From contig JANYDK010000071.1 in assembly GCA_025363655.1 (NCBI GenBank), positions 124,001 through 188,000 of the forward strand: a stretch of 64,000 bases of DNA, in the 5' to 3' direction. Position numbers and translations under genes: made by a program. The notes beneath the pieces are model-generated. The model was not told the origin of the DNA and made no database searches. It saw only the letters and a program-made list of their open reading frames with translations. How positions within the stretch are numbered: the stretch's first letter is position 1; every line of letters starts with the position of its first letter. Positions 1 to 64,000 of the stretch are shown here, one piece after another. The DNA is from Deltaproteobacteria bacterium (GTDB lineage Bacteria; Myxococcota_A; Polyangia; Polyangiales; JADJMO01).

Positions 1-135
1 CCGCTCTTCTCGTTCGCCGGCATCAGCTGGGCCGATGACCTCGCCTCCCTGAACGCACGACGCGAACCCTACCGGCCCGACGGCACCTCGACGCTGGTGG
101 GTTTCCGTTGCGTGAGGCCCGGGGTCGCGAAATGA
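1..135 (+). CDS. C-terminal end of an FGE/SUMF1-like domain protein (partial, cut by window edge)
   Basis: Only the last 44 codons are present, in the frame that starts at base 1 and stops with TGA at 133-135. The end reads LVGFRCVRPGVAK. G-F-R-C-x-R is the usual closing motif of the formylglycine-generating-enzyme (SUMF1) fold, and the next gene ends its own domain with VGFRCAR. The TGA overlaps the ATG of that gene (ATGA, 132-135), so the two are very likely translationally coupled tandem paralogues. Nothing can be said about the N-terminus or about enzymatic activity. Confidence 0.7.
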   Translation, partial: PLFSFAGISWADDLASLNARREPYRPDGTSTLVGFRCVRPGVAK

Positions 136-1598
136 GCTCGATTGGCCTTCGCATGACCCGCTTCCTCGGCGGGTTCGTCTTCGCTTCGGCTCTCGGCTGT
201 GGCGGCGCCGTCACCGAGCTCCCACCGACCGGTCAGGTGCTCCTCTTCATCGACACCGACGCGCCGGTCCCCGAGCCGCCACGCACCGCGAGCAGCGTGA
301 TCGATCCGATGCGCCCGCCTGCGCTGTTCGATCGTTTGCGCATCGACGTCTATCCCTGCGCCGCCGTCGATCTCTGCCCGCCGCAAACGCGCGATCTCGA
401 GATCGACTCCAGCGCGTTCACCGATGGCACCCTCTCGTTCGGCGTCCTCCCTTCTTCGGCCAAGAAGAGCTCGCTCGTGCGCGCGCGGCTCTATCGCAAG
501 AGCGTCACCTCCGACGAACCGGTCCCCGACGTCACCATCGACGTGATCGTCATGTTGCCGACTCCCGCGCCCGAGGGCGTCCTCGAACGCACCTTGTTTC
601 TCCCGACGTCGCGCGTCGGTCTGGTCTCCGATTTGGCCGCTCCGACCCAGCCGCTGATCGGGAGACCGAGTCCGTCGCGAGTGGGGACTTGGGGACCGGC
701 GAAACGGATCGATTGCGCCGAGCCGCCCGGCCCAGGAGAGGTGTGCATCCCTGGCGGCGCCTTTTGGAAGGGCAGCGATCTCCTCCGCGACAACCCCGGT
801 TTCCTCAACGACGATCCTCTCGCAGCCGCCAGGCGCCTCGTCGTCCTCTCTCCGTACTACCTCGACGATCGCGAGGTCACGGTCGCGGCCTTGCGTGCGA
901 GGGGGCTCGCGGGGGACGTTTGGTCGGGAAATACGACGTTGGCAGATCCGATCAAGATCGGCGCCGACTTGTGCGACTACACGACGGAGCCTGGTTCCCA
1001 CGAAGACCTCCCCGTCAACTGCGTCTCCTACCGAGCCATGGACCTATATTGTGCGGAGCTGGGAAAAGAGCTCCCGACCGAGTCGCAATTCGAATTCGCC
1101 TCCGGCGGCTCGGCCAGCGCCCTCTATCCCTGGGGCGACGACCCTCCCACCTGCGCCGACGCCAACCTCGCACACGATTGGAGCACGTCGCCCGACCAAC
1201 TCACCTCCCATGCCTGTCGCCCCGAATGGAAGCCGACGAGCTTCACCGTCGCGGTCGATCAGCCGCTCCCTGCGGGCTCGGGAAAGCGCGACTTCTTCGA
1301 TCCACCAGGGCGTCATCACGGGCGCGTGCTCGACCTCGTCGGCAACCTCAGCGAGCTCGTCGCCGATCAGTTCCAATACCTCAACGAGGGCTGCTGGAAC
1401 GACGTCGCCATCCGCACCGACCCGCGCTGTGACGTCGTGACCACGATGGGTCAGCCTGCATCGGTGTCCAAGGGCGGCACCTGGGTGAACTCGCAAGGCT
1501 CGAGCATCGCAGCCTTTCGCTACGGCCTCATCGCCAGCGAGGTCAAGTCGCCCTTCGTCGGCTTCCGCTGCGCCAGGCCCGCGGCTCCCGCGCCCTAG
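132..1598 (+). CDS. Lipoprotein with FGE/SUMF1-fold (formylglycine-generating-enzyme-like) domain
   Basis: The protein is 488 aa. I chose the ATG at 132 because it overlaps the upstream stop and is followed by a short signal peptide ending in FVFASALGC, a lipobox. An in-frame ATG at 153 is an alternative. Residues of about 35-190 form a beta-rich region of unknown role. The SUMF1-like domain fills roughly residues 200-480, with GEVCIPGGAFWKGSD, YYLDDREVT, LPVNCVSYRAMDLYC, LPTESQFEFA, LYPWGDD, DLVGNLSELV, SKGGTWV and a closing VGFRCAR. The catalytic W-E-W signature of true formylglycine enzymes (GNVWEW) is replaced by GNLSELV, so a binding or structural role is more likely than sulfatase activation. 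Such lipoproteins are common in myxobacteria, often in tandem, as here. Confidence 0.85.
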   Translation: MSSIGLRMTRFLGGFVFASALGCGGAVTELPPTGQVLLFIDTDAPVPEPPRTASSVIDPMRPPALFDRLRIDVYPCAAVDLCPPQTRDLEIDSSAFTDGTLSFGVLPSSAKKSSLVRARLYRKSVTSDEPVPDVTIDVIVMLPTPAPEGVLERTLFLPTSRVGLVSDLAAPTQPLIGRPSPSRVGTWGPAKRIDCAEPPGPGEVCIPGGAFWKGSDLLRDNPGFLNDDPLAAARRLVVLSPYYLDDREVTVAALRARGLAGDVWSGNTTLADPIKIGADLCDYTTEPGSHEDLPVNCVSYRAMDLYCAELGKELPTESQFEFASGGSASALYPWGDDPPTCADANLAHDWSTSPDQLTSHACRPEWKPTSFTVAVDQPLPAGSGKRDFFDPPGRHHGRVLDLVGNLSELVADQFQYLNEGCWNDVAIRTDPRCDVVTTMGQPASVSKGGTWVNSQGSSIAAFRYGLIASEVKSPFVGFRCARPAAPAP

Positions 1599-3112
1599 CC
1601 CTTCAGGCCGAAGAACGCCTGAATCCCTTCCAAAATCTTCTGCTGCGTCTTCTTCTCGCGCTCCGCCTGCGTCGCCGAGTCGAGGCCTTCTTTGACGGCG
1701 GCGAGCTCGACCTGACGGCGGGCGAGGGTCTTGGAGATGACGTCGGCGATCTCGGGGCGCACCGCCAACATCTCCTCGAAGGCCTTCTTACCCAGGCGAT
1801 ATCCCTCGACGTGGGTGATGGCGACGACGTCGGCGGTGCGTGGCTCACCCGTCATGAGGCCCATCTCGCCGACGAAGGCCGGAGCTCGCAGCGTCGCCAC
1901 CGTCCGACCTTCACGCGTGCGCACCTCGACCGTGCCGGCGCGAAGCAGATAGAGCCACTGCGCCGTCGATCCGTGATGAAGGATGACCTCACCCTCGTGA
2001 AAGGGCGCTTCCTGGAGCTTCTTCGCCAACGTCGCGCGCTGATCGTCGGGGATGCCGGCGAAGAGCTCGAGGGCGTCGATGATCTCTTCGCGCTCCATGC
2101 GGAAGGACTCGGCGCGTCGCTCTTCGCTGTCGCTCTGGGCGACGAAGATGTTGGTCGACGGCCTCGCGAGCGGGATGCCGGCGCGACGAAGCGCGTTGTA
2201 GACGCGACTGCGCACCAGCGATTGCGCGCGGTCGTCGCGATCGAGATCGACCAGCCAATAGCGCGCGAGGTAGTACCCGAAGCTGTCGCGACCGTCTTTC
2301 GCGAGGTCGTAGACGAAGCAGTGCGGCAAGGGCTCGCTCGCGCAACCTTCGAGCGGTGACGAGCGGAGCGCTTCGTTGACGACGTCGATGACGCGCGCCG
2401 GCGGATAGCGAAAGTCGACGTTGAAGAAGAACGTCATCCGGTGCTGGACGATCGCCTGTCCCGTCTTCTTGCCGAGGATTTGAATTTGCGTCGCCAGGAG
2501 CGTGGCGTTGGGGACGACGATGGTGTCCCAGTCGCGCGTCTCGAGCACCGTGTGACGCCAACGAATTGCCGTGACTTTCCCTTGTTTTCCGTTCTCCAGC
2601 TGGAGCCAATCACCGAGGTGGATGGAGCCGTCGAGTTGCAAGGCGACGCCGCCGAGGATGTTGCCGAGCGTCGCCTGCAGCGAGAGCGCGAGGACGCCGG
2701 AGACGATCGCCGAGGTCGCCAAGACCGACGACGGATCCATCCCGGCCGCGCGAAAGACGGCGAGCGCGGAGACGATGTACGAGATGCCGACGGCGATGTC
2801 GGAGGTGATGGCGACGACCGGCACCTTGGCGGCCGGAAGAATGAGGACGAAGAGCGAGAGGGCGACGAGATCGACGACCGTGAACGCCGCGAAGACGTTG
2901 GAGGCGATGTCGAAACGGTTCTGCCACGCCGGGGAAAACTCGCCGAAAATCGAGGCGAGGAAGAGGCAGAAGAAGCAGAAGCCGAAGAGAAATACGGCCC
3001 GACGCATGCGCCCGCGGCTCGACGGCGTGAACCGATTGACGAGCGCGGCGATGACCACGAAGGCGAAGGCGACGACGTAGACGCCCCAACGGCCCTGCAG
3101 GTGGTGCAGCAT
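1595..3112 (-). CDS. MscS-family mechanosensitive channel with C-terminal cyclic-nucleotide-binding domain
   Basis: A 505-aa inner-membrane protein. The N-terminal half has about five hydrophobic helices (near 10-28, 38-58, 78-96, 100-120, 130-146). The MscS pore-lining and beta-domain signature follows (LQATLGNILGGVALQLDG, then HLGDWLQL and VPNATLL, about 146-205). Residues of about 345-460 form a cNMP-binding domain with the phosphate-binding-cassette-like stretch GEMGLMTGEPRTADV near 414-428. This resembles the MscS-CNB (bCNG-type) channels, which are usually gated by cAMP or cGMP rather than tension; ligand and ion are not readable here. The gene ends tail to tail with the FGE-like gene (4-bp overlap) and is divergent from rsmE, sharing a 32-bp gap. 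Confidence 0.9.
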   Translation of the reverse strand: MLHHLQGRWGVYVVAFAFVVIAALVNRFTPSSRGRMRRAVFLFGFCFFCLFLASIFGEFSPAWQNRFDIASNVFAAFTVVDLVALSLFVLILPAAKVPVVAITSDIAVGISYIVSALAVFRAAGMDPSSVLATSAIVSGVLALSLQATLGNILGGVALQLDGSIHLGDWLQLENGKQGKVTAIRWRHTVLETRDWDTIVVPNATLLATQIQILGKKTGQAIVQHRMTFFFNVDFRYPPARVIDVVNEALRSSPLEGCASEPLPHCFVYDLAKDGRDSFGYYLARYWLVDLDRDDRAQSLVRSRVYNALRRAGIPLARPSTNIFVAQSDSEERRAESFRMEREEIIDALELFAGIPDDQRATLAKKLQEAPFHEGEVILHHGSTAQWLYLLRAGTVEVRTREGRTVATLRAPAFVGEMGLMTGEPRTADVVAITHVEGYRLGKKAFEEMLAVRPEIADVISKTLARRQVELAAVKEGLDSATQAEREKKTQQKILEGIQAFFGLKG

Positions 3113-3144
3113 GCGGGAGCGATGCTATCGATCTCCATCTCTCG

Positions 3145-3912
3145 ATGCACCGCCTTCCCCTCGACGAGCTGACCCCCGGCACGCGCGAACTGCCGCCCTC
3201 CTCTGCGCGCTATTTCGCGCGTGTCCTCCGCCTCCGCGTCGGTGACGTCTTCGAGGCGTTCGAACCGCGCACCGGTCGCAAGAGCCAAGGGCGTGTGCTC
3301 GCCGTCGAACGCGAGCTCGTGCGCGTCGAGCTCGGGCTCCCGAGCGCGGCCCAGCCCGAGGCGCCGCTGGTGCTCGTGCAGGGCAACCCCAAGGGCGACA
3401 AGCTCGGCGACATCGTGCGCGACGCGACCGAGCTCGGTGCGACGTTGATCATCCCCGCCCTCTGCGCGCGCTCGGTGGCGAGGCCCGGTGAAGACAAGCT
3501 CGCCTCTCGCGCCGAACGCCTCGGTCTCATCGCCGACGAAGCCGCACGCCAATGTGGCCGCGCGCGCGCGCCGACGGTGATGGCGCTGATGCCGTGGGCC
3601 GACGCGATCGAGACGGCACGCAAGGCTGCGGCGCGTGGCGCGGTGCTCTGGGAGGAGGCGACGGTGCCGCTCGGCGACGAGCTCTCCGAGATGACGTCAC
3701 GAGCCGCCGAGGGCGTCGCCTTCTTCATCGGGCCCGAGGGAGGTCTCTCTCGTGACGAAGTCGCGATCGCCGAATCGGCTGGTTTTCCCGCACGATCGCT
3801 GGGCACGACGATCCTCCGCACCGAGACGGCGGCGACCGCTGTGCTCGGTGCGTATCGGGTCCTCGCCGGCAGGACGGCCGTACGGCGAGATGAGACTGTC
3901 ACCCCGACATGA
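3145..3912 (+). CDS. rsmE: 16S rRNA (uracil-1498-N3)-methyltransferase RsmE
   Basis: The 255-aa length is normal for RsmE, the SPOUT-family enzyme that methylates N3 of U1498 in 16S rRNA using S-adenosylmethionine. The N-terminal PUA-like part has HRLPLDEL and SSARYFARVLRLRVGD. The SPOUT part has NPKGDKLGDIVRDATELG, the trefoil-knot signature FFIGPEGGLSRDEV (about 194-207) and LGTTILRTETAATAVLGAYR at the C-terminus, which includes the conserved L-R-T-E-T-A SAM-binding turn. The start is the ATG at 3145, in a short divergent gap. It is a housekeeping gene with no functional tie to its neighbours. Confidence 0.95.
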   Translation: MHRLPLDELTPGTRELPPSSARYFARVLRLRVGDVFEAFEPRTGRKSQGRVLAVERELVRVELGLPSAAQPEAPLVLVQGNPKGDKLGDIVRDATELGATLIIPALCARSVARPGEDKLASRAERLGLIADEAARQCGRARAPTVMALMPWADAIETARKAAARGAVLWEEATVPLGDELSEMTSRAAEGVAFFIGPEGGLSRDEVAIAESAGFPARSLGTTILRTETAATAVLGAYRVLAGRTAVRRDETVTPT

Positions 3913-4003
3913 CCACGCACCGTCACCTACACGAGACGGCGTACTCGTCACTGCGCGACCCTTGCAAGCCGCACCCGTGCAATCGTGGTGGTATATTCCA
4001 GTG

Positions 4004-4183
4004 ATGGTCTCCCGCGAGCGTGGCACGCTGCTCGCAGACACGCGGGGAGCCATGACGAGCGAATACGTGATCCTCGTAGGAACGATCGGCCTCGCCGTGG
4101 TGGTGGCCCTCATCACCGTCGGCCCCAAGCTCGTCAAAGACTACGAACGCTCACGCACCATCGTCACCAGCCCGCTCCCGTGA
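4004..4183 (+). CDS. Flp/Fap-type prepilin, copy 1 (Tad pilus)
   Basis: A 59-aa Flp-type prepilin. A short basic leader is followed by RGAMTSEYVILVG and a hydrophobic helix (about 20-40), with the type IVb cleavage pattern G|x4-E-Y and the cut expected after the Gly at about residue 15. The Tad prepilin peptidase encoded at 4441 should process it. Its C-terminal tail is short and polar. An in-frame GTG at 4001 is an alternative start, and no strong Shine-Dalgarno is visible before either. It lies 44 bp before a second pilin gene that has a much better ribosome site, so this copy may be expressed at a lower level. Confidence 0.8.
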   Translation: MVSRERGTLLADTRGAMTSEYVILVGTIGLAVVVALITVGPKLVKDYERSRTIVTSPLP

Positions 4184-4227
4184 CTTGCCCCCCATTCGTT
4201 CGAGAAGAGAAAGAAGGAGATCTGCAG

Positions 4228-4425
4228 ATGAAGAAGCTGTCGCTCACCAAGACCCAGCGCTTCATTCGTGACAACCGCGGCGCCAACCTGGTCGAGTACA
4301 TCATCCTCGTCGGCGTCATCGCGCTCATCGCCATCGCTGGCTTCAAGATCTTCGGCAACAAGGTGCAGGGAAAGATCCAAGAGCAGAGCGAGTCGGTCGG
4401 CGGCATCAACGGCGCGGCGAAGTAA
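4228..4425 (+). CDS. Flp/Fap-type prepilin, copy 2 (probable major Tad pilin)
   Basis: A 65-aa Flp pilin precursor. A basic leader (MKKLSLTKTQRFIRDNRG) precedes ANLVEYIILVGVIALIAIAG, with G|x4-E-Y at the cleavage site. Mature length would be about 47 aa, typical of Flp1. A strong Shine-Dalgarno (AAGGAG within 4211-4220) sits about 8 nt before the ATG, unlike pilin copy 1, so this is the best candidate for the main fibre subunit. The gene for the prepilin peptidase starts 15 bp after the stop. Confidence 0.88.
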   Translation: MKKLSLTKTQRFIRDNRGANLVEYIILVGVIALIAIAGFKIFGNKVQGKIQEQSESVGGINGAAK

Positions 4426-4440
4426 CGACGAAGCTCTCGA

Positions 4441-4998
4441 GTGGCTCCGCTCACGATTCTCCTCGGGGCGGCGCTCCTCATCTCGCTCCTCGCCGCCGCC
4501 TTCGATTTGAAGACCGGCGAGATCCCGAATTGGCTCACGCTCTGGCCCCTCGGTGGGGCGATCGTCGGGCACTTCGTTCTGGGATTTCGCGCGGGGCACG
4601 GCTTCGTCGCCGGGCTCACGGCAGCCGGCTTCTCCATCGCAGGCGCCCTCATCTGCGGCGCAGTTCCGTACCTGCTCTATCGAGTCGACGCGATCGGAGG
4701 TGGTGACGTGAAGCTCCTCCTCGCGATCGGCGCGATCTTTCCCTTTCCTTTTGGGCTCGAGGCCGAGTTCTACGCCTTCATCGCGGCGGCGATCTTCGCG
4801 CCTGCCTGGCTCGCGTGGCGCGGAAAGCTGCTGCAGACGCTCGGCAACACTCTCTCGCTCGTCGCCAACCCGTTTCGCGCCAAAGCCAAGCGACGCGAGG
4901 TGACTCCGGAGATGATGACCTGGTTCCGCTTCGCGCCGGCGATCTTCGTCGGCACTCTGGTCGGAATCCTCTTCCATTTGCACGAGCTGAAACGATGA
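4441..4998 (+). CDS. A24-family prepilin peptidase, TadV/CpaA type
   Basis: A 185-aa integral membrane protein with about five to six hydrophobic helices, the length expected for TadV/CpaA. It carries both aspartate motifs of aspartic prepilin peptidases: AFDLKTGEIPNWLT near residues 20-33 and IGGGDVKLLL near 82-91 (GxGDxK). It should cleave and possibly N-methylate the Flp pilins and TadE/TadG pseudopilins encoded on either side. The start is GTG at 4441. The stop codon overlaps the ATG of the next gene (ATGA, 4995-4998), so the genes are coupled. Confidence 0.9.
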   Translation: MAPLTILLGAALLISLLAAAFDLKTGEIPNWLTLWPLGGAIVGHFVLGFRAGHGFVAGLTAAGFSIAGALICGAVPYLLYRVDAIGGGDVKLLLAIGAIFPFPFGLEAEFYAFIAAAIFAPAWLAWRGKLLQTLGNTLSLVANPFRAKAKRREVTPEMMTWFRFAPAIFVGTLVGILFHLHELKR

Positions 4999-5519
4999 CC
5001 TCCGGCCAGCGGACGAAAGGACTGCTCCGAGATCGCAAGGGCGCGATCTACGTCGAGTTCCTCATCGTCTTCTTGCCGCTCTTCTGCATGTTCATGTCGC
5101 TCGTGCAGTTGGCGTTCATCGAGGTGGCGAACCTCGTCACCAAGCACGCGGCGGTGACGGCGGCGCGCGCGGCGATCGTCGTCCTCCCCGACGACCCCCA
5201 GTACTACTCCGACCGCACGCCCGCGTATCACGTCGAAGGCGATCGCAAGAAAGACATCGAGACGGCTGCCAAAGGCCCTTTGCGCGCGGTCGCGGTGCTC
5301 CCGATCTTCAAGCTCACCTTCCCCAGCGCCGAGGGCGCCGACGATTCGAAGGTCTTCTTCGCCAACGACGACACCGTGCGCGTGCGCCTCGAGTTCCTCT
5401 ACGACTGCAAGATCCCCGTCGGTCGGCAACTCATGTGCAACTTCCTCACGGGTACGAAGACGCTCAAGGCCGAGGCAGCGATGCCGATGCAGGGCGCGAC
5501 GTACGACTATTCGGATTAG
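4995..5519 (+). CDS. TadE-like pseudopilin
   Basis: A 174-aa protein with a short cytoplasmic leader, then RKGAIYVEFLIVFLPLFCMF: the TadE-type processing site (G|AIYVEF, Glu at +5) and a transmembrane helix at about 17-45. The rest is predicted to be outside the inner membrane, with two Cys (YDCKIP and LMCNFL) that could form a disulfide. I chose the ATG at 4995 because it overlaps the peptidase stop; upstream in-frame codons lie inside that gene. TadE-like proteins are minor pilin components needed for Flp fibre biogenesis. Confidence 0.82.
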   Translation: MTSGQRTKGLLRDRKGAIYVEFLIVFLPLFCMFMSLVQLAFIEVANLVTKHAAVTAARAAIVVLPDDPQYYSDRTPAYHVEGDRKKDIETAAKGPLRAVAVLPIFKLTFPSAEGADDSKVFFANDDTVRVRLEFLYDCKIPVGRQLMCNFLTGTKTLKAEAAMPMQGATYDYSD

Positions 5520-5522
5520 CCC

Positions 5523-6974
5523 ATGCGCGATGATTGCCAATCCGCCGAGGAGGCCAAGCCACGGGTGTCGTTGAAAGACGACCAGCGCGGCGCGGTCTTG
5601 ATGATCGCCGTCTTCATGGCCGCGTTCCTCGTCGGCGCGCTCTGGTACATCATCGGCATCGGCGACGCGGCGGTCTATCGCCAGTACATGCAAGACGGCG
5701 CCGACGCGACGGCGTTCGGTGCTGCCGTCTATCACGCGCGCGGAATGAACATCCTCGCGCTCATCAACTTGATCATGGCCGCCGTCTTGGCGGTGCTCGT
5801 CGCCTTCAAAATCGCCCAGATTTTGCTGCTGATCGCCAACATCGCGAGCTGCATCGCCGGCGCCATCTTCAACCCGGTGTGCGATCTCACCACCGCCGCC
5901 GAAGAACCGTTCGCCACGCTCGTCGACAAGGTCGAGACCGCCGTCGACAAGATTCTCCGCGCGCTCCACGCGGTCTCCAACGGCGTCGCCATCGGCATGC
6001 CGTGGGTCGCCGAGGTGAAGGCGGTGGTCGTCGCCAACTCCTACGCGCCGACGGTGCGCGGCGGCTTCATGACCAGCACTTCGCAAATCCCTGGCGCGCT
6101 CGAGAAGGCCACCGGCGGAGGCGGCGAACGGCTCGGCCTCCCCGTGCAAGACGACGACTTCTCGGTGCTCTGCGATCACGCCGGTCGCGACGTCGTCAGC
6201 TTCGTCTTTCTCCCCTTCAGTTTTCTCCCCGGCATCGGCGACTTGATCGGCGGCGTCAGCTCGTACGCCGGCGGCGCGGTCGGTGGGCTCGTCTCCACGT
6301 TCCCCGCCTATTTCTGCGGCGGCGGCCCCGCCGTCGACACCGGCAAGTTCACCAAGGGCGCGGGCGGCAAGAAGCTCGACCCCAAGAAAATCTGCGGCGA
6401 TCGCGCGAAAGAGGCGAAGAAGAAGGGCGTCACCTTCGACGAAGCGGCGTGCGAAAAGAGCGTCGGCGGATCGATCGACAGCCTCGGCAAAGGCACCAGC
6501 GGCACCGTCGGCAGCACCACCGGCAAAGAGAGCAAACGCGTCTACGATCCCGCGCGCAACGGCGATGACTACTTCGCAGTGTGGGGCTTCGACTACGGCG
6601 ATTTGAAGAAGCAGTCGGACGCCGGCAAGGGCGTCGACATCGCCGGGTGGGGCAAGGCCAAGGTCGGCGATCCGTCGATCTTCGGGAAGTTCCAGTTCGC
6701 CAAGGCCGAGTTCTATTACGAGCCGAAATCGAGCGATGGAAAGACTTGGTCCGACTACGAGGACGAGGCGATGTGGAACATGCGTTGGCGCGCGCGCCTC
6801 CGTCGCTTCCGCTTGCCGAAGACGTCGATCGGCACCTTGCTCTCGGGTCCTGCCGGCGTCGGCGGTCCGGCGATCGACACCATCATGGCGATGATGGGCG
6901 GCGCCAGCGACATCGTCCCCGACAGTCTCAAAGACGCGGTCGGCGTCATCGGCGGCGGGGGGATCATCCACTGA
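5523..6974 (+). CDS. TadG-like pilus assembly protein
   Basis: A 483-aa protein. After a polar leader comes QRGAVLMIAVFMAAFLVGALW (about 22-45), the N-terminal anchor region of TadG/RcpE-like proteins, but without the Glu at +5. A second very hydrophobic stretch (NILALINLIMAAVLAVLVAF, then ILLLIANIASC) spans about 76-120. The rest is a large Gly/Lys-rich predicted extracytoplasmic region with several Cys (DPKKICGDRA, DEAACEKS). No catalytic motif is recognised. It begins 3 bp after the tadE-like stop and its own stop overlaps the next ATG, placing it inside one operon. Confidence 0.75.
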   Translation: MRDDCQSAEEAKPRVSLKDDQRGAVLMIAVFMAAFLVGALWYIIGIGDAAVYRQYMQDGADATAFGAAVYHARGMNILALINLIMAAVLAVLVAFKIAQILLLIANIASCIAGAIFNPVCDLTTAAEEPFATLVDKVETAVDKILRALHAVSNGVAIGMPWVAEVKAVVVANSYAPTVRGGFMTSTSQIPGALEKATGGGGERLGLPVQDDDFSVLCDHAGRDVVSFVFLPFSFLPGIGDLIGGVSSYAGGAVGGLVSTFPAYFCGGGPAVDTGKFTKGAGGKKLDPKKICGDRAKEAKKKGVTFDEAACEKSVGGSIDSLGKGTSGTVGSTTGKESKRVYDPARNGDDYFAVWGFDYGDLKKQSDAGKGVDIAGWGKAKVGDPSIFGKFQFAKAEFYYEPKSSDGKTWSDYEDEAMWNMRWRARLRRFRLPKTSIGTLLSGPAGVGGPAIDTIMAMMGGASDIVPDSLKDAVGVIGGGGIIH

Positions 6975-7516
6975 TGGAGAAGCTCGCGATCAAGCGCAAA
7001 TCCAAGGCGATTCGTCGTCGACGACGCGGCGAGCGGGGCGCGGCGATGACCGAGGCCGTGGTCGCCATTCCGTTCTTTCTCATTCTCACGTCGAGCATCC
7101 TCTTCGTCGGCAAGATGTACGAGACGAAGCTGCGGGTGATGCGCGCCACGAGGCAGAGCGCGTGGAGCTACGCGATGTGCAACTGCGGGAGCGGCGGTGA
7201 CGGCGCCACCACCTCGTGCAAACCGGGCGATCCGGGGGCCGCGGCGACGCCGGGCGCTCCGATGGGCGGCGCACCTCCGGGCTACGATCCGAGCGCGCTC
7301 GACAAGGCCGGCAAGGGCCCTGGCGGCGACACCGCGAAGAAGGACTACGGCACCTCGAAGGCGAACATGTCGCAGAAGGTCGTGTCCGACGTCTTCCTCA
7401 CTGGCTTCTCGAAAGAGATGAAGAGCGAGACCCACGTGATGTGCAACGAGGCGCCGCGCAACGGCGATTTGAAGGGCTGGCTCTCGTCGGCGTTCAGCGC
7501 CTTCACCAGCTGGTAG
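6974..7516 (+). CDS. Second TadE-like pseudopilin
   Basis: A 180-aa protein. A strongly basic leader (about 20 residues) precedes ERGAAMTEAVVAIPFFLIL, again with the type IVb motif G|x4-E and a hydrophobic helix. The external part has four Cys (MCNCG, TSCKPG, VMCNEA) and a Gly/Pro-rich middle segment. The ATG overlaps the TadG-like stop (TGATG, 6972-6976). It is probably a minor pilin of the same Flp apparatus. Confidence 0.78.
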   Translation: MEKLAIKRKSKAIRRRRRGERGAAMTEAVVAIPFFLILTSSILFVGKMYETKLRVMRATRQSAWSYAMCNCGSGGDGATTSCKPGDPGAAATPGAPMGGAPPGYDPSALDKAGKGPGGDTAKKDYGTSKANMSQKVVSDVFLTGFSKEMKSETHVMCNEAPRNGDLKGWLSSAFSAFTSW

Positions 7517-7527
7517 GAGAACGAGCC

Positions 7528-8475
7528 GTGGTTTTCGATCCGCGACGAGCGATGCGAAAGACCTTCGACCTGGCGATGCGCATCGCTCGGGTGAGCGTCT
7601 ATTTCGCGTTCGTCGCCGCGATCGGGCTCGTCCTCGTCGTCCGCTCGGTGCACGGTCGCGCGAAGAAGCTGGCCATCGAGCTCGGCGAAGATCTGACCCA
7701 GCTCACCGACCTCGCCCCCGACGGCGCACCCTACAAATTGCGGCTCAACGGTGAGTCGGTGAACGTCGCCAGCGCGACCACGCCGCTGCCGCTCCACGCC
7801 GTCCTCGATCGTTTCCAGAAGGCCTGTGAAGAGCACGCCGATGGTCTCGACTCCGCGTTCGCCAACTTGAAGCTCGCCGTCTCGCCCGAGTCGCCGCCGC
7901 TCGATCGCGGCTTTCCCGGCGTCGGCCTCATGCGCAGCGAAGAAGAGGGGAAACGCGGGGTGATGGTCTGCTTCGCGCAAGGCGGCGTCACCTCGCAGAC
8001 CGACGTCGTTCGTCGCCTCACCGACTTCGCCAAGAGCGGTGATTTGTCGCGCTTCGGTCAAGTGCGCTACCTCGCGGCGAAGACGACGAAAGACGGCGGC
8101 ACCCACGTCGTGGCGGTGTGGACGACCACCAGCTTCAAGCTCGACGTGATGTTCCCCGAGCAAGGCGACGCGCCGGGCAGCGACGTGAGCGAGCTGACCC
8201 GGCTCCCTGAATCCCGCCGTTTGCTGACGGCCTTCGCCGAGGGCGCGCCGTATGCGATTCGCGTCTACGAGACCAAGCGGACGCCGCAAGAGGTGTTCGG
8301 GTTCTTCACCCGTGAGGCCCCCAAGTCGGGCTGGACGCCGCAACCGATGCGTCCTGAAGACCCTTCGAAGGCGCTTGTTTTTCAGCGTAACGGCGTCGAT
8401 TTGATGGTCTTCGCGGAGGTCGATCAGGGAATGACGAGCGTATCGATGGTGGAGATGGGAGTGGTGCCCAAGTAG
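7528..8475 (+). CDS. Membrane-anchored protein of unknown function, last gene of the pilin operon
   Basis: A 315-aa product from GTG at 7528, preceded by TAGGAGA seven bases upstream; an in-frame ATG at 7552 is the alternative. There is one N-terminal transmembrane helix (VSVYFAFVAAIGLVLVV, about residues 28-46), then a soluble domain of about 260 aa, probably periplasmic. I do not recognise the domain. Its position 11 bp after a TadE-like gene on the same strand suggests a role in the Tad pilus, but this is inference from location only. A hairpin follows the stop (8490-8512). Confidence 0.75.
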   Translation: MVFDPRRAMRKTFDLAMRIARVSVYFAFVAAIGLVLVVRSVHGRAKKLAIELGEDLTQLTDLAPDGAPYKLRLNGESVNVASATTPLPLHAVLDRFQKACEEHADGLDSAFANLKLAVSPESPPLDRGFPGVGLMRSEEEGKRGVMVCFAQGGVTSQTDVVRRLTDFAKSGDLSRFGQVRYLAAKTTKDGGTHVVAVWTTTSFKLDVMFPEQGDAPGSDVSELTRLPESRRLLTAFAEGAPYAIRVYETKRTPQEVFGFFTREAPKSGWTPQPMRPEDPSKALVFQRNGVDLMVFAEVDQGMTSVSMVEMGVVPK

Positions 8476-8489
8476 CTGGCCCGCGGCTC

Positions 8490-8512
8490 TCCCGGCTTGC
8501 TTCCCTCCGGGA
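8490..8512 (+). terminator. Candidate hairpin after Tad block 1
   Basis: TCCCGG (8490-8495) and CCGGGA (8507-8512) form a perfect 6-bp stem around an 11-nt loop, 15 bp after the stop of the last pilin-block gene. No U-tract follows, so if it ends transcription it is a weak or factor-assisted terminator. It also lies just before the next gene (start 8531). Confidence 0.3.
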
Positions 8513-8530
8513 AATCGTCACCATTCCGGC

Positions 8531-9949
8531 ATGCTTCGGTCACAGTCGTTCGGTCTTGCTTCCCTCTTCGTGCTCGCTGCGTGCAGCTCCTCTTCGACGT
8601 CGAATCCGTTGGTCGTCGCCGACAGCGGCACGGTCGACGCCGTCGAGACGGGCAGCGACGAGGACACCAACGTCGACACCGGACCGCCGCCGCTGGTGCC
8701 GAAGCCGACCCCGGCCGATCCGGCGGTCATCTGCCCGATCGTGATGCCGGTCGACGCCAACGTCGCCAAGCGCGCGAGCTGTACGTTCACTGCGGGTGCC
8801 ACGCCGCACGACACGCTCGGCGTGCAGGCCGACTCCGGCGGCAGCTATCCGATTCGCCACGTCATCGTTTTGATGCGAGAAAATAGGGCCTTCGACCACC
8901 TCCTCGGCAAGCTCCACGACGACCGGCCGGACGTCGAAGCGGTGCCCGGCACCTTCGCCAACGACGACAAGGCGGGCGTCTCGATCAAGCCCTTCCACGC
9001 CGAGACCACCTGCATCCACAGCGATCCGATTCACCAGTGGAACTCGATGCACAACGCCGTCAACGGCGGGAAGATGGACGGCTTCGTCAAGAACGCCGCC
9101 GACACCACCGGCACCGACGGTCACTTCGCGATGTCGTACTACGACAAGACCGATCTGCCCTTCGAGTACTGGCTCAACACCACCTGGCCGATCAGCGATC
9201 ACCACTTCGCGTCGATTCGCTCGGGCACCACGCCCGATCGCGCGTTCATGCTCCTCGCCACCAACGACGGCATCAGGCAAACCGGCCTCGACTACCCCGA
9301 CCCGGCGACGCCCTCGATCCTCAATCGACTCAACGACGCCAACTACAGCTGGGGCGCGTACAGCGACGGTTCTCCGCTCGAGGGCGTCCTCAACTGGGAT
9401 CGCAGTCATCCCGGCACCGGCAACGTGACTGATTTCCTCGCGCTGCTCGATTCGGGAAAGCTCCCCAACGTCGCCTTCGTCGACGCCTCCGAGGGCACCA
9501 CCGACGATCACCCGACCGCCGATCTCCAACGCGGCGAAGCGTGGGTGAAGGCGATTTACGATCACGCCATCAAGAGCCCGCAGTGGGAGCGCCTGGCGAT
9601 CGTCTGGACCTACGACGAAGGCGGCGCGTTCGCCGATCACGTTCCGCCGCCCAACGATTGGTGCGTCGCGCGGCCCGGCAATCCGAAGGACACGCCGTAC
9701 TTCGAGCTCGGCGTGCGCGTCCCCTTCGCGGTCATCTCGCCTTGGGCGAAGCCGAACTTCGTCTCGCACGTACCGCAGGAGCACACCGTCATCACCCGCT
9801 TCATCGAGACGATGTTCGGGTTGCCGGCGCTGACGTCGCGTGACGCCAACTCGAGCGCGCTCCTCGAGTTCTTCGACTTCTCCTCGTGCACTCCGCCGAT
9901 GAAGACGCCTCCCGTCGCTCCCGCTGCGGGAACCGGCGGCTGCAAGTAG
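8531..9949 (+). CDS. Lipoprotein of the phosphoesterase family (phospholipase C / acid phosphatase AcpA-like)
   Basis: A 472-aa protein with a lipoprotein signal peptide (FVLAACSS, lipobox Cys near residue 18) and a Thr/Asp-rich spacer typical of myxobacterial lipoproteins. The catalytic domain starts near residue 110 with HVIVLMRENRAFDHLLG, the N-terminal signature of the PF04185 phosphoesterase family (PLC-N, PLC-H, AcpA). SDHHFASIRSGTTPDRAF, WDRSHPGTG and a late WTYDEGGAFADHVPPP supply further expected metal and phosphate ligands (Asp, His, Glu). Substrate, phospholipid or soluble phosphomonoester, cannot be assigned from sequence. It appears to be a single-gene unit. Confidence 0.9.
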   Translation: MLRSQSFGLASLFVLAACSSSSTSNPLVVADSGTVDAVETGSDEDTNVDTGPPPLVPKPTPADPAVICPIVMPVDANVAKRASCTFTAGATPHDTLGVQADSGGSYPIRHVIVLMRENRAFDHLLGKLHDDRPDVEAVPGTFANDDKAGVSIKPFHAETTCIHSDPIHQWNSMHNAVNGGKMDGFVKNAADTTGTDGHFAMSYYDKTDLPFEYWLNTTWPISDHHFASIRSGTTPDRAFMLLATNDGIRQTGLDYPDPATPSILNRLNDANYSWGAYSDGSPLEGVLNWDRSHPGTGNVTDFLALLDSGKLPNVAFVDASEGTTDDHPTADLQRGEAWVKAIYDHAIKSPQWERLAIVWTYDEGGAFADHVPPPNDWCVARPGNPKDTPYFELGVRVPFAVISPWAKPNFVSHVPQEHTVITRFIETMFGLPALTSRDANSSALLEFFDFSSCTPPMKTPPVAPAAGTGGCK

Positions 9950-10080
9950 CGAAAATTCACATACCCACGTCCCGCCTGCGGCGGATCCGTGGAAATTCAC
10001 ATACCCACGTCCCGCCTGCGGCGGATCCGTGGAAAATCACATACCCACGTCCCGCCTGCGGCGGATCCGTGGAAAATCAT
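9950..10080. repeat. Three tandem 40-bp repeats plus a partial fourth
   Basis: The 40-bp unit (consensus GGAAAATCACATACCCACGT then CCCGCCTGCGGCGGATCCGT) occurs at about 9951-9990, 9991-10030 and 10031-10070, with a 10-bp start of a fourth at 10071-10080. Copies differ only at AAAATT/AAATT/AAAATC. Each unit can form an imperfect hairpin: CCACG-T-CCCGCC-TGC-GGCGGA-TC-CGTGG. It begins one base after the phosphoesterase stop and fills most of the 183-bp gap to the next gene, so it may act as a terminator or mRNA-stabilising array. Confidence 0.9.
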
Positions 10081-10132
10081 CGTCATCTTCAGGAGTTGAG
10101 ACGAGTCACGAGCGCGTGACGCGCTGGCGCAC

Positions 10133-11014
10133 ATGCGCGGTGGCTGGCGCACGTCATACTGCAGGGTGGGTGCAATCAACGAACACGAAACCGAGGGCTC
10201 TGCCCCGGACTCGCCCGTCTCCCGAAAGATCGCCTCGCCTGCCGCGGCTTGGTGGGAAGCGCCGGTGGAGCTCTTTCACCTGCGGCTCATCCTGCTCTTG
10301 GCGATGCTCGCCGGGGTCGTCGTCTTCGCGATCCGCGACGTGCAAAATCGTCACGCGCGCACCGAGTGGAAGCGCACGCTCAACGTCGCGCTGGTGATCG
10401 TGCGCGTCGGCGTCGTCGACGATGCGGCGGTGGTGGGCGTCGAGCGGCGCGCGAAGCATCTCGAAGAGGTGCTGACCCGTGAGCTCCATCGCTACCGCGA
10501 CACGCCGGAGAAGCCCTTCGCGCTCAGCGTCTTCGGGCCGGTCGATGCGCTGCCGGCGCCGCAGCCGGGAGACGGCATCGCCGCCGAGGTGAAACAAGCT
10601 TGGGAAATGCACCGTTGGCGCACTCCCATCGACGATGAGCTCGGCCTCGACGCCGACGCCTACGACTCGCGCGTCTACTTGGTGGTGCGACCGGCCGGGC
10701 AAGGGCAGCAGTTCGTCGAAGGGGCGAGCGAGCAAGGCGGCCGCATCGGCATGACCGACGTCGAGCTCGACAAATCGATGGTCGACTTCGCGCTCTTCGT
10801 CAGCGCCCACGAGCTGCTCCACACGCTCGGCGCGGTCGATCGCTACGACGAGACCGGGCACACGTTCGCCTCGCAGGGGCCGAAGCCGAAGGGCGCGATC
10901 CTCACCGAAGTGATGGGACACGGACGACCCTCGCCGACCGGCGTCGACATGCCTCCCGAGTCGCTCGACGAGCTCTGGGTGAGCCCGGAGACCGCCAAAG
11001 AAATCGGCTGGTAG
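10133..11014 (+). CDS. Membrane-anchored metalloprotease-like protein (HExxH)
   Basis: A 293-aa protein from ATG 10133; an in-frame GTG at 10166 is equally possible because neither has a clear Shine-Dalgarno. A transmembrane helix lies at about 49-67 (LILLLAMLAGVVVFAIR), followed by a single extracytoplasmic domain. SAHELLHTLGAVDRYD near residue 226 carries an HExxH zinc-binding motif, and further acidic and His residues downstream (LTEVMGHG) could give the third ligand, a layout like archaemetzincin or Met-zincin-type peptidases. Substrate is unknown. It stands alone, between the repeat array and convergent genes. Confidence 0.72.
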   Translation: MRGGWRTSYCRVGAINEHETEGSAPDSPVSRKIASPAAAWWEAPVELFHLRLILLLAMLAGVVVFAIRDVQNRHARTEWKRTLNVALVIVRVGVVDDAAVVGVERRAKHLEEVLTRELHRYRDTPEKPFALSVFGPVDALPAPQPGDGIAAEVKQAWEMHRWRTPIDDELGLDADAYDSRVYLVVRPAGQGQQFVEGASEQGGRIGMTDVELDKSMVDFALFVSAHELLHTLGAVDRYDETGHTFASQGPKPKGAILTEVMGHGRPSPTGVDMPPESLDELWVSPETAKEIGW

Positions 11015-12226
11015 TTAAACAGGCCGACCCATCAGCACCAAATTGCGGGCGCTGATCGCGTCGGGGAAGAGTTCGAAGACGCTCACCTGATAGCCGCGAT
11101 CCTCGAGAAATTTGGCTCGATCGAGGGTCACGAAGAGCTCGAGCGCGCGTGACAGCATCGAGCGCGGGAGCGCCATGCGTCGAATGCGCGCCTGGTGCTC
11201 ACGGGCCCACCGCGCGGCCTCGTCGATCGCGCCCGGCGTCGGCGTCGGTAGTCCCCGGTGTGCATAGGCCCGCGCGACGAGCGACGGGAGATCGCGCTGC
11301 GCCACGCGTCGGTTCAGCCCATCGATCTCGGCGCCGGGTCGCAGCGGTGGTCCGCCCGCTTCGAGGAGCCGTCGCAGGGCGAGCCGTCGTTCACGAGCGG
11401 CGAGGTTCTCGCCGCGCGACGCCTCGACGCCGACGTCGCGTGCGATCAGGTTGGCGAGGCCGAGCGTCGGACGCGAGACGTCGAGCGCCGCCCCGAGCTC
11501 GGGATCGCGGGTGAGCGCGAGCCGCACCAGATCTCGACGACGATGCGCGCAGCAGGCCACGAGTCCGATCGACGCCGAAGCGCGCTCTGCCGCGGTGACC
11601 ATCGCGTCGCCGAGCTCGCCGCACGCGTGGAGACCGATCACGAGGTCACCCGCGAGGAAAGGCAGGCCCTCACGGAGCACGTCGGTGACCGTGAAGGTGG
11701 TGGCGCCGTCGACATCGAGAGAACGCGCGCGATCGGCGAGCGCCTGATCGCGTTCGAGGCCGAGCACCGGCAGCGAGAGTCGCACCGCGACCGCGCGAGT
11801 GAGGTGCCCATGACCCGCCCCGACATCGACCACCCTCGTCGCCTTCGCCGCCAACGGGACGAGCGCATGCGTGAAAGCATCGACCTGCGCACGCTTGCGA
11901 GCGCTCTCGCGCAGACCGAGCGGACGAGCGTCCAGTGAAGACGCCGGTCGAGGAGGCGCCGGCGTCCGCGTCGCTTCCCGCGCCCGCTCGATCAGCGTCA
12001 GCAACGACGGAGGCGTATGCGCTGGCCACCCGCCCGCGAGCCCCTGCGACTCCAGCCGTTCGAGCACGTCGTCGTCGAGCGCGCCGAGGAACGAATCCCA
12101 GCCGCGGGTGGCGATCGGGAGCGGCGGCGTGCCGTCGCGCGGACGAGCGTCGAGGAGGTCGCGTGCTTCGGCGAGGAGGCTGGCGAGGAGACGAAATCGC
12201 TCCGAGATCGTCGCGCCCGTATCCAC
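11015..12226 (-). CDS. SAM-dependent methyltransferase, METTL25/PF13679-like
   Basis: A 403-aa protein. The methyltransferase core starts near residue 125 with RVVDVGAGHGHLTRAVAV (motif I) and later has GDLVIGLHACGELGDAMV. The G-L-H-A-C-G motif is typical of the METTL25/RRNAD1 group (PF13679), where a Cys/His-rich segment follows, here ASIGLVACCAHRRRDLVRL. The target is unknown. The gene starts 9 bp after argG on the same strand, so it is probably co-transcribed, although the two functions have no known link. Its stop directly abuts the stop of the convergent protease-like gene. Confidence 0.8.
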   Translation of the reverse strand: MDTGATISERFRLLASLLAEARDLLDARPRDGTPPLPIATRGWDSFLGALDDDVLERLESQGLAGGWPAHTPPSLLTLIERAREATRTPAPPRPASSLDARPLGLRESARKRAQVDAFTHALVPLAAKATRVVDVGAGHGHLTRAVAVRLSLPVLGLERDQALADRARSLDVDGATTFTVTDVLREGLPFLAGDLVIGLHACGELGDAMVTAAERASASIGLVACCAHRRRDLVRLALTRDPELGAALDVSRPTLGLANLIARDVGVEASRGENLAARERRLALRRLLEAGGPPLRPGAEIDGLNRRVAQRDLPSLVARAYAHRGLPTPTPGAIDEAARWAREHQARIRRMALPRSMLSRALELFVTLDRAKFLEDRGYQVSVFELFPDAISARNLVLMGRPV

Positions 12227-12235
12227 CTCGAAGGC

Positions 12236-13576
12236 CTACTTTCCGAGCAACTTTCCGGAAAAGAGCGAGTCGATGCCCCCGGCCGGGAGCTGACCGACGC
12301 TCTCGAGGTGATGCAACAGGAGCGCGCGGTTGTCACCGACGCTGAGGTTCTGCATCTCGAGCGCGCCGATGCGATCTTCCGGCGTGAAGGCTGGGTTCGC
12401 CACCTTCTCCATCGAGAGCTTGTCGGGGTCGTAGGCCGAGTACTGCGGGCGCGTGTCGAGGATCGAATAATCGTCGCCGCGACGTAGCTCGAGGACGACG
12501 ATGCCGGTGACGCTGGGCGCGATCCACCGCGTGAGCGCGTCCTTGAGCATCAGCGCTTCCGGATCGAACCACTTGCCCTCGTAGAGGATGCGCCCGAGCC
12601 GGCGACCGAGCGTCGCGTACAAATCCAAGGTGTTTTCGTTGTGAATCGCCGAGAGGAGACGCTCGTAGGCGATGTGGAGGAGGGCCATTCCCGGCGCTTC
12701 GTAGATGCCGCGGCTCTTGGCCTCGATGACGCGGTTCTCGATCTGATCGCTCATCCCGAGGCCGTGCCTGCCGCCGACGCGGTTGGCCTCGAGGAAGACT
12801 TCGAAGGTGGTCCCCGTCTTGCCCGCGACCGAGACGGGCACGCCGGCGCGGAACTCGATCTCGACGCGTTCGCGCGCGATCTTCACGTCGTCCTTCCAGT
12901 GGGCGACGCCCATGATCGGTTCGACGATTTGCATGCCGCTGTCGAGGCGCTCGAGATCTTTCGCTTCGTGCGTCGCGCCGAGGACGTTGGCGTCGGTGCT
13001 GTACGCCTTCTCCGCCGACATCGTGTACGGCAGCTCGATCGACCGTAAATACTCGCTCATTTCGCTGCGACCACCGAAGGCATCGACGAACGCGCGATCG
13101 AGCCACGGCTTGTAGATCTTCAGCTGCGGGTCGACGAGGATGCCGTAGCGATAGAAGCGCTGGATGTCGTTGCCCTTGTGGGTCGAGCCGTCGCCGAAGA
13201 CGTGGACGCCGTCTTCCCGCATCGCGCGCACGATCGCGGTGGTGGTGACCGCGCGCCCGAGGGGCGTGGTGTTGAAGTATTTCTTGCCGCCGCTCGAGAG
13301 ATGGAAGGCGCCACACTGGAGGGCGACGATGCCTTCACGCACCATCGCGTCGCGACAGTCGATGGCCTTGGCGTCGGCCGCGCCGTGCACCTTGGCGACG
13401 ACGGGAATCTCCGAGACGTCGTCGGCGTCGGGCTGCGCGAGGTCGGCGGTGTAGCAGTGCACGACGAGCCCCTGCCGAGCCAGCCACGCGACGGCGCAGC
13501 GCGTGTCGAGCCCACCGGAGAAGGCGATGCCGACCTTGGTGCCAGCGGGGGGAAGCGAGCGGTAAATGCGGGACAT
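12236..13576 (-). CDS. argG: Argininosuccinate synthase, long (E. coli-like) type
   Basis: A 446-aa enzyme that joins citrulline and aspartate with ATP in arginine synthesis. Length and motifs match the E. coli-type ArgG: FSGGLDT near residue 19, [90 protein letters not shown] and [12 protein letters not shown]. The ATP/PPi-loop motif reads SGGLDTR where SGGLDTS is commonest. I chose the ATG at 13576 (MSRIYRSL) over an upstream in-frame codon because it matches the family N-terminus. No other arg genes are nearby; a methyltransferase gene follows. Confidence 0.97.
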
Positions 13577-13658
13577 GGGCCGAGGATCTGCTCGTGACGT
13601 GGTGCGGCGGCAACCCACGGCGGGCCGGTGTACTCTGGCGCTGCATGCCGGGGCCCGG

Positions 13659-15626
13659 ATGATCCTCGACGTCTACATCCGCAAGGAAGACGGCGACACG
13701 CGCGTCGAGCGGCTCCGCGCCATCGGGCGGCTGACGCTCGGGCGAAGCTCGCAGGCTGCCGTGCGGCTCGAGGGCGATCAGGTCTCGCGACAGCACGCGG
13801 TCGTGCACCTCGGCGAACAGTCGATTCTCGTCGAGGACACGTCGAGCAATTGGACGATGGCGGGTGAGGTCATCTTGCGGCGTGGCGAGACGCTCGAGGT
13901 GCCGTTCGGAACGCCGCTCGTCGTCGGCAACTACACGCTGCAGATTCATCCGGCGATCGAGACCGTCGCGCAGCAGCAGGCGGCGCGGCTGGCCGATCCG
14001 ACGATCCCGGCGCCGCTCGCGCCGCAGCTGACCCCGACGCCGGCGCCGATGATGTCGCCCTTCTCGGGGCCGGCGACGGGACAGAACGCGATTCAGCAAG
14101 CGCCGACGCGCGCGCCGCCGCCGTCGTCGGGAGAGAACGCGGCGCGCGTTCGTCGCGCGGGTGGGCCGCCGATTCCGCCGCCGATTCCCGATGGCCGTCG
14201 GACGATTTCTCCCGGTCCACCGCCGCCGACGCCGCACCCGACGGCGAGTCCGACGGCGAGTCCGACGCAAGGCGCCCAGAATGCTGCCAACGCCGCGACG
14301 AAGGTGCCGCCGCCGCCGGCGACGATCAGCCCCGATCGCACCGCAGGCGTCTCGGCGATCGATCCAGAGGTGGTGCTGCGGCGCGAGATTCACCGCTCGC
14401 TCCTCGAGAACCTCGACCTCGCGACGATGGACGCGGCCAAGCTCGACGATCCTTCGATGCGACCGCGTGTGCTCATCGCGCTCCGTCGCATCGTCAAGAA
14501 CCTCGACGCTCGTCTGCCGCCGGGCATCGATCGCGACATGCTCGTCGGTGAGCTCGCCGACGAAGCGCTGGGGCTCGGACCGCTCGAACGCTTCCTCGCC
14601 GATCCGACCATCAACGAGATCATGGTCGTCGACCCGAAGACGATTTACATCGAGAAAAATGGCCGTTTGGAGAAGACGGAGGCGCGCTTCACCGACGACG
14701 AGCGGGTGCGCGCGGTCATCGAGCGCATCGTCACGCCGCTCGGTAGACGCATCGACGAGAGCTCGCCCTTGGTCGATGCGCGCCTCAAGGACGGCTCGCG
14801 CGTCAACGCCGTCATTCGCCCGCTCGCGCTCCGTGGCTCCTGCATCACCATCCGCAAGTTCGCGGCAGTGCCGCTCGATCTCGACAAGCTCGTCTCCTTC
14901 GGCGCCCTCACCCAGCAGCTCGGTCGCTTCCTCACGCGGAGCGTGATCGCGAAGAAGAACATCATCATCAGCGGCGGCACCGGCAGCGGAAAGACGACGC
15001 TGCTGAACGTGCTCTCGGGGGCCATTCCTTCGAATGAGCGCATCGTCACCATCGAAGACGCCGCCGAGCTCCAGCTGAAACAGCCGCACGTGGTCTCCCT
15101 CGAGACTCGGCCGGCGAACATGGAGGGGCGCGGCGAGTACACGATCCGCGATCTCGTGCGCAACGCGCTGCGCATGCGGCCCGATCGCATCGTCGTCGGC
15201 GAGTGCCGCGGCGGCGAGGCGCTCGACATGTTGCAGGCGATGAACACCGGCCACGACGGTTCGCTGACGACGACGCACGCCAACTCGCCACGTGAGGCGA
15301 TCGCCCGCATCGAGACGCTGGTCTTGATGGGCGGCGTCGAGCTCCCCTCGCGCGCCATCCGCGAGCAAATCGCCAACAGCATCCACTTGGTGGTGCAGCA
15401 GTCGCGTCTCTCCGATGGGACCCGAAAAATCACGTCGATCACCGAGGTCATCGGCATCGACGACGACGGGCAAATCGAGCTTCGTCCGATCTTCGAGTTC
15501 GTCCGCACCGGCACCGGCGAGGGCGGCAAGGTGATCGGCGAGTTCCGCGCCACCGGCTTCCTCCCCAGCTACCTCGATCAGTTCGTCGTCATGGGGCTCG
15601 TCGGCAAGGGAGAGCGGTATCTGTGA
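13659..15626 (+). CDS. tadA: Tad pilus assembly ATPase TadA/CpaF with N-terminal FHA domain
   Basis: A 655-aa protein. Residues of about 15-105 form an FHA domain ([35 protein letters not shown]), a phospho-threonine-binding fold. A Pro/Thr/Ala-rich linker runs from about 110 to 220. The rest is a CpaF-type secretion ATPase, with [14 protein letters not shown], Walker [12 protein letters not shown] (about 438), the Asp box [29 protein letters not shown] (Walker B region, about 508) and the His box [15 protein letters not shown]. It is the cytoplasmic motor for Flp pilus assembly. The start is ATG 13659, divergent from argG across 82 bp. tadB follows after 25 bp. Confidence 0.95.
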
Positions 15627-15651
15627 TTCGACGAAATGACAGGATGGACCC

Positions 15652-16521
15652 GTGAGGGTCCTCGGCTTCGAGGCGGAGCTGGTGAAGTGGACCGGCGTCG
15701 GCATGGTCACCGTCGGTCTCCTCGGCGCGACGTGGGCGGTGGTCGCCGATCCGCAAGGGCTCCCGCGTCGCTACTGGGCGCGCTATCTCGCGTTTCTCGG
15801 CCGCAAATTGCGGCAGATGTTCATCTGGACCGATCCGAAAACCATCGCCATCGCCCAGGCGCTCGGGGTCGGCGTCTGCATCGCGCTGGCGGTGCTCATC
15901 GACCTCCCGCTGTGGTGGCTCTTCGCCGCCGGCGTCATCATCTTACCTGGTTATCAAATCGAGAAGATGCGCAAAAAGCGCGTCGATCAAATCGAAGAAC
16001 AGCTCGACGGTTTCATCCTCGCGCTCGCCAACGCGCTCAAGGCGACGCCGAGCCTCGGCGACGCATTCCGCTCGGTGCAGGTGATCGTCCCCGATCCGTT
16101 GCGGCAAGAGATCGAGCTCGCGGTCAAAGAGATGCGCGTCGGGAGCACGCTCGATCAAGCGCTCTTGATGATGGCTGGACGCGTCGGATCACGGCAGCTC
16201 GACAGCGCGCTCTCGGCAGTCCTCATCGGTCGCACGGTCGGCGGAAATCTGCCGAAGATTCTCGAGACCACCGCCGGCTCTCTCCGCGAGATGCGCCGCC
16301 TCGAAGGCGTGGTTCGCACCAAGACCGCCGAAGGGAAGATGCAGCTCTGGGTGCTCGCCATCTTCCCCTTCATCCTCGCGGCGATGATCGACGCGGTTTC
16401 ACCCGGGTACTTTCAGCCCCTGACGGCCTCGGTGGTCGGCTACATGGTGACCGCGATCGCCATCCTCTTCTGGGTCGGCTCGCTCATCGCCGCGCGCAAG
16501 ATCCTCGCGGTGGACATATGA
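15652..16521 (+). CDS. tadB: Tad pilus inner-membrane platform protein TadB
   Basis: A 289-aa protein of the T2SSF-domain family. It has hydrophobic helices near 15-35 and 60-100 and a C-terminal pair (about 220-285), flanking a cytoplasmic domain with LANALKATPSLGDAFRSVQ, VKEMRVGSTLDQALLMMAGR and LIGRTVGGNLPKILETTA, the conserved signatures of TadB/TadC-type GspF relatives. The start is GTG 15652, with AGGATGG shortly upstream. It forms the membrane platform with TadC and contacts the TadA motor encoded immediately before. Confidence 0.92.
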   Translation: MRVLGFEAELVKWTGVGMVTVGLLGATWAVVADPQGLPRRYWARYLAFLGRKLRQMFIWTDPKTIAIAQALGVGVCIALAVLIDLPLWWLFAAGVIILPGYQIEKMRKKRVDQIEEQLDGFILALANALKATPSLGDAFRSVQVIVPDPLRQEIELAVKEMRVGSTLDQALLMMAGRVGSRQLDSALSAVLIGRTVGGNLPKILETTAGSLREMRRLEGVVRTKTAEGKMQLWVLAIFPFILAAMIDAVSPGYFQPLTASVVGYMVTAIAILFWVGSLIAARKILAVDI

Positions 16522-16549
16522 GGCGCATCCCTCGCGAGATGAGAGCGAC

Positions 16550-17458
16550 ATGAACCTCACCTTCAGCGTCGAGACGCTCCGCTACGCCGTCGCTGGTGCC
16601 TTCGGGGGCGCGCTCTTCTTCATCACCTTCGCCGTCACCTCGGCCCCGACCCGGGTCGCCTCGCGCCTCGGCATGCGCGGTCTCAAGCGTCGGCGCGCGA
16701 TCGAGAACAACCCGGCGTGGGCGCAAATCGAGCCGCTCGTGCGCTGGCTCGGGGTCCGCATCTCCGGCGTCATCTCGCCCGAGACTCGCCAGAAGCTCGA
16801 CACCCAACTCGGGCTCGCCGGCGATTATCTTGGTTTGACCCCGGAAGAATATGTCGGTTTGTCGATCGTCTCCGGCGTCTGCGGTTTCTTCGCCGGTGCG
16901 CTCTTCGGCGTCCTCACCGGCCTCGGCGGCATCCTCGTCGCGGCCGGCACCGCGCTCGGCGCGATCCTCCCGTACCTGACGATCAGCGGCGAAGCGCAGA
17001 AGCGTCAGAAGCAGATCAACCGCGGCCTACCCTTCGCCGTCGATCTGATGGCGCTGGCGATGAGCGCGGGCCTCGACTTTCCTGGCGCCATCCGCCAAGT
17101 GGTCGAGAAATCGAGCGACAGCGAAGACGCCCTCGTCGAAGAGCTGACGCGAATCCTCCAGGAAATCCAGCTCGGAAGGACGCGTCGACAGGCGCTCCTC
17201 GAGCTCGCCAATCGAGTGCAGACCGAACCGATCAACGAGTTCGTCAACGCCGTCATCCAAGCCGAAGAGCGCGGCAATCCCGTGGCCGACGTGCTCTTGA
17301 TTCAAGCAGGCGTCAGCCGTGCCCGTCGCTCGGTGCGCGCGGAAGAGTTGGCGGCGAAGGCCGGCGTGGCGATGGTCGGGCCGCTATTTCTGCTCTTCGG
17401 ATGCATCATGCTGCTGGTGGTGGCGCCGATCGTGATGAAGCTCGCCGCGGCGGAGTGA
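16550..17458 (+). CDS. tadC: Tad pilus inner-membrane platform protein TadC
   Basis: A 302-aa T2SSF-domain protein. N-terminal helices (about 8-28, 105-145) precede a cytoplasmic domain with NRGLPFAVDLMALAMSAGLD, EIQLGRTRRQALLELANR and FVNAVIQAEERGNPVADVL, and a C-terminal helix (GPLFLLFGCIMLLVVAPIVM). This is the classical TadC layout and length. It starts 28 bp after tadB and ends Tad block 2. Confidence 0.92.
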   Translation: MNLTFSVETLRYAVAGAFGGALFFITFAVTSAPTRVASRLGMRGLKRRRAIENNPAWAQIEPLVRWLGVRISGVISPETRQKLDTQLGLAGDYLGLTPEEYVGLSIVSGVCGFFAGALFGVLTGLGGILVAAGTALGAILPYLTISGEAQKRQKQINRGLPFAVDLMALAMSAGLDFPGAIRQVVEKSSDSEDALVEELTRILQEIQLGRTRRQALLELANRVQTEPINEFVNAVIQAEERGNPVADVLLIQAGVSRARRSVRAEELAAKAGVAMVGPLFLLFGCIMLLVVAPIVMKLAAAE

Positions 17459-17515
17459 GGCGACCGAGCGTAGATGGCACGCAACCGAGACTGCGCTGGT
17501 GTCGAGTCGTCGTTC

Positions 17516-17926
17516 ATGGACCCGAACCCGTACGCCGCGCCGAGCGCTCCCCTCCTCGAAGACACGGTCGTCCGCGCGCCCGGCGCCGACGTGCTCGGCA
17601 ACCTGCTACTCGGACTCCCGGTGGTGGGTGGCCTCGGCATCGGCATCCTCGCCGGCACCGGCCACGCCGATCTCAACCTCGTCCCGACGGCGGCGACCCT
17701 CCTCGGCAGCATCGTGCTGCTGTTGATGGACGCCGGACGCTGGAGGATCCGCGGACCGCGCTGGGCCCTCGGCTTCTTCTGCCTGATGCTGATCGCCTAT
17801 CCGCTCTACTTCCGCGAGCGGGCGAAGCGCGGCGCCCCACCTCGCCTCGCGCTCGCCATCGCCTCGATGCTGTCCTTCCACCTCGGCGGGACGGTGTTGG
17901 CGCTGCTCCTCGGCTACAAACCGTGA
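17516..17926 (+). CDS. Small membrane protein of unknown function with N-terminal NPYAAP motif
   Basis: A 136-aa protein from ATG 17516 (MDPNPYAAPSAP). An upstream in-frame ATG at 17474 would add 14 residues, but the NPYxAP motif usually lies at the very start of such proteins, as in the gene at 22490-22963. There are four predicted helices (about 29-47, 55-73, 83-100, 113-133). It follows tadC after 57 bp on the same strand, so co-expression is possible, but nothing in the protein points to pilus function. Function is not recognised. Confidence 0.65.
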   Translation: MDPNPYAAPSAPLLEDTVVRAPGADVLGNLLLGLPVVGGLGIGILAGTGHADLNLVPTAATLLGSIVLLLMDAGRWRIRGPRWALGFFCLMLIAYPLYFRERAKRGAPPRLALAIASMLSFHLGGTVLALLLGYKP

Positions 17927-17945
17927 GCTTCGCTCGGTCGCCGTC

Positions 17946-18578
17946 TCAACACACGTGCGCGGTGCAGTGCAAGACGCCGTCGACGCCGCAGAGGCAGTAG
18001 AGATTGCAGTGTCCCAGCGCGCAGCCCGAGGGCGACGTGCACGGCGTGCCGCTCTTGCAGGTGTCTCTCGTCGCGAAGCAGGTGGTGGTGTGCGTGTCGA
18101 CCCACGCGCCGGCCGTGCACTTGAACTCCGCGCAGCTCGTCGCCGCGGCGTCGAAATCGGGCCAATAGCGGCAGATTTGGTTCTCGGTCGAGCATGAGCC
18201 GGTCGGCGGAGAGCGCTCGGGACAATACTCGGAGAGGCACTTCGGACGAACGACGTGCCACTTGCCGTCGGTGCACGTCGCCGTGACGGTGCCTCCGCAA
18301 TCGAAGTTCGGGGAGTCGCAGCTGACGCCGGGGGCGTCGCAAGCCATGCCTTCGCTCGGCTCGAAGCCTGGACACCCCGGCTTCACGTCGGCGCCGACCT
18401 CGACGGGCACGCTGGTGTCGGTGGTGACGTCGGTCGCGCTCGAGTCGCGAACGGAGCTGTCGCCGGCGTCGGTGCCACCCATTTCGGCCGGCGCGTCGGA
18501 GGAGCTGCCGCCGCAACCGATCGCAACGCTCACGAAACCAGCGAGAAAGGAGGCGGCGAAGAAGGAAGACGGGCGCAT
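17946..18578 (-). CDS. Cys-rich lipoprotein of unknown function
   Basis: A 210-aa protein. I chose the ATG at 18578 because AGGGGGT lies just upstream and a clean lipoprotein signal follows (SFLAGFVSVAIGCGG). After an Asp/Ser/Thr-rich spacer the mature part has about 20 Cys in a regular pattern (GCPGFEPSEGMACDAPG, TCTDGKWHVVRPKC, GHCNLYCLCGVDG), suggesting a disulfide-rich surface protein. It resembles the lipoprotein encoded at 38244-39308, which uses the same C-P-x3-P-x-S-G-x-C and GxW spacing and a similar C-terminal ...C.C...W.C..C end. Family and ligand are unknown. Confidence 0.8.
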   Translation of the reverse strand: MRPSSFFAASFLAGFVSVAIGCGGSSSDAPAEMGGTDAGDSSVRDSSATDVTTDTSVPVEVGADVKPGCPGFEPSEGMACDAPGVSCDSPNFDCGGTVTATCTDGKWHVVRPKCLSEYCPERSPPTGSCSTENQICRYWPDFDAAATSCAEFKCTAGAWVDTHTTTCFATRDTCKSGTPCTSPSGCALGHCNLYCLCGVDGVLHCTAHVC

Positions 18579-18708
18579 GGGGACCCCCTGACGTGACCGC
18601 GAAGGTAGCGTACGTCGCGGCGTGATTGGGAGCAGCTCGGCGAAACCGTCACTGGCCAATTCCGACGATCGCCGAATCCGTAGGTGCGCGTGCTACATCC
18701 TTTCCTAC

Positions 18709-19875
18709 GTGTCCATCGAGGTCCGCCTCCACGCGCGTGTCGCCGAGATCCCTGCCGCCACCTGGGACGCGCTGCTCCCCGACGACGCTTCGCCCTTCCT
18801 CGAGCACGGTTGGCTCGACGCGCTCGAAGAGGCCGGTTGCGTGGCGCCCGATCGCGGTTGGCTTCCACGGCACATCGGCGTCTACGACGGGGGGCGTCTC
18901 GTCGCCGCCGCGCCTGCGTACGTGAAGGGCAACAGCGAGGGCGAGTTCGTCTTCGATCACCAATGGGCCGGCGTCGCCCATCGTCTCGGCATCGACTACT
19001 ACCCGAAGCTCATCCTCGCGGTCCCCTTCACGCCGGCGACGGGCGACCGCGTGCTCACCGCGCCGGGCGAAGATCGCGCGGCGCTCGTCGGGCTCGTCGC
19101 CGAAGCGGCGCGCGCGATGATCGCGCAGCTCGGGCTCTCCTCGGCGCACATGCTCTTCCCCCGCAGCGACGAGGCGGCGGTGTTCGAAGCGCACGGCTTC
19201 GGTCGCCGACTCGGCCTGCAGTTTCACTGGAAAAATAAGGGCTATTCTACCTACGACGACTTCCTCGGCAGCTTCGCGAGCAAGCGTCGTCATCAGCTGC
19301 GTCGTGAGCGTCGCCTCGTCGCCGAGCAAGGCATCACCCTCGAGACGCGCCGCGGCGCCGACGTCGACGAAGAGACGTTGGCATTTGCATACAAATGTTA
19401 TCTAGCGACGGTCGACAAATTCACCTGGGGGCGGCGCTACCTCAACGAGAAGTTCTTCCGCCTCGCCGTCGAGCGTTTTGCCGGGCCACGCGACGATGCC
19501 TGGAAGCCGAAGCGCGCGTCTTTCGAGGTGGTGGTGGCGAAGAAGGACGGTCGCGCCATCGGCGGCGCGGTCAACGTCGCCAAGAACGGACGCCTCTACG
19601 GTCGCTATTGGGGCGCCGAAGCCGAGTTCCCCTTCCTCCACTTCGCCGTTTGCTACTACCACTCCATCGACGAGTGCATCGCGCGCGGCTTCTCCACCTT
19701 CGAGCCCGGCGCCGGCGGCGAGCACAAGGTCGCCCGTGGCTTCTCACCGACGGCCACCGAGAGCGCGCACGCCATCGCCGACAAGCGGCTCGATCGCATC
19801 GTCCGCGATTTTCTCCCCCGCGAGCGCGAGCACATCGAGAAAATCGTCTCGGGGGAGCTCGAAGGCGAGGAGTAG
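18709..19875 (+). CDS. FemAB-like (PF04339) GNAT-fold acyl/aminoacyl-transferase
   Basis: A 388-aa protein from GTG 18709. The signature segments are SPFLEHGWLDALEEAGC, PRHIGVYDGGRLVAAAPAYVKGNSEGEF, FDHQWAGVAHRLGIDYYPKL, FHWKNKGYSTYDDFL, FASKRRHQLRRERR, GRYWGAEAEFPFLHFAVCYYHSIDECIARG and FEPGAGGEHKVARGF. These match the PF04339 peptidogalycan biosynthesis/FemAB-like family, a double GNAT fold. Members are thought to transfer acyl or aminoacyl groups; the exact substrate is not known. It is an isolated gene, divergent from the Cys-rich lipoprotein over 130 bp. Confidence 0.88.
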   Translation: MSIEVRLHARVAEIPAATWDALLPDDASPFLEHGWLDALEEAGCVAPDRGWLPRHIGVYDGGRLVAAAPAYVKGNSEGEFVFDHQWAGVAHRLGIDYYPKLILAVPFTPATGDRVLTAPGEDRAALVGLVAEAARAMIAQLGLSSAHMLFPRSDEAAVFEAHGFGRRLGLQFHWKNKGYSTYDDFLGSFASKRRHQLRRERRLVAEQGITLETRRGADVDEETLAFAYKCYLATVDKFTWGRRYLNEKFFRLAVERFAGPRDDAWKPKRASFEVVVAKKDGRAIGGAVNVAKNGRLYGRYWGAEAEFPFLHFAVCYYHSIDECIARGFSTFEPGAGGEHKVARGFSPTATESAHAIADKRLDRIVRDFLPREREHIEKIVSGELEGEE

Positions 19876-19890
19876 CGAGGAGTAGCGCAG

Positions 19891-21192
19891 TCACGCGGAG
19901 TCGACTTTCTCAGTCGATTTCGCGCTGGCCAGCTCCTCGAGCGCCGCCTGCAGCTCGACGTCGTCTCGCGCGAGGCTCGCTTCGAGCGCGACGCGGAGCT
20001 TCGGCAAGGCGGTCGCTTCGGCGACGATTCGCACGCGGGCGCGTCCTTCGTCGTCGAGGTGCGGTGCGAGCGCGACCGCGGCGGCGGCGCGATGCTCTTC
20101 GTCTGCTCGTGCGTCTTCGACGACCTGGAAGAGATCGGCGATTGCGAGCCCACCTTCGCGACGAAACGTGCGTGCGGTCTCGACGAGCGCGCGGAGATCG
20201 TCGACCCACGCGCGCGTCTTTCGCGCCGAGCGTGCGAGCAACGAGATTCCCTCCAAGGGCACGCTCTCGTGCGTCGCGCCGATAGCCTCTTCGATGCGTT
20301 CGGCGAGCCGCTCGGCACGGGCCCTTGCAGAGGCGACGTTCATCGCGGCGTGTTTCGAACCGCTGACGCCGATGAGCAACTGCGCGGTCTTGCCATTGCG
20401 CAGGTGGAGATGGAGGTACGTCGGAATGAGGCCGAAGCTCGTGGCGCCCCGCCCCACGACGGCGACCCGCTCGATGTCCGCGAGCTTGTAGAACTGGCGC
20501 TTTCCCAGCCGCGATTGCGCGAGCACGCCATCGGCGCCGACGGTGACTCGGCCACGGGAGGCCCATCCGAAAGCGACGACCAGCGCCAGCGCCGGGAGGA
20601 TCGCCGCCAGCGGACCGAGCTGACCGAAGCCATTGCCGATCGCGAGGAAGAGGGCGACCGCGCCGCCGCCGACCGCGAGACGAAGCCACGCCATCCGCTC
20701 GAAGCCCGCCCGCGAGAGGCCTCGAACCGCGAACGAGGAGGCGTGGCGCTTCGGATCGAAGCCGACCGCGCGGAGGACCTCTCGGGCCTGATCGCGCGTC
20801 TGGGTGACGACCTCGATCGGACCTTGCCCGAGACCCTTACGTTCGATTTCGACGCGCGCGGCGCCGTTGTCGAGAGGAACGACGGCAGCGTCACGAATCT
20901 CTTCATGCGCGACGATCAGTCTATTTTTCAGCGATATTCCGCGCGTATCGACGCGAACGACCCCGCGACCGATCCACGACGGACGCGACTCGAACCCGTG
21001 GAGCCAACCGACGAGGCCCACGGTCGCGCTCACGAACAGGGTGAGGAAGATCACCCGTGCGTCGGGACGAAGGGCAAGGACCGAGAGGGCCGCGAAGAGG
21101 CTCGAGAGAATGACCACCCAGCCGGTTCGCCGTTGCGATCGGTGGATGGCCGCGTCTTCGAGTTGGAGCGGCGGCGATTGCGACTCGGTCAT
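19891..21192 (-). CDS. Four-helix membrane protein of unknown function (possible PH-like domains)
   Basis: A 433-aa protein from ATG 21192 (MTESQSPP); an in-frame upstream codon at 21225 is less likely. It has a hairpin of two transmembrane helices (about 24-40 and 46-65), a soluble beta-rich segment (IGRGVVRVDTRGISLKNRLI), a second helix pair (about 167-210), then another similar segment (TVGADGVLAQSRLGKRQFYKLADIERV). The two beta segments after each helix pair look like repeated PH-like domains, so the protein may be an internal duplication. The C-terminal 130 aa are helical and charged. Function is not recognised. Confidence 0.75.
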   Translation of the reverse strand: MTESQSPPLQLEDAAIHRSQRRTGWVVILSSLFAALSVLALRPDARVIFLTLFVSATVGLVGWLHGFESRPSWIGRGVVRVDTRGISLKNRLIVAHEEIRDAAVVPLDNGAARVEIERKGLGQGPIEVVTQTRDQAREVLRAVGFDPKRHASSFAVRGLSRAGFERMAWLRLAVGGGAVALFLAIGNGFGQLGPLAAILPALALVVAFGWASRGRVTVGADGVLAQSRLGKRQFYKLADIERVAVVGRGATSFGLIPTYLHLHLRNGKTAQLLIGVSGSKHAAMNVASARARAERLAERIEEAIGATHESVPLEGISLLARSARKTRAWVDDLRALVETARTFRREGGLAIADLFQVVEDARADEEHRAAAAVALAPHLDDEGRARVRIVAEATALPKLRVALEASLARDDVELQAALEELASAKSTEKVDSA

Positions 21193-21320
21193 GGCGTTTG
21201 CGCGAGGTCGAAAAATCGTCGGCAAACGGGGCCGAGCGCTAGGAACGTAGCGTCTTTCGAACTAGATCGTTCGTCACCCTGCGCGCGTTCCAGGTCGCAG
21301 AGGAGCCCGGGGGAATTTTC

Positions 21321-22472
21321 ATGAATCATGCACTTCGCCACGCTCTCGTGTTCATCTCGTCCGCCACCTTCGCGATCTTCGCGGTCGTCGGCTGCAGCAG
21401 CGACGGCGGTTCGAGTGACCCAGGCGACTCCGGCGACGAAGTGAGCGCAGACGACACCTCCGTCGTGCTCGACACCATCGGCATCGACACCATCGGCATC
21501 GACACTTCGAAGCCGGCCTCGACGGGTTGGCTCAAGACGTCGGGCAACGCCATTCTCAACTCCGATGGCAGCCGTTTTCACGGCAAGGGCGCCAACATCC
21601 CCGATCAGCGCGGGTGCGACGCCTGCCTCGGCACGCCCGATCCGAACGAGGAGAATCGACGCATCGACGAGCTCGCCTCGTGGGGCGCCAACTTCATCCG
21701 TCTCGGCCTCGAAAGCGACGCGGTCAAGGACGACGTCGTCAACGATGCTTCGTACCTCAAGGATCTGAAGGCGGTCGTCGCCCACGCCGCGAGCAAGAAC
21801 GTCTACGTGCTGATGTCGCTCTGGATCGACGGCGGCATCGACGGCAACGAGCTGCCGACGGCCGAGTCGAACAAGGTCTGGCAGCTCCTCGCCGCCACCT
21901 TCGCCGACGAGCCGCACGTCCTCTTCGGCATCACCAACGAGCCGCACGACGCCTCCGACGACGCGGTGTGGAAGGCGATGAACGGCACCACCCAACTCAT
22001 TCGCGACGCCGAAAAGAAGGTGGGGAGCCAGGCGCACATCGTCGTCGTGCAAGGCACGCAAGGCTACGCGCGCGACACCAGCTACTACGTCAAGCACCCG
22101 ATCACCGCCGGCGGCGGCGTCAACATCGCGTACGAGACGCATCCGTACAATCCCCAGAGCGACTTCGACAAGCTCATCACCACGCCGGCGAAGAGCCTCC
22201 CGCTGATCATCGGCGAGTTCGGGCCGGTCAACGTCGGTGGCTCGTCGGTGAGCGTCGATGGCAATCCGGCGGTGACGGTGGCCGATTGCCTCGCGCTCAT
22301 GACCCTCGCCCGCAAGCTCGAGGTGCCCTACCTCGCGTTCACCTTCCACATGCGTTGCCCGCCCAACCTCTTGGTCGACGATTCGAAAGGCGGCTGCGGG
22401 CTCGGGATGAAGCTGACGCCGACGTCGGACTGGGGCGCGCCCTTCAAGAGCGCGCTCGCAGTTCCTTGGTGA
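21321..22472 (+). CDS. Lipoprotein glycoside hydrolase, family 5-like (cellulase fold)
   Basis: A 383-aa protein. Its lipoprotein signal peptide ends FAVVGCSS and is followed by an Asp/Ser-rich spacer containing a direct repeat TIGIDTIGID (21477-21506). The catalytic domain has FHGKGANIPDQRG, WGANFIRLGLES, VYVLMSLWIDGG, HVLFGITNEPHDAS (N-E-P acid/base Glu, about 207) and LPLIIGEFGPVN (nucleophile Glu, about 299), the arrangement of clan A family 5 enzymes. Substrate is probably a beta-glucan or mannan; it cannot be fixed from sequence. It is a single-gene unit. Confidence 0.88.
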   Translation: MNHALRHALVFISSATFAIFAVVGCSSDGGSSDPGDSGDEVSADDTSVVLDTIGIDTIGIDTSKPASTGWLKTSGNAILNSDGSRFHGKGANIPDQRGCDACLGTPDPNEENRRIDELASWGANFIRLGLESDAVKDDVVNDASYLKDLKAVVAHAASKNVYVLMSLWIDGGIDGNELPTAESNKVWQLLAATFADEPHVLFGITNEPHDASDDAVWKAMNGTTQLIRDAEKKVGSQAHIVVVQGTQGYARDTSYYVKHPITAGGGVNIAYETHPYNPQSDFDKLITTPAKSLPLIIGEFGPVNVGGSSVSVDGNPAVTVADCLALMTLARKLEVPYLAFTFHMRCPPNLLVDDSKGGCGLGMKLTPTSDWGAPFKSALAVPW

Positions 22473-22489
22473 TTCGAGGGTGGGCGTGA

Positions 22490-22963
22490 TCAACGCGAAT
22501 TCGCGGCCGCCGCGACGATCGCGACGACGAAGATCACGGCATAGAGAACGACCGTGAGGAGCGCCATCCAACCGACGAAGCGCCAGAACGACTTCTGCTG
22601 ACGGAGCGCGGCGTCGAGTGAGCGCATCGTTCCGTCGCGCAAGAGCGTGTCGATGGCGCTGGCGTATCCATTGAGAAAGATCGCCGGCGCGAGGTAGAGG
22701 AAGGCGAAGACCACGTAAATGAAGCCGATCCAATCGGGGAGCTTCACCTGGGCCTTGAGGCTGCCAGACGCGATCGCGAGGCCGCCCAAGACGAGGAACC
22801 CAGTACCGATGAAGCCGAGGATCGCGAGGAAGCGCGCCCACGGCTTGGTCGCGCGGAGGGTATCGAGGATCGAGCTCGGCACTTCACCGCCACCCGACGG
22901 CGCCATCGCGGCAACGGCAGAGCTTTGAGCGTAGGGAGCTTGGTAGGGATTCGCTTGCATCAT
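22490..22963 (-). CDS. Small membrane protein with N-terminal NPYQAP motif (DUF5362-like)
   Basis: A 157-aa protein from ATG 22963 (MMQANPYQAPYAQ), with AGGAAGG about eight bases upstream; the next codon is also ATG. Four hydrophobic segments lie at about 50-68, 78-97, 120-140 and 140-154. The overall layout (NPYxxP start, four helices, LRATKPWARFLAILGFIGTG) resembles the DUF5362 type of uncharacterised membrane proteins; this is from memory and not checked. It is convergent with the GH5 gene. Confidence 0.78.
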   Translation of the reverse strand: MMQANPYQAPYAQSSAVAAMAPSGGGEVPSSILDTLRATKPWARFLAILGFIGTGFLVLGGLAIASGSLKAQVKLPDWIGFIYVVFAFLYLAPAIFLNGYASAIDTLLRDGTMRSLDAALRQQKSFWRFVGWMALLTVVLYAVIFVVAIVAAAANSR

Positions 22964-23169
22964 GGTGGGCCTTCCTCGGGTTTCGGCGAGACCGACTGCA
23001 ACCGTCGTTCCGAGGACACGCACCGCGTTCACGCACGGATTTTCGGCACTCCGTCGCGTGCCCGCCCTCGCCCTGCGGTCTTCGCCCGGTTGCATGCAAC
23101 GCATGACTGCGGTGGCAGGCGAGCGCGAATCGGGCGCGGGCCCAAGGCGCAGGGCTGACGTGCGCGAAG
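22964..23169. other. 206-bp intergenic stretch between two minus-strand genes
   Basis: I see no gene here. It holds the Shine-Dalgarno of the gene ending at 22963 and a perfect 12-bp palindrome, GTTGCATGCAAC (23089-23100), that could be a regulator site or chance. No terminator with a U-tract is visible. Confidence 0.4.
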
Positions 23170-24234
23170 CTAGAAAGCCCCGGTCATTCCGGCCGATCCG
23201 TAGCCGACCCAGAATGAAACCGTCGGCCCGTTCTTCGCGGCGGCGGGCTCTTCGACCTTTGCCGGCTTCGACGACAGAAGGCCATAGAGCCCGAGGCCGA
23301 GCCCGACACCGGCGAGCGCGAACGAGATGGTGGAGATCGTGCCGAGCGACTTCGACGACGAGATGTCGTCGTGCGTGGAAGGCGGGCACTTGTTGTCGAT
23401 GCAGCTGCTCTTCGCCGACGAGGCCTTCGAGAGCGACATCAGACCGGTGACGCTGCCGGCGACGAGCCCGGCGCCGGCGAGCCCGAAGCCGACGAAGACG
23501 AGCGGACTCAGCTTCTTCGGCGGGGGCGTCGTGTCGATGGGCGGCGGAGGAGGCTCGTCGAACTTCGCGGGCACCTTCGGCGGCGCGAGCGTGGCGACCT
23601 CTTCGGCGGTGAAGGCGATGGTCACGTCTTTCGACTCGGCCTCGGCGAGCTCGACGCTCTCTTTCTTCTCGAGCGTCTCGACGGTGACGACGATGTCGTG
23701 TTTGCCCGGATCGATTTTGCGCGGGACACCGAGCGAGGCCGTGTTGAGCTCGCTGCCGTCGATGGTGACCTTGGCCTTGTAGGCGTCGGGCACGCCGGTG
23801 ATGGTGAGCGTCACCGAGGGGATGCGCGGCGCGATCGCCTCGGCGAGCTTGGCGGCTTCTTTGCGCGCCTCGCCGAAAACCTTCGCCTCGCCGGGCGTCG
23901 GATCCATGCGCGAAACGGCGAGGTAGGTGTCGCGAGCGTCGGTGAGAAGGCCGAGCGCTTCTTGCTCACGCGCGACCTCGAGGCCAGTCGTCGGCACGTT
24001 CATGATCGCGTGGGCCTTCTTGAAAGCCTCGAGCGCGGCCTTGTGATCGCCGGCAGCACGCTTTGCACGACCGTCCGCCATCAGGACGCGAGCGGTCTCT
24101 TTGTCGGCGGCGTTGGGCTCGGCGTGCGCGACAGAGACCCAGGTCGCGGTCATCGCCGCACTGGAAAATACGAGCGCTATCGCCAAGGCCGCCGCCCGTT
24201 GCACGCCACGCGGAGGACCAGAAAAACTCGACAC
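23170..24234 (-). CDS. Secreted TPR/PEGA-like protein with two C-terminal membrane helices
   Basis: A 354-aa protein from GTG 24234, with GGGGAGAG shortly upstream; an N-terminal signal peptide ends AHAEP (about 34). Residues of about 40-120 look like TPR helices (LMADGRAKRAAGDHKAALEAFKKAH). A PEGA-like beta segment follows (GVPDAYKAKVTIDGSELN, PGKHDIVVTVE). After a Pro-rich linker there are two transmembrane segments (LSPLVFVGFGLAGAGLVAGS, STISFALAGVGLGLGLYGLL). This architecture is frequent in myxobacteria near Ser/Thr kinases, and two kinases lie 3-6 kb away; the role is unknown. It is divergent from the Cys-repeat lipoprotein over 136 bp. Confidence 0.82.
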   Translation of the reverse strand: MSSFSGPPRGVQRAAALAIALVFSSAAMTATWVSVAHAEPNAADKETARVLMADGRAKRAAGDHKAALEAFKKAHAIMNVPTTGLEVAREQEALGLLTDARDTYLAVSRMDPTPGEAKVFGEARKEAAKLAEAIAPRIPSVTLTITGVPDAYKAKVTIDGSELNTASLGVPRKIDPGKHDIVVTVETLEKKESVELAEAESKDVTIAFTAEEVATLAPPKVPAKFDEPPPPPIDTTPPPKKLSPLVFVGFGLAGAGLVAGSVTGLMSLSKASSAKSSCIDNKCPPSTHDDISSSKSLGTISTISFALAGVGLGLGLYGLLSSKPAKVEEPAAAKNGPTVSFWVGYGSAGMTGAF

Positions 24235-24370
24235 GGCTTCTCTCCCCTTCGCGCCATCATCGCAGGCATCGCGCGGGTGGGCCAGCCTGCGGACGCATTT
24301 TGCATCTGCTCGAGTGCTTACATGGCCATTTCTCCAGGGACGCGCGACACTAGGCTCCAAGAGGGATTTC

Positions 24371-27136
24371 ATGGATCTTCGCTTGGGTCGCCTCGGCGCT
24401 GCGTGCGTCCTCGTCGTCGCATCGGGTCTCGCATCGGGTTGCACCGCGCTCAGCGGCGTCGGCGATCTCGAAGAGGTGCCGTGCGTCGGCGCCGGTTGTG
24501 ACGCGAGCGTCGACTCCTCCCTCGACGTCGGCGACACCCACGTCGACGACACGCGCCCCGACACCACCGACACGAGCGACACCAACGTCGACGACACCGC
24601 CGTCGATTCCGGCTGCGGCGACACCGGCGCCGGCGTCGCGTGTGGTGCGTGCGATCGACTCTGCTCCACGACCAACACCGACAAAGTCTCGTGCAGCGGC
24701 GGCATCTGCACCTCGACGTGTCTCCCGGGCTTCGCCAACTGCACGACGCCGGCAGCGCCTACGCCCGACGATGGCTGCGAGACCAAGCTCGACGCGCTCG
24801 ACTCCTGCGGCGCCTGCGGCAAGAAGTGCGACACCGCCAGCAGCACCGGCGCGGCCTGCACTGGCACGACGTGCACGTACACCGGTTGCAACACCGGCTT
24901 CGGTGATTGCGACACCGCCGCGCCCAACACCAACGGCTGCGAAACCAAGCTCGATTCACCCGACAACTGCAACGGCTGCGGGAAAAAGTGCGACGCCACC
25001 GGCAGCGTCGGCGCGACCTGCTCGGCGACTGGCTGCACGTACGCGTCGTGCGCAACTGGCTTCGGCGATTGCACCAAGACCGCGCCCGATCTCGACGGCT
25101 GCGAGACGCCGCTGAACACGGTGCTCAACTGTTCGGCCTGCGGCACCGCTTGTGACGCGACGACGAGCAGCGGCGCGTCGTGCACCGGCTCCAGCTGCAC
25201 GTACACCGCGTGCAAGGCCGGCTACGGCAATTGCGATACGACCGCTCCCGACAGCAAGGGCTGCGAGACCAAGCTCGACTCCACGGCCAACTGCGGCGGC
25301 TGCGCGCGCGCGTGCGACACCACCAACGTCCTCACCGCGATGTGCGGCGCCAGCGGCGTCTGCGCCTCGACGTGCAAACCGGGCTTCGCCAACTGCTCGA
25401 CTCCGGCCGCGCCCCTCGCCGACGACGGCTGCGAGACCCCGTTCGACGCCAGCTCGTGCGGCGGCTGCGGCAAGGTCTGCGACTCGGTGAACAGCAACGG
25501 CGCCGCCTGCAGCGCCGGCACCAAGTGCACGTACACGAGCTGCAAGAGCGGCTTCGCCGACTGCAACACCACCACCCCCGACACCGACGGCTGCGAGACG
25601 GCGATCAACACGATCACCAACTGCGGCGCCTGCGGCGTGAAGTGCGACACCGCCACCAGCGCCGGCGCCGCGTGCATCGGCGGCAAGTGCGTCTACACCG
25701 GCTGCACCACCGGCTTCGGCAACTGCGACACCACTGGCTCCGACGCCAACGGCTGCGAGTCGCCGCTCAACACGCCGACGAACTGCACGTCGTGCGCGAG
25801 CACCTGCGACGCCGCGCACAGCACCGGCGCGTCGTGCTCCGGCAGCAGCCCGGGCAGCACCTGCACCTTCACGGGGTGCAAAGCGGGCTTCGGCGACTGC
25901 ACGAAGACGAGCCCCGATCTCGACGGCTGCGAAACCGCTCTCAACACCGCCACCAACTGCACGGCGTGCGGCCTCGCGTGCGACACGCTGTAGAGCAACG
26001 GCGCGGCGTGCGCGACGGGCCTTGTCTGCAGCTATTCGTCCTGCAAACCAGGCTTCGCCAACTGCAACACGACCGTGCCCGATCTCGACGGCTGCGAGAC
26101 GTCGACCCTCTCGTCGGTGACCAACTGCGGCGGATGCGGCATTCACTGCGACACCGGCACCAGCACCGGCGCGGTCTGCGTCGCCGGAAAGTGCGTCTAC
26201 ACGGGCTGCTCGGCGGGCTTCGTCGACTGCGACACCACCGGCATCAACTCCAACGGCTGCGAGTCGCCCACCACCTCGACGACCTCGTGCACCGGCTGTG
26301 GCCGCGTCTGCGACACCACGAACAGCACTGGCGCCTCGTGCAGCACGGGAACGACGTGCACGTATTCGGGGTGCAAGGCCGGCTTCGGCAACTGCACCGC
26401 CACCGCGCCCGACCTCGCCGGCTGTGAAACGCCGCTCAACACCGCCAGCAATTGCACCGGCTGCGGGCTCGCCTGCGACACCACGCACAGCACCGGCGCG
26501 GCCTGCGCGGCCGGCACCAGTTGCACGTACACCGCTTGCAATGGCGCTTTCAAGAACTGTGGGGCGACCGCACCCGATCTCGACGGCTGCGAGACCGACA
26601 CCGCTTCGACAGCGACCGCCTGCGGCGCGTGCGGCCGCCTGTGCTCGTCGACCAACGTCTCGGGCTCGACCACATGTGCAGGCGGCGTCTGCACCTCGGC
26701 TTGCGCCAATGGTCCTCCGCCGACGTCTACCCCTCACGCAAACTGCAACAAGCCGGTCTCGCCGACTGCCGACGATGGCTGCGAATGCGACGGTACGGGC
26801 TGCTGCGGCGCGGCATGCCAGACGGCGCACTCCAACGGCAGCCCGTCGCCGGTCGGTCAGACGTATTACGACTGCGTGGCCAAGGGCAATCCGGCCACTG
26901 GAGCTGGCTATTCCGTGACGATGGCCAACGAAGCCGCGGCTGCGTGGCCCGCAACGGGAACCACCTTCGGCAGCACGTGCTCGGCGACGGTCACCAGCAA
27001 CTGCCAGTTCAAAGAGAACACGGCGCATACCATTTGTGTCGCCTGGTGCTACAGCGGGACGCTCGCCGGCCATATGTACGTCGACAGCACCGATTCCTGC
27101 TTCTGCCCGCAGCTGACTGATCCGACCTGGAACTGA
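24371..27136 (+). pseudogene. Cys-rich tandem-repeat lipoprotein, reading frame interrupted by a single TAG
   Basis: One continuous frame of 922 codons, including the final stop, runs from ATG 24371 to TGA 27134-27136, broken only by an amber codon at 25991-25993. The N-terminus is a lipoprotein signal (VASGLASGCTA) with an Asp/Thr spacer. About 13 repeats of 52-57 aa follow, each built as CxxCGxxCD, a GAxC turn, CTYTxC, GFGxC and DGCETxL. The stop lies in repeat 9 (CDTL-stop-SNGAAC), and repeats 10-13 and a unique Cys-containing C-terminus (about 140 aa) continue in the same frame, so no shift is needed to restore it. A C-to-T change of CAG would explain it. A GTG at 26075 is the only convenient restart. 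Either half alone would be a repeat fragment. Could also be a sequencing error. Confidence 0.8.
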
Positions 27137-27163
27137 GCGCGGGCGCGTTTTTGGAGTACCGCA

Positions 27164-28930
27164 GTGACCCTCGCCCCGCCGAAGCCGACCTCGAACCTCG
27201 CCCCAGGATACCGGCTCGATCGCTACGAGCTCCTCTGTCCGATCGCGCAAGGGGGCATGGCCGCGGTCTGGGTCGGGCGGCAGCACGGAAAGCACGGCTT
27301 CGAGAAGCTCGTCGCCATCAAGACCATCCTCCCCGAGTACGCCAGCGATCTGCAGTTCCAGAAGATGTTCCTCGACGAGGCGCACATCGCCGCCGGCATC
27401 GAGCACCCCAACGTCGCGCAAATTCTCGACCTCGGCGAAGAGCACGACGTGCTCTACATCGCCATGGAGTACGTCGACGGCGACGCCATCAGCAAGCTCC
27501 ACCGCGCGGCCGAGCGGGTGAACGTGCGCATTCCGCACGGCGTCTTGCTCCGGGCGATGGCCGATGCGTGCGCAGGGCTCCACGCGGCCCACGAGCTGCG
27601 CGACAAGGAGGGCAACCTGCTCTCGGTCGTGCACCGGGACGTCTCGCCACAGAACATCCTCGTCAGCCACAAAGGCAGCGCCAAGGTCATCGACTTCGGC
27701 ATCGCCAAGGCGCGCGATCGCATGGGCGGCGAGACCGCGAGCGGCATGCTCAAGGGGAAGATCCAATACATGGCGCCCGAGCAGGCGCTGGGGAAACCGG
27801 TCGATCGTCGCGCCGACATCTGGGCGATGGGCGCCATCCTCTATCACCTGCTCTCGGGGCGACGGCCGTACGACGCGGAGAACCCGCTGGCGACGCTCCA
27901 CCTCTTGACCTCGAGAAAGCCGCCGATGCCGCTCTCGCCGGCGATTCCTCGGCCAATCGTCCGCGTGGTGCAGCGCGCGATGGCGTTCGATCCGCAGAAT
28001 CGTTTCCTCCACGCGCTCGAGATGCAGCTCGCGATCGAGGCGGCGATGATCGAGTGCGAGCTCTCGACCACCAACGTCGACGTCGCCGCGTTCATCTCGC
28101 TGCACCTCTCGCATCGTCAGGCGCGTCGTCGTCAGTCGATCGACCTCGCGCTCAAGGCGGCCGCCGAGCGCGCGCGCGTCCAGCAGCTCCTCCGGCCGCC
28201 GACGCACGATTCGCTGAGCGGCGTCGACATGCGAGGCATCACCACGAGCACGCCGCCGCCGCGTCCCGACATCGGGTCGAGCCCCGGCGTGCACTTGCCA
28301 TCGTCGGTGCTCGAGCCGGCGGAGCCTTCCGGTCCCATCGACGTCAGCGGCATTCCCACGACGCCGCTGGCGCTCCTCACGCCGCGTCCGATGGTGGCGC
28401 CAGTGCTCACCGATTTGTCGTCCGAGGAAGACGTCGCCGACGACGAAGCGCTCACCTCGGCCCTTCCATCGGTCCTTCGTCAACAGCAGCAGACGCGTCG
28501 AAAGCGCGCGATCGTCTTCGGAGGCATCGGCTTCGCGGGCGTCGCCCTCCTCGGGGTGGTGGCGATCGTCTTCGCCTCACGCGGCAAAGGCGTGACAGAG
28601 GCCAAAGGCGAAGAGCGCAGCGAAACGATCGAGACCAAGGCGGGGACGAAGTCGACGGCACCCGACAAGACCGAGAAGAAGACCGAGAAGAGTGCCGAGG
28701 ACCCATCCGGCAAGGCCGTCGCGACCGAAGAGACTTCGAAGAAGCTCGATGAGCCCGCGCCGACGGTGACGGTCGCGAAGGCGCCGACGCCGACGACGAT
28801 CGCCGCCAAGCCTCCGGCAACGACGGTGGCCGCGGTCACTCCGACGCCGACGCCGAAACCGAAGCCGACCTTCGCGCCGGCAGCGACGACCGCAGCGCCG
28901 GCGACGACGACGCAAAACGACGGTTTTTGA
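27164..28930 (+). CDS. Hanks-type Ser/Thr protein kinase, membrane anchored (kinase 1)
   Basis: A 588-aa protein from GTG 27164. The kinase domain (about 18-285) has the Gly loop IAQGGMAAVW, the Lys of VAIKTIL, the catalytic loop VHRDVSPQNIL (about 163), DFGIAKARDR, then MAPEQ and DIWAMGAILYHLLSGRRPY. HRDVSPQN is typical of myxobacterial kinases. After a Ser/Thr/Pro-rich juxtamembrane region comes one transmembrane helix (AIVFGGIGFAGVALLGVVAIV, about 447-467) and a Lys/Glu then Pro/Thr-rich outer tail ending QNDGF. It starts 27 bp after the Cys-repeat gene. A related kinase sits opposite, its stop 3 bp away. Confidence 0.95.
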   Translation: MTLAPPKPTSNLAPGYRLDRYELLCPIAQGGMAAVWVGRQHGKHGFEKLVAIKTILPEYASDLQFQKMFLDEAHIAAGIEHPNVAQILDLGEEHDVLYIAMEYVDGDAISKLHRAAERVNVRIPHGVLLRAMADACAGLHAAHELRDKEGNLLSVVHRDVSPQNILVSHKGSAKVIDFGIAKARDRMGGETASGMLKGKIQYMAPEQALGKPVDRRADIWAMGAILYHLLSGRRPYDAENPLATLHLLTSRKPPMPLSPAIPRPIVRVVQRAMAFDPQNRFLHALEMQLAIEAAMIECELSTTNVDVAAFISLHLSHRQARRRQSIDLALKAAAERARVQQLLRPPTHDSLSGVDMRGITTSTPPPRPDIGSSPGVHLPSSVLEPAEPSGPIDVSGIPTTPLALLTPRPMVAPVLTDLSSEEDVADDEALTSALPSVLRQQQQTRRKRAIVFGGIGFAGVALLGVVAIVFASRGKGVTEAKGEERSETIETKAGTKSTAPDKTEKKTEKSAEDPSGKAVATEETSKKLDEPAPTVTVAKAPTPTTIAAKPPATTVAAVTPTPTPKPKPTFAPAATTAAPATTTQNDGF

Positions 28931-28933
28931 AGC

Positions 28934-30592
28934 CTAGAATCCGTCGTCGGGTTTTTTGGTGGGCGCGGTGCTCGTCGACGGCTTCGTCGGTGCGCCTGGC
29001 TTGAACGGCGGAAACTTGAAAGAAGAGGTCGGCGCTGTCCCGGCCGATGCGCTCGTTCCGGCAGAAGGTTCAGGCGCAGTCGTCGCGCTCGGCTCGATCG
29101 TCGCGCTCGCCGTCGCAGCCGCCATGGTGCTCGTCGCGCCGGTCGTGGTCGCGCTCGCATGCGCGCTCTTCGGCTCTTCGGTGCCAGGCCCTGCGCTCGT
29201 CGGCGGCGCGCTCTTCTTCCCGAGGAGGAGAAATGCGCCGCTGCCGAGGATGAGCGCGCCGAGGAAGAGAGACACCGCGAGGGTGCCACGGTTGCGTGTC
29301 GGCGCAGGAGACGCAGGCAACGCTTCGATCGCCGCAGAGCCGAGCGTCGCGTTCGAGACCTCGGATGGCACGACGCCCCCCGACGAAGGCACGCCGGGCG
29401 CCGAAGCGAGCGCAGTTTCACCGCTGCGAGCGAGTGGATCGACGCCGGGTCCGCTTTGGCCGACGACGGTCACGGCCGAAGGCACCGGCGGGAGAGGCTC
29501 GTCGAGGAAGGTGGGGAGCGGCATCACTCCGCTGGCGCTGATGCTCCCGGTGCCGTCGACCATCAGCGCACGCATGCCGCTCGCCTTGCCGCGTTCGGCG
29601 GCAGCTTGGAGCGCAGCCTTGATCGCCCGACGACGTTGATCGCGTCGATCGCCGAGGTGCTCGTCCATGAACGCACCGACCTGCTCGCTGGTCGTCGAGA
29701 GCTCGGCTTCGTGCATCGCCTCTTCGAGCTCTTGCTGCAGCTCGGCGCAGCTGCCGATGCGCTTGTCGACTTCGAAGGTCATGGCGCGCCGAACGGAGAA
29801 GGCGACCGACGGATGCGCTTCCATGAGCGGCAACGGCGGCCTGCCCGAGGTCAGGAGATGGAGCGTGGCGAGGTGATTTTCCCCGTCGAAAGGCAGATGA
29901 CCGCTGAGCAAATGATAGGCGATGGCGCCGATCGCCCAGACGTCGGCGCGCGCATCGACGTGCTTGCCCATCGCCTGCTCGGGCGGCATGTAGTGGACCT
30001 TGCCCTTGAGCAGGCCCGCGCCGGTGTCGCCAGCCATGCGATCGCGCGCCTTGGCGATGCCGAAGTCGATGAGCTTGGCGACGCCCTTCTGCGTCACCAT
30101 GATGTTCTGCGGCGAGACGTCGCGATGGACGACGTGGAGCTCGTTGCCGTCGCGATCACGCAGCTCGTGCGCCGCCTGCAAGCCTGCGCACGCGTCGGCG
30201 AGGATGCGCAGGACGATGCCCGGCGGCATCTTCATCTTCTTCTTGTCGCAGGCGCGCTGCAGCTTCGAGAGCGCATCGCCGTCGACGAACTCCATCGCCA
30301 GATAAAGGACGCCAGCCTCTTCACCGAGATCGAGGATTTGCGCGACGTTGACGTGCTCGATCGCCGCCGCGATGTGCGCCTCGTCGAGGAACATCTGGTG
30401 GAAGCGCGGATCGGTCGCGTACTGCGGGAGGATGGTCTTGATGGCGACGAGCTTCTCGAAGCCGTGCTTGCCGCGCTGCCTCGCGACCCACACCGAAGCC
30501 ATGCCGCCTTGCGCGATCGGACAAAGCAGCTCGTACCGATCGAGTCGGTAGCCGGGCACCAGCGGCGATGGTTTGGGCGGAAAGAGGCTCAA
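28934..30592 (-). CDS. Hanks-type Ser/Thr protein kinase, membrane anchored (kinase 2)
   Basis: About 552 aa from a TTG at 30592, chosen by aligning SLFPPKPSPLVPGYRLDRYE with the start of kinase 1 (TLAPPKPTSNLAPGYRLDRYE); the open frame extends to a GTG at 30661. The kinase domain has IAQGGMASVW, VAIKTIL, VHRDVSPQNIM, DFGIAKARDR, MPPEQ (where kinase 1 has MAPEQ) and DVWAIGAIAYHLLSGHLPF. One transmembrane helix (LAVSLFLGALILGSGAFLLL) precedes an Ala/Thr/Ser/Pro-rich tail ending PDDGF. The two kinases are clear paralogues in a tail-to-tail arrangement, so an inverted duplication is likely. Confidence 0.93.
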   Translation of the reverse strand: MSLFPPKPSPLVPGYRLDRYELLCPIAQGGMASVWVARQRGKHGFEKLVAIKTILPQYATDPRFHQMFLDEAHIAAAIEHVNVAQILDLGEEAGVLYLAMEFVDGDALSKLQRACDKKKMKMPPGIVLRILADACAGLQAAHELRDRDGNELHVVHRDVSPQNIMVTQKGVAKLIDFGIAKARDRMAGDTGAGLLKGKVHYMPPEQAMGKHVDARADVWAIGAIAYHLLSGHLPFDGENHLATLHLLTSGRPPLPLMEAHPSVAFSVRRAMTFEVDKRIGSCAELQQELEEAMHEAELSTTSEQVGAFMDEHLGDRRDQRRRAIKAALQAAAERGKASGMRALMVDGTGSISASGVMPLPTFLDEPLPPVPSAVTVVGQSGPGVDPLARSGETALASAPGVPSSGGVVPSEVSNATLGSAAIEALPASPAPTRNRGTLAVSLFLGALILGSGAFLLLGKKSAPPTSAGPGTEEPKSAHASATTTGATSTMAAATASATIEPSATTAPEPSAGTSASAGTAPTSSFKFPPFKPGAPTKPSTSTAPTKKPDDGF

Positions 30593-30714
30593 CGTCTGCA
30601 AGACGAGTATCCCGCAGCCGGCGCGGCGAGGCGAGTCGGTGCCGGCTCGCGCGAGAACCACCGCTATTTTCTCGGTCGATCACGCGCTCGGGCCGGGCGA
30701 GCCGAGCGATCGTT

Positions 30715-31530
30715 TCACTCGGTCGCCGGACGGTCCTTCAAGATCACGCCGATGTCTCGCGCCGCCATCTCGGCGCGCGCTCGGGTCGTACCGGCGGCCG
30801 ATGCGAGCAGCTGTTTCGTACCGTCGGCGAGGAAGATCTCGACGTTCCACGAGGAGCCGGGTCGCTTCGGGTTCGGCACGTCCAACACGCCCACCGAGAC
30901 GACCTCGGCGAGGGTCAGCGTGACGACACGCGCCGGCAGCGGCCATCGCTCTTGGACGATACGCACCTTGCCGTGATCGACATCGGCCTCGAAGCGAGCG
31001 CCCTGCGTCAAGTAGACGACGGCGTAGATCATGGCGAGCGAGAAGAGGATCGGCACGACGCCGAACCCGAGGCTGCCCTTCGAATATGCGAGCTCGAGCG
31101 ACGGCTTCGAAGGGTCGGCGAGGAAGCCGTCGACCTGCAGCTTCTGCTCGGTGCGGACCTCGATGGGCTCGTTGCCGCCGTGAGGAAGCACGATGTTGGT
31201 CGACTCGCGCGTCTTCGGATCGACGGTGATGAACGCGACGTCGAAGCCGTTTTTCTTGTCGCCCATCATCACCGTGCCCTCGATCGCGACGAGCGGCACG
31301 CGTCGATTTTCGGTGAAGAGGAGCCAGTGCACCTCGATGACGCACGAGCCGGCGGCGCGCTGGCAGCGCAAGTCGACGCTGCGGAGAAAGCGCGCGGCGA
31401 GCCCGAGGAGGACGAGACCCGCGAGGCAAAGGCCGAAGAGCACGGGCGCGAGATCGCGGAGGCTCGAAGGCCTGTAGCGCACGACACGCGGCGGGGTCGC
31501 CGGTGTTTCGGGCGCGGTGCGGTAGTTCAT
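30715..31530 (-). CDS. Membrane protein of unknown function
   Basis: A 271-aa protein from ATG 31530, with GGAGG eight bases upstream. Two transmembrane segments lie at about 28-47 (LAPVLFGLCLAGLVLLGLAA) and 157-175 (GVVPILFSLAMIYAVVYL), with beta-rich soluble parts between and after. The second soluble part (RFEADVDHGKVRIVQERWPLPARVVTL, EVVSVGVLDVPNP) looks PH-like, similar in style to the protein at 19891-21192, but I cannot assign a family. It lies 26 bp downstream of the PLD-like gene and is probably co-transcribed with it. Confidence 0.72.
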   Translation of the reverse strand: MNYRTAPETPATPPRVVRYRPSSLRDLAPVLFGLCLAGLVLLGLAARFLRSVDLRCQRAAGSCVIEVHWLLFTENRRVPLVAIEGTVMMGDKKNGFDVAFITVDPKTRESTNIVLPHGGNEPIEVRTEQKLQVDGFLADPSKPSLELAYSKGSLGFGVVPILFSLAMIYAVVYLTQGARFEADVDHGKVRIVQERWPLPARVVTLTLAEVVSVGVLDVPNPKRPGSSWNVEIFLADGTKQLLASAAGTTRARAEMAARDIGVILKDRPATE

Positions 31531-31556
31531 CGGCCGGCCTCCGCTCGGTCGGCTGG

Positions 31557-32699
31557 TCAGTACGGCGTCGCCTTCGTGAAGTCGGTGGCGATTCGCCCGA
31601 CCGCACGCGTGACGGCGCTGGCGTTGTCGGTGATGGCGCCGACCTCGCGATTGTAGTCGAGCGATTGCTTCGTCAGGTTGATCGAGCCGACGTAGAGCCG
31701 CGCGCCATCGGCGACGATGATCTTCGCGTGCACGTCGGGCGAAGCGAGCGTTCGCACTTGCACGCCCTTCGCCTTGAGCGTGCCGAGCGCGGTGGCGGTC
31801 GAGGCGTCGGGCGTCCCGGGAGCGATCACGCGCACGACGACCCCACGACCGGCCGCGGTTTGCAGATGCGTGACGATGGTCGCGTCGTAGACCTCTTCCA
31901 TCTCGAGATCGAGCGTGCTCTTGGCGCCGTCGATGAGCGACGTCAGCGCGTTGCGCGAGTTGATCGGCGAGACCACGAGGTTGCCGGAGAGCGTCGGCTT
32001 CACGACCGCGGCGACGTCGGCGGCGAAGATCGCCTCGGCCTCGGCGACATCTCCGGGATCGGTGTCGACGAGGCCATATTCGCGGTTGAAGGCGATGCCC
32101 GAGGACGTGAAATTGAGCGTGAGGATGAACGCGCGCGCGCCGTCGACGATCATCAACTTGCTGTGCGTGAGCGGGTAGAGCGACGACGTCCACGACACCT
32201 TCACCCCGGCGGCTTGGAGCGTGTCGTGCGCCGGCTGGTTGGCCGTCGTCATCGCATAGGGGCTCTTCTCGAGGAGCACCGACACCTCACGCCCGGCTTT
32301 CTTCGAGGCGATCAGGGCATCGATCACCATGTTGTCGGTCAGCAGATAGACCTCGACGTGCACCGACTTGGTCGCGGCTTTGATCGCGTCGGTGATCACC
32401 GTCTTCCCGTCGTCGGGGATGATGATCAGCGAGACGGCAGCGGTCGTCTTCGGCGGCGCGGTGTCGACGCCTGACGTGTCGGCGGGGACGGGCGCAGCGT
32501 CGGGGCTCGGCGCGGTGTCGCCGTGCACGGCGTCGAACCCGCCACCGTCTACCGCCGAATCGAGCTCGCTCCCGGCGTCGTCGGGCTCGATCACGGCCCC
32601 GTCGTCGCCGCTCGGATCACCGCCGCCCCCCGTCGAACCGCACGCGGTGAGGAGCGCGAGTGCACAAGTCGAGACGGCAGCGAAGACGGGGAGGCGCAT
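31557..32699 (-). CDS. Lipoprotein with two phospholipase D-type active-site motifs
   Basis: A 380-aa protein from ATG 32699, with a lipoprotein signal (STCALALLTACGS) and a Gly/Asp-rich spacer of about 70 aa. The mature domain is a PLD-like dimer fold with two HxK motifs: THSKLMIVDGARAFILTLNFT near residue 180 and VHAKIIVADGARLYVGSINLT near 323. Each is followed by the usual N/S and E residues (NREYG, NREVG). This matches the PLDc_2 family (phospholipase, nuclease or cardiolipin-synthase-like). As a surface lipoprotein a hydrolase acting outside the cell is plausible; substrate is unknown. Confidence 0.88.
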   Translation of the reverse strand: MRLPVFAAVSTCALALLTACGSTGGGGDPSGDDGAVIEPDDAGSELDSAVDGGGFDAVHGDTAPSPDAAPVPADTSGVDTAPPKTTAAVSLIIIPDDGKTVITDAIKAATKSVHVEVYLLTDNMVIDALIASKKAGREVSVLLEKSPYAMTTANQPAHDTLQAAGVKVSWTSSLYPLTHSKLMIVDGARAFILTLNFTSSGIAFNREYGLVDTDPGDVAEAEAIFAADVAAVVKPTLSGNLVVSPINSRNALTSLIDGAKSTLDLEMEEVYDATIVTHLQTAAGRGVVVRVIAPGTPDASTATALGTLKAKGVQVRTLASPDVHAKIIVADGARLYVGSINLTKQSLDYNREVGAITDNASAVTRAVGRIATDFTKATPY

Positions 32700-32805
32700 G
32701 GGGCACGCGAATTCGCCACGTGTACGTGGAATCGGCAAGCGCCGTTGTGCGCGGATTGGAACATTCCGGCGTGCGCGTCGCTCCTCGGGCGAACTGCACG
32801 AGGTC

Positions 32806-33585
32806 TCAGCTGCAAGCACCGGCGTCGAGCCAACCACGCAAGCCGGCGCTCTCGATGCCGACCGCGTCGAGGCCAGGGACGATCAGCGCGCGCACCGACT
32901 CGACGACCGCCTCGTCGATCGCTTTTGGATCGAGCGCGCCATGCTCACTGAGGCGTGCGCTCGGGCGTGGAGGCGAGGGCTTGCGCCAGGTTCGGACGTG
33001 CGCGCGCACCATCGGCACCAGGAAAGGCTCGATCGCTCTCTTGGCCTCGGGCGTCAGCGACACGAGAAATGCCCAGCCGATGCGCGCGTGATCGACGTCG
33101 TCGCTGAGCAGCTCACGAAGCGCTCCACGGACGAGGGGCCCACGCGCGCTCGCGAGACAGGCTTCGAGGTACGCGGTGGCGGTGGTCTCGTTGATCGCGC
33201 ACTGACCGATGACGTGGAGCGCCGGACGAAGCCGCGCCGGTGCCTCGGCGTGGGCCGGGGCCTCCAGCGAAAGGCGCTTCGGCGCCTCCAGCGCATGACC
33301 CGCGTAACGCTCGGCGACGAGGCGACAAATCTCGGCGTGTCGCAGCTCGTCGTCGATGGCGCGTGTCCCGAGGCTGCGCAGCACAGGATCGGCGTCGACG
33401 CTGGCGAGCGCCGATTCGATGACTTGGAACGCGTCCGATGCCCGTCGCTCGGCGGCCGCACGACCGAGCCACTCGACGACGCATGCCGCGCGCTCTTCTT
33501 TCGTCAGCGCGTCGATCGTCTCGTCGACGTCGGCGAGCGGACGACTCGTCAGCCGTCCTGCCCAACGGCCGGAAATATCGGTCAT
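32806..33585 (-). CDS. Ferritin-like-fold protein
   Basis: A 259-aa, mostly helical protein from ATG 33585 (MTDISGRW). Two E/D-x2-H-type motifs, AIDDELRHAEICRL near 90 and LLSDDVDHARIGWAFL near 155-170, have the spacing of a four-helix ferritin-like diiron fold, with a further acidic residue in INETTATAYLEA. The family is often annotated only as ferritin-like domain-containing protein, and oxidase activity is not established. Its ATG overlaps the stop of the upstream lipoprotein gene (ATGA, 33582-33585), so the two are translationally coupled. Confidence 0.75.
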   Translation of the reverse strand: MTDISGRWAGRLTSRPLADVDETIDALTKEERAACVVEWLGRAAAERRASDAFQVIESALASVDADPVLRSLGTRAIDDELRHAEICRLVAERYAGHALEAPKRLSLEAPAHAEAPARLRPALHVIGQCAINETTATAYLEACLASARGPLVRGALRELLSDDVDHARIGWAFLVSLTPEAKRAIEPFLVPMVRAHVRTWRKPSPPRPSARLSEHGALDPKAIDEAVVESVRALIVPGLDAVGIESAGLRGWLDAGACS

Positions 33586-34007
33586 CCGCGCGTGTCGGCG
33601 GGCGGTGGAAGAATGCCGGGCCACGTGTCGTCGTCGTGAGCGTCGCTCGCGTCGCGACCATCACCGGGAGCATCGGGCTTCGACGTGTCGGCGGCGATGG
33701 TCGGCCACGTATCGACCCCGATGTCGGCGGGACGAATGCCGCCCCACGTGTCGCGAACGCCGGTGTCGGCAGGACGAATGCCGCCCCACGAATCGTACGT
33801 GGTCGTGTCCGTCCGAATCCCGTCCCAAGTGTCGACCGGAGCGGTGTCGGCGGCGATGTGCGGAAACGAATCGCTCTTGGCGTCCTCACACGCGGCGTCT
33901 TGGCAGGCTTGCTCGGCGTCGACGGTTCCACCGCACGAGACCGTGAGCAGCGAGACGCCGACGCTGACCCCCACGAGGACGACGGTGTGAAAGAGGCGAG
34001 TGCTCAT
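33582..34007 (-). CDS. Small lipoprotein with DTWGGIRPAD-type short repeats
   Basis: A 141-aa protein from ATG 34007. The signal peptide ends VSLLTVSCGG, a lipobox. The mature part is almost entirely a spaced repeat of D-T/S-W-x-G/T-I: DTWDGIRTD, DSWGGIRPAD, DTWGGIRPAD, DTWPTIAAD and DTWPGILPPPAD, each 10-20 residues apart and embedded in Asp/Ala/Thr-rich sequence. At DNA level the central copies are near-identical (about 33730-33800). No known family is recognised. It is coupled by an ATGA overlap to the ferritin-like gene, which suggests a shared function. Confidence 0.7.
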   Translation of the reverse strand: MSTRLFHTVVLVGVSVGVSLLTVSCGGTVDAEQACQDAACEDAKSDSFPHIAADTAPVDTWDGIRTDTTTYDSWGGIRPADTGVRDTWGGIRPADIGVDTWPTIAADTSKPDAPGDGRDASDAHDDDTWPGILPPPADTRG

Positions 34008-34096
34008 GCCGCGATCATAAGCAGGGGACATGCCGATCTGAAACTTCCGGCCATTTCGCGCTGCCGTCTCAATGTGGCGCAACGAGCGGGGAGGTC

Positions 34097-34759
34097 TCAG
34101 AACGCGAGGCTCAACTTCAACGCGGCGCCGTAGCTCGATTCGCCGGCCGTGATCTTCTCCGTCGACTTGCCGTCGCCCCAGCTGTCGACGGTGGCGTCGG
34201 CGGCGGCGTGTCCGAGGTCGGTGCGGACGAAGCCGAGGACGCCGAGACCGAACACGCGCGACTTGCCGAAGCGATAGGTGAGGCTCGCGCGAATGCCGGC
34301 GAAGGGAAGATCGGCGGAGCCTCCGGAGACGTTGCTCGAGAAGAGATGGTCGCCGAGCCGGCGATAGAAATGCGCGCCGCCTTCGACCCCGAGGTTCGCT
34401 TCGAGGTGGTCGTCGAGCTCGGAGGTGCCGACGCCGACGACGGCGCCGAGGGTGTAGAGCTCGCTGCCGAAGACGCCGCCCGACGTCTCGCCGAGCGCGC
34501 CGACGCGGAGGAATTTGTACGAGGCGACGGCGTCGATGCCGAGCGTCATCCAGCTTTTTTTTTCGCCGACGCCGAGGCCGAGGTACGGCGAGATGGCGAC
34601 GGTCGTCGGTTGCACGTGAGTGGATTCGACGTTCGCGCTCGCGGTGGTGTCGGTGGCGAATTCGCTGGCCTGCGCCACCGAGGGAACGAGCGAGACGGAA
34701 GCGAGCGAACCGAGGAGCGAACCGAGAACGAGGGCGCCTGCGCGGAAGATGTGCGGCAT
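34097..34759 (-). CDS. Predicted outer-membrane beta-barrel protein
   Basis: A 220-aa protein from ATG 34759 with AGGAAA upstream. It has a Sec signal peptide ending VAQASEF (about 32). The mature part has alternating hydrophobic/polar strands (ISPYLGLGVG, WMTLGIDAVASYKFLRVGALGE, ASLTYRFGKSRVFGLGVLGFVR) and ends with a C-terminal aromatic, ALKLSLAF, the BamA-recognition type signal. This is an OmpA-like or small porin-like eight-strand barrel; function is unknown. Confidence 0.8.
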   Translation of the reverse strand: MPHIFRAGALVLGSLLGSLASVSLVPSVAQASEFATDTTASANVESTHVQPTTVAISPYLGLGVGEKKSWMTLGIDAVASYKFLRVGALGETSGGVFGSELYTLGAVVGVGTSELDDHLEANLGVEGGAHFYRRLGDHLFSSNVSGGSADLPFAGIRASLTYRFGKSRVFGLGVLGFVRTDLGHAAADATVDSWGDGKSTEKITAGESSYGAALKLSLAF

Positions 34760-35103
34760 GGGATGGGTTTCCTTTCGAGCGTTACGGGAGACTCCCCTCT
34801 TCAACAGTGATGCCAATCGCGAATACGCCCGTTTTCAAGGCGATCGTCACCCTCGAGCCCACCCGTCGTGATCGCTGGTTGGCGTGTGACGTGTGCGCAC
34901 AGCGCCACGGGTCGCGCAACGACTTGCGCTGGATCGGTCGCCAGCGACCACGTCGATGGCCACGCTCGGCGTGCAGGCGAATACGTACGAAGTGCGGGTG
35001 CGTTCACTGCTGAAGAAGCTCGAGGCGGAGAGCCTCGCCGAGGCGGCGATGACCGTCCTCCATCGCGCGGTGGCGCTTCCGTGAGTCTGTTATCCTCGGG
35101 CCC
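34760..35103. other. 344-bp gap, the longest gene-poor stretch; holds a possible LuxR-type HTH remnant
   Basis: No complete gene is seen. The frame 34956-35084 (42 codons from an ATG) reads GVQANTYEVRVRSLLKKLEA then ESLAEAAMTVLHRAV, which resembles the second half of a LuxR/GerE helix-turn-helix (NTV..HV.S+L+KL.A.SR.EA). The N-terminal half of such a domain cannot be found in frame upstream. It is best described as a gene fragment or chance similarity. The start of cpaB follows 20 bp later. Confidence 0.4.
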
Positions 35104-35907
35104 GTGAACAAGACGGCGCTGTTCGTCTCCCTCATCGTCGCGGTCCTGGGCGGCTTCTTGCTGTTCGCCTATTTGCGCCGCTTCGAGTTCGAATCGTCGG
35201 GCGGCGCGCCGGTGCGGGTGATCGTGGCGAAGAAGCAGCTCGATCCGGGCGTGGTCCTCACCGAAGAGCTCCTCGCGACGCAAATCGTCCCCCAGGCCTA
35301 CGTCGAGTCGCGCGCCGTCCGCGAGTCGGAGAAGGCGAAGATCCTCGGCCTTCGCGTCAGCACGCCGGTGCAGGCCCAGCAGAGCCTGATGTGGACCGAC
35401 CTCGCGATCGCCGCCGACGATCAGCGCTACCTCAGTCAGCTGGTGCAGCCGGGCATGCGCGCGGTGAGCGTGCGTGCGCAGTACGACGACAAGAGCTTCG
35501 CCCTCATGCGCCCGGGCGATCGCGTCGACGTCGTCGCCACCTTTCCGCAGCAAGCCGGGCAAGATCAACGCACGTCGATCGTGCTTCTGCAGAACGTGCT
35601 CGTCCTCGCCGTCGGCCTCGACACCGGCGCTGAAGGAGCGGGGCCGCGTCCGCCCGGCGATCAGCGCGACCTCCTCCTCAGCGTCAGCGTCAACATCCAA
35701 GAAGCGCAGCTCCTCGCGCTCGCCGGGGAGAAGGGTCGCCTCTCGGTGGCGCTGCGCAACCCCGACGACGTGCGCATCACCGACGGTCTCGTCGACTTGA
35801 TGTCGAGCACGCTGACCGATTCGAAAGCACGCAAGGTCGTCCAAGATCTGCGCAAGACCCCGACGGGTCCGGTGAAACTTCCGTCCGCCACCGGAGCTCC
35901 CCAATGA
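35104..35907 (+). CDS. cpaB: Tad pilus assembly protein CpaB/RcpC
   Basis: A 267-aa protein from GTG 35104. One N-terminal membrane helix (LFVSLIVAVLGGFLLFAYL) is followed by a SAF-like domain (VRVIVAKKQLDPGVVLTEELL, about 37-58) and the RcpC/CpaB domain with GMRAVSVRAQ, MRPGDRVDVVATF and LLQNVLVLAVG. CpaB/RcpC is a periplasmic partner of the secretin channel, possibly binding peptidoglycan. Its stop overlaps the ATG of the secretin gene (ATGA, 35904-35907). This begins Tad block 3. Confidence 0.93.
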   Translation: MNKTALFVSLIVAVLGGFLLFAYLRRFEFESSGGAPVRVIVAKKQLDPGVVLTEELLATQIVPQAYVESRAVRESEKAKILGLRVSTPVQAQQSLMWTDLAIAADDQRYLSQLVQPGMRAVSVRAQYDDKSFALMRPGDRVDVVATFPQQAGQDQRTSIVLLQNVLVLAVGLDTGAEGAGPRPPGDQRDLLLSVSVNIQEAQLLALAGEKGRLSVALRNPDDVRITDGLVDLMSSTLTDSKARKVVQDLRKTPTGPVKLPSATGAPQ

Positions 35908-37247
35908 GACTGCGCCAGGCTTGTTTTCTCGCTTCGTTCGTCCTCTCGGCGAGCTCGCTCTCAGCACCTGCCTTCGCGCAGAAAGCGCCGAAGGACAAGG
36001 ACGCGAAGGACAAAGACAAGGATAAGGATAAGGACAAAGAGAAAGACAAGCTGGACGGCACGCCGCTCAAGGCCAACGACCTCGCGCTCTCGGTCGGCGA
36101 GAACAAGACCATCTCCGCCGTCGACGTGAAGAACTACTCCGAGGGCACGCCCGGCATCGTCGACATCAAGCTCACCACCGACGCCACCCAGTTCGTCGTC
36201 GTCGGGCTCAAGCCGGGCACCACCTCGCTCCTGCTCATCAAGAAGAGCGGGCAAGAGATCAACTACATCATCAGCGTGTTTTCCCGGTCACCGGCGCTGG
36301 TCGAGAGCGAGGTCACCGAGCTCATCACCAACTTCCCGGGCGTGAAAATCAAGCGCGTCGGCGGCCGCATCTTCCTCGACGGCACCGTCGGCAACGAGGT
36401 CGACCTCAAGCGCGTCAATCAAATCGCCGCGCTCTATCCGGGCCAAGTCGAGTCGCTCGTCACCATCGGCACGCGCGAACGAAGCACCAACATCCGCATC
36501 GACTTCTTCTTCGTCCAATACGACAAGAACTCGAGCTACCAAATCGGCGTCGACTACCCGACGAAAATTGGCGGTCCCTTCGTCACCAGCAACCTCGGCT
36601 ACGACTTCGTCGCCAAGACGACGACCGCGCAAGCCAACGTGGTGAATCAGCCGCTCCCCGGGCTCGACATCGCGTCGCACTACGGCTGGGCCAAGGTCAT
36701 CAAGCAGGCCACCGTCATCACCGCCAACGGCACCGACGCGCTCTTCGAGAACGGCGGCGAACAGAACTTCCCCGTCGCCAGCGGCCTCACCGGCACCATC
36801 CAGAAAATCAGCTTCGGCACGCAAATCGTCGTGCAGCCGCTCTACGATCCGACTTCGAAAGAGCTCGAGCTGAAGATCAGCGCCGACGTCAGCGACCTCG
36901 TCCCAGGCATCAAATCGACGCCGCTGCCCGGTCGACAAACCGCCAAGCTCAACACCATCGTCCACATGAAGGTCGGTCAGTCGCTCATTCTCTCGGGCAT
37001 CCACGCCTCGAGCGAATCGAAGACCATCGACGGCCTCCCGCTCCTCTCGCGCATCCCCATCCTCGGTCCGCTCTTCGGCAGCTGGGGCGCGACCGAGACC
37101 GAGCTCGAATCGGCCATTTTCATCGTCCCGAGCGTGGTCCAAGAGCCGAAGGGCACCGCCGCCAGCATGGTCAGCGATGCCCTCGCGGAGTATGAAAAGT
37201 TCACCGGCGAAGTGCCCTCGACGTACGACAAGTCGGTGGGGAAGTAG
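35904..37247 (+). CDS. cpaC: Tad pilus secretin CpaC/RcpA
   Basis: A 447-aa outer-membrane secretin. The signal peptide ends APAFAQ (about 26), followed by an unusual Lys-Asp tract (about residues 30-49). The N-terminal pilus/BON-like part has LALSVGENKTISAVDVKNYS, VVVGLKPGTTSLLLI and INYIISV, typical of CpaC. The secretin domain (about 190-420) has TNIRIDFFFVQYDKN, FENGGEQNFPVAS, GTQIVVQPLYDP, LNTIVHMKVGQSLILSGI and PLLSRIPILGPLFGS, the canonical secretin signature. It forms the outer-membrane pore for the Flp pilus. The next gene is convergent, so block 3 ends here. Confidence 0.95.
   Translation: MRLRQACFLASFVLSASSLSAPAFAQKAPKDKDAKDKDKDKDKDKEKDKLDGTPLKANDLALSVGENKTISAVDVKNYSEGTPGIVDIKLTTDATQFVVVGLKPGTTSLLLIKKSGQEINYIISVFSRSPALVESEVTELITNFPGVKIKRVGGRIFLDGTVGNEVDLKRVNQIAALYPGQVESLVTIGTRERSTNIRIDFFFVQYDKNSSYQIGVDYPTKIGGPFVTSNLGYDFVAKTTTAQANVVNQPLPGLDIASHYGWAKVIKQATVITANGTDALFENGGEQNFPVASGLTGTIQKISFGTQIVVQPLYDPTSKELELKISADVSDLVPGIKSTPLPGRQTAKLNTIVHMKVGQSLILSGIHASSESKTIDGLPLLSRIPILGPLFGSWGATETELESAIFIVPSVVQEPKGTAASMVSDALAEYEKFTGEVPSTYDKSVGK
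35991..36050 (+). repeat. AAGGAC-type hexanucleotide tract encoding a Lys-Asp run in the secretin
   Basis: Alternating AAG/AAA and GAC/GAT/GAG codons run through this stretch, giving K-D-K-D repeats with one Ala and one Glu interruption. Synonymous variation between units (GAC versus GAT, AAG versus AAA) argues that it is maintained as protein sequence rather than being a fresh slippage expansion. Confidence 0.85.
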
Positions 37248-37248
37248 C

Positions 37249-38244
37249 TCAGCGGCATATTCCGTCGAGCAGCGCCAACGGCATCAACGGCATCGGCAGG
37301 CTCACCGTCCCCACACCATCCGAGAGCTGCTCGAAGATTCCTTCGCCCCACTTACCGAAATAGGCGGTTTCCGTCGCGTAGATGGGATCGTTCATCGCTT
37401 CGTCGAGGCCGACGAATTGGACGCCGAGTTTTTCGTAGGCGAGCAGCATGGCGTCGAGCGCGCGGGCGTCGAAGGCGCCGAGGTGGAGGAGGAGAATGTG
37501 CGGGACGTCGTGGCCCGTCGCTTCCTTGGCGGCACCGATGGACCAACGAAGGAACGTCTTGGCGTCTTGCACGTACGATTCGTCGAGGGCGGCGATCGCG
37601 GCGGAGTCTTTTTTTTCGGCGCAGCGTGCATAGGCGGGGTTCCACGCCCAGTCACCGAAGTCGATGGAGACCTCGGCGATGCGATAGCCGTGATCGCGCA
37701 GGTGCGTCCGGACGTGCGCGAACACTTCCTTCGAAGTGCCTTCTTGCAAGAAGGGATAGCGATAGACCTTCCAGCTCTTCTCCGGCGTACCTGGCGGCGA
37801 GTACGCCCGCAGCACCTCTTCGTTGGAGTCGATGTCGCGCACATAGGCCGCGACGTCGGCGCCCTCGCCGAGCGACATGTGCGAGAAGCCGTGGTTGCCG
37901 AGGAGCTGCCCCGCGCGCACCCAGGTGGTGAGCACCTCGGCGTCTTCGGGATGCGCCTTCAGCTTGGCGCCGTTGACGAAGCCGTAGGTCGGCGGGACGT
38001 GGTGCGCGGCGAGGGTCGCGAGAATCGAGCGAACGACGTCGAGACGCGTGACGCCGGGTGGAAGTGGCGCGTGTGCGGGGAGATCGTCGAAGGTGAGCGC
38101 GACACGAATGGGGCCCGCCGACGGTGCAGGCTTCACCGCGGCGTTCGTCGTCGCCTTCGTCGAGCTCGACGGCGAAGGCGGAGCCGATGCGCATGCGAGC
38201 AGGGCCACCGGCGCGAAGGCGAGGAGACGCGAAGAGCTACGCAC
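37249..38244 (-). CDS. Polysaccharide deacetylase-like lipoprotein (NodB fold)
   Basis: A 331-aa protein from GTG 38244, which overlaps the upstream gene's stop (TAGTG). A short signal peptide ends FAPVALLACAS. The NodB-type domain has ALTFDDLPAHAPLP (metal/catalytic Asp-Asp), VPPTYGFVNG, QLLGNHGFSHMSLGE (HxxxH-type metal ligands), YRYPFLQEG (in place of the usual R-x-P-Y/F motif) and HILLLHLGAFDARALDAML. It probably deacetylates a surface or wall polysaccharide. It is coupled to the Cys-rich lipoprotein gene upstream and convergent with cpaC (1 bp gap). Confidence 0.85.
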   Translation of the reverse strand: MRSSSRLLAFAPVALLACASAPPSPSSSTKATTNAAVKPAPSAGPIRVALTFDDLPAHAPLPPGVTRLDVVRSILATLAAHHVPPTYGFVNGAKLKAHPEDAEVLTTWVRAGQLLGNHGFSHMSLGEGADVAAYVRDIDSNEEVLRAYSPPGTPEKSWKVYRYPFLQEGTSKEVFAHVRTHLRDHGYRIAEVSIDFGDWAWNPAYARCAEKKDSAAIAALDESYVQDAKTFLRWSIGAAKEATGHDVPHILLLHLGAFDARALDAMLLAYEKLGVQFVGLDEAMNDPIYATETAYFGKWGEGIFEQLSDGVGTVSLPMPLMPLALLDGICR

Positions 38245-39308
38245 TATTTCCCGCCTCCGCCGCCGATGACGCCGCATGTCTGCGAACATCCCCACGCCGC
38301 GCCTTTGCACGTGCAATCGAGCGAGCATCCGGCGCCGACGGCGTAGTGACAGGCCTGACCTTCACGCGTGCATGCCGAAGAGAGCTCACTCGTACGCGGG
38401 CACGCCGTGTCGGGACACGCGGGTCGATACACGCTCCACGTGGAGCCGAAGCTCTCGGCCAAATCGACGCCGCCGCAGGAGTTGGGATACGCGCACCGCT
38501 TCGGCGAGCCGGACGCGACGACCGCGCCAGGTGCAGGCTCGACCTTCGGACATCCGGGCGCGGGGGCGCATCCAGGATCGATCGAGGAGCCGACGTCCCA
38601 TTTTTTCTTGGCGCAGAACGCCTCTTCGGGGAGGCCGCAGGCATTGCGGAACGTGCACCCGAAGCCGGTGCCAGGATCGGTCGCTGGGCAAGCCGAGCCG
38701 GAAGCAGGAAGCGTGGCCGGACAATGGGAGGCCCAGAACTCCGGCGGCAGACACGTGCCCGAGGGCATGCCTCCGCGCTTCACCTGCCACGTGCCGAGGA
38801 CGCAACTGCCGATCGAGCCGGCGATCGTGCAATCGTCCCAATAACAGGTGAGTCCCGAGGGCGCCGCGCACGCGCTCCCGAACGTCGGCAACGCCACGGG
38901 ACATCGATCGGAAGCGGTCACGCAGCCGGACACCGACGTCACCCAGAGGCCACCGACGCAGCTCGCGCGATCGGGCGTCTTCGGATCGCAGCCGGCAAAG
39001 TGGCACTCGCCGGTCACCGCGCAGGCAGCACCCGATCGCGGCAACGCGCCCGGGCAGACCGTCGGCGGCGGCGGATCGGTGTCGCGCAGCGGCGCATCGG
39101 GGAAGACGGTGACGACGTCTTCGCGTCCAGCGTCGAAGCCGATGTCGAACCCTGGAATCCCATCGTCACGAAGCGCGTCGTGCGCACCGTCGTCGAGGCT
39201 CGCATCGGCGTTCGGATCGGGCGGGCCGAGGAGATCGGTGCGTGCGCCGCAGGACGCGGTGAGCGTGAAGACGAGCGAGCCAAACCAGAAGGGTAGGTCG
39301 CGACGCAT
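38244..39308 (-). CDS. Cys-rich lipoprotein of unknown function
   Basis: A 354-aa protein from ATG 39308. The signal peptide ends TLTASCGA, and an Asp-rich spacer follows. The mature part contains about 30 Cys in repeating blocks of C-P-x3-P-x-S-G-x-A-C then a GxW and a further C (PGALPRSGAAC, PVALPTFGSAC, PATLPASGSAC, PKVEPAPGAV). It ends with CTCKGAAWGCSQTCG and a Gly run, like the lipoprotein at 17946-18578. This looks like a disulfide-rich surface protein family that is repeated in this genome; ligand is unknown. Confidence 0.8.
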   Translation of the reverse strand: MRRDLPFWFGSLVFTLTASCGARTDLLGPPDPNADASLDDGAHDALRDDGIPGFDIGFDAGREDVVTVFPDAPLRDTDPPPPTVCPGALPRSGAACAVTGECHFAGCDPKTPDRASCVGGLWVTSVSGCVTASDRCPVALPTFGSACAAPSGLTCYWDDCTIAGSIGSCVLGTWQVKRGGMPSGTCLPPEFWASHCPATLPASGSACPATDPGTGFGCTFRNACGLPEEAFCAKKKWDVGSSIDPGCAPAPGCPKVEPAPGAVVASGSPKRCAYPNSCGGVDLAESFGSTWSVYRPACPDTACPRTSELSSACTREGQACHYAVGAGCSLDCTCKGAAWGCSQTCGVIGGGGGK

Positions 39309-39391
39309 CCTTGGAAGGTGAAGGACTCGAGCGCGAAGGGCAATCGCAACCGACGAGGCCGTCACGCGGATCGTCCCGATCTTGCCGCCGA

Positions 39392-40351
39392 TCAATTCCA
39401 GATGATTCCGATTCGCAGCCCTCCGCGGAGGAACATCGCGGCATCGCGCGCACCGGGAAAATAGTACTCGCTCGCGATCTGCAGTCCGGCCCAAGGAATC
39501 ACGCCGCTCGACCGACGTGCCTGCACGCCGATGGAGAAGCCGAGCCGCCCGCCGAAGCTGAAGCGCGTGTCCGACGCTTGGAAGAGCGTCACCGGCGCGA
39601 CCTCGAAATCGTAGTGCCACGTGCGGTGATGAAGCCGCAGCACCATCGGAAACGCGCCGAAGTAATTGATGACGAACTCGGTGCCGCCCGGCTGCAACAT
39701 CGCGCCACCGCTCAGCTCGGGACCGAAGAGAAAGCTGGTCTCTCCGAACCCACGCGAGACGAGCAGCCGCCCACCACCGCCGAATCCATAGGTGACGTGC
39801 CCACCCGTGCGTCGCACCTGGAGCACGCCGCCCGTCTCGACGTTGAGCGACCACTTGTCGCGATCGCTCTGCAGCCCGAGAAACGGCCTTTGCGGCGTGA
39901 GAATGTGCGGACACTCGGCTGGCGCCCTCACGATGGCGAGCGAGAGCAGCGTCCGCACCCGCGTGAGAAAGAGGAGCGGCCCGAGCGCGTCGAGATCGGG
40001 CTCCTTCGCCCACGCGACTTCGAAGGGCCCTCCCATGCCGAGAATTTCCGCGTCGATCGCACCGAGCAACTCGGAACGTGCGTGCACGTGCACCTGACAG
40101 ACGCTCATCAGCGCCGAGGCCATCATGCTCTCGTACTCGTACTTGTCGATTTGCCAGGAGCCACGCATTTGGCTTTCGACGAGGCGTTCGAGATCGGAGC
40201 GAAGGGCAGAGGAGGAGGCTTCGTCGAGGGGATCGAGGGCGGGCGCAGGTGCGGGCGCAGGTGCGGGCGCGGGCGCAGGTGCGGGCGCGGGCGCGGCATA
40301 CGCATGGCCGCTCACCATCAGGATCACCGTCATCATCCACGCTCGCGACAT
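39392..40351 (-). CDS. Secreted protein with Ala-Pro tract and predicted C-terminal beta-barrel
   Basis: A 319-aa protein from ATG 40351. The signal peptide ends GHAYA and is followed directly by an (Ala-Pro)9-10 tract. Residues of about 45-140 are helical (SSALRSDLERLVESQMRG). From about 165 on the pattern is of amphipathic strands (WSLNVETGGVLQVRRTGGHV, YGFGGGGRLLVSRGFGETSF, RFSFGGRLGFSIGVQARR) ending in IGIIWN, so an outer-membrane barrel is likely. No family is recognised. Confidence 0.72.
   Translation of the reverse strand: MSRAWMMTVILMVSGHAYAAPAPAPAPAPAPAPAPAPALDPLDEASSSALRSDLERLVESQMRGSWQIDKYEYESMMASALMSVCQVHVHARSELLGAIDAEILGMGGPFEVAWAKEPDLDALGPLLFLTRVRTLLSLAIVRAPAECPHILTPQRPFLGLQSDRDKWSLNVETGGVLQVRRTGGHVTYGFGGGGRLLVSRGFGETSFLFGPELSGGAMLQPGGTEFVINYFGAFPMVLRLHHRTWHYDFEVAPVTLFQASDTRFSFGGRLGFSIGVQARRSSGVIPWAGLQIASEYYFPGARDAAMFLRGGLRIGIIWN
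40238..40297 (-). repeat. GC-rich tract encoding an Ala-Pro run
   Basis: Short units of GGCGCA/GGTGCG/GGCGCG are tandemly repeated for about 60 bp on the + strand, read on the minus strand as alternating GCx-CCx codons (Ala-Pro). The mixed 6- and 12-bp periods point to slippage, so length may vary between strains. Confidence 0.85.
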
Positions 40352-40454
40352 TCGCCACTCGAACGCTACGCCTTTGCGGGGACGGGGGCGTCGGATCGAG
40401 GGCGCTGAACGCGACGCGCGATCGGCGTGGACAATGGTCGGAGGGCGAGTCAGA

Positions 40455-40492
40455 GTTGTCCTCTTGACAACGTCGACAAAGGCTCATACCCA
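40455..40492 (+). promoter_or_regulatory. Candidate dnaG promoter with overlapping inverted repeat
   Basis: TTGACA at 40464-40469 is a perfect -35 box; 17 bp downstream TACCCA (40487-40492) is a weak -10. A perfect inverted repeat, GTTGTC-CTCTT-GACAAC (40455-40471), overlaps the -35 box, so a repressor could act here. The site lies about 50 bp before the dnaG ATG. Confidence 0.45.
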
Positions 40493-40540
40493 CGCTCTCC
40501 CCCGTAAAATCATGCGGGGGGACGACGTGAGGGAGCCCGG

Positions 40541-42538
40541 ATGATCGGACGTGACACGATCGACCGCATTCGGGCTCGCATCAACCTGCTGGCGCTCGCG
40601 AGCGAGACGGTGAAGCTGACGCGCCGAGGGCGCTCGCACATCGGGATTTGTCCGTTCCATCAAGAGAAGAGCCCGAGCTTCTCCGTCTCCGAGAATTTCT
40701 TCCACTGCTTCGGCTGCAAGCAGTCGGGCGACTGCTTCAAGTGGGTCGAGCTCACCGAGGGGCTCTCGTTCCACGAGGCGCTGAAGAAGCTCGCCGAGCG
40801 CGCCGGCGTGCCCATCGAAGACGAGCGCAGCGACTTCGATCGCGCCGCCGATCAGCGCGCGCGCAAGGCGAAGGACGACCTCTACGCGATCAACGCGATG
40901 GCCGCGGGGTACTTCCAGCGCATGCTCCTCGAGCATCCCCTCGCGAGCTACGCCACGAACGAGCTCGCGCGCCGCGGCCTCGCCCACGATGGGGAAGCGA
41001 AGGCCGTCCTCGAGTCGTTCAAGGTCGGCTACGCGCCGCATGGTTGGGAAGGGCTCGCCACCTTCCTCCGCCAGAATGGCGTCTCCCCGGCCCACGCCGA
41101 GACCCTCGGGCTCCTCGCGCCTCGCGCCAACGGCAGCGGCTACTACGACGCGTTCCGCCATCGGCTGATGGTCGGCATCATCGACGTCCAAGGTCGTGTC
41201 GTCGCCTTCAGCGGTCGGGTCCTCGACGATCCTGAGCCGAAGCGCGAAGAATCGAGCGGGAAAGAAGGACACGGTCCGCCTCCCAAGTACGTCAACTCTC
41301 GCGAGTCTCAGATTTACTCGAAGGGCCAGACGCTCTTCGGCCTCTTCCAGGCGCGCAACGCGGTTCGTTCGCTCGGGGAGGCCGTGATCGTCGAAGGCAA
41401 CTTCGACCTCATCGCCATGCACGCCCGCGGCATCGAGCACGTGGTCGCCCCGATGGGGACGGCGTTCACCGACGATCAGGCCCGGCTCGTGCGACGTTTT
41501 GCGCCATCGCTCGTGCTCCTCTTCGACGCCGACTCGGCGGGCCGCAAGGCGACCTGGGCCGCGCGCGAGACCTGCAAGAAGGCAGAGCTGTCGGTCCGCG
41601 TCGCCCGCATGGCCGAGGGCAAAGATCCCGACGAGTTCCTCCAGGCACGCGGCGCCGCGGCGATGAAAGAGGTCCTCAAGGCGGCGCGGTCGCTCGACGA
41701 GGTGCTCTGCGACGATCTCTGCGATCCGGTCGGCGAGGGCGCCAACTTGGCGGCGAAACAGGCGGCGCTCGCGAAAATCCGGCCCATCCTCGAAGAGCAG
41801 GAGGTCACCCTGCGCGATCACCTCGCCAAGCGGGTCTCCGTTCGTCTCGGTCTCGAGCCGGCGACGCTCTGGCGCCTTATCCGCGGAGGCCAAGGGGACG
41901 TAGACGATGACGTGGGTGGTGGCGGGGGTTGGGCGCGAGCTGACAGCGATGGAACCCCTGAACGGGTGTCTCGCCCTCGCACGCCCGATACGGAGCAGGA
42001 GCGGTTCAGCCAGACGCTCGTCGAAGTTCTCCTCGTCTGCCCCGAAATCGTCGAGGATCCGGCGCTCGACCATTGGCTCGGGCTCGTCACCGGAGACTGG
42101 GCCTTCGCCGTCGTCGAGCTCCGCCGAGAGATGCGAAATTCGCGCCTGAAAAATAGTGATCCCGACATGGCCGCGGTGCTTGCGCAGCTTCCACAGACGA
42201 TCCAAGAAGCTGCCGCCGCAAAACTGGCCGATCCCGTCCTCGAGACGACGTACACCGCGTCCGAGAAGGGTCAGGACTCGAAAAAGCTCACGGCCCTCGC
42301 ATCGTCGGCCGACGGGAGACCCGACCCTGTGATTGCTCGCCGCGTGATTCGAGAGACCGGAGTGAAGCTCGAGAAGGCGGTCGCGGTCGCCCGCTACCGC
42401 GAGATCGAACGGGAAATCGACCGCGCGGAGTCGAGCGGGGACTTCGACAAAGCCATCGCCCTCGCCGTGGAGAAGACCCGCCTCGCCACCTCCCTCCGCA
42501 AGGCCGGAATCGAGGCCCGCAGCGAGCTACCCAGCTGA
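40541..42538 (+). CDS. dnaG: DNA primase DnaG
   Basis: A 665-aa primase. The N-terminal zinc-binding domain has C37-x2-H40 (CPFH) and C56-x2-C59 (CFGC). The catalytic core has TOPRIM motifs: VIVEGNFDLIAMHARGI, APMGTAFTDDQA and LLFDADSAGRKA (Asp pair), then GKDPDEFLQ. The C-terminal third (about 440-665) is the helicase-interacting region and is poorly conserved, with a Gly/Asp linker (GDVDDDVGGGGGW). It makes RNA primers at replication forks. The ATG at 40541 follows GGGAG. rpoD follows after 102 bp, as in the macromolecular-synthesis operon, but rpsU is absent upstream. Confidence 0.96.
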   Translation: MIGRDTIDRIRARINLLALASETVKLTRRGRSHIGICPFHQEKSPSFSVSENFFHCFGCKQSGDCFKWVELTEGLSFHEALKKLAERAGVPIEDERSDFDRAADQRARKAKDDLYAINAMAAGYFQRMLLEHPLASYATNELARRGLAHDGEAKAVLESFKVGYAPHGWEGLATFLRQNGVSPAHAETLGLLAPRANGSGYYDAFRHRLMVGIIDVQGRVVAFSGRVLDDPEPKREESSGKEGHGPPPKYVNSRESQIYSKGQTLFGLFQARNAVRSLGEAVIVEGNFDLIAMHARGIEHVVAPMGTAFTDDQARLVRRFAPSLVLLFDADSAGRKATWAARETCKKAELSVRVARMAEGKDPDEFLQARGAAAMKEVLKAARSLDEVLCDDLCDPVGEGANLAAKQAALAKIRPILEEQEVTLRDHLAKRVSVRLGLEPATLWRLIRGGQGDVDDDVGGGGGWARADSDGTPERVSRPRTPDTEQERFSQTLVEVLLVCPEIVEDPALDHWLGLVTGDWAFAVVELRREMRNSRLKNSDPDMAAVLAQLPQTIQEAAAAKLADPVLETTYTASEKGQDSKKLTALASSADGRPDPVIARRVIRETGVKLEKAVAVARYREIEREIDRAESSGDFDKAIALAVEKTRLATSLRKAGIEARSELPS

Positions 42539-42549
42539 GAGAGACTTCC

Positions 42550-42571
42550 GGGGCCGCGTGAAATTGGCCCC
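42550..42571 (+). terminator. Hairpin between dnaG and rpoD
   Basis: GGGGCC (42550-42555) and GGCCCC (42566-42571) form a perfect 6-bp GC stem with a 10-nt loop, 12 bp after the dnaG stop. No U-tract follows. It may reduce read-through or be an RNA-processing site separating dnaG and rpoD expression. Confidence 0.4.
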
Positions 42572-42640
42572 GTCATCTGATTCGTGCTTGTCGTGTGCAG
42601 TCAAGAAAACGTGATCTCGACCGATAGAGGATACTCACCG

Positions 42641-44413
<1,773 letters not shown>

Positions 44414-44429
44414 TTCTCGGCCCATTCGA

Positions 44430-44462
44430 AGCGCGCGTCTCCGCGAGGAGGGGCGCGTTTCG
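44430..44462 (+). terminator. Intrinsic terminator after rpoD
   Basis: CGCGCGTCTCC (44432-44442) pairs with GGAGGGGCGCG (44447-44457), with one mismatch and one G-U pair, around a GCGA tetraloop. TTTCGCC then TATTT follow. It sits 18 bp after the rpoD stop and also faces the end of the convergent gene at 44491. Confidence 0.72.
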
Positions 44463-44490
44463 CCTATTTGGAGTGCCGTTTCGACTCTCG

Positions 44491-46107
44491 TCACCGAGCG
44501 TCGGCGGCGCCCTTCTTTCGTCGTCGCATCGCCGCGGCGCTGAGCGCGAGCCCGGCGACGACGATCGCGCCCGTCGGCACCTCGTCGCTGCCCGGAACGG
44601 TGCACCCGCAGCCGCTCGACTTGTTGTCGTCGGCATCGCCGAGGGTCACGCCTCCATCGCTTGGGGCGCCGGTGTCGGTCGGCAACGTCGCGTCGAAGTC
44701 GCCGCCGCTGTCGAAGTCGAGACCGCCATCGAAGCCGGGGCCCGCGTCGGGCTTGCAGCTCGCGGGATCGACCACGCACGGATCGGCGCATTTTCCGGCC
44801 TTGCAGGTGAGCTTACCGACGCAGGTGACGATGGTCGGATCGCACGCGTCTTTGCACGCACCGAAGAGGCAGACGGTGCCGGCGGCGCATCCTCCGACGG
44901 GGCAATCGTTCTTCACGCAGAGGCCCTTGCTGCAGGTCTCGCCAGCACCGCAGCAGACGTTGGTGCACGCGTCCTCGACGCAGGCGCCCGCGGCACAGTG
45001 AAGGCCCGCGGCGCAGGTGAGCGTGTCGCACGGGTTCTTCACGCAGACGTCGGCGACGCACGTCATCGTCGGATCGGTGCAGCCCTTGCCGAACTCGCCG
45101 ACGCGAATGCATGGCGGCAAGCACTCGCCGCTCGAGCCGCAGGTGGTCCCGTCGGGGCACGAGCAACCAGGCGTCATCTTCAAATCGACGCGCACCGCTT
45201 GGCCCGCGAGCGTGGTGCCCGGCGCCTTGCCTTCGTTGAACTTCGCCGCCGTGGCGCCGAGGTTGAAGGTCGCCTCGGGGAGGCCGGCGAAGAAGTAGAA
45301 GCCGAGCGGTCCGTCGGCGAAGGTGTCTTTCACCGCGCCCGCAGCGTCACGAAGCGAGACCGTCGCCGGATAGACCGGCTTCGGCGGCGTGCTCCCGTCG
45401 ACGACGCGGCCGTAGATGATGTCGGTCGGCGCGAGGGGCACTTGCACGCCGCCGTGCTCGATCCAGACGTCGTGCACGTAGCGTTGCACTTGTTGATCGT
45501 CGGCGTGGATGACGACCACCTCGTTGATGCCGGGGCGGAGAATCGATTTTCCCTTGGCGTCGACGAGTGGCAAGTACGCGTGCGCAGCGTCGCCGTTCTG
45601 GCTGATCGCTTTGTAGCCGACGATTTGCCCGTTCACGAGGAGCTCGACGCCGTCGTCGACGTTGCCGACGTGCAGTCGATAGTCGTCGCAGTACTTGTCT
45701 TTCGGCACGTACAAGAGGCCGAGCGCCCAGCCGAACTGCGCCTCGCAGAAGCAGACGGTGACGGTGCTCGCCTCGTCGATGGTGAAGTTCGAAGCCAGCT
45801 TGGCGGTGCTCGATTTGCTCAAAATGAAGCTGATCAGCGTGTTCCAGGCGACCGCCGGATCGAGCGTCGTGTCCTTCATTCCGCGCGCGCCCGAGGGCTC
45901 GTAGAAGAAGTCGTTGGGATCGCCGTTGGACGCGACCTTGAACGCCGGGTTGGTGCTGGTCGGGTAGTGAACAGGATCGAAGTAGCTCCACCAACCGATG
46001 ACCACCGGGTCTTTCGGTTCGGCGTGCGCTACTTCGGTGAACGTCGTCGTTGCGATGGTGGACGCGAGGAGGAGGCCGCCGAGCACGAGAGAGGTTTGCC
46101 GACCCAT
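44491..46107 (-). CDS. Secreted Cys-rich protein with MYXO-CTERM-like tail
   Basis: A 538-aa protein from ATG 46107 with a Sec signal peptide ending VAHAEP (about 28). Residues of about 35-320 form a soluble domain that includes a PA14/carbohydrate-binding-like pattern (YRLHVGNVDDGVELLVNGQI, RPGINEVVVIHADDQQ) and a beta-sandwich (PVYPATVSLRDAAG). Residues of about 325-460 hold roughly 30 Cys in EGF-like short repeats (CAAGLHCAAGACVEDAC, CSKGLCVKNDCPVGGC). The end has an Asp/Gly linker, SGCGCTVPG, a hydrophobic helix and RRRKKG, the tripartite MYXO-CTERM pattern for sorting to the cell surface. Ligand is unknown. Confidence 0.82.
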   Translation of the reverse strand: MGRQTSLVLGGLLLASTIATTTFTEVAHAEPKDPVVIGWWSYFDPVHYPTSTNPAFKVASNGDPNDFFYEPSGARGMKDTTLDPAVAWNTLISFILSKSSTAKLASNFTIDEASTVTVCFCEAQFGWALGLLYVPKDKYCDDYRLHVGNVDDGVELLVNGQIVGYKAISQNGDAAHAYLPLVDAKGKSILRPGINEVVVIHADDQQVQRYVHDVWIEHGGVQVPLAPTDIIYGRVVDGSTPPKPVYPATVSLRDAAGAVKDTFADGPLGFYFFAGLPEATFNLGATAAKFNEGKAPGTTLAGQAVRVDLKMTPGCSCPDGTTCGSSGECLPPCIRVGEFGKGCTDPTMTCVADVCVKNPCDTLTCAAGLHCAAGACVEDACTNVCCGAGETCSKGLCVKNDCPVGGCAAGTVCLFGACKDACDPTIVTCVGKLTCKAGKCADPCVVDPASCKPDAGPGFDGGLDFDSGGDFDATLPTDTGAPSDGGVTLGDADDNKSSGCGCTVPGSDEVPTGAIVVAGLALSAAAMRRRKKGAADAR

Positions 46108-46251
46108 GCTTCGAAGCTAGCAGCCGACCGATGTCGGAAAGGGTGCGCATCAGCTTCGGCAACCGAGCGAAGCGAGATTGACCGAAGCGGCCGAGGTTGC
46201 GAAGCAATCTTCGGCGAAATGAGATGGCGGTAAGCTGAGCGTGGAGACCCG

Positions 46252-47709
46252 ATGGCCAAGAGCATCAAGTGCATCGTCGTCAACGAGACCGACTACGACA
46301 TGGTGTCGACGCTCGACGACAAGGATGGAAAACGCCTCAATTTCCAGGTGATCAAGGGTGGCTTCGCGGAAGGGACGCCGGGAAATCCGCCCTCGCCACC
46401 GCTGCTGGTCCCGAAGAAGTCACAGATCGAGTTCACGGTGACCGACGAGCCCGAGGGTTGGGTGGTGTGGGAGCTCGCCGAGCTGAAGGTCGTGGTCAAC
46501 ATCTTCTGGAAGGACCCGGGCGACGGGAAGAACGACTTCTGCGTGTGGGGCAACTACTGGCACACCAAGGCGGGCGCGTTCGGCGGCGATGTCACCTTCG
46601 AGGACGAGAAGTGCAACGCGCTCCAGCTCGACGACGTGAAGAAGGCGGAGAGCTTCGTCGCGCGGTTCGGCGTGCGGCTCGGACCGATCGTCGGGCAGTT
46701 GATCGCGGCGACGCCCGATGCGACGTGCACGGTGGCGAAGCCGAAGGTGCCTCTCGACTGGGTCAAGCCCCTGAGCGATCGGCGCAAGCTCATGCTCGCC
46801 ACGATCGGGCGGATGATCCCGCAGAAGAGCAGTCCCTCGATGAAGCCGCCGGAGCTCTGCACGCTCTACGATCAAGGTGGCAATTGGCAGAGCTCGGACG
46901 CGTGGTGGGGTTGGCTGTGGGTGCCCAATCCCAAGTTCGATGCGTCGCAGCCCGAGAGCAAGACGAACAAGAAACAGCTCTGGGAATTGCATCCCGATCG
47001 CATCATGCAGACGAGCTGCACCTCGTATCAACCACTGGTGATGGCGGCGTACTTCGGAGAGGTCGGCAAGGTGGTGGTGGGCGGCCACATTTGGGGCTTC
47101 TCCATCCCGGGAAGCGACCTCAACCCGAAAGAGAAGCCATTCCCCGGGTGGAAGTTGGCGAAAGATCACCCGAGCGAGCGGCCGAAGCCGGGTGACTCGT
47201 ACATCGTGTGGACCGACTACAAAGGCTCCGAGCCGGCCGGCGAAGGGCACGTCGGACACATCGTCTACGTGCCCGAGCCCGGTGACGAAGACGACTGTTG
47301 GGTGATGGCCGACGGTGGACAGGGCGGTCGCGGCGCGCAGACGTCGAACTTGGTGTGGGCGGTGCTGATGCGCGCGGCGGGCGATCCGCCGAAGAGCGAG
47401 GACACGTCGGGCACCAACTGTTCGCTCGTCTATCCGGAAGCGCCGTTCATCTGCGGCGGTGCCGAACGGATGACGGCGCCGCGAAGGTTTTGTGGATGGG
47501 TCGACATGGACGACACCGGGCTCCCCGATCCGCCCGGTCTCGGCAAGCACTCCGAGCAAGATCTCGCCGGCCTCGTCACCCGCATCGACAACGTGCGCGC
47601 CTATTTCAAGGCCAACGAAGCCGACAATTGCAAAAAGACGATCGCCGCCGGGTTGCCCTACAACGTCGCGGGGACGCTCGGGAAGTTCTCGTCGAAGCGG
47701 TGGCCATGA
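46252..47709 (+). CDS. Uncharacterised protein with an NlpC/P60-like Cys-His module (possible peptidoglycan amidase)
   Basis: A 485-aa protein with no signal peptide. Residues of about 1-130 form a beta-rich domain (IKCIVVNETDYDMVSTLDD, IEFTVTDEPEGWVVWEL). Residues of about 250-340 show IMQTSCTSYQPLVMAAYFGE (candidate nucleophile Cys256), RPKPGDSYIVW (the P-G-D turn found in NlpC/P60 and CHAP folds) and GEGHVGHIVYVPE (candidate His333 or His336). The Cys, PGD and His order fits a papain-like amidase. It is followed after 33 bp by a LysM/peptidoglycan-binding gene. Lack of a signal peptide with a wall-binding partner would fit a type VI secretion effector, but no T6SS gene is present in this window. 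No family is confirmed. Confidence 0.6.
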   Translation: MAKSIKCIVVNETDYDMVSTLDDKDGKRLNFQVIKGGFAEGTPGNPPSPPLLVPKKSQIEFTVTDEPEGWVVWELAELKVVVNIFWKDPGDGKNDFCVWGNYWHTKAGAFGGDVTFEDEKCNALQLDDVKKAESFVARFGVRLGPIVGQLIAATPDATCTVAKPKVPLDWVKPLSDRRKLMLATIGRMIPQKSSPSMKPPELCTLYDQGGNWQSSDAWWGWLWVPNPKFDASQPESKTNKKQLWELHPDRIMQTSCTSYQPLVMAAYFGEVGKVVVGGHIWGFSIPGSDLNPKEKPFPGWKLAKDHPSERPKPGDSYIVWTDYKGSEPAGEGHVGHIVYVPEPGDEDDCWVMADGGQGGRGAQTSNLVWAVLMRAAGDPPKSEDTSGTNCSLVYPEAPFICGGAERMTAPRRFCGWVDMDDTGLPDPPGLGKHSEQDLAGLVTRIDNVRAYFKANEADNCKKTIAAGLPYNVAGTLGKFSSKRWP

Positions 47710-47742
47710 GGGACGCGCAAGAGATGCGGGAGGAGTGAGCGA

Positions 47743-48363
47743 ATGAAACCGTTCGTCATTCGGCAAGGTGATCATCTCGCGAAGCTCGCCTACGAGCTCG
47801 GCTTCGACGCCGACGAGGTGTGGAACGACCCGAACAACGCGGCGTTGCGCGAGAAACGAAAGCCGAACCTCCTCCATCCGGGCGACGTCTTGCAGGTGCC
47901 CGATCAGCCGAAAAAAGAGCTTCGTTTCGAACCGTCGAAGAAGAACGGCTATCGCGCCAAGGTGCCCACGCTCGACGTGCACCTCGTCTTCGCCGACGAA
48001 GGCGGGCCGATGAAGGACGAGCCGTACGAGGTGCGTGGCATCGATGCACCCGCGGGGAAGACCGACGCAGCCGGCAAGCTGACGTTGAAGGTGCCGGTGA
48101 ACGTGCGTGAGCTCGTCTTGCACTTCACCAAGCGCAACGTCGTGCACACCGTGCAGGTCGGCGACATGGATCCAATCGAGGAGATCTCCGGCGTCGACAA
48201 GAGGCTGCAGCACCTCGGATTTCTCCCGCCTCCGCCCAACGGCGACAGCGCGCTTCGTCGATCGGCGGCGATTCGTGCGTTCCAAGCGTCGGCCGGGCTG
48301 CCCGTCACCGGCGCGATCGACGACGACACGCGTTCGGCGCTCGTCACGGCGCACGGGTCGTAG
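47743..48363 (+). CDS. LysM-like and peptidoglycan-binding-domain protein
   Basis: A 206-aa protein with no signal peptide. Residues 1-52 are LysM-like (PFVIRQGDHLAKLAYELGFD, NLLHPGDVLQVP). The middle is a small beta domain (about 60-140). Residues of about 145-206 match the PG_binding_1 helix bundle (VDKRLQHLGFLP, RSAAIRAFQASAGLPVTGAI). Very similar LysM plus PG_binding_1 proteins accompany putative toxins and VgrG-type genes in myxobacteria, from memory. The gene follows the NlpC/P60-like gene by 33 bp and is probably its functional partner. Confidence 0.8.
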   Translation: MKPFVIRQGDHLAKLAYELGFDADEVWNDPNNAALREKRKPNLLHPGDVLQVPDQPKKELRFEPSKKNGYRAKVPTLDVHLVFADEGGPMKDEPYEVRGIDAPAGKTDAAGKLTLKVPVNVRELVLHFTKRNVVHTVQVGDMDPIEEISGVDKRLQHLGFLPPPPNGDSALRRSAAIRAFQASAGLPVTGAIDDDTRSALVTAHGS

Positions 48364-48386
48364 GCCAGCACGCTCGGAGGTTTCCT

Positions 48387-49256
48387 TTGCCGGCACTCCG
48401 GGCGATGCTCTCGGCCATGTCCTTCGACATCCACGGAAAGACCGCCCTCGTCACCGGTGCTGCCAGCGGAATCGGCCGTGAAACTGCGCTCGCACTCGCC
48501 CGCGCCGGCGCATCGTTGGTCATCTGCGACGTCCATGAAGAGAACCTCGCGACGGTCGCGAAAGAGGTACGCGAGCTCGGCCGCTCGGTCATCGCGCGCA
48601 GGGTCGACGTCAGCGATCGCGCGGCGATGAAGGCCTTCGCCGACGAGGTGCATCACTCGATCGGCGCGGTCGACATCCTCGTCAACAACGCCGGGGTCGC
48701 CCTCAGCGGCGGCTTCATGGACACCTCTCTCGAGGATTGGGACTGGATCCTCGGCATCAACGTCTACGGCGTCATCTACGGTTGTCACTACTTCCTCCCG
48801 CCGATGATCGAGCGTGGCCGAGGCGGACAGGTGGTCATCGTCTCGTCGGCGGCGGGCTACACCGCGTCGGACATGCTGGCCGCGTACTCGACGACGAAGT
48901 TCAGCGTGCTCGGGCTGGCGGAGAATCTGCGGCTCGAGCTGAAGCAGCACCGCATCGGAGTGAGCGCGATTTGCCCGGGAATCGTCGACACCGCGATCAC
49001 CCGCAACACGCGCCAGCGCGGTCCGACGGCGGGGAGCGCGTTCACCGAGAAGCTCTCCGAGTTCTATCGCAAGCGCGGCTTCGGACCCGACAAGGTGGCG
49101 AAGGCGATCGTTCGTGCGATCGAGCGCGATCAGGGCGTCGTTCCGGTCACCCCCGAGGCGTGGGCGTTCTACCTCGTGAAGCGCGCCTCGCCGAGGCTCT
49201 TCGAGCGCTTCGCGGTCATGGCGGGCAAGCAGGCGCGCCGGAAATTCTCCGTGTGA
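48387..49256 (+). CDS. Short-chain dehydrogenase/reductase (classical SDR)
   Basis: A 289-aa enzyme. A TTG at 48387 has a perfect GGAGG six bases upstream; in-frame ATGs at 48405 and 48417 (MSFDIHGKTALVTG) are alternatives that match the usual SDR start better. NAD(P) binding is shown by TGAASGIGRETALALARAGA (TGxxxGIG). NNAGVA follows, and the catalytic Ser-Tyr-Lys lies in VSSAAGYTASDMLAAYSTTKFSV. CPGIVDT comes next and the C-terminus is extended. DVHEEN after beta-2 suggests NAD preference. Substrate is unknown; relatives are often annotated as fatty-acyl or steroid-type dehydrogenases. Confidence 0.9.
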   Translation: MPALRAMLSAMSFDIHGKTALVTGAASGIGRETALALARAGASLVICDVHEENLATVAKEVRELGRSVIARRVDVSDRAAMKAFADEVHHSIGAVDILVNNAGVALSGGFMDTSLEDWDWILGINVYGVIYGCHYFLPPMIERGRGGQVVIVSSAAGYTASDMLAAYSTTKFSVLGLAENLRLELKQHRIGVSAICPGIVDTAITRNTRQRGPTAGSAFTEKLSEFYRKRGFGPDKVAKAIVRAIERDQGVVPVTPEAWAFYLVKRASPRLFERFAVMAGKQARRKFSV

Positions 49257-49287
49257 CCGTTCGTCAGGCTCCGCTAGCCTGGGACAC

Positions 49288-49554
49288 ATGAGCTCGACGT
49301 CGGCGACTCGTCCGCAAGTAGTCGTACGCGTGCTGCTGCGCGGATTCGCTGCACAGGTCGGAGAGGTGGGCGTCGCTGGGCAAGTGGTCGCCATCGTCGG
49401 CCCGGCAGACGCGAAGAAATGGCCGCATTCGTCGGTAGAACCCGACGATCGAGAGGGAGTCACGTGGTGTGCTCCCACCGAAGCTAGCGACGTCGATCGC
49501 ACGCTTCGCGGCGTGCCCTCCGTGATCGACGTCTCGATCGAAGTCGCCGAGTGA
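49288..49554 (+). CDS. Small hypothetical protein
   Basis: An 88-aa open frame from ATG 49288, 31 bp after the SDR stop on the same strand. It has no membrane helix and no recognised motif; it is mildly hydrophobic in the first half (VVVRVLLRGFAAQVGEVG) and acidic at the end. The third-base GC pattern is compatible with coding but not decisive. It could be a small regulatory partner of the SDR or a chance frame. Confidence 0.45.
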   Translation: MSSTSATRPQVVVRVLLRGFAAQVGEVGVAGQVVAIVGPADAKKWPHSSVEPDDREGVTWCAPTEASDVDRTLRGVPSVIDVSIEVAE

Positions 49555-49572
49555 CCCAACGGGGAAAAAGGA

Positions 49573-49672
49573 CGCCCTCCCCTTAACTCTGCCGAAAGGC
49601 GAGCCGTATCGAGGGGGGAGACGGAAACGTCTCGCCGGTCAGAACCGGGAGGAAGGGCTAAGGGGCGGGGCG
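49573..49672 (+). ncRNA. Candidate structured RNA element, unidentified class
   Basis: The ends CGCCCTCCCCTTA (49573-49585) and TAAGGGGCGGGGCG (49659-49672) can form a helix of about 13 bp with one G-U and one bulge. Inside lie three compact hairpins: CTC-T-GCC-GAAA-GGC-GAG (49587-49603), GAGACG-GAAA-CGTCTC (49618-49633) and CCGGT-CAGA-ACCGG (49635-49648). Two have GNRA tetraloops on the + strand, favouring that orientation. It fills most of the 189-bp gap between the genes at 49288-49554 and 49744, so it may be a 5' leader element of the latter or a stand-alone RNA. It does not match riboswitch consensus sequences that I can recall. Confidence 0.45.
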
Positions 49673-49743
49673 CTGCGTGGCGTATCCCGCCTCTTGTCTT
49701 TGAGCTTGGCGCCTCGCTTGGGCCGCGCGAACGTAGGTTTTAC

Positions 49744-50331
49744 GTGCGAAGCCGGGGCCTCTTCGTCTGGATCATTCCTGCGGGGCTCGCCGCCATCGCC
49801 GGGGTCCTCGGCTACCGCTACCTCCGCGACGCGGATGGGACGGAGCGCCCGTCGCCGAACGATCCGCCGCCACAAGCGCACACGCAGTGTCCCTCGCAGG
49901 TCGTGCGCTGCGTGAAGGGCGAAGTTCGCCTGCAGAGTGGCGATCAAGACGCGGAAGGAAAGTGTCTCGAGACGAAGATCGGCGCCTGTAGCGCGGCGTG
50001 CGTGGCAGAGGGGCTCCCGCTCGAACGCGTCGATGACAGCCTCGCGCGTGCACAGCTCTGCGATCCTCCTGCCGACGTCGAAGCGCTGGTCGCAAAGGAA
50101 GAAACCATCACCGAGCTGCTCGACGACGGCGGGGTCTGCGAGGCCGACGGATTCGGTCCCGATGGCGACGGCATCGTCGAGTGCATCCTTCGCAGCACCA
50201 AAGACCCCGATGCGCTCGGCATCATCGTGCGCCGAATCCACTGTAAGAAGGGGCCCGTCGCGACCTTCGACAGGCGGCCGAGAACGATCAGCCGCGAACG
50301 AGCGATCGCGCTCTACTGCTTGCGCCTCTGA
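49744..50331 (+). CDS. Membrane-anchored protein of unknown function
   Basis: A 195-aa protein from GTG 49744. One N-terminal membrane helix (LFVWIIPAGLAAIAGVLGY, about 5-24) is followed by a Pro-rich linker and a soluble domain with eight Cys (QCPSQVVRCVKGE, GKCLETKIGACSAACVAEG, IHCKKG, ALYCLRL), suggesting an extracytoplasmic disulfide-bonded domain. No family is recognised. The candidate structured RNA lies directly upstream. Confidence 0.65.
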   Translation: MRSRGLFVWIIPAGLAAIAGVLGYRYLRDADGTERPSPNDPPPQAHTQCPSQVVRCVKGEVRLQSGDQDAEGKCLETKIGACSAACVAEGLPLERVDDSLARAQLCDPPADVEALVAKEETITELLDDGGVCEADGFGPDGDGIVECILRSTKDPDALGIIVRRIHCKKGPVATFDRRPRTISRERAIALYCLRL

Positions 50332-50412
50332 TCGCGCGTCGAGCTCGGCATGAAGTTCGCTTCCCCGACCGAGTCTCGATTCGAACTTCTGCAGCACGAG
50401 GAGCGCGCCAAC

Positions 50413-50889
50413 ATGACCCCCAAGAACGCGATCTGTCTCTGGTTCGACAAGGACGCCGAAGCGGCCGCGCGCTTCTACGCCGCGACCTTCCCCGACAGCG
50501 CGGTGACCGCCGTGCACAAGGCACCCGGTGACTTTCCCAGTGGCAAGGAGGGCGACGTGCTCACCGTGCAGTTCACCGTCCTCGGCATCCCTTGCCTCGG
50601 CCTCAACGGCGGCCCGCAATTCAGACCCAGTGAGGCATTCTCGTTCCAAGTCGCCACCGACAATCAGGAAGAAACCGATCGCTATTGGAACGCCATCGTC
50701 GGCAACGGTGGCCAAGAGAGCCAGTGTGGGTGGTGCAAGGATCGATGGGGACTGTCGTGGCAAATCACGCCGCGGGCCCTGACCGAGGCGATGATGGCGG
50801 GTGGCGCCGAGGCCAAGCGCGCCTTCGCAGCGATGATGCCGATGAAGAAGATCGACATCGCGACCATCGAAGCGGCGCGCAAAGGGTAG
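50413..50889 (+). CDS. VOC-superfamily protein, PhnB/3-dmu-9_3-mt type
   Basis: A 158-aa protein from ATG 50413 (MTPKNAICLWFDKDAEAAA), with GAGGAG upstream; an in-frame ATG at 50350 would add 21 unlike residues. CLWFDKDAEAAARFYAATFPDS, VLTVQFTVLGIPCLGLNGGP, FSFQVATDNQEETDRYWNAI and WGLSWQITPRALTEAM are characteristic of the PF06983 group of the glyoxalase/VOC fold. Family members are often misannotated as ubiquinone methyltransferases; the actual reaction is unknown. Confidence 0.9.
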   Translation: MTPKNAICLWFDKDAEAAARFYAATFPDSAVTAVHKAPGDFPSGKEGDVLTVQFTVLGIPCLGLNGGPQFRPSEAFSFQVATDNQEETDRYWNAIVGNGGQESQCGWCKDRWGLSWQITPRALTEAMMAGGAEAKRAFAAMMPMKKIDIATIEAARKG

Positions 50890-50899
50890 ATTCACTCTC

Positions 50900-51541
50900 T
50901 CAAGCGTAAGGCGAACCGCGCGCCGCAGCGCTGGCTGCCTTGAAGCCGCGATCGAGGAGCTCCAAGAAGGCTTCGCGAACGGCGTCGGAAGGCGACGACT
51001 TTTGGCGGCGCACGGCCTCGCGGAAGGCTGTGCGCCAGGCGCCGAGGAGCACCGCGGCGATCAGGCGCGCCGTCGGATCGCCAGCTTGGCCGTCGACACT
51101 GGCGACCAACAGCTTGGCGAGGTCACGCTCGATCTCCTCCGACAGCTCGCGCGTTCGGGCCCGCAGCGCCGGACTCTCGCGCACGGTCTTCCAGAAGGCG
51201 GCGGCGCGGGCGTTCACCCTCACGAGCGGATGACGCTGCTCGGCGAGGTCGTGCGCGAGCGCTCGCAGTGTCGCCACGGGAGTGCGGCGAGGGTGACTCT
51301 CTCGATGGCGCAGCGCCTCGCCGAGGAGCTGCTGCACGTCGTCCGTGCGATCGAAGAAGAGATCTTCCTTGCGGGGGAAGTAGTTGAAGACCGTCATCTT
51401 CGAGACGTCGGCCGCGGCCGCGACGTCGTCGATGGTGACCTGCTCGAAGCCGCGTTCGGTGAAGAGCCGGGTGGCGATGTCGGAGATGTGCTGGCGCGTC
51501 GCCCTCTTCTTTCGCTCTCGCAGCCCCTCGATTTTATCCAT
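50900..51541 (-). CDS. TetR-family transcriptional regulator
   Basis: A 213-aa regulator from ATG 51541; a GTG lies one codon upstream. The N-terminal HTH is clear: TRQHISDIATRLFTERGFEQ, then VTIDDVAAAADVSKMTVFNY and FPRKEDLF. The C-terminal part is the helical ligand-binding and dimer domain. It is divergent from the flavin monooxygenase gene and presumably represses it through the inverted repeat at 51552-51581. Confidence 0.93.
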   Translation of the reverse strand: MDKIEGLRERKKRATRQHISDIATRLFTERGFEQVTIDDVAAAADVSKMTVFNYFPRKEDLFFDRTDDVQQLLGEALRHRESHPRRTPVATLRALAHDLAEQRHPLVRVNARAAAFWKTVRESPALRARTRELSEEIERDLAKLLVASVDGQAGDPTARLIAAVLLGAWRTAFREAVRRQKSSPSDAVREAFLELLDRGFKAASAAARGSPYA

Positions 51542-51551
51542 CACCCAATCA

Positions 51552-51581
51552 TATACCCGACCTGAAGTTGTACTGGGTATA
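51552..51581. promoter_or_regulatory. Candidate operator for the divergent TetR regulator
   Basis: TATACCC (51552-51558) and GGGTATA (51575-51581) are perfect 7-bp inverted arms, 16 bp apart, centred between the TetR start (51541) and the monooxygenase start (51598). The downstream arm runs into TATAAT (51578-51583), a perfect -10 sequence for the monooxygenase, so binding would block that promoter. Confidence 0.65.
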
Positions 51582-51597
51582 ATATTTGGTATGCTCC

Positions 51598-53154
51598 ATG
51601 GAAATGGATTCGCCAGTCGACGTCGTGGTGGTGGGAGCAGGGCCCACGGGCTTGCTGCTGGCGAGCGAGCTCGTACTCGCCGGAGTGCGTGTGGTGGTCG
51701 TCGAGAGGCGCGCCGAGCCCGATTCGACGCCCAAGGCCGGCTCGATCGGCGCGCTGGCGTGCGAGGTGCTCGCGCGACGAGGTCTCGGCCCGGCGCTCGA
51801 CGCGGAAGAGGCGATCGGGCTCGAGGCGATGAAGGGGTCGAGAAAATCGCTCGGCGTGACCGAGGCCCCGAAAGGCGGTCCACGTCGTCCAGGCGGTCAC
51901 TTCGCGGGGCTCTCGCTCATCGACCAGGAGTTGCAACACGAGCCCGCGCGGAGGATGCGCATGATCACGCAAGATGCGCTCGAACGCATCTTGGCCGAGC
52001 ACGCGCGCGCGCTCGGGGTCGAGATCTGGCGCGGATGCAGCGTCGAATCGTTCGCCGACGACGGCGAGCGTGTTCGCGTCGAAACGCACGGGCCGAACGG
52101 AGGAGGCGGACGCGGTCCCGGTCCAATGACGCTCGACGCAGCATTTCTCATCGGTTGTGACGGAGGTCGGAGCACGGTGCGCAAACAGGCCGGCTTCGAG
52201 TTCCCCGGCAGCGACCCGACGATCACGGGCCGCCAAGCCGTCGTCGAGCTCGATCACCCCGAGCGTCTCTTGCCGCTCGGCTGGCGGCGCACGGCGACGG
52301 GGATGATGTCCTTCTGGCCGTTCGCACCCGCGGGGCGCGTGGCGATCATCGAGTTCGAGGGACCGCCGAAGGATCGCGACGCGCCGGTGACGGCGGCTGA
52401 AATCGAGCAGAGTCTGCGTCGCGTCAGCGGAGCCGACGTCCGCGTCACGGCCGTGAGGTCGGCAACGCGCTGGACCGACAACGCGCGCCAGGCCTCGAGC
52501 TATCGGCGCGGTCGCGTGCTCTTGGCGGGTGATGCCGCGCATGTCCACTCGCCCTTCGGCGGTCAGGGGCTGAACCTCGGCCTGCTCGACGCCGCCAACC
52601 TCGGCTGGAAGCTCGCGGCGACGGTGCACGGGGATGCGCGAGAAGACCTGCTCGACAGCTACATGACCGAGCGTCACCCAGTGGCGGCGCGCGTGCTCGA
52701 GAACACGCGCGCGCAGCTCACGATCATGCGTCCCGATCCGCAATCGACGGCGATGCGTCAGATCATCGCCGATTTGCTGACCCATTGCCCCGACGTCAAT
52801 CGCCACTTCGGAGAGATGATCAGCGGCGTGACGACGCGCTACGACCTCGGGGACGACGATCCGCTCGTCGGACGCCTCGTCGCCAATCACGAGCTGACGG
52901 TCGACGGAGTGGGCACGTCTCTCTACTCGCTGATGCACGACGGACGAGGTCTCCTCGTCGACGGCGACGACGACGACGGCGCAAGGGAGGCATTTGCGCA
53001 GACGAAATCGTCGGGTTCGCGTGTGCGCGTCGTCAAAGCCTCCGGCGCGCGATCGATGTTGGTGCGCCCCGATGGGTGCATCGCGTGGGCTGGGCGACCT
53101 GAGGGACCGGACGGGCTACGCGTCGCGCTCGATCGCTGGTTTTCAACCCCCTGA
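51598..53154 (+). CDS. FAD-dependent aromatic/polyketide-type monooxygenase
   Basis: A 518-aa class A flavoprotein from ATG 51598 (or 51604). The dinucleotide-binding motif VDVVVVGAGPTGLLLASEL is at the N-terminus; FLIGCDGGRSTVRKQAG is the DG motif; VLLAGDAAHVHSPFGGQGLN is the GD motif; LGWKLAATVHG follows. The C-terminal thioredoxin-like region (about 440-518) is characteristic of the PheA/TetX-RdmE (PF01494) hydroxylases such as RIF or MhpA types. It probably hydroxylates an aromatic compound or drug; substrate is unknown. It is controlled by the divergent TetR regulator. Confidence 0.92.
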   Translation: MEMDSPVDVVVVGAGPTGLLLASELVLAGVRVVVVERRAEPDSTPKAGSIGALACEVLARRGLGPALDAEEAIGLEAMKGSRKSLGVTEAPKGGPRRPGGHFAGLSLIDQELQHEPARRMRMITQDALERILAEHARALGVEIWRGCSVESFADDGERVRVETHGPNGGGGRGPGPMTLDAAFLIGCDGGRSTVRKQAGFEFPGSDPTITGRQAVVELDHPERLLPLGWRRTATGMMSFWPFAPAGRVAIIEFEGPPKDRDAPVTAAEIEQSLRRVSGADVRVTAVRSATRWTDNARQASSYRRGRVLLAGDAAHVHSPFGGQGLNLGLLDAANLGWKLAATVHGDAREDLLDSYMTERHPVAARVLENTRAQLTIMRPDPQSTAMRQIIADLLTHCPDVNRHFGEMISGVTTRYDLGDDDPLVGRLVANHELTVDGVGTSLYSLMHDGRGLLVDGDDDDGAREAFAQTKSSGSRVRVVKASGARSMLVRPDGCIAWAGRPEGPDGLRVALDRWFSTP

Positions 53155-53171
53155 AGGTGTTGGGTGAAGGT

Positions 53172-54308
53172 TCAACCGGCGAACATCGTCACGAGGCCGT
53201 GCGGCGCGTCGGCACCGAAACACTTCTCGAGACCTTCGACCGATTCGAGCGCTGATTTCTCGCTCCGCGTGAACATCGTGGCTTCGTATTCGCCCAGCGC
53301 GGCCCCGACGTCCTTGCCATGCTTCACCATGGCGCGCCCGAGCTCGGCGCCGTCGAACATCGCGAGGTTCGCGCCCTCGCCGGCGAACGGCGACATCAGG
53401 TGCGCGGCGTCTCCGAGGAGCGTCACGCCGTGGCGAGGCGCCCAACGATGGCCGACGGGCAGAGCGTGGATGTGACGTGGCAAGAGCGGCGCTTCGGCGT
53501 CTTCGATGATCGCGCGAAGCTCTGGCGCCCAGCCCTCGAACTTCGCCAGCACCGCGCGTTTGGCAGCGGGCAGGTCGGTGAAATCGATCGACGAGAGCCA
53601 CGACTCGGGCGCGCGGACCGCGACGTAGATGTGGAGCTTGCCGTCGTTCTCTCTGTGCGCGAGGACGCCATGATCGGGCGCGAGCGCGAAGAGCGCGCCG
53701 TTGCCGACGAGCTTCGCGGCAGCTGCGTGGTTCGGTGCCGAGGGCGTCACGTAGAGCTCGATGAAGCTGATGCCGGCCGAGAGCGGCTTCGCGCTGGAGA
53801 CCAGGGGACGAATCCGCGACCAGGCGCCGTCTCCGCCGACGAGGAGATCGGTCGTCACGGTGGAGCCGTCGTCGAAGTGCAACACGTGCCGCGCATCTCC
53901 GAGCGCACGCGCGGCGGTCAGCTTCTTTCCCCAGCGAATGGCGTCTGCGGGCAGCGAGTCGAGGAGCAGCTTTCGCAATTGACCTCGATCGACCTCGGGA
54001 CGATCGCCGGTGCCGTCGTCGATCGATTCGTGGAGCAAGGCGCCTCGCCGATCGAGCACCCGCGTGGCCTGGGCGCCGGCGTGGACGAGGCGGAGGAAAG
54101 CGTCGTGAAGACCCGCTGCGCGCAGCGCTTCCTGACCGGTGTCGCCGTGGATGTCGAGCTGACCACCCTGCCGTCGCGCGTTCGGCGAGGCGTCGAGATC
54201 GTAGACGGCGCTGGCGATGCCGTGAACGTGGAGAACGCGCGCGAGAGTGAGACCGCTCAATCCGGCGCCGACGATGGCGATGGGGGAATGCTGATTCGCG
54301 ATGCGCAT
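53172..54308 (-). CDS. TetX-like FAD-dependent monooxygenase
   Basis: A 378-aa protein from ATG 54308. The motifs are IAIVGAGLSGLTLARVLHVH, DLDASPNARRQGGQLDIHGD, LLVGGDGAWSRIRPLVS and VTLLGDAAHLMSPFAGEGAN. The conserved R-x-Q-G-G-x-L-D-I/L segment and the length (TetX is about 388 aa) place it in the TetX/TetX-like group, enzymes that hydroxylate tetracyclines, although many relatives have other substrates. It is divergent from a tetR-tetA-like operon (54390-56299), which strengthens a drug-modifying role. Function remains inferred. Confidence 0.85.
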   Translation of the reverse strand: MRIANQHSPIAIVGAGLSGLTLARVLHVHGIASAVYDLDASPNARRQGGQLDIHGDTGQEALRAAGLHDAFLRLVHAGAQATRVLDRRGALLHESIDDGTGDRPEVDRGQLRKLLLDSLPADAIRWGKKLTAARALGDARHVLHFDDGSTVTTDLLVGGDGAWSRIRPLVSSAKPLSAGISFIELYVTPSAPNHAAAAKLVGNGALFALAPDHGVLAHRENDGKLHIYVAVRAPESWLSSIDFTDLPAAKRAVLAKFEGWAPELRAIIEDAEAPLLPRHIHALPVGHRWAPRHGVTLLGDAAHLMSPFAGEGANLAMFDGAELGRAMVKHGKDVGAALGEYEATMFTRSEKSALESVEGLEKCFGADAPHGLVTMFAG

Positions 54309-54315
54309 GAGACTA

Positions 54316-54356
54316 CGAACATGTTCGTTACGAACACGATCGTCAAGAACACGTTC
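54316..54356. promoter_or_regulatory. Cluster of palindromes, candidate TetR operator
   Basis: Between the divergent flavoprotein and TetR genes lie CGAACATGTTCG (54316-54327, perfect), TGTTCGT-T-ACGAACA (54322-54336, perfect) and GAACACGTTC (54347-54356, near-perfect). The overlapping GTTCG/CGAAC arms look like two or three binding sites of one regulator, which would control both transcripts. Confidence 0.65.
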
Positions 54357-54389
54357 GCATTTTTCTGCCGGAAGTGGGATATCAGGCTC

Positions 54390-55100
54390 GTGAAAGAGCG
54401 GGAGAAGAAGAGGGAGGAGGAGAAGGAGGAGAAGCCGAAGCCGCGGAGTCGACGGGAGCGGCCCGCAAAGTCGGCGCTCAGCCGCGAGACGGTGGTCGGA
54501 GCAGCGCTCCGCATCCTGAAGAAGGAGGGCCTCGAAAAGGTGACGATGCGGAGCATCGCCGCCGCGCTCGATACCGGTCCGGCCTCTCTCTACGTCTACG
54601 TGCAGGACACGCGTGACCTCCACGGCCAGATTCTCGATGCGTTGCTCGCCGAGCTGCCGGCGCCGAAGCCGGGCAAGCATTGGCGCCGCGACCTCGAACA
54701 GGTGACCGAAGCTTTCCTCGATGTGCTGATGCGCTATCCGGAGATCGCCCGGCTGACGATGGCCGCGGCGCCGAGTGGGCCGAACGCGCTGCGGCTCTTC
54801 GACACCCTCGCCGGGCTCTTGCTCCAGGGCGGCGCGACGGCGCGTGATGCGGCGTGGGGCGTCGACCTCGTGCTCGCGTACGTGACGGCGACGGCGGTCG
54901 AGCATGGCGGTCATCACCACGAAGACGCAGACCACCTCGAAGGCATCCGGCGCGCGCTCGAGAACCTCGACGCCAAGACCCACCCGAATCTCGCGCGACT
55001 CCACGCCGATCTGCTCACCGGCGAAGGGCTCGAGCGTTTTCGTTGGGGGCTCGGCGTGCTCGTGAAGGGGCTTCTTCGCGGCTCCAAGGACGAGCGCTGA
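54390..55100 (+). CDS. TetR-family transcriptional regulator
   Basis: A 236-aa protein from GTG 54390. An unusually charged N-terminal arm (many Lys/Glu/Arg, about 30 residues) precedes the HTH: LSRETVVGAALRILKKEGLE then VTMRSIAAALDTGPASLYVY. The C-terminal domain has HHHEDADHL in the area where TetR-C-type regulators place ligand-contact residues. Its stop overlaps the MFS gene start (TGATG), so the regulator and pump form one operon. Confidence 0.93.
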   Translation: MKEREKKREEEKEEKPKPRSRRERPAKSALSRETVVGAALRILKKEGLEKVTMRSIAAALDTGPASLYVYVQDTRDLHGQILDALLAELPAPKPGKHWRRDLEQVTEAFLDVLMRYPEIARLTMAAAPSGPNALRLFDTLAGLLLQGGATARDAAWGVDLVLAYVTATAVEHGGHHHEDADHLEGIRRALENLDAKTHPNLARLHADLLTGEGLERFRWGLGVLVKGLLRGSKDER

Positions 55101-56299
55101 TGGCGCGTTCGACCAAGCACGCCTTCGCGTTCGTTTGGGTCACCGTGCTCCTCGACATGGTCGGGCTCGGCCTGATCATGCCTATTTTGCCGGCGATTTT
55201 GCGACAGCTCACCGGCGCCGACGTTGCGCACGCGTCGATCTATGGAGGCTGGCTCTTCTTCGCCTATGCCGCGATGCAGTTCTTCTGCGCGCCGATCATC
55301 GGCGGGCTCTCGGACGCGTTCGGTCGCCGGCCGGTGCTGCTCCTCGCGGTGCTCGGTCTCGGAGTCGACTACGCGCTCACCGCCCTTTCGCCGACGATCG
55401 TCTGGCTCTTCGTCGGGCGCATCATCGCCGGCATCTTCGGCGCGTCGTACACGACCGCGAACGCCTACATCGCCGACGTCACCCCGCCCGACGAACGCGG
55501 AAAGGCCTTCGGCATGCTCGGCGCAGCGTTCGGCGTCGGCTTCGTCGTCGGTCCTGCCATCGGCGGGCTCCTCGGCGATCTCGGGCCGCGCGTTCCGTTC
55601 TTCGTCGCCGCCGCGCTCTCCGTCGCGAACTTCCTCTACGGGCTCGTCTTCCTCCCCGAGACCCACCCGAAAGAGAAGCGGCAGCCGCTGCGGCTCCATC
55701 AGCTCCATCCCTTCGGTGCCATCGTCAGCATCCCCGGCGGCAAAGACGTGCGCACGCTCGTCCTCGCGCTTTTGGTGGTTTTTCTCGGCTCTGCGGTCTA
55801 TCCCGCGGTGTGGTCGTTCTGGTCGAACGCGCGCTTCGACTGGAGCCCGCGCATGATCGGCCTCTCGCTCGCGGCCTACGGAGTGACGCACATCTTCACG
55901 CAGGCCGTGCTCGCCGGCATCTGCACCAAGCGCTGGGGCGATCGAAAGACCGCCCTCGTGGGGCTGCTCCTCACCGTAGGGTCGTTCATCCTCACCGGCC
56001 TCGCGACGCGAAGTTGGATGGTGTTCGCGGTCATCCTCATCGCCTCGCCCTCGGGCATCGCCATGCCGGCGATGAACGCGTGGATGTCGAAGCTCGCGCC
56101 CGACGACGCGCAGGGCCGGCTCCAAGGTGCAATTGGCGCGGCCGAGAGCCTGTCGTCGATCTTCGGTCCCATCCTCATGTCGCAGGTGTTCGGCGCGTTC
56201 GAGCACACGCAGCCGGGCGCTCCATTCTTCGTCGCCGCCGCGTTGTCGCTGGTGGCGCTGTTCATCGCGCTACGTGCGTCCCCGCCGCGATCTTCGTGA
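55100..56299 (+). CDS. MFS drug efflux transporter, TetA-like
   Basis: A 399-aa protein with 12 predicted helices, matching TetA class pumps in length. ATG 55100 overlaps the tetR-like stop. Key segments: [20 protein letters not shown] (helix 1 with Asp), [17 protein letters not shown] (motif A between helices 2 and 3), [20 protein letters not shown] (helix 4) and [22 protein letters not shown] (motif C of drug/proton antiporters, helix 5). This closely follows the TetA(A-H)/DHA1 pattern. It probably exports a tetracycline-like compound, but substrate is not proven. Its end overlaps the convergent epimerase gene by 38 bp. Confidence 0.9.
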
Positions 56300-57128
56300 C
56301 GCTCACGGAAGCCACGAGTCGCGGAAATTCCGGCGAAAAGCCGAGATCTTCGCGCATCCTCCGACCATCCATCACTGCTTCGAAGGCGCGGGCGCGTTCG
56401 GGGTTGGTGCCGTCGGGTGGCGGCGCGGAGACCGACGCGAAGAGCGTGGCGAGATCAGGCGCCTCGTCGTCGGTGAGGTTGTAGATGCGATGCGCGGGAG
56501 ACGCCGCGTCGAGCAAGCGCGCGATCGCCTGGGCGACGTCGACGTGATGGGCGATCGACATCCGCTGCGTCGGCGGAAAATCGCGCATCATCGGAACGAC
56601 CTCCTCGATGTGGGGATCACCGTCGCCGTAGACGAACGGGAGTCGGACGACGCGCACGTCGAGACCGTCGAGACCGAGGAGGAAGCGCTCGGCGGCGAGC
56701 TTGCTCACCGGGTACGCGGCTGTGGGTTCGCACGCCTCGTCCTCGTGGGTCGGCTCACCTCGTCGCCCAGGGGCGCGCGGACCGTAGACGAGGCCGGTGC
56801 TGGTGAAGACGAACCGCTTCACGCCGGCGACGCGGGCAGCGTTGCCGAGGTGCTGCGTGCCGAGATCGTTGACCTCGTGCGCCTGTTCGGCCGTCGCGCC
56901 GCGGAAAAAGGCCGCGCAATGGACCACCGCGTCGACGTCGCGCACCGCGGTGGCGAGCGAATCGGGCGCGAGCAAGTCGCCCTTGGCGAGCTCGATGTCG
57001 ACACTACGCAGGTCGACGGCGCGGGTCGGATCGCGCACCAGCGCGCGGACGTGATGGCCACGCTGGGCAAGTCGCTTGGCGAGTCGGCTTCCGACCTTTC
57101 CGGTCGCGCCGGTGACGAGGATTTTCAT
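56262..57128 (-). CDS. NAD-dependent epimerase/dehydratase-like (extended SDR) protein
   Basis: A 288-aa protein from ATG 57128. The NAD(P)-binding motif is ILVTGATGKVGSRLAKRLAQ. DVDAVVHCAAFFRG and VFTSTGLVYG follow; the active site is YPVSKLAAERFL (Y-x3-K), and VVRLPFVYGDGDPHIEEVVP is typical of extended SDRs. Substrate is unknown. The C-terminus overlaps the MFS gene, and the start faces the AraC-family gene across 100 bp, so that regulator may control it. Confidence 0.88.
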   Translation of the reverse strand: MKILVTGATGKVGSRLAKRLAQRGHHVRALVRDPTRAVDLRSVDIELAKGDLLAPDSLATAVRDVDAVVHCAAFFRGATAEQAHEVNDLGTQHLGNAARVAGVKRFVFTSTGLVYGPRAPGRRGEPTHEDEACEPTAAYPVSKLAAERFLLGLDGLDVRVVRLPFVYGDGDPHIEEVVPMMRDFPPTQRMSIAHHVDVAQAIARLLDAASPAHRIYNLTDDEAPDLATLFASVSAPPPDGTNPERARAFEAVMDGRRMREDLGFSPEFPRLVASVSVTKIAAGTHVAR

Positions 57129-57228
57129 GGGTCGGAACCTACGCAGCGGCGCCGCTCGTCGATTGGAAGAAACGGACACGGTGGCGACGAATCTTGCGTG
57201 GAGGCCTCGCGGGTCGCAGAATCGCCGG

Positions 57229-58017
57229 ATGTACGCGATCGCCGTTCCGCACGTTCGCACGGCGCCGGACGCGTCGGCCGTGGCGACGATCCTCGTCAGC
57301 GAGCAAGACCGCGAACGCCGACTGGTGTCTTTCCCGCGCGCCGAGATCCAGATCGTCGCCCGCTTCGGAGAGGCGGCGCGTGGTGGTCTCGACGTGCACG
57401 CGTTCGGCGGGCGGGCGCGCGCGCATCGGAAGGTGATCCCGAGCGGGCTTCGGGCGGTGACGGCGCGTCTTCGGCTCGGCGCGCACGAAGCGGTGCTCGG
57501 CGTGCCAGCCTCGGCCCTCGCGGGACGCATCGTCGCACTCGAGGATTTGTGGGGCGACGCGGCGGCACGGCGACTCCTCGATCGACTCGCGGAGGCACGC
57601 GACACGGTCGGCGCCGCCGCGGAGCTCGAACGCGCGATCTCCGAGCGCACGCATCTCACGCATCTCACGCGTGGACACCGAGGCCCCTCGCCGCTCGTGC
57701 TCGAGGCGGCCGAGCGACTGGCGAGCGCCAACGTCACCGAGGTGGCCTTCGCCCTCGGCGTCAGCGAGCGACACCTCCGTCGCATATTTCGCGAAACCGT
57801 CGGCATGGGTCCGAAGACGTTCGCCAAGCTGGCGCGTTTCCATCGCGCGCTCGGCGTCGCTCGCTCCGGCGGGCTCGGGAGCTGGGCGAGCATCGCCGCC
57901 GACGCTGGCTACTACGACCAGGCCCACCTCATCGCCGAGTTTCGCGCCATCGCCGGCGCGACACCTCCAGCGCTGCTCGAAGAGCTCCGCGCGTCGCCGA
58001 ACCCAATGTCGATCTAG
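57229..58017 (+). CDS. AraC-family transcriptional regulator
   Basis: A 262-aa protein from ATG 57229 (MYAIAVPHVRT); an in-frame ATG at 57127 would start inside the divergent gene. The N-terminal half is an effector domain of the DUF6597-like type. The C-terminal HTH pair is clear: NVTEVAFALGVSERHLRRIF then RETVGMGPKTFAKLARF, and SWASIAADAGYYDQAHLIAE then FRAIAGATPPALLEE. It probably regulates the divergent epimerase gene. Its stop shares the palindrome CTAG with the stop of the convergent next gene. Confidence 0.88.
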   Translation: MYAIAVPHVRTAPDASAVATILVSEQDRERRLVSFPRAEIQIVARFGEAARGGLDVHAFGGRARAHRKVIPSGLRAVTARLRLGAHEAVLGVPASALAGRIVALEDLWGDAAARRLLDRLAEARDTVGAAAELERAISERTHLTHLTRGHRGPSPLVLEAAERLASANVTEVAFALGVSERHLRRIFRETVGMGPKTFAKLARFHRALGVARSGGLGSWASIAADAGYYDQAHLIAEFRAIAGATPPALLEELRASPNPMSI

Positions 58018-59459
58018 CGAGCGCGCGATCGACGCATCGAGAGCATCGCCAGCGCGGCGACGAAGTAGCCTGAAAACAGACTGGTTCGCGCGCTCGGGGC
58101 GCCGTGAAGCTCGCAGCCACTGCCCTCGACGGTGCGCACGCTCTCGGGCTCGACGGGCGGAATCGAGCTGTCACGGGGCACGTCGGCGTCGCTCGTCGAC
58201 GTATCGACGCTCGCCACGTCCGGCATCGGTGCGTCGCCTGCGTCGGCATCGACCCCCGCGTCACCCGCGTCCGCGAGATCTTCGCAGGGTGCGGTCGCGG
58301 GCGCCGGTCCGGCGTCGGGTGGCGAGAGGGTCGCCGCGAGCGCCGGCCAGAGCGGCGCGCAGACGTCGCCGACGAGCGAGCCGCTCGGGCACTCCTCGGG
58401 GCCGAGCACGTTTCGCAGGGAAAAAATAGGATGAAGGTGATCGCCGCCGTCACCTGAGCAGGCGAGCGCGAAGCCGTCGATGAAGTCGTCGCCGCACACG
58501 TAGAGGGCACCCGCGTGGTAGCGCATGCAGCCGACGGTGATGTTCGCCAGCACGCGGGTGAAGGGCCCGCCGTCGACCGATCGGAGGATGCCTTCGGCGC
58601 GATCGGCGCTGCCCATCCAGACGGTGCGACCATCGTCGGAGAGCGCGAAGCCGACCATCTTCGCCTTCGTCTCGCCGAGCTTGCTGAAGTGCGCCCCGCC
58701 GTCGATCGATTTGAGGAGCATCGTGCCGACGCCGAGGTCGGAGCGGACGTAGACGACGTCGGCATTCTTCGCGTCGACGGCGGAGACGAAGACCGTGTTG
58801 CCCCCGAGGAACTCGCGCGTGACCTCGGCGAAGGAGACGCCGGCGTCGTCCGATCGAAAGAGTCGCGGGCCCCCGCCGACGTAGCCGCTGAGATAGAGCC
58901 TCTTCGGATCCGACGCCGCGACCTCGACGGTCTCGACGAAGAACGAGCCGATGGCGGCGCCGTCGGTGAAGCTCTTTCCGCGATCGCTCGAGGTGGCGAC
59001 ACCATTCGGAGCGCCGACGCAGGAGACCGCGGCGACGACGCGCTCGCCCGCCGGATCGGCCGCCAAATCAGGCACGAAACAGGTCGGTGCACCCGCCGGG
59101 GTGGTGATGTCGCAGCGCCCCGAGGTCCGTCGAATTCCGCTCGGCACGCCGAGGACGAGATTGCCATCGGCGGCGAGGACGACCGCTGCGTCCCAGACTC
59201 CGGCCCGATCGAGCGCGTCTTCGCAGATCCACCGCCAGGAGCGTCCACGATCTTCGCTGGTGAGTAGCCCGAACGTCGTCCGAACGACCAAGACGTCGCT
59301 CGCCGCGCCCGGACCGATCACGACGTCATTGGCCGATGGATATCGGCCATTCGCACCTGCCTCGCGAGCGTGACCGGCGAGGACGATGGAGACGACGGAG
59401 ACGACGAAGAACGTGACGAAGACGGACGAGAGGTTTCGTACGCGAAACATCGTCCGCAC
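58014..59459 (-). CDS. Secreted BNR/sialidase-type beta-propeller protein with a variant MYXO-CTERM tail
   Basis: A 481-aa protein from ATG 59459 (or 59450), with a signal peptide ending AGANG. Asp-box motifs recur through residues of about 60-320 (TSEDRGRSWRW, TSSDRGKSFTD, RSDDAGVSFAE, KSIDGGAHFSK, RSVDGGPF), forming a BNR-type propeller. An Asp/Ala/Pro linker follows, then GSGCELHG, a hydrophobic stretch and MRRSRAR, a shortened MYXO-CTERM-like tail. Sialidase catalytic residues are not evident. It starts 6 bp after the stop of the next gene upstream and may be co-transcribed with it. Confidence 0.8.
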   Translation of the reverse strand: MRTMFRVRNLSSVFVTFFVVSVVSIVLAGHAREAGANGRYPSANDVVIGPGAASDVLVVRTTFGLLTSEDRGRSWRWICEDALDRAGVWDAAVVLAADGNLVLGVPSGIRRTSGRCDITTPAGAPTCFVPDLAADPAGERVVAAVSCVGAPNGVATSSDRGKSFTDGAAIGSFFVETVEVAASDPKRLYLSGYVGGGPRLFRSDDAGVSFAEVTREFLGGNTVFVSAVDAKNADVVYVRSDLGVGTMLLKSIDGGAHFSKLGETKAKMVGFALSDDGRTVWMGSADRAEGILRSVDGGPFTRVLANITVGCMRYHAGALYVCGDDFIDGFALACSGDGGDHLHPIFSLRNVLGPEECPSGSLVGDVCAPLWPALAATLSPPDAGPAPATAPCEDLADAGDAGVDADAGDAPMPDVASVDTSTSDADVPRDSSIPPVEPESVRTVEGSGCELHGAPSARTSLFSGYFVAALAMLSMRRSRAR

Positions 59460-59465
59460 GTCGAC

Positions 59466-61040
59466 TCAGCCACGACGACGCCGCGAGCCGATCAGCGCCG
59501 CGAGCGTGACGAGCGCGGCTCCGTAACCGCCGGCGTTCGTCGAACTGCCGCCCGGCACTTCGCAACCGCAAGAGCCGTTGTCTTTGGTGCCATCGCCGCT
59601 GCCGGTGCCGCCGCCGCCAGCAGCGTCGCTCGAACCATCGAGGCCGCCGCCGCCGCCGTCACCGAAGGAAGCGTCGTCCGGGCTGGTGCCGCCGTCGTCA
59701 CCACCCGCGTCACTGCCGCTCGCATCGGTGCCGCCACCGCCGTCGGTGCCACCGGCATCGGCCACGGGGAGACAGGCACCTTTGACGCAGTCGTATCCGG
59801 GCGCGCAGTCCGCCGGCTTGGCGCAGGCGACGGCGCACTCGGGACCGGCGCAGACGTACGCATCGCACTTCGTCGTCGATCCGGGGACGCACTTGCCAGC
59901 TCCGTCGCAGCGCGAAGGCGCGGTGAAGACGCCGCTCGCGCAGCTTCCAGCGAGACACTCCGTCTTGGTGTCGGGGAAACCGGCGCAGGTGGTCTTCGAT
60001 TTTCCGTCACAAATCGCCGAGCAGGCTGCGCCGCCGCCCGCGCAGGCCGCGCGACTTCCGTGGGGAGCGCCGACGACCGGAGTGCACGTACCCTTCGAGC
60101 CGACGACGTCGCACGCTTCGCATTGACCGGTGCATGCCGTGTCGCAGCAGGTGCCGTCGACGCAGAGACCCTTGGCGCAGTCGGTCGCCGCGACGCAGCC
60201 GAAGCCCGTCGGCTTGGTCGGCAAACAGACCGGCGCGCTGCAGAAGGTGCCCGTCGGGCAGTCGCGATCGATCGCACATCCGCCGACGTCGTGGGCGATG
60301 ACGACGCCGTGGCCTTCACCGGTGCCACCGATGTCGATGATGCGCGAATACGAAGGAGGCGTCTTGTTGTAGTGCGAGTGGGTGAAGCAGCCCCAGCTCA
60401 AGTCGGAGAGGATGAGTGAGCTCGTGGGCGGCGTGACGCCGACGACGATCGGGCTCGTGGGGAGCTCGAAGACCTGGCCGTCGGTGCATCCGTCACCGGT
60501 GACGTGGAAGACGCCGATGCCTTCGAGGAAGGGGACGGGCGTGTCGGCCGGCGCGCCGGCGTACATGCAGCCCGTACTGATGAAGAGGCCGGTGCCGGTG
60601 CCCGACGTCACGTACTGGTAGCTGTTCCTGATGAACTTCTTCGAGCCGGCGTTGCTCTCGTGGAAGTCTTCGTCGCTACCGATGATTTCGAAGTGACCGG
60701 TGAGCGCCGCCGACCACGTCAGGCGCGTGTCGTAGAGCGCCTGAAACTGGGCAGGGACCCAAGGCGTCGGCGTCGTCGCCGAGGCAGAGATGCCGCAGTT
60801 GCCAGCGTCGACCCAGAGCGCGTCGTAGGACTTGAAATCAGCCGTCGACATCGATCGCCACATCGCGTCGGTGGCGACGGTGATGGTGGCCGCGGTCGGA
60901 TCGGGGGTCTTGGGGAAATCGGCGGTGTCGGTCGTGCCGCCCGACCCGTAGACGAGGATCTTCTTGTCTGCACTCGCGAGGGGCGCTGCAAGCATGATGG
61001 CCAACGCGACGCCCGCGAACAACGACCTGCGCATCAGCAT
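59466..61040 (-). CDS. Secreted Cys-rich protein with MYXO-CTERM tail
   Basis: A 524-aa protein from ATG 61040 (or 61034), with a signal peptide ending APLASAD. Residues of about 26-265 are a soluble domain without recognised motif. About 30 Cys follow in dickkopf/EGF-like runs (DRDCPTGTFCSAPVCLP, GLCVDGTCCDTACTGQCEAC, GYDCVKGACLP). A Gly/Asp-rich linker leads to GSCGCEVPGG, a hydrophobic helix and SRRRRG: a full MYXO-CTERM signal. It is probably displayed on the cell surface. Function is unknown. Confidence 0.83.
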   Translation of the reverse strand: MLMRRSLFAGVALAIMLAAPLASADKKILVYGSGGTTDTADFPKTPDPTAATITVATDAMWRSMSTADFKSYDALWVDAGNCGISASATTPTPWVPAQFQALYDTRLTWSAALTGHFEIIGSDEDFHESNAGSKKFIRNSYQYVTSGTGTGLFISTGCMYAGAPADTPVPFLEGIGVFHVTGDGCTDGQVFELPTSPIVVGVTPPTSSLILSDLSWGCFTHSHYNKTPPSYSRIIDIGGTGEGHGVVIAHDVGGCAIDRDCPTGTFCSAPVCLPTKPTGFGCVAATDCAKGLCVDGTCCDTACTGQCEACDVVGSKGTCTPVVGAPHGSRAACAGGGAACSAICDGKSKTTCAGFPDTKTECLAGSCASGVFTAPSRCDGAGKCVPGSTTKCDAYVCAGPECAVACAKPADCAPGYDCVKGACLPVADAGGTDGGGGTDASGSDAGGDDGGTSPDDASFGDGGGGGLDGSSDAAGGGGTGSGDGTKDNGSCGCEVPGGSSTNAGGYGAALVTLAALIGSRRRRG

Positions 61041-61124
61041 GCCTCCACCAACCTAAGAATGAACACGACGAGCAAGGTCGAGATTAGGTGGTTCTCTTGG
61101 CCTGTCGAGAGACGATGACGCGGC

Positions 61125-61144
61125 GGTAGGTCGGTAGGTCGGTA
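61125..61144. repeat. 8-bp direct repeat GGTAGGTC (two and a half copies)
   Basis: GGTAGGTC occurs at 61125-61132 and 61133-61140, followed by GGTA. It lies in the 196-bp divergent region between the genes starting at 61040 (minus) and 61237 (plus), so it may be a regulator site or a slippage product. Confidence 0.6.
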
Positions 61145-61236
61145 TTCTGTTGCAGACGGTGTCGCGGCTTCACGTGAAAGGGCGCTTGCTCCCTACACCG
61201 GTGAGGCTCCAAACTGGCCGTGCGCCGGAGGTCTTC

Positions 61237-62583
61237 ATGCGTCTTCGACTTTCTACGTCTGCTTTGTCTTTGGTTGCTCTCTTCACCGCGTGTTCCCCGG
61301 CAAACAGCAAGGGTGGATCCGACGGCGTGCTCGATTCCGGAATCGGGAGCGACACCGCGCTCGATCCAGATTCTCTCGTCGACGACGGGGGCTTCGTCAC
61401 CGACGGCTTCCTTCCGGAGACCACACCCACTTGTGGGTCGAGCGACTGCGACAAGGACGGCTACACCCAGAGCGACGGCGACTGCAACGACCTGGACGGG
61501 ACGATCAACCCGGAGGCGTTCGACTTCGCCGGCGACACGGTCGACAACGACTGCAACGGCGTCGTCGACGATGCCGTCGTCAACTGCGCCGCCGACGCGA
61601 CCTCGAAAGACGCGATTCAAATCGTTCGCTCGATGGACATGTGCAAGCAGAAGACGCGGACCAAGTCTGGCGCCGTCTTCGACGCGTTGACGAAGGCCGA
61701 GTGGTTCTCGACCAAGACCACCGGGATCACCACCACCATCACCGCTGGCAATCAGCACGGCATCGGCGTCGGCATCTTTCCCTCGTTCGGGAGCAACCCG
61801 CCGCGAAACGGAGCCGGAATGTTCGGCCTCCAGACGGGCCCGGTTCTCTCGAAAGATCCGCGCGCCTCGAGCTGGATGGACGGCGGCAACGAGAAAATCG
61901 CCGACGCCTGCACTGCCATTCCGCTCAACGCCGCCGACTGCAAGTCACTCACCAACGGCACTTCGCCGGCGCCGGGAGTCGGCACGCCGGTCGCCGACTA
62001 CACCGAGCTTCGCCTGACGATTCAAGTGCCGTCGAACGCGCAGGCGATGAAGTTCGACTTCTCGTTCCTCTCGACCGAGTTCAATCAGTATTGGCACAGC
62101 GCGTACAACGACGCGTTCTTCGCCATCGCGACGACGAAGAAGTTCACGACCAACGTCGCCAAGGACGCCAAGGGCTCGGCGATCACCGTCAACAGCGGCT
62201 TCTTCCAGCTCTGTCCGTTGCCGCCGGGTCCCTCGGGCATCGTCATGCCGGAGGCCCTCGTCAACTGCGTCGGCGTCGCCGGCGACAAGACGAAGAGCAT
62301 CTTCGGCACCCTCGCCGGCACCAACTTCGACGGCGCCGGCATCGGCAAGACCGACGACACGGTGACCGACCCGACGAGCGGCAAGAAGTACATCTATGGT
62401 GGCGGCAGCGGCTGGCTGACGACGACGTTCGGGGTCGAACCGGGAGAGGTCATCACCCTGCGATTGATGATCATGGACACCGGCGATGGGTATCTCGATT
62501 CCGCAGCGCTGATCGACAACATGTCGTGGGAGAAGGCGCCGCCGAAGCTCGCGACCGGAGACACCGGGCGCCCGCCGAGCTGA
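61237..62583 (+). CDS. Lipoprotein with MopE-like calcium-binding motif and choice-of-anchor L-type domain
   Basis: A 448-aa protein. ATG 61237 has GGAGG six bases upstream and begins a lipoprotein signal (SLVALFTACSP). After an Asp-rich spacer the segment DCDKDGYTQSDGDCNDLDGT and INPEAFDFAGDTVDNDCNGV gives the repeated D-x-D-x-D-G motifs of MopE-like calcium-binding proteins. Residues of about 200-440 (LRLTIQVPSNAQAMKFDFSF, LSTEFNQYWHSAYNDAFFAI, GEVITLRLMIMDTGDGYLDS) match the choice-of-anchor L pattern. It is probably a surface adhesion or matrix protein. Confidence 0.85.
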   Translation: MRLRLSTSALSLVALFTACSPANSKGGSDGVLDSGIGSDTALDPDSLVDDGGFVTDGFLPETTPTCGSSDCDKDGYTQSDGDCNDLDGTINPEAFDFAGDTVDNDCNGVVDDAVVNCAADATSKDAIQIVRSMDMCKQKTRTKSGAVFDALTKAEWFSTKTTGITTTITAGNQHGIGVGIFPSFGSNPPRNGAGMFGLQTGPVLSKDPRASSWMDGGNEKIADACTAIPLNAADCKSLTNGTSPAPGVGTPVADYTELRLTIQVPSNAQAMKFDFSFLSTEFNQYWHSAYNDAFFAIATTKKFTTNVAKDAKGSAITVNSGFFQLCPLPPGPSGIVMPEALVNCVGVAGDKTKSIFGTLAGTNFDGAGIGKTDDTVTDPTSGKKYIYGGGSGWLTTTFGVEPGEVITLRLMIMDTGDGYLDSAALIDNMSWEKAPPKLATGDTGRPPS

Positions 62584-62620
62584 AGCCAGAGGCTTCGGGC
62601 GCACGTTCAGGCGCGATTCG

Positions 62621-63523
62621 TCACCCGCGATTGAGCCGCCAAAGTGGGCGGCCGTCGTCGGGCGGGCACGGCGTGAACGATTCGGTGTCCCCGAGGGGTA
62701 GCTTCACGCGTCCTGCCCGCCATTCGGCTTTCGCCGACTCGATGTGTTCGAGCGACGAGTGCAGGTAGTTCCACCAGAGATAACGCGGGCCGACGGGGCT
62801 GCCGCCGAACGCCAAGAGACGGGTGGGCCCGTTTCCGCGAATCGACGCTTCGCCAGGACCGACGACGACGACTTGGCCTGCACGTGCACGCGATTCGCCG
62901 GCCTCGATTTCCCCTTCCCGGACGAAGATCGCGCGCTCGGGCACCTCGGGCAAAGACCATTGCGCGTTCGATTCGAGCGCGACGTCGGCGAGGAGAATGG
63001 GCGAGTTGGTCGGCATTCCCGTGGGCGCATCGGGCGGATGGGGGAAGAGCCAACGAACGTTCGCGCCCTCGCGGTTCGAGATCTCTTGCTCTTCCTCCGA
63101 GCGATGAAAGAAGCTCGGCTCGATGTCTTCGTGACCATCCGGGTGAGCAAGGAGCAGTTGAAACATCTCGAACGCGCCGCCGAGGAGTCGATTGCGCTCG
63201 AAGCGCTCGCTGTGCACGGCGCCACGCCCCGAAACCGTCGCGCCCAAGCCGCCGGCGCGCAGCTCGTGGCGATTGCCGAGGGAATCGCGGTGCGTGATGG
63301 CGCCCTCGACGAGGAAGGAAATCGCAGTCAGCCCGATGTGCGGATGGGGCCGAACGTCGGCGTCGACCGGCAATACACCCGGAGGGGTGTGGGGCATCTT
63401 GATGTGCGCCACGAGCGCGAAGGGGCCCACGGTGCGCGGAGCGCCGTCGGGATCGAGGGGCGCGACGAGAACGTTGGAGGCGCCGGGCGGACCGGGCAGC
63501 TTCTTGGCATCGACGACCTTCAT
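62621..63523 (-). CDS. Pirin-family cupin protein
   Basis: A 300-aa protein from ATG 63523 with GGAGG six bases upstream. The N-terminal cupin has RPHPHIGLTAISFLVEG (metal-binding HxH) and AGGLGATVSGRGAVHSERF (the conserved late motif with the His and Glu ligands). The C-terminal pirin domain has a cupin-like AGQVVVVGPGE, then PVGPRYLWWNYLHSSLEHI and the usual FTPCPPDD ending. Some pirins are quercetinases or redox sensors; this one's role is unknown. The start overlaps the stop of the GNAT gene (ATGA, 63520-63523). Confidence 0.92.
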   Translation of the reverse strand: MKVVDAKKLPGPPGASNVLVAPLDPDGAPRTVGPFALVAHIKMPHTPPGVLPVDADVRPHPHIGLTAISFLVEGAITHRDSLGNRHELRAGGLGATVSGRGAVHSERFERNRLLGGAFEMFQLLLAHPDGHEDIEPSFFHRSEEEQEISNREGANVRWLFPHPPDAPTGMPTNSPILLADVALESNAQWSLPEVPERAIFVREGEIEAGESRARAGQVVVVGPGEASIRGNGPTRLLAFGGSPVGPRYLWWNYLHSSLEHIESAKAEWRAGRVKLPLGDTESFTPCPPDDGRPLWRLNRG

Positions 63524-64000
63524 GGAACCTCCAGGCCGACCCACAGTGCCATGTAGACGTCATCCACGTAGCGATCGGGGCCGAGCTTCAGTCGCTTGAT
63601 TTTACGGCCTTCCTCGCGAAATCCGCAACTCTCGTAGAGCGCAATCGCCCGCGCGTTGATCGAACGGACGTGGAGCTCGATCTTCTCGATCTCGGGATTG
63701 GCCTTCGACCATTCGATCAGCGCTTGGAGGAGCTTTCTCCCATGCCCCTTCCCCTGCGCGCCCTCGTGCACTGCGATCGTCAAGTTGACGACGTGCAGCG
63801 TCACCGCCAGCTCGCGTCGCTCGAGCAAGGCGTGCCCGACGAGGTGACCGGCGTCTTCGATCACCAGATAGATGCCATGGGCCGGATCGGCGAGCTTGGC
63901 GATCGTCGCGCGAAAGGCGTCGTCTTTCAGCTCTTCGGGACGAGAGGCGAGCCTCCCCGGGATTTTGGCGATCTCGCGCTCGGCCTCGGCGAGGATCGCC
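63520..64000 (-). CDS. GNAT-family N-acetyltransferase (5' end beyond window)
   Basis: The frame is open to the window edge, giving at least 159 codons. Residues near the end show LTIAVHEGAQGKGHGRKLLQ (the acetyl-CoA pyrophosphate-binding Q/R-x-x-G-x-G/A motif A), IEKIELHVRSINARAIALYES and CGFREEGRKIKR (motif B, typical of RimI/PhnO-like acetyltransferases). The visible N-terminal part (LADPAHGIYLVIEDAGHLVG) is the beta-2/beta-3 hairpin. Substrate is unknown. It is coupled to the pirin gene by an ATGA overlap. Confidence 0.85.
   Translation of the reverse strand, partial: AILAEAEREIAKIPGRLASRPEELKDDAFRATIAKLADPAHGIYLVIEDAGHLVGHALLERRELAVTLHVVNLTIAVHEGAQGKGHGRKLLQALIEWSKANPEIEKIELHVRSINARAIALYESCGFREEGRKIKRLKLGPDRYVDDVYMALWVGLEVP

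Follow-up and report, generated by a model that had tools for sequence, protein, structure and literature searches.

Organisation of the locus

The window, by which we mean the whole 64,000-nucleotide stretch of DNA analysed here, lies in a 312-kb contig (C116) of a draft genome of 9.03 Mb that consists of 150 contigs and is 96% complete. On the forward strand, the frame at 24371-27136 is open save for one TAG at 25991-25993, which takes the place of residue 541 and is preceded by 540 codons and followed by 380. The frame contains 13 Cys-rich units, each ending in GCE followed by T, S or C, and the TAG is found inside unit 9; beyond it lie the remainder of this unit, units 10-13 and a unique C-terminus that ends in DPTWN. 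The original prediction had described a 13-unit frame with a single in-frame TAG and 380 codons beyond it, which was borne out by the frame and the unit count, and its placing of units 10-13 and a unique C-terminus after the stop was confirmed by translation of the frame. The features of the locus are as follows.

24371-24442, + strand: lipoprotein signal peptide and lipobox (MDLRLGRLGAACVLVVASGLASGC), assigned by sequence inspection
24443-24610, + strand: short LEE motif followed by an Asp/Thr-rich linker, of a kind shared by the orthologues
24611-25990, + strand: Cys-rich units 1-8 and the start of unit 9, ahead of the stop
25991-25993, + strand: in-frame TAG within unit 9, seen in none of the relatives read
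25994-26788, + strand: remainder of unit 9 and units 10-13, 48% identical to the orthologue at locus L098
26789-27133, + strand: conserved C-terminal domain ending in DPTWN, present in 12 of 184 genomes across the order, its own included
27134-27136, + strand: natural TGA stop of the long frame, at an end position shared by the orthologues
27164-28930, + strand: PknB-like Ser/Thr protein kinase that has a single hydrophobic segment, starting 27 nt downstream of the long frame

On inspection, residues 20-24 of the long frame read LASGC and, with a signal peptide carrying this lipobox cysteine, the product is a predicted bacterial lipoprotein. Judging from this anatomy, the signal peptide and lipobox would anchor the protein to a membrane, and a flexible acidic linker would then lead into a stalk built from 13 disulfide-rich units, followed by the conserved C-terminal domain.

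The open frame past the TAG is not due to chance, since the 380 codons beyond it retain 48 Cys codons, a GC3 of 0.85 and an identity to the best orthologue (L098) equal to that of the upstream part (48.0% downstream and 48.8% upstream). GC3 upstream of the TAG was 0.91, position-specific GC was alike on both sides, and no further stop was present in the downstream codons. In its sequence organisation, the locus is one gene for a predicted large surface lipoprotein, and the downstream part is no second gene.

Kinases 49-65% identical to the one at 27164-28930 were found near Cys-rich genes at loci L098, L099, L101, L102 and L103. Some adjacency of this kind is expected by chance because each genome of the family gave at least 120 kinase matches, and a functional link between the kinase and the Cys-rich gene is only suggested. 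The kinase at 27164-28930 and a second, similar PknB-like kinase at 28934-30661 are convergent, with almost no gap between them.

The stop in the light of relatives and of the repeat

Proteins with the Cys-rich repeat were found in 30 of 38 related genomes, indicating that the module is widespread in the order. At locus L103 (G002:C1198), two short tandem Cys-rich genes of ~3 units each carry the same C-terminal domain. Many of the same Cys-rich units were also seen in a frame of >2300 residues at locus L168 (JACPGS010000005.1), on a contig labelled Candidatus Magasanikbacteria, and either a binning error or transfer may account for them.

The original prediction had proposed comparing the same gene in close relatives. 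In all four other genomes of the family (G001-G004) the repeats and the C-terminal domain lie in one unbroken frame, with 3 to >10 units. Apart from its TAG, the window gene belongs with them in an orthologue group defined by a lipobox, an LEE motif, an acidic linker, Cys-rich units and the C-terminal domain in a single frame. A detector of stops flanked by family repeats flagged the window TAG, which served as positive control, and found no interrupted homologue in the relatives' loci that were fetched. Apparent internal stops in some repeat-protein matches of related genomes were not reproduced by this detector in the loci fetched. A scan for the C-terminal domain with a single protein as query matched relatives and not this species. 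As far as could be seen from the sequences of the relatives read, which included no other genome of the genus, the TAG appears to be private to this genome.

These comparisons bear on the reading that two separate genes are present, the second starting at GTG 26075. This GTG exists, but it is located mid-repeat, in unit 9, no Shine-Dalgarno-like sequence immediately precedes it, and its product would have no signal peptide. The original prediction would have accepted two genes had relatives carried the same stop together with a start at 26075; they show instead one frame and no stop, and we regard this reading as extremely improbable.

The column of the repeat in which the stop falls is occupied in the other 12 units of the protein by Asn (5), Thr (3), His (2), Ser (1) and Gly (1). 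The four residues named for this column in the original prediction, Asn, Ser, Thr and His, are therefore all present, and the single Gly was missed. Its derivation of the TAG from a CAG codon finds no support in the column, where Gln was found in 0 of these 12 units and in 1 of 210 units from relatives; no CAG codon occurs among the 540 codons upstream of the TAG.

Within the 380 downstream codons, 114 single changes are able to create a stop. With no second stop and all Cys taken as retained, neutral divergence since any loss was capped at ~2%, a simple estimate that assumes unbiased substitution. Because these two features limit divergence, the TAG, if real, would be young.

Read-through, assembly error or recent mutation

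Functional read-through or amber decoding, yielding short and long isoforms, would be consistent with the open and constrained frame downstream of the TAG, and with a hairpin that begins 6 nt after it (fold z ~-2.2). However, the equivalent positions in two other units gave a fold z of -2.3, and the hairpin was rejected as a special read-through signal since these units fold as strongly. RF1 is encoded in the genome (prfA above cut-off), and TAG is the stop of 104 of 464 sampled long genes (~22%) and hence is not depleted. No tRNA with a CUA anticodon was present among those located by Rfam and ARAGORN, the latter run on part of this 96% complete genome, where it located tRNAs that Rfam had missed. 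The only matches to a strict tRNA pattern for a CUA anticodon were in the D-arms of known tRNAs for Gln, Glu and Ser. A suppressor tRNA may have been missed, because the ARAGORN scan was partial and Rfam misses some tRNAs. Matches to PylS were far below cut-off.

None of the marks of amber decoding (a CUA tRNA, PylS, TAG depletion or absence of RF1) was found in these searches, and genome-wide recoding of TAG was rejected given the presence of RF1, the common use of TAG as a stop, and the failure to find a CUA anticodon among the tRNAs located or PylS above cut-off. Nor is the stop conserved among relatives, as would be looked for in programmed read-through, there being no interrupted homologue in their loci. 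Read-through is disfavoured because the stop is private, RF1 is present, TAG is common, no CUA tRNA or PylS was found and the fold is ordinary. We consider programmed read-through unlikely, and functional read-through or amber decoding in general improbable. A genuine amber codon kept in a surface repeat gene, with low-level natural read-through giving short and long isoforms, is very improbable. Of the options given in the original prediction, namely a very recent nonsense mutation, a sequencing error and read-through, the first two remain tenable, and the third is disfavoured by the private stop and RF1 and by the failure to find a CUA tRNA or PylS.

The TAG is thus very probably a private, non-programmed break, due to a base of the assembly that is wrong or belongs to a minority, or else to a very recent nonsense allele. 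A control for the quality of the assembly was provided by rpoB of the same draft, which has an in-frame TAG on the - strand (L086, G000:C52, 576-578) where two relatives read GAG. RpoB is essential, and its TAG is therefore very unlikely to be a functional allele; at least one TAG in this draft is implausible. The rpoB gene spans a break between contigs C52 and C47, which overlap by exactly 141 bases, as is typical of a de Bruijn assembler, and we infer that the draft is a metagenome assembly. The rpoB case is an imperfect analogue, since its TAG is close to the end of a contig (~576 bases away) and that of the window is deep in a 312-kb contig.

We also surveyed ~2 Mb of the genome, sampled in stretches, for interruptions using codon statistics. 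Few candidates were obtained, and obvious stop interruptions of ordinary genes were very rare. On reading their protein strings, most candidates were taken as gene junctions or antisense frames, and rpoB was the only clear interruption. The survey missed the window gene itself, which has unusual codon usage, and because of this blindness it undercounts genes of unusual composition.

Two weak in-frame stop candidates from the survey lie at position 13007 of L181 and position 7624 of L209. Near contig ends, 13 tRNA genes were found at L078 (G000:C58:2066-7368) and 6 at L083 (G000:C94:27107-35177), several of which score low in Rfam or escaped its search; the two loci are possibly one tRNA array split by assembly.

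A consensus error or a minority-strain base, with a sense codon in the main allele and the full protein being made, has about an even chance of being correct. It is favoured by the rpoB TAG, which lies in an essential gene at a codon that is GAG in relatives, by the 141-base contig overlap of de Bruijn type, and by a frame, Cys pattern and GC3 that are otherwise perfect, but the position of the window TAG well inside a long contig and the scarcity of other suspicious stops across ~2 Mb argue against it. A real and very recent nonsense mutation, which would truncate the lipoprotein and turn the gene into an incipient pseudogene, is a serious candidate that falls somewhat short of an even chance. 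Such a young event would suit both the private nature of the TAG and the lack of further decay; the rpoB TAG, however, shows this draft to contain at least one nonsense codon that is implausible.

An assembly error would mean that the protein is intact. A real TAG would give a truncated lipoprotein of 540 residues, from which units 10-13 and the C-terminal domain are missing, and decay of the downstream part would already be unrestrained. In either form of this private break, the case is most likely an ordinary one, that of a stray stop in a surface-repeat lipoprotein of a widespread type, and it suggests that an isolated in-frame stop in a draft be weighed against control genes, rpoB for example, before any proposal of recoding.

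The Cys-rich unit and known families

The original prediction had called the repeat an under-described surface module, which is fair: no Pfam family matched the window protein, and NCBIfam NF041328 (MXAN_6577-like cysteine-rich protein) scored below its cut-off. A literature search on MXAN_6577 and related terms returned nothing usable. A structural model of two units was confident (pLDDT 90.8), and neither a matching fold nor a clear sequence relative was found for it in the PDB; the model of the C-terminal domain was poor (pLDDT 37). A repeat that is common in the order, has no Pfam model or solved relative, and often lies beside a Ser/Thr kinase merits description as a family.

NF041328 describes the same kind of Cys-rich unit, and matched 21 of 29 two-unit segments tested (best E 8e-9). 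With whole proteins, the downstream part of the window protein reached 17.6 bits, the upstream part gave no match, and a relative scored 65.5 bits, all under the curated cut-off of 100 bits. The NF041328 model is of 145 residues, whereas the window protein has 13 units and a distinct C-terminal domain.

The STIG1 and CPL1-like families were named from plant and fungal proteins. Weak matches to Pfam STIG1 (PF04885) were seen in 5 of 29 two-unit segments (best E 0.0097) and to CPL1-like (PF21671) in 6 of 29 (best E 0.00018). The likeness to both lies in the Cys pattern, and the first segment of the window protein matches neither.

TraA of Myxococcus reportedly carries Cys-rich repeats. It is a myxobacterial surface protein of outer-membrane exchange (PMC3325183). 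By description alone, the window protein is like TraA in being a surface protein with Cys-rich repeats, and differs from it in being a predicted lipoprotein that ends in DPTWN.

Follow-up and report, generated by a model that had tools for sequence, protein, structure and literature searches.

The window, a 64,000-nucleotide stretch of a Deltaproteobacteria contig, carries on its minus strand a pair of overlapping genes. The upstream gene (33582–34007, open reading frame and translation, ATG start, TGA end) encodes a protein of 141 amino acids, which we propose to be a multi-unit substrate, and the downstream gene (32806–33585, minus strand) encodes a ferritin-like di-iron protein of 259 amino acids, which we propose to be the modifying enzyme. 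The third-position GC of the upstream gene is 0.78, the same as in the neighbouring ferritin-like gene, and hence it looks coding. Its translation opens with a signal peptide, MSTRLFHTVVLVGVSVGVSLLTVS (33936–34007, minus strand), of the conserved [RK]LFHx[IV]V type described by the profile of partner lipoproteins (see below), followed by a VSC motif after the hydrophobic stretch, in which Cys25 (33933–33935, minus strand) is the predicted lipidation site. With a Sec signal and a lipobox cysteine, the product is a putative bacterial lipoprotein as judged by motif. The sequence-only reading of this DNA had the stop codon of the lipoprotein overlapping the start of the ferritin-like gene, and an ATGA at 33582–33585 (minus strand) indeed joins the TGA of the one to the ATG of the other; this overlap suggests that the two genes are translationally coupled.

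The mature part of the lipoprotein is a 116-residue acidic tail, in which short units are separated by linkers rich in D, A, T and P. In the order of translation these are DSFPHI (33855–33872), DTWDGI (33816–33833), DSWGGI (33777–33794), DTWGGI (33735–33752), DTWPTI (33696–33713) and DTWPGI (33612–33629), all on the minus strand, the last one being followed by LPPP. The five copies of D-[TS]-W-x-x-I that had been noticed earlier are thus exactly five in number, DSFPHI being a sixth related unit, and the pattern occurred at most twice in any of 20,000 shuffles that kept the composition of the mature lipoprotein. Cysteine occurs in the mature protein only near the N-terminus (CQDAACEDA), and the repeats have none. 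A single-sequence structure prediction gives one signal helix and leaves the remainder disordered, with no further predicted fold. The earlier impression that no family with this repeat is known is supported in that Pfam and NCBIfam give no match above the curated cut-off, either for the lipoprotein or for the ferritin-like protein. As to the surroundings, a lipoprotein-like protein with phospholipase D domains (31557–32699, minus strand; PLDc_2, 4.4e-44) is encoded just downstream, with no relation to the pair seen, and the plus strand at 35104–37244 has genes for RcpC/CpaB and secretin, components of a Flp pilus.

The ferritin-like protein displays a complete di-iron ligand set of the form E, ExxH, E, D/ExxH on a four-helix bundle, as defines the superfamily. 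The AlphaFold2 model (pLDDT 95.8) places the ligands on four successive long helices, and their conservation was counted in all 121 deduplicated relatives, placed on a 64-row alignment. E46 (33448–33450, minus strand; helix 29–62) is E in 119 of the 121, with two gaps. In the E80xxH83 pair (33337–33348, minus strand; helix 67–95) both residues are kept in 119 of 121, the exceptions being two gaps for the glutamate and one valine and one gap for the histidine. E133 (33187–33189, minus strand; helix 117–146) is E throughout (121/121), and D163xxH166 (33088–33099, minus strand; helix 150–176) has E or D at the first and H at the second position in every relative (121/121 each), most of them carrying E163. 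Within the 64-row alignment itself, the invariant columns include E46, E80, H83, E133, D162 and H166, and E163 is nearly invariant, the protein of the window having D163.

A search with Foldseek returned no match at E ≤ 0.001 for this model, so that the likeness to di-iron oxygenases described here is a statement on fold, not a proof of kinship. Re-examination of Foldseek's list with VIA-align gives Z scores of 15.6–18.1 for the 50 best entries, at 8–20% sequence identity. On top are SSO1313 (Z 18.1), aldehyde-deformylating oxygenase (17.7), methane monooxygenase hydroxylase (17.7), PaaA (17.3) and VlmB (17.1), and the nearest solved structures among the 50 entries listed are di-iron oxygenases, oxidases and ribonucleotide reductase subunits. 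A cage-forming storage ferritin or bacterioferritin is not among these 50, which as a re-ranking of Foldseek's list is no exclusion. Single family members match Pfam AurF (1.1e-6) and Rubrerythrin (1.3e-5), and also DUF455 and MiaE_2. The known ferritin-like di-iron oxygenases (aldehyde-deformylating oxygenase, PaaA/PaaC, the hydroxylase of sMMO, VlmB, AurF) share the four-helix di-metal bundle with E/ExxH/E/ExxH ligands; what sets the protein of the window apart is the low identity of 8–20% and its lack of a match to any Pfam family. The substrates of the known members are, to our knowledge, small molecules or acyl groups. Judged by its model, the protein thus resembles O2-activating di-iron enzymes; it has no signal peptide. 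The earlier label "ferritin-like" is right as far as the helical bundle with its full ligand set is concerned, but has to be understood here as a di-iron enzyme fold.

By protein search, 63 of 96 relatives have a homologue of the enzyme; within the order, homologues occur in 97 of 183 genomes (E ≤ 1e-10), and a profile search detected them in 86 of 188 genomes sampled across the phylum. A pattern-and-confirm scan of a species-genome collection yielded 177 stretches that encode enzyme relatives, and the titles of the best 80 of these 177 name myxobacterial, "Deltaproteobacteria" or "Proteobacteria" assemblies. Adjacency of the two genes in further genomes had been set beforehand as a check. The 121 deduplicated ferritin-like proteins were binned by bit score, and a profile of the signal peptide was applied to the directly upstream gene. 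A signal-bearing lipoprotein was found there for 30 of the 31 enzymes with at least 300 bits, the sole miss having just 442 bases of upstream sequence, for 33 of 41 between 200 and 300 bits, for 21 of 24 between 145 and 200 bits, and for one of 25 below 145 bits. The pair is hence conserved, and a lack of such conservation, which would have refuted the sequence-only reading, is not what is seen. Among the misses, L189/L128 and L198 have a lipoprotein directly downstream and L089 has one on the opposite strand, and six Myxococcus/Pyxidicoccus-type members (L115, L116, L118, L121, L122, L125) keep the ligands with no such lipoprotein next door; their partner may be encoded elsewhere or lost. Two tandem lipoproteins precede a single enzyme in 4 of the 121, with the same tail type and different linkers. 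Upstream at L022/L104, the second tandem precursor is devoid of the lipobox cysteine and keeps the LFSAIVV start and the ILPYIR end. In the flanks of 80 loci, as read with a crude ORF caller, no third conserved gene was found, and no conserved protease, transporter or reductase; larger apparent clusters of flanking genes were discarded as ORFs antisense to the enzyme gene, as the lipoprotein itself, or as families without a fixed position. Paired sets of this kind are numerous in myxobacteria, and the pair of the window is one of them.

The partner lipoproteins share a signal peptide of unusually high conservation, [RK]LFHxIVVxGAxL...C, which is followed by a disordered linker with no common sequence and then by a short motif, usually at the C-terminus; beyond the signal, they have no fold in common. 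In the 51 rows of the signal profile, among which is the lipoprotein of the window, the L, F, V and G positions are nearly invariant. A clade comprising L127, L130, L131, L135, L136 and L139 displays IW[KR]xVV in place of LFH, GRGF[IV]LS tails, and a longer gap to the enzyme of 92–635 bases. As a query for genome searches, the lipoprotein itself was of hardly any use, owing to its low-complexity linker (best non-self E 0.002), yet several of the weak matches are the N-termini of true partners by ferritin-like genes (G001:C31, G075:C341, G083:C6). A DNA pattern for the signal was too unspecific (31 matches in the organism's own genome vs. 17 for a reversed-pattern control) and was replaced by the protein profile. 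In 56 whole genomes this profile gives 32 matches at E ≤ 0.001, the lipoprotein of the window, itself a profile row, being matched with E 6.2e-5 in a whole-genome search. Comparison by hand shows that 30 of the 32 adjoin a ferritin-like gene, one of these being the outer of two tandem lipoproteins, while one lies at a contig edge and one is alone. Conversely, all enzyme matches with at least 200 bits in the same 56 genomes have a lipoprotein partner (24/24). The 51 profile rows had been picked for adjacency to ferritin-like genes, so the count of adjacent signals partly repeats its own making; among the 15 of the 32 strong matches that are not profile rows (matched by hand), 13 are adjacent to a ferritin-like gene. 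This type of signal is almost confined to the neighbours of this one family of ferritin-like enzymes.

The motifs at the other end of the lipoproteins are of many types, including WxTTK, FPHITK, MVLIL, PPCxLIK, GRGFILS, WLSWV and GW. Classes drawn by eye in 87 pairs comprise WxTTK-like (31), VxIL (8), CCW (8), PPCxI[KR] (6), GRGF[IV]LS (6), [WF]xGI (4; its row L082, EWGSILVK, could be classed elsewhere), CxPCIL (4), GW (4), PHIT[KQ] (3), LSWV (2), ITR (2), WVHGIK (1) and other tails (8). The short tails are rich in W, F, I, L and V and the linker is poor in them: in seven short-tail classes, bulky hydrophobic residues make up 21–75% of the last six positions vs. 5–19% of the rest. Some classes are rich in cysteine (CCW, CxPCIL, and an extension after WxTTK), and VxIL, GRGFILS and WLSWV have neither cysteine nor histidine in the tail. 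Motifs in a non-terminal position are found as internal repeats and where WxTTK is followed by the Cys-rich extension. The partner lipoprotein of L074 has a long collagen-like GATGATG linker ahead of its GWPPTK tail.

The tail class follows the branch of the enzyme. On an enzyme tree of 79 rows (the 87 pairs minus one too short and seven "other"), the 12 tail classes require 11 changes, the least possible, compared to a mean of 46.1 and a minimum of 42 in 200 label shuffles; the tree was made by a quick method and leaves 36 of 83 forks open, which makes the number of changes a lower bound. This is stable co-inheritance, as expected of any stably linked gene, and does not by itself prove contact of the two proteins.

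Against this background, the repeat of the window may be understood. A relative from the same family of genomes (L032/L087) ends in DTFPGIMPPPIDGG and has a single unit, TFPGIMPPP, comparable to the sixth unit with its LPPP; L090 has three units (AWHGIIDAGWPTIADAPWGI), and the lipoprotein of the window has six, of which DSFPHI recalls the SFPHITK and SFPHITQ tails of L097 and L103. The lower numbers of units in relatives and the likeness of DSFPHI to such tails point to the DTW repeat as a lineage-specific multiplication of the short motif of the family. The conservation of the repeat, which was another point of the sequence-only reading, is hence not borne out as far as the number of copies is concerned; what is conserved is one short motif. 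Several pairs with different tails may occur side by side: the genome of the window has a second pair (L182, GCPPDSEIPTPPCSFIR), and genome G001, in which the enzyme family reaches its highest number of profile matches (14), has pairs ending in TFPGIMPPP.., GWHPTK, WVHGIK and CFPCIK.

Among the distant ferritin-like paralogues (below 145 bits), 24 of 25 have no upstream lipoprotein of this signal type. Nine of the 25 are preceded by a protein that looks exported and has a motif like C..WGPP at its C-terminus, for example GCIPWGPPAPPAF; out of 17,038 ORFs of the same loci, counted with duplicates, 26 have this motif. The nine (L157, L124, L161, L162, L164, L165, L166, L169 and L185, the last one in the genome of the window itself) have Asp-rich partners that end in C..WGPPxPP. 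The C..WGPP pairs may belong to the system as a second branch.

The closest parallel among described systems are the DAG-RiPPs, hybrids of RiPPs and lipoproteins that are made by MNIO enzymes and also occur in Myxococcota; the MNIO DybH has as its target a motif of seven residues at the C-terminus, which it recognizes even when attached to GFP, and lipoproteins arise from its precursors (PMC12636315). DAG-RiPPs share with the pairs described here a small lipoprotein precursor, an adjacent gene for a non-haem iron enzyme, a short conserved C-terminal motif and a variable N-terminal part, whereas their enzyme is an MNIO (a TIM barrel, PF05114) and not a ferritin-like helical bundle, and their motif is CPxCGxG, in contrast to several Cys-free classes here (PMC12636315). 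The word "ferritin" is absent from the main text of that paper. A precursor with lipoprotein signal and short conserved motif, as DAG-RiPPs have, is also what the signal profile, the lipobox and the motif classes indicate here, lipidation being predicted. An involvement of an MNIO was considered and rejected: PF05114 has four matches in the genome of the window, none of them on the contigs of its two signal-type pairs (C116 and C63), where the neighbour is the ferritin-like gene. Bufferins are MNIO-modified RiPPs with a Sec signal, about 16% of Buf2 being predicted lipoproteins (PMC12452194). They resemble our proposal in that a Sec-signal precursor is modified by an iron enzyme, but are defined by Cys motifs and an MNIO, and the pair of the window has neither these Cys motifs nor an MNIO (PMC12452194). 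A review of heme-oxygenase-like enzymes sets the ferritin-like di-iron oxygenases apart as a separate class (PMC13108848). Full-text searches of an open-access library found no description of such pairs of lipoprotein and ferritin-like gene. By analogy, the system would work like a RiPP-lipoprotein hybrid without being a member of the MNIO type.

A cytosolic oxidative enzyme next to an overlapping, unfolded, exported precursor with a kept or multiplied motif is the anatomy of a RiPP. We hypothesize, and consider it reasonably probable, that the two genes form a RiPP-like system in which a cytosolic di-iron enzyme oxidizes the motif of a lipoprotein precursor before export, the precursor of the window being multi-core. 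The lipoprotein would be the precursor, whose conserved signal peptide would route it to the lipoprotein pathway and may double as a leader; the disordered linker would serve as tether and the short motif as substrate site. The downstream gene would supply a cytosolic ferritin-like di-iron oxygenase or oxidase, coupled to translation of the precursor, which would act on the motif ahead of Sec export and lipidation, so that a modified peptide would finally be shown at the membrane on a lipid anchor. Related genomes have several pairs of this kind, which differ from one another in motif type, and in the window the number of units would have risen to six, so that the precursor is multi-core. Multi-core precursors are known among RiPPs, for instance the microviridin-type graspetides, where several repeats of a short core are found in one precursor; by comparison, the pair of the window has no ATP-grasp enzyme, and its relatives are mostly single-unit. 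A gene-encoded precursor beside a dedicated enzyme, as RiPPs require, is found here in the adjacency and the specificity of the pair, and the tailoring is what we infer the enzyme to do. Candidate reactions may be hydroxylation, desaturation or C-terminal oxidation. The tail classes are chemically diverse (WxTTK vs. MVLIL), so that one reaction does not explain all of them, which counts against modification of the motif; MVLIL tails, without aromatic residue, cysteine or lysine, argue in particular against a single side-chain chemistry for all. Also to be set against the reading are the six Myxococcus/Pyxidicoccus-type members and the 24 of 25 distant ones that have no such lipoprotein, the eight of 87 pairs that fall outside the classes drawn by eye, the low identity of the fold matches, and flanks in which crude ORF calling showed no conserved protease, transporter or reductase.

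This diversity of tail chemistry among classes may also speak for a pair in which the ferritin-like protein docks onto the tail as a recruitment motif, or retains the precursor as a chaperone, and carries out its chemistry on a lipid or small molecule. Docking likewise uses short linear motifs at the C-terminus, and the nearest folds include enzymes for fatty aldehydes and aromatic CoA esters. On the other hand, lasting docking would have to cross compartments, given an enzyme devoid of an export signal and a lipoprotein predicted to be exported, and a unit multiplied to six is at least as well explained by a multi-core substrate. We regard such a docking or chaperone pair as unlikely.

Less probable still, and to be given little weight, is that the motif acts as a sorting, anchoring or display signal and that the ferritin-like protein is merely co-inherited and co-regulated with it, for example in oxidative stress. 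In most classes the tail is at the very end of the protein, a frequent position of sorting signals, and neither adjacency nor co-inheritance is by itself a sign of interaction; against this stand the near-limitation of the signal type to the neighbours of one enzyme family and the motifs that are not terminal, namely the internal repeats and WxTTK with its Cys-rich extension.

Handling of metal or ligand, the function proposed in the sequence-only reading, by an acidic surface lipoprotein that binds metal and a ferritin that stores it appears the most improbable, in spite of the Asp-rich repeats, of several Cys-rich tail classes and of copper binding by MNIO-made bufferins with signal peptides (PMC12452194), since the enzyme has no signal peptide and an O2-activating-like fold, the structural matches listed are oxygenases, oxidases and ribonucleotide reductase subunits, several tail classes have neither cysteine nor histidine, the Asp-rich linkers vary freely, and the lipoproteins have no constant set of metal-binding residues. 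Enzyme and substrate is the better reading.

Extending the enzyme-and-substrate reading to the whole family, we see about even chances that these pairs represent a large, undescribed RiPP-like class of Myxococcota, in which ferritin-like di-iron oxygenases act on the tails of lipoproteins in many enzyme-motif pairs, probably including the C..WGPPxPP branch. The lipoprotein of the window would then be the first multi-core precursor of this class, and the ferritin-like bundle a second iron-enzyme fold that acts on lipoproteins, beside the MNIOs. If true, this would mean a new enzyme fold for the post-translational modification of peptides, would give a function to a family unnamed in Pfam and NCBIfam, and would offer compact two-gene sets of enzyme and substrate for biochemistry. 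It would also suggest that peptides with chemical modifications are presented by myxobacteria on lipid anchors, with a possible bearing on the surface, metal or social biology of these bacteria.
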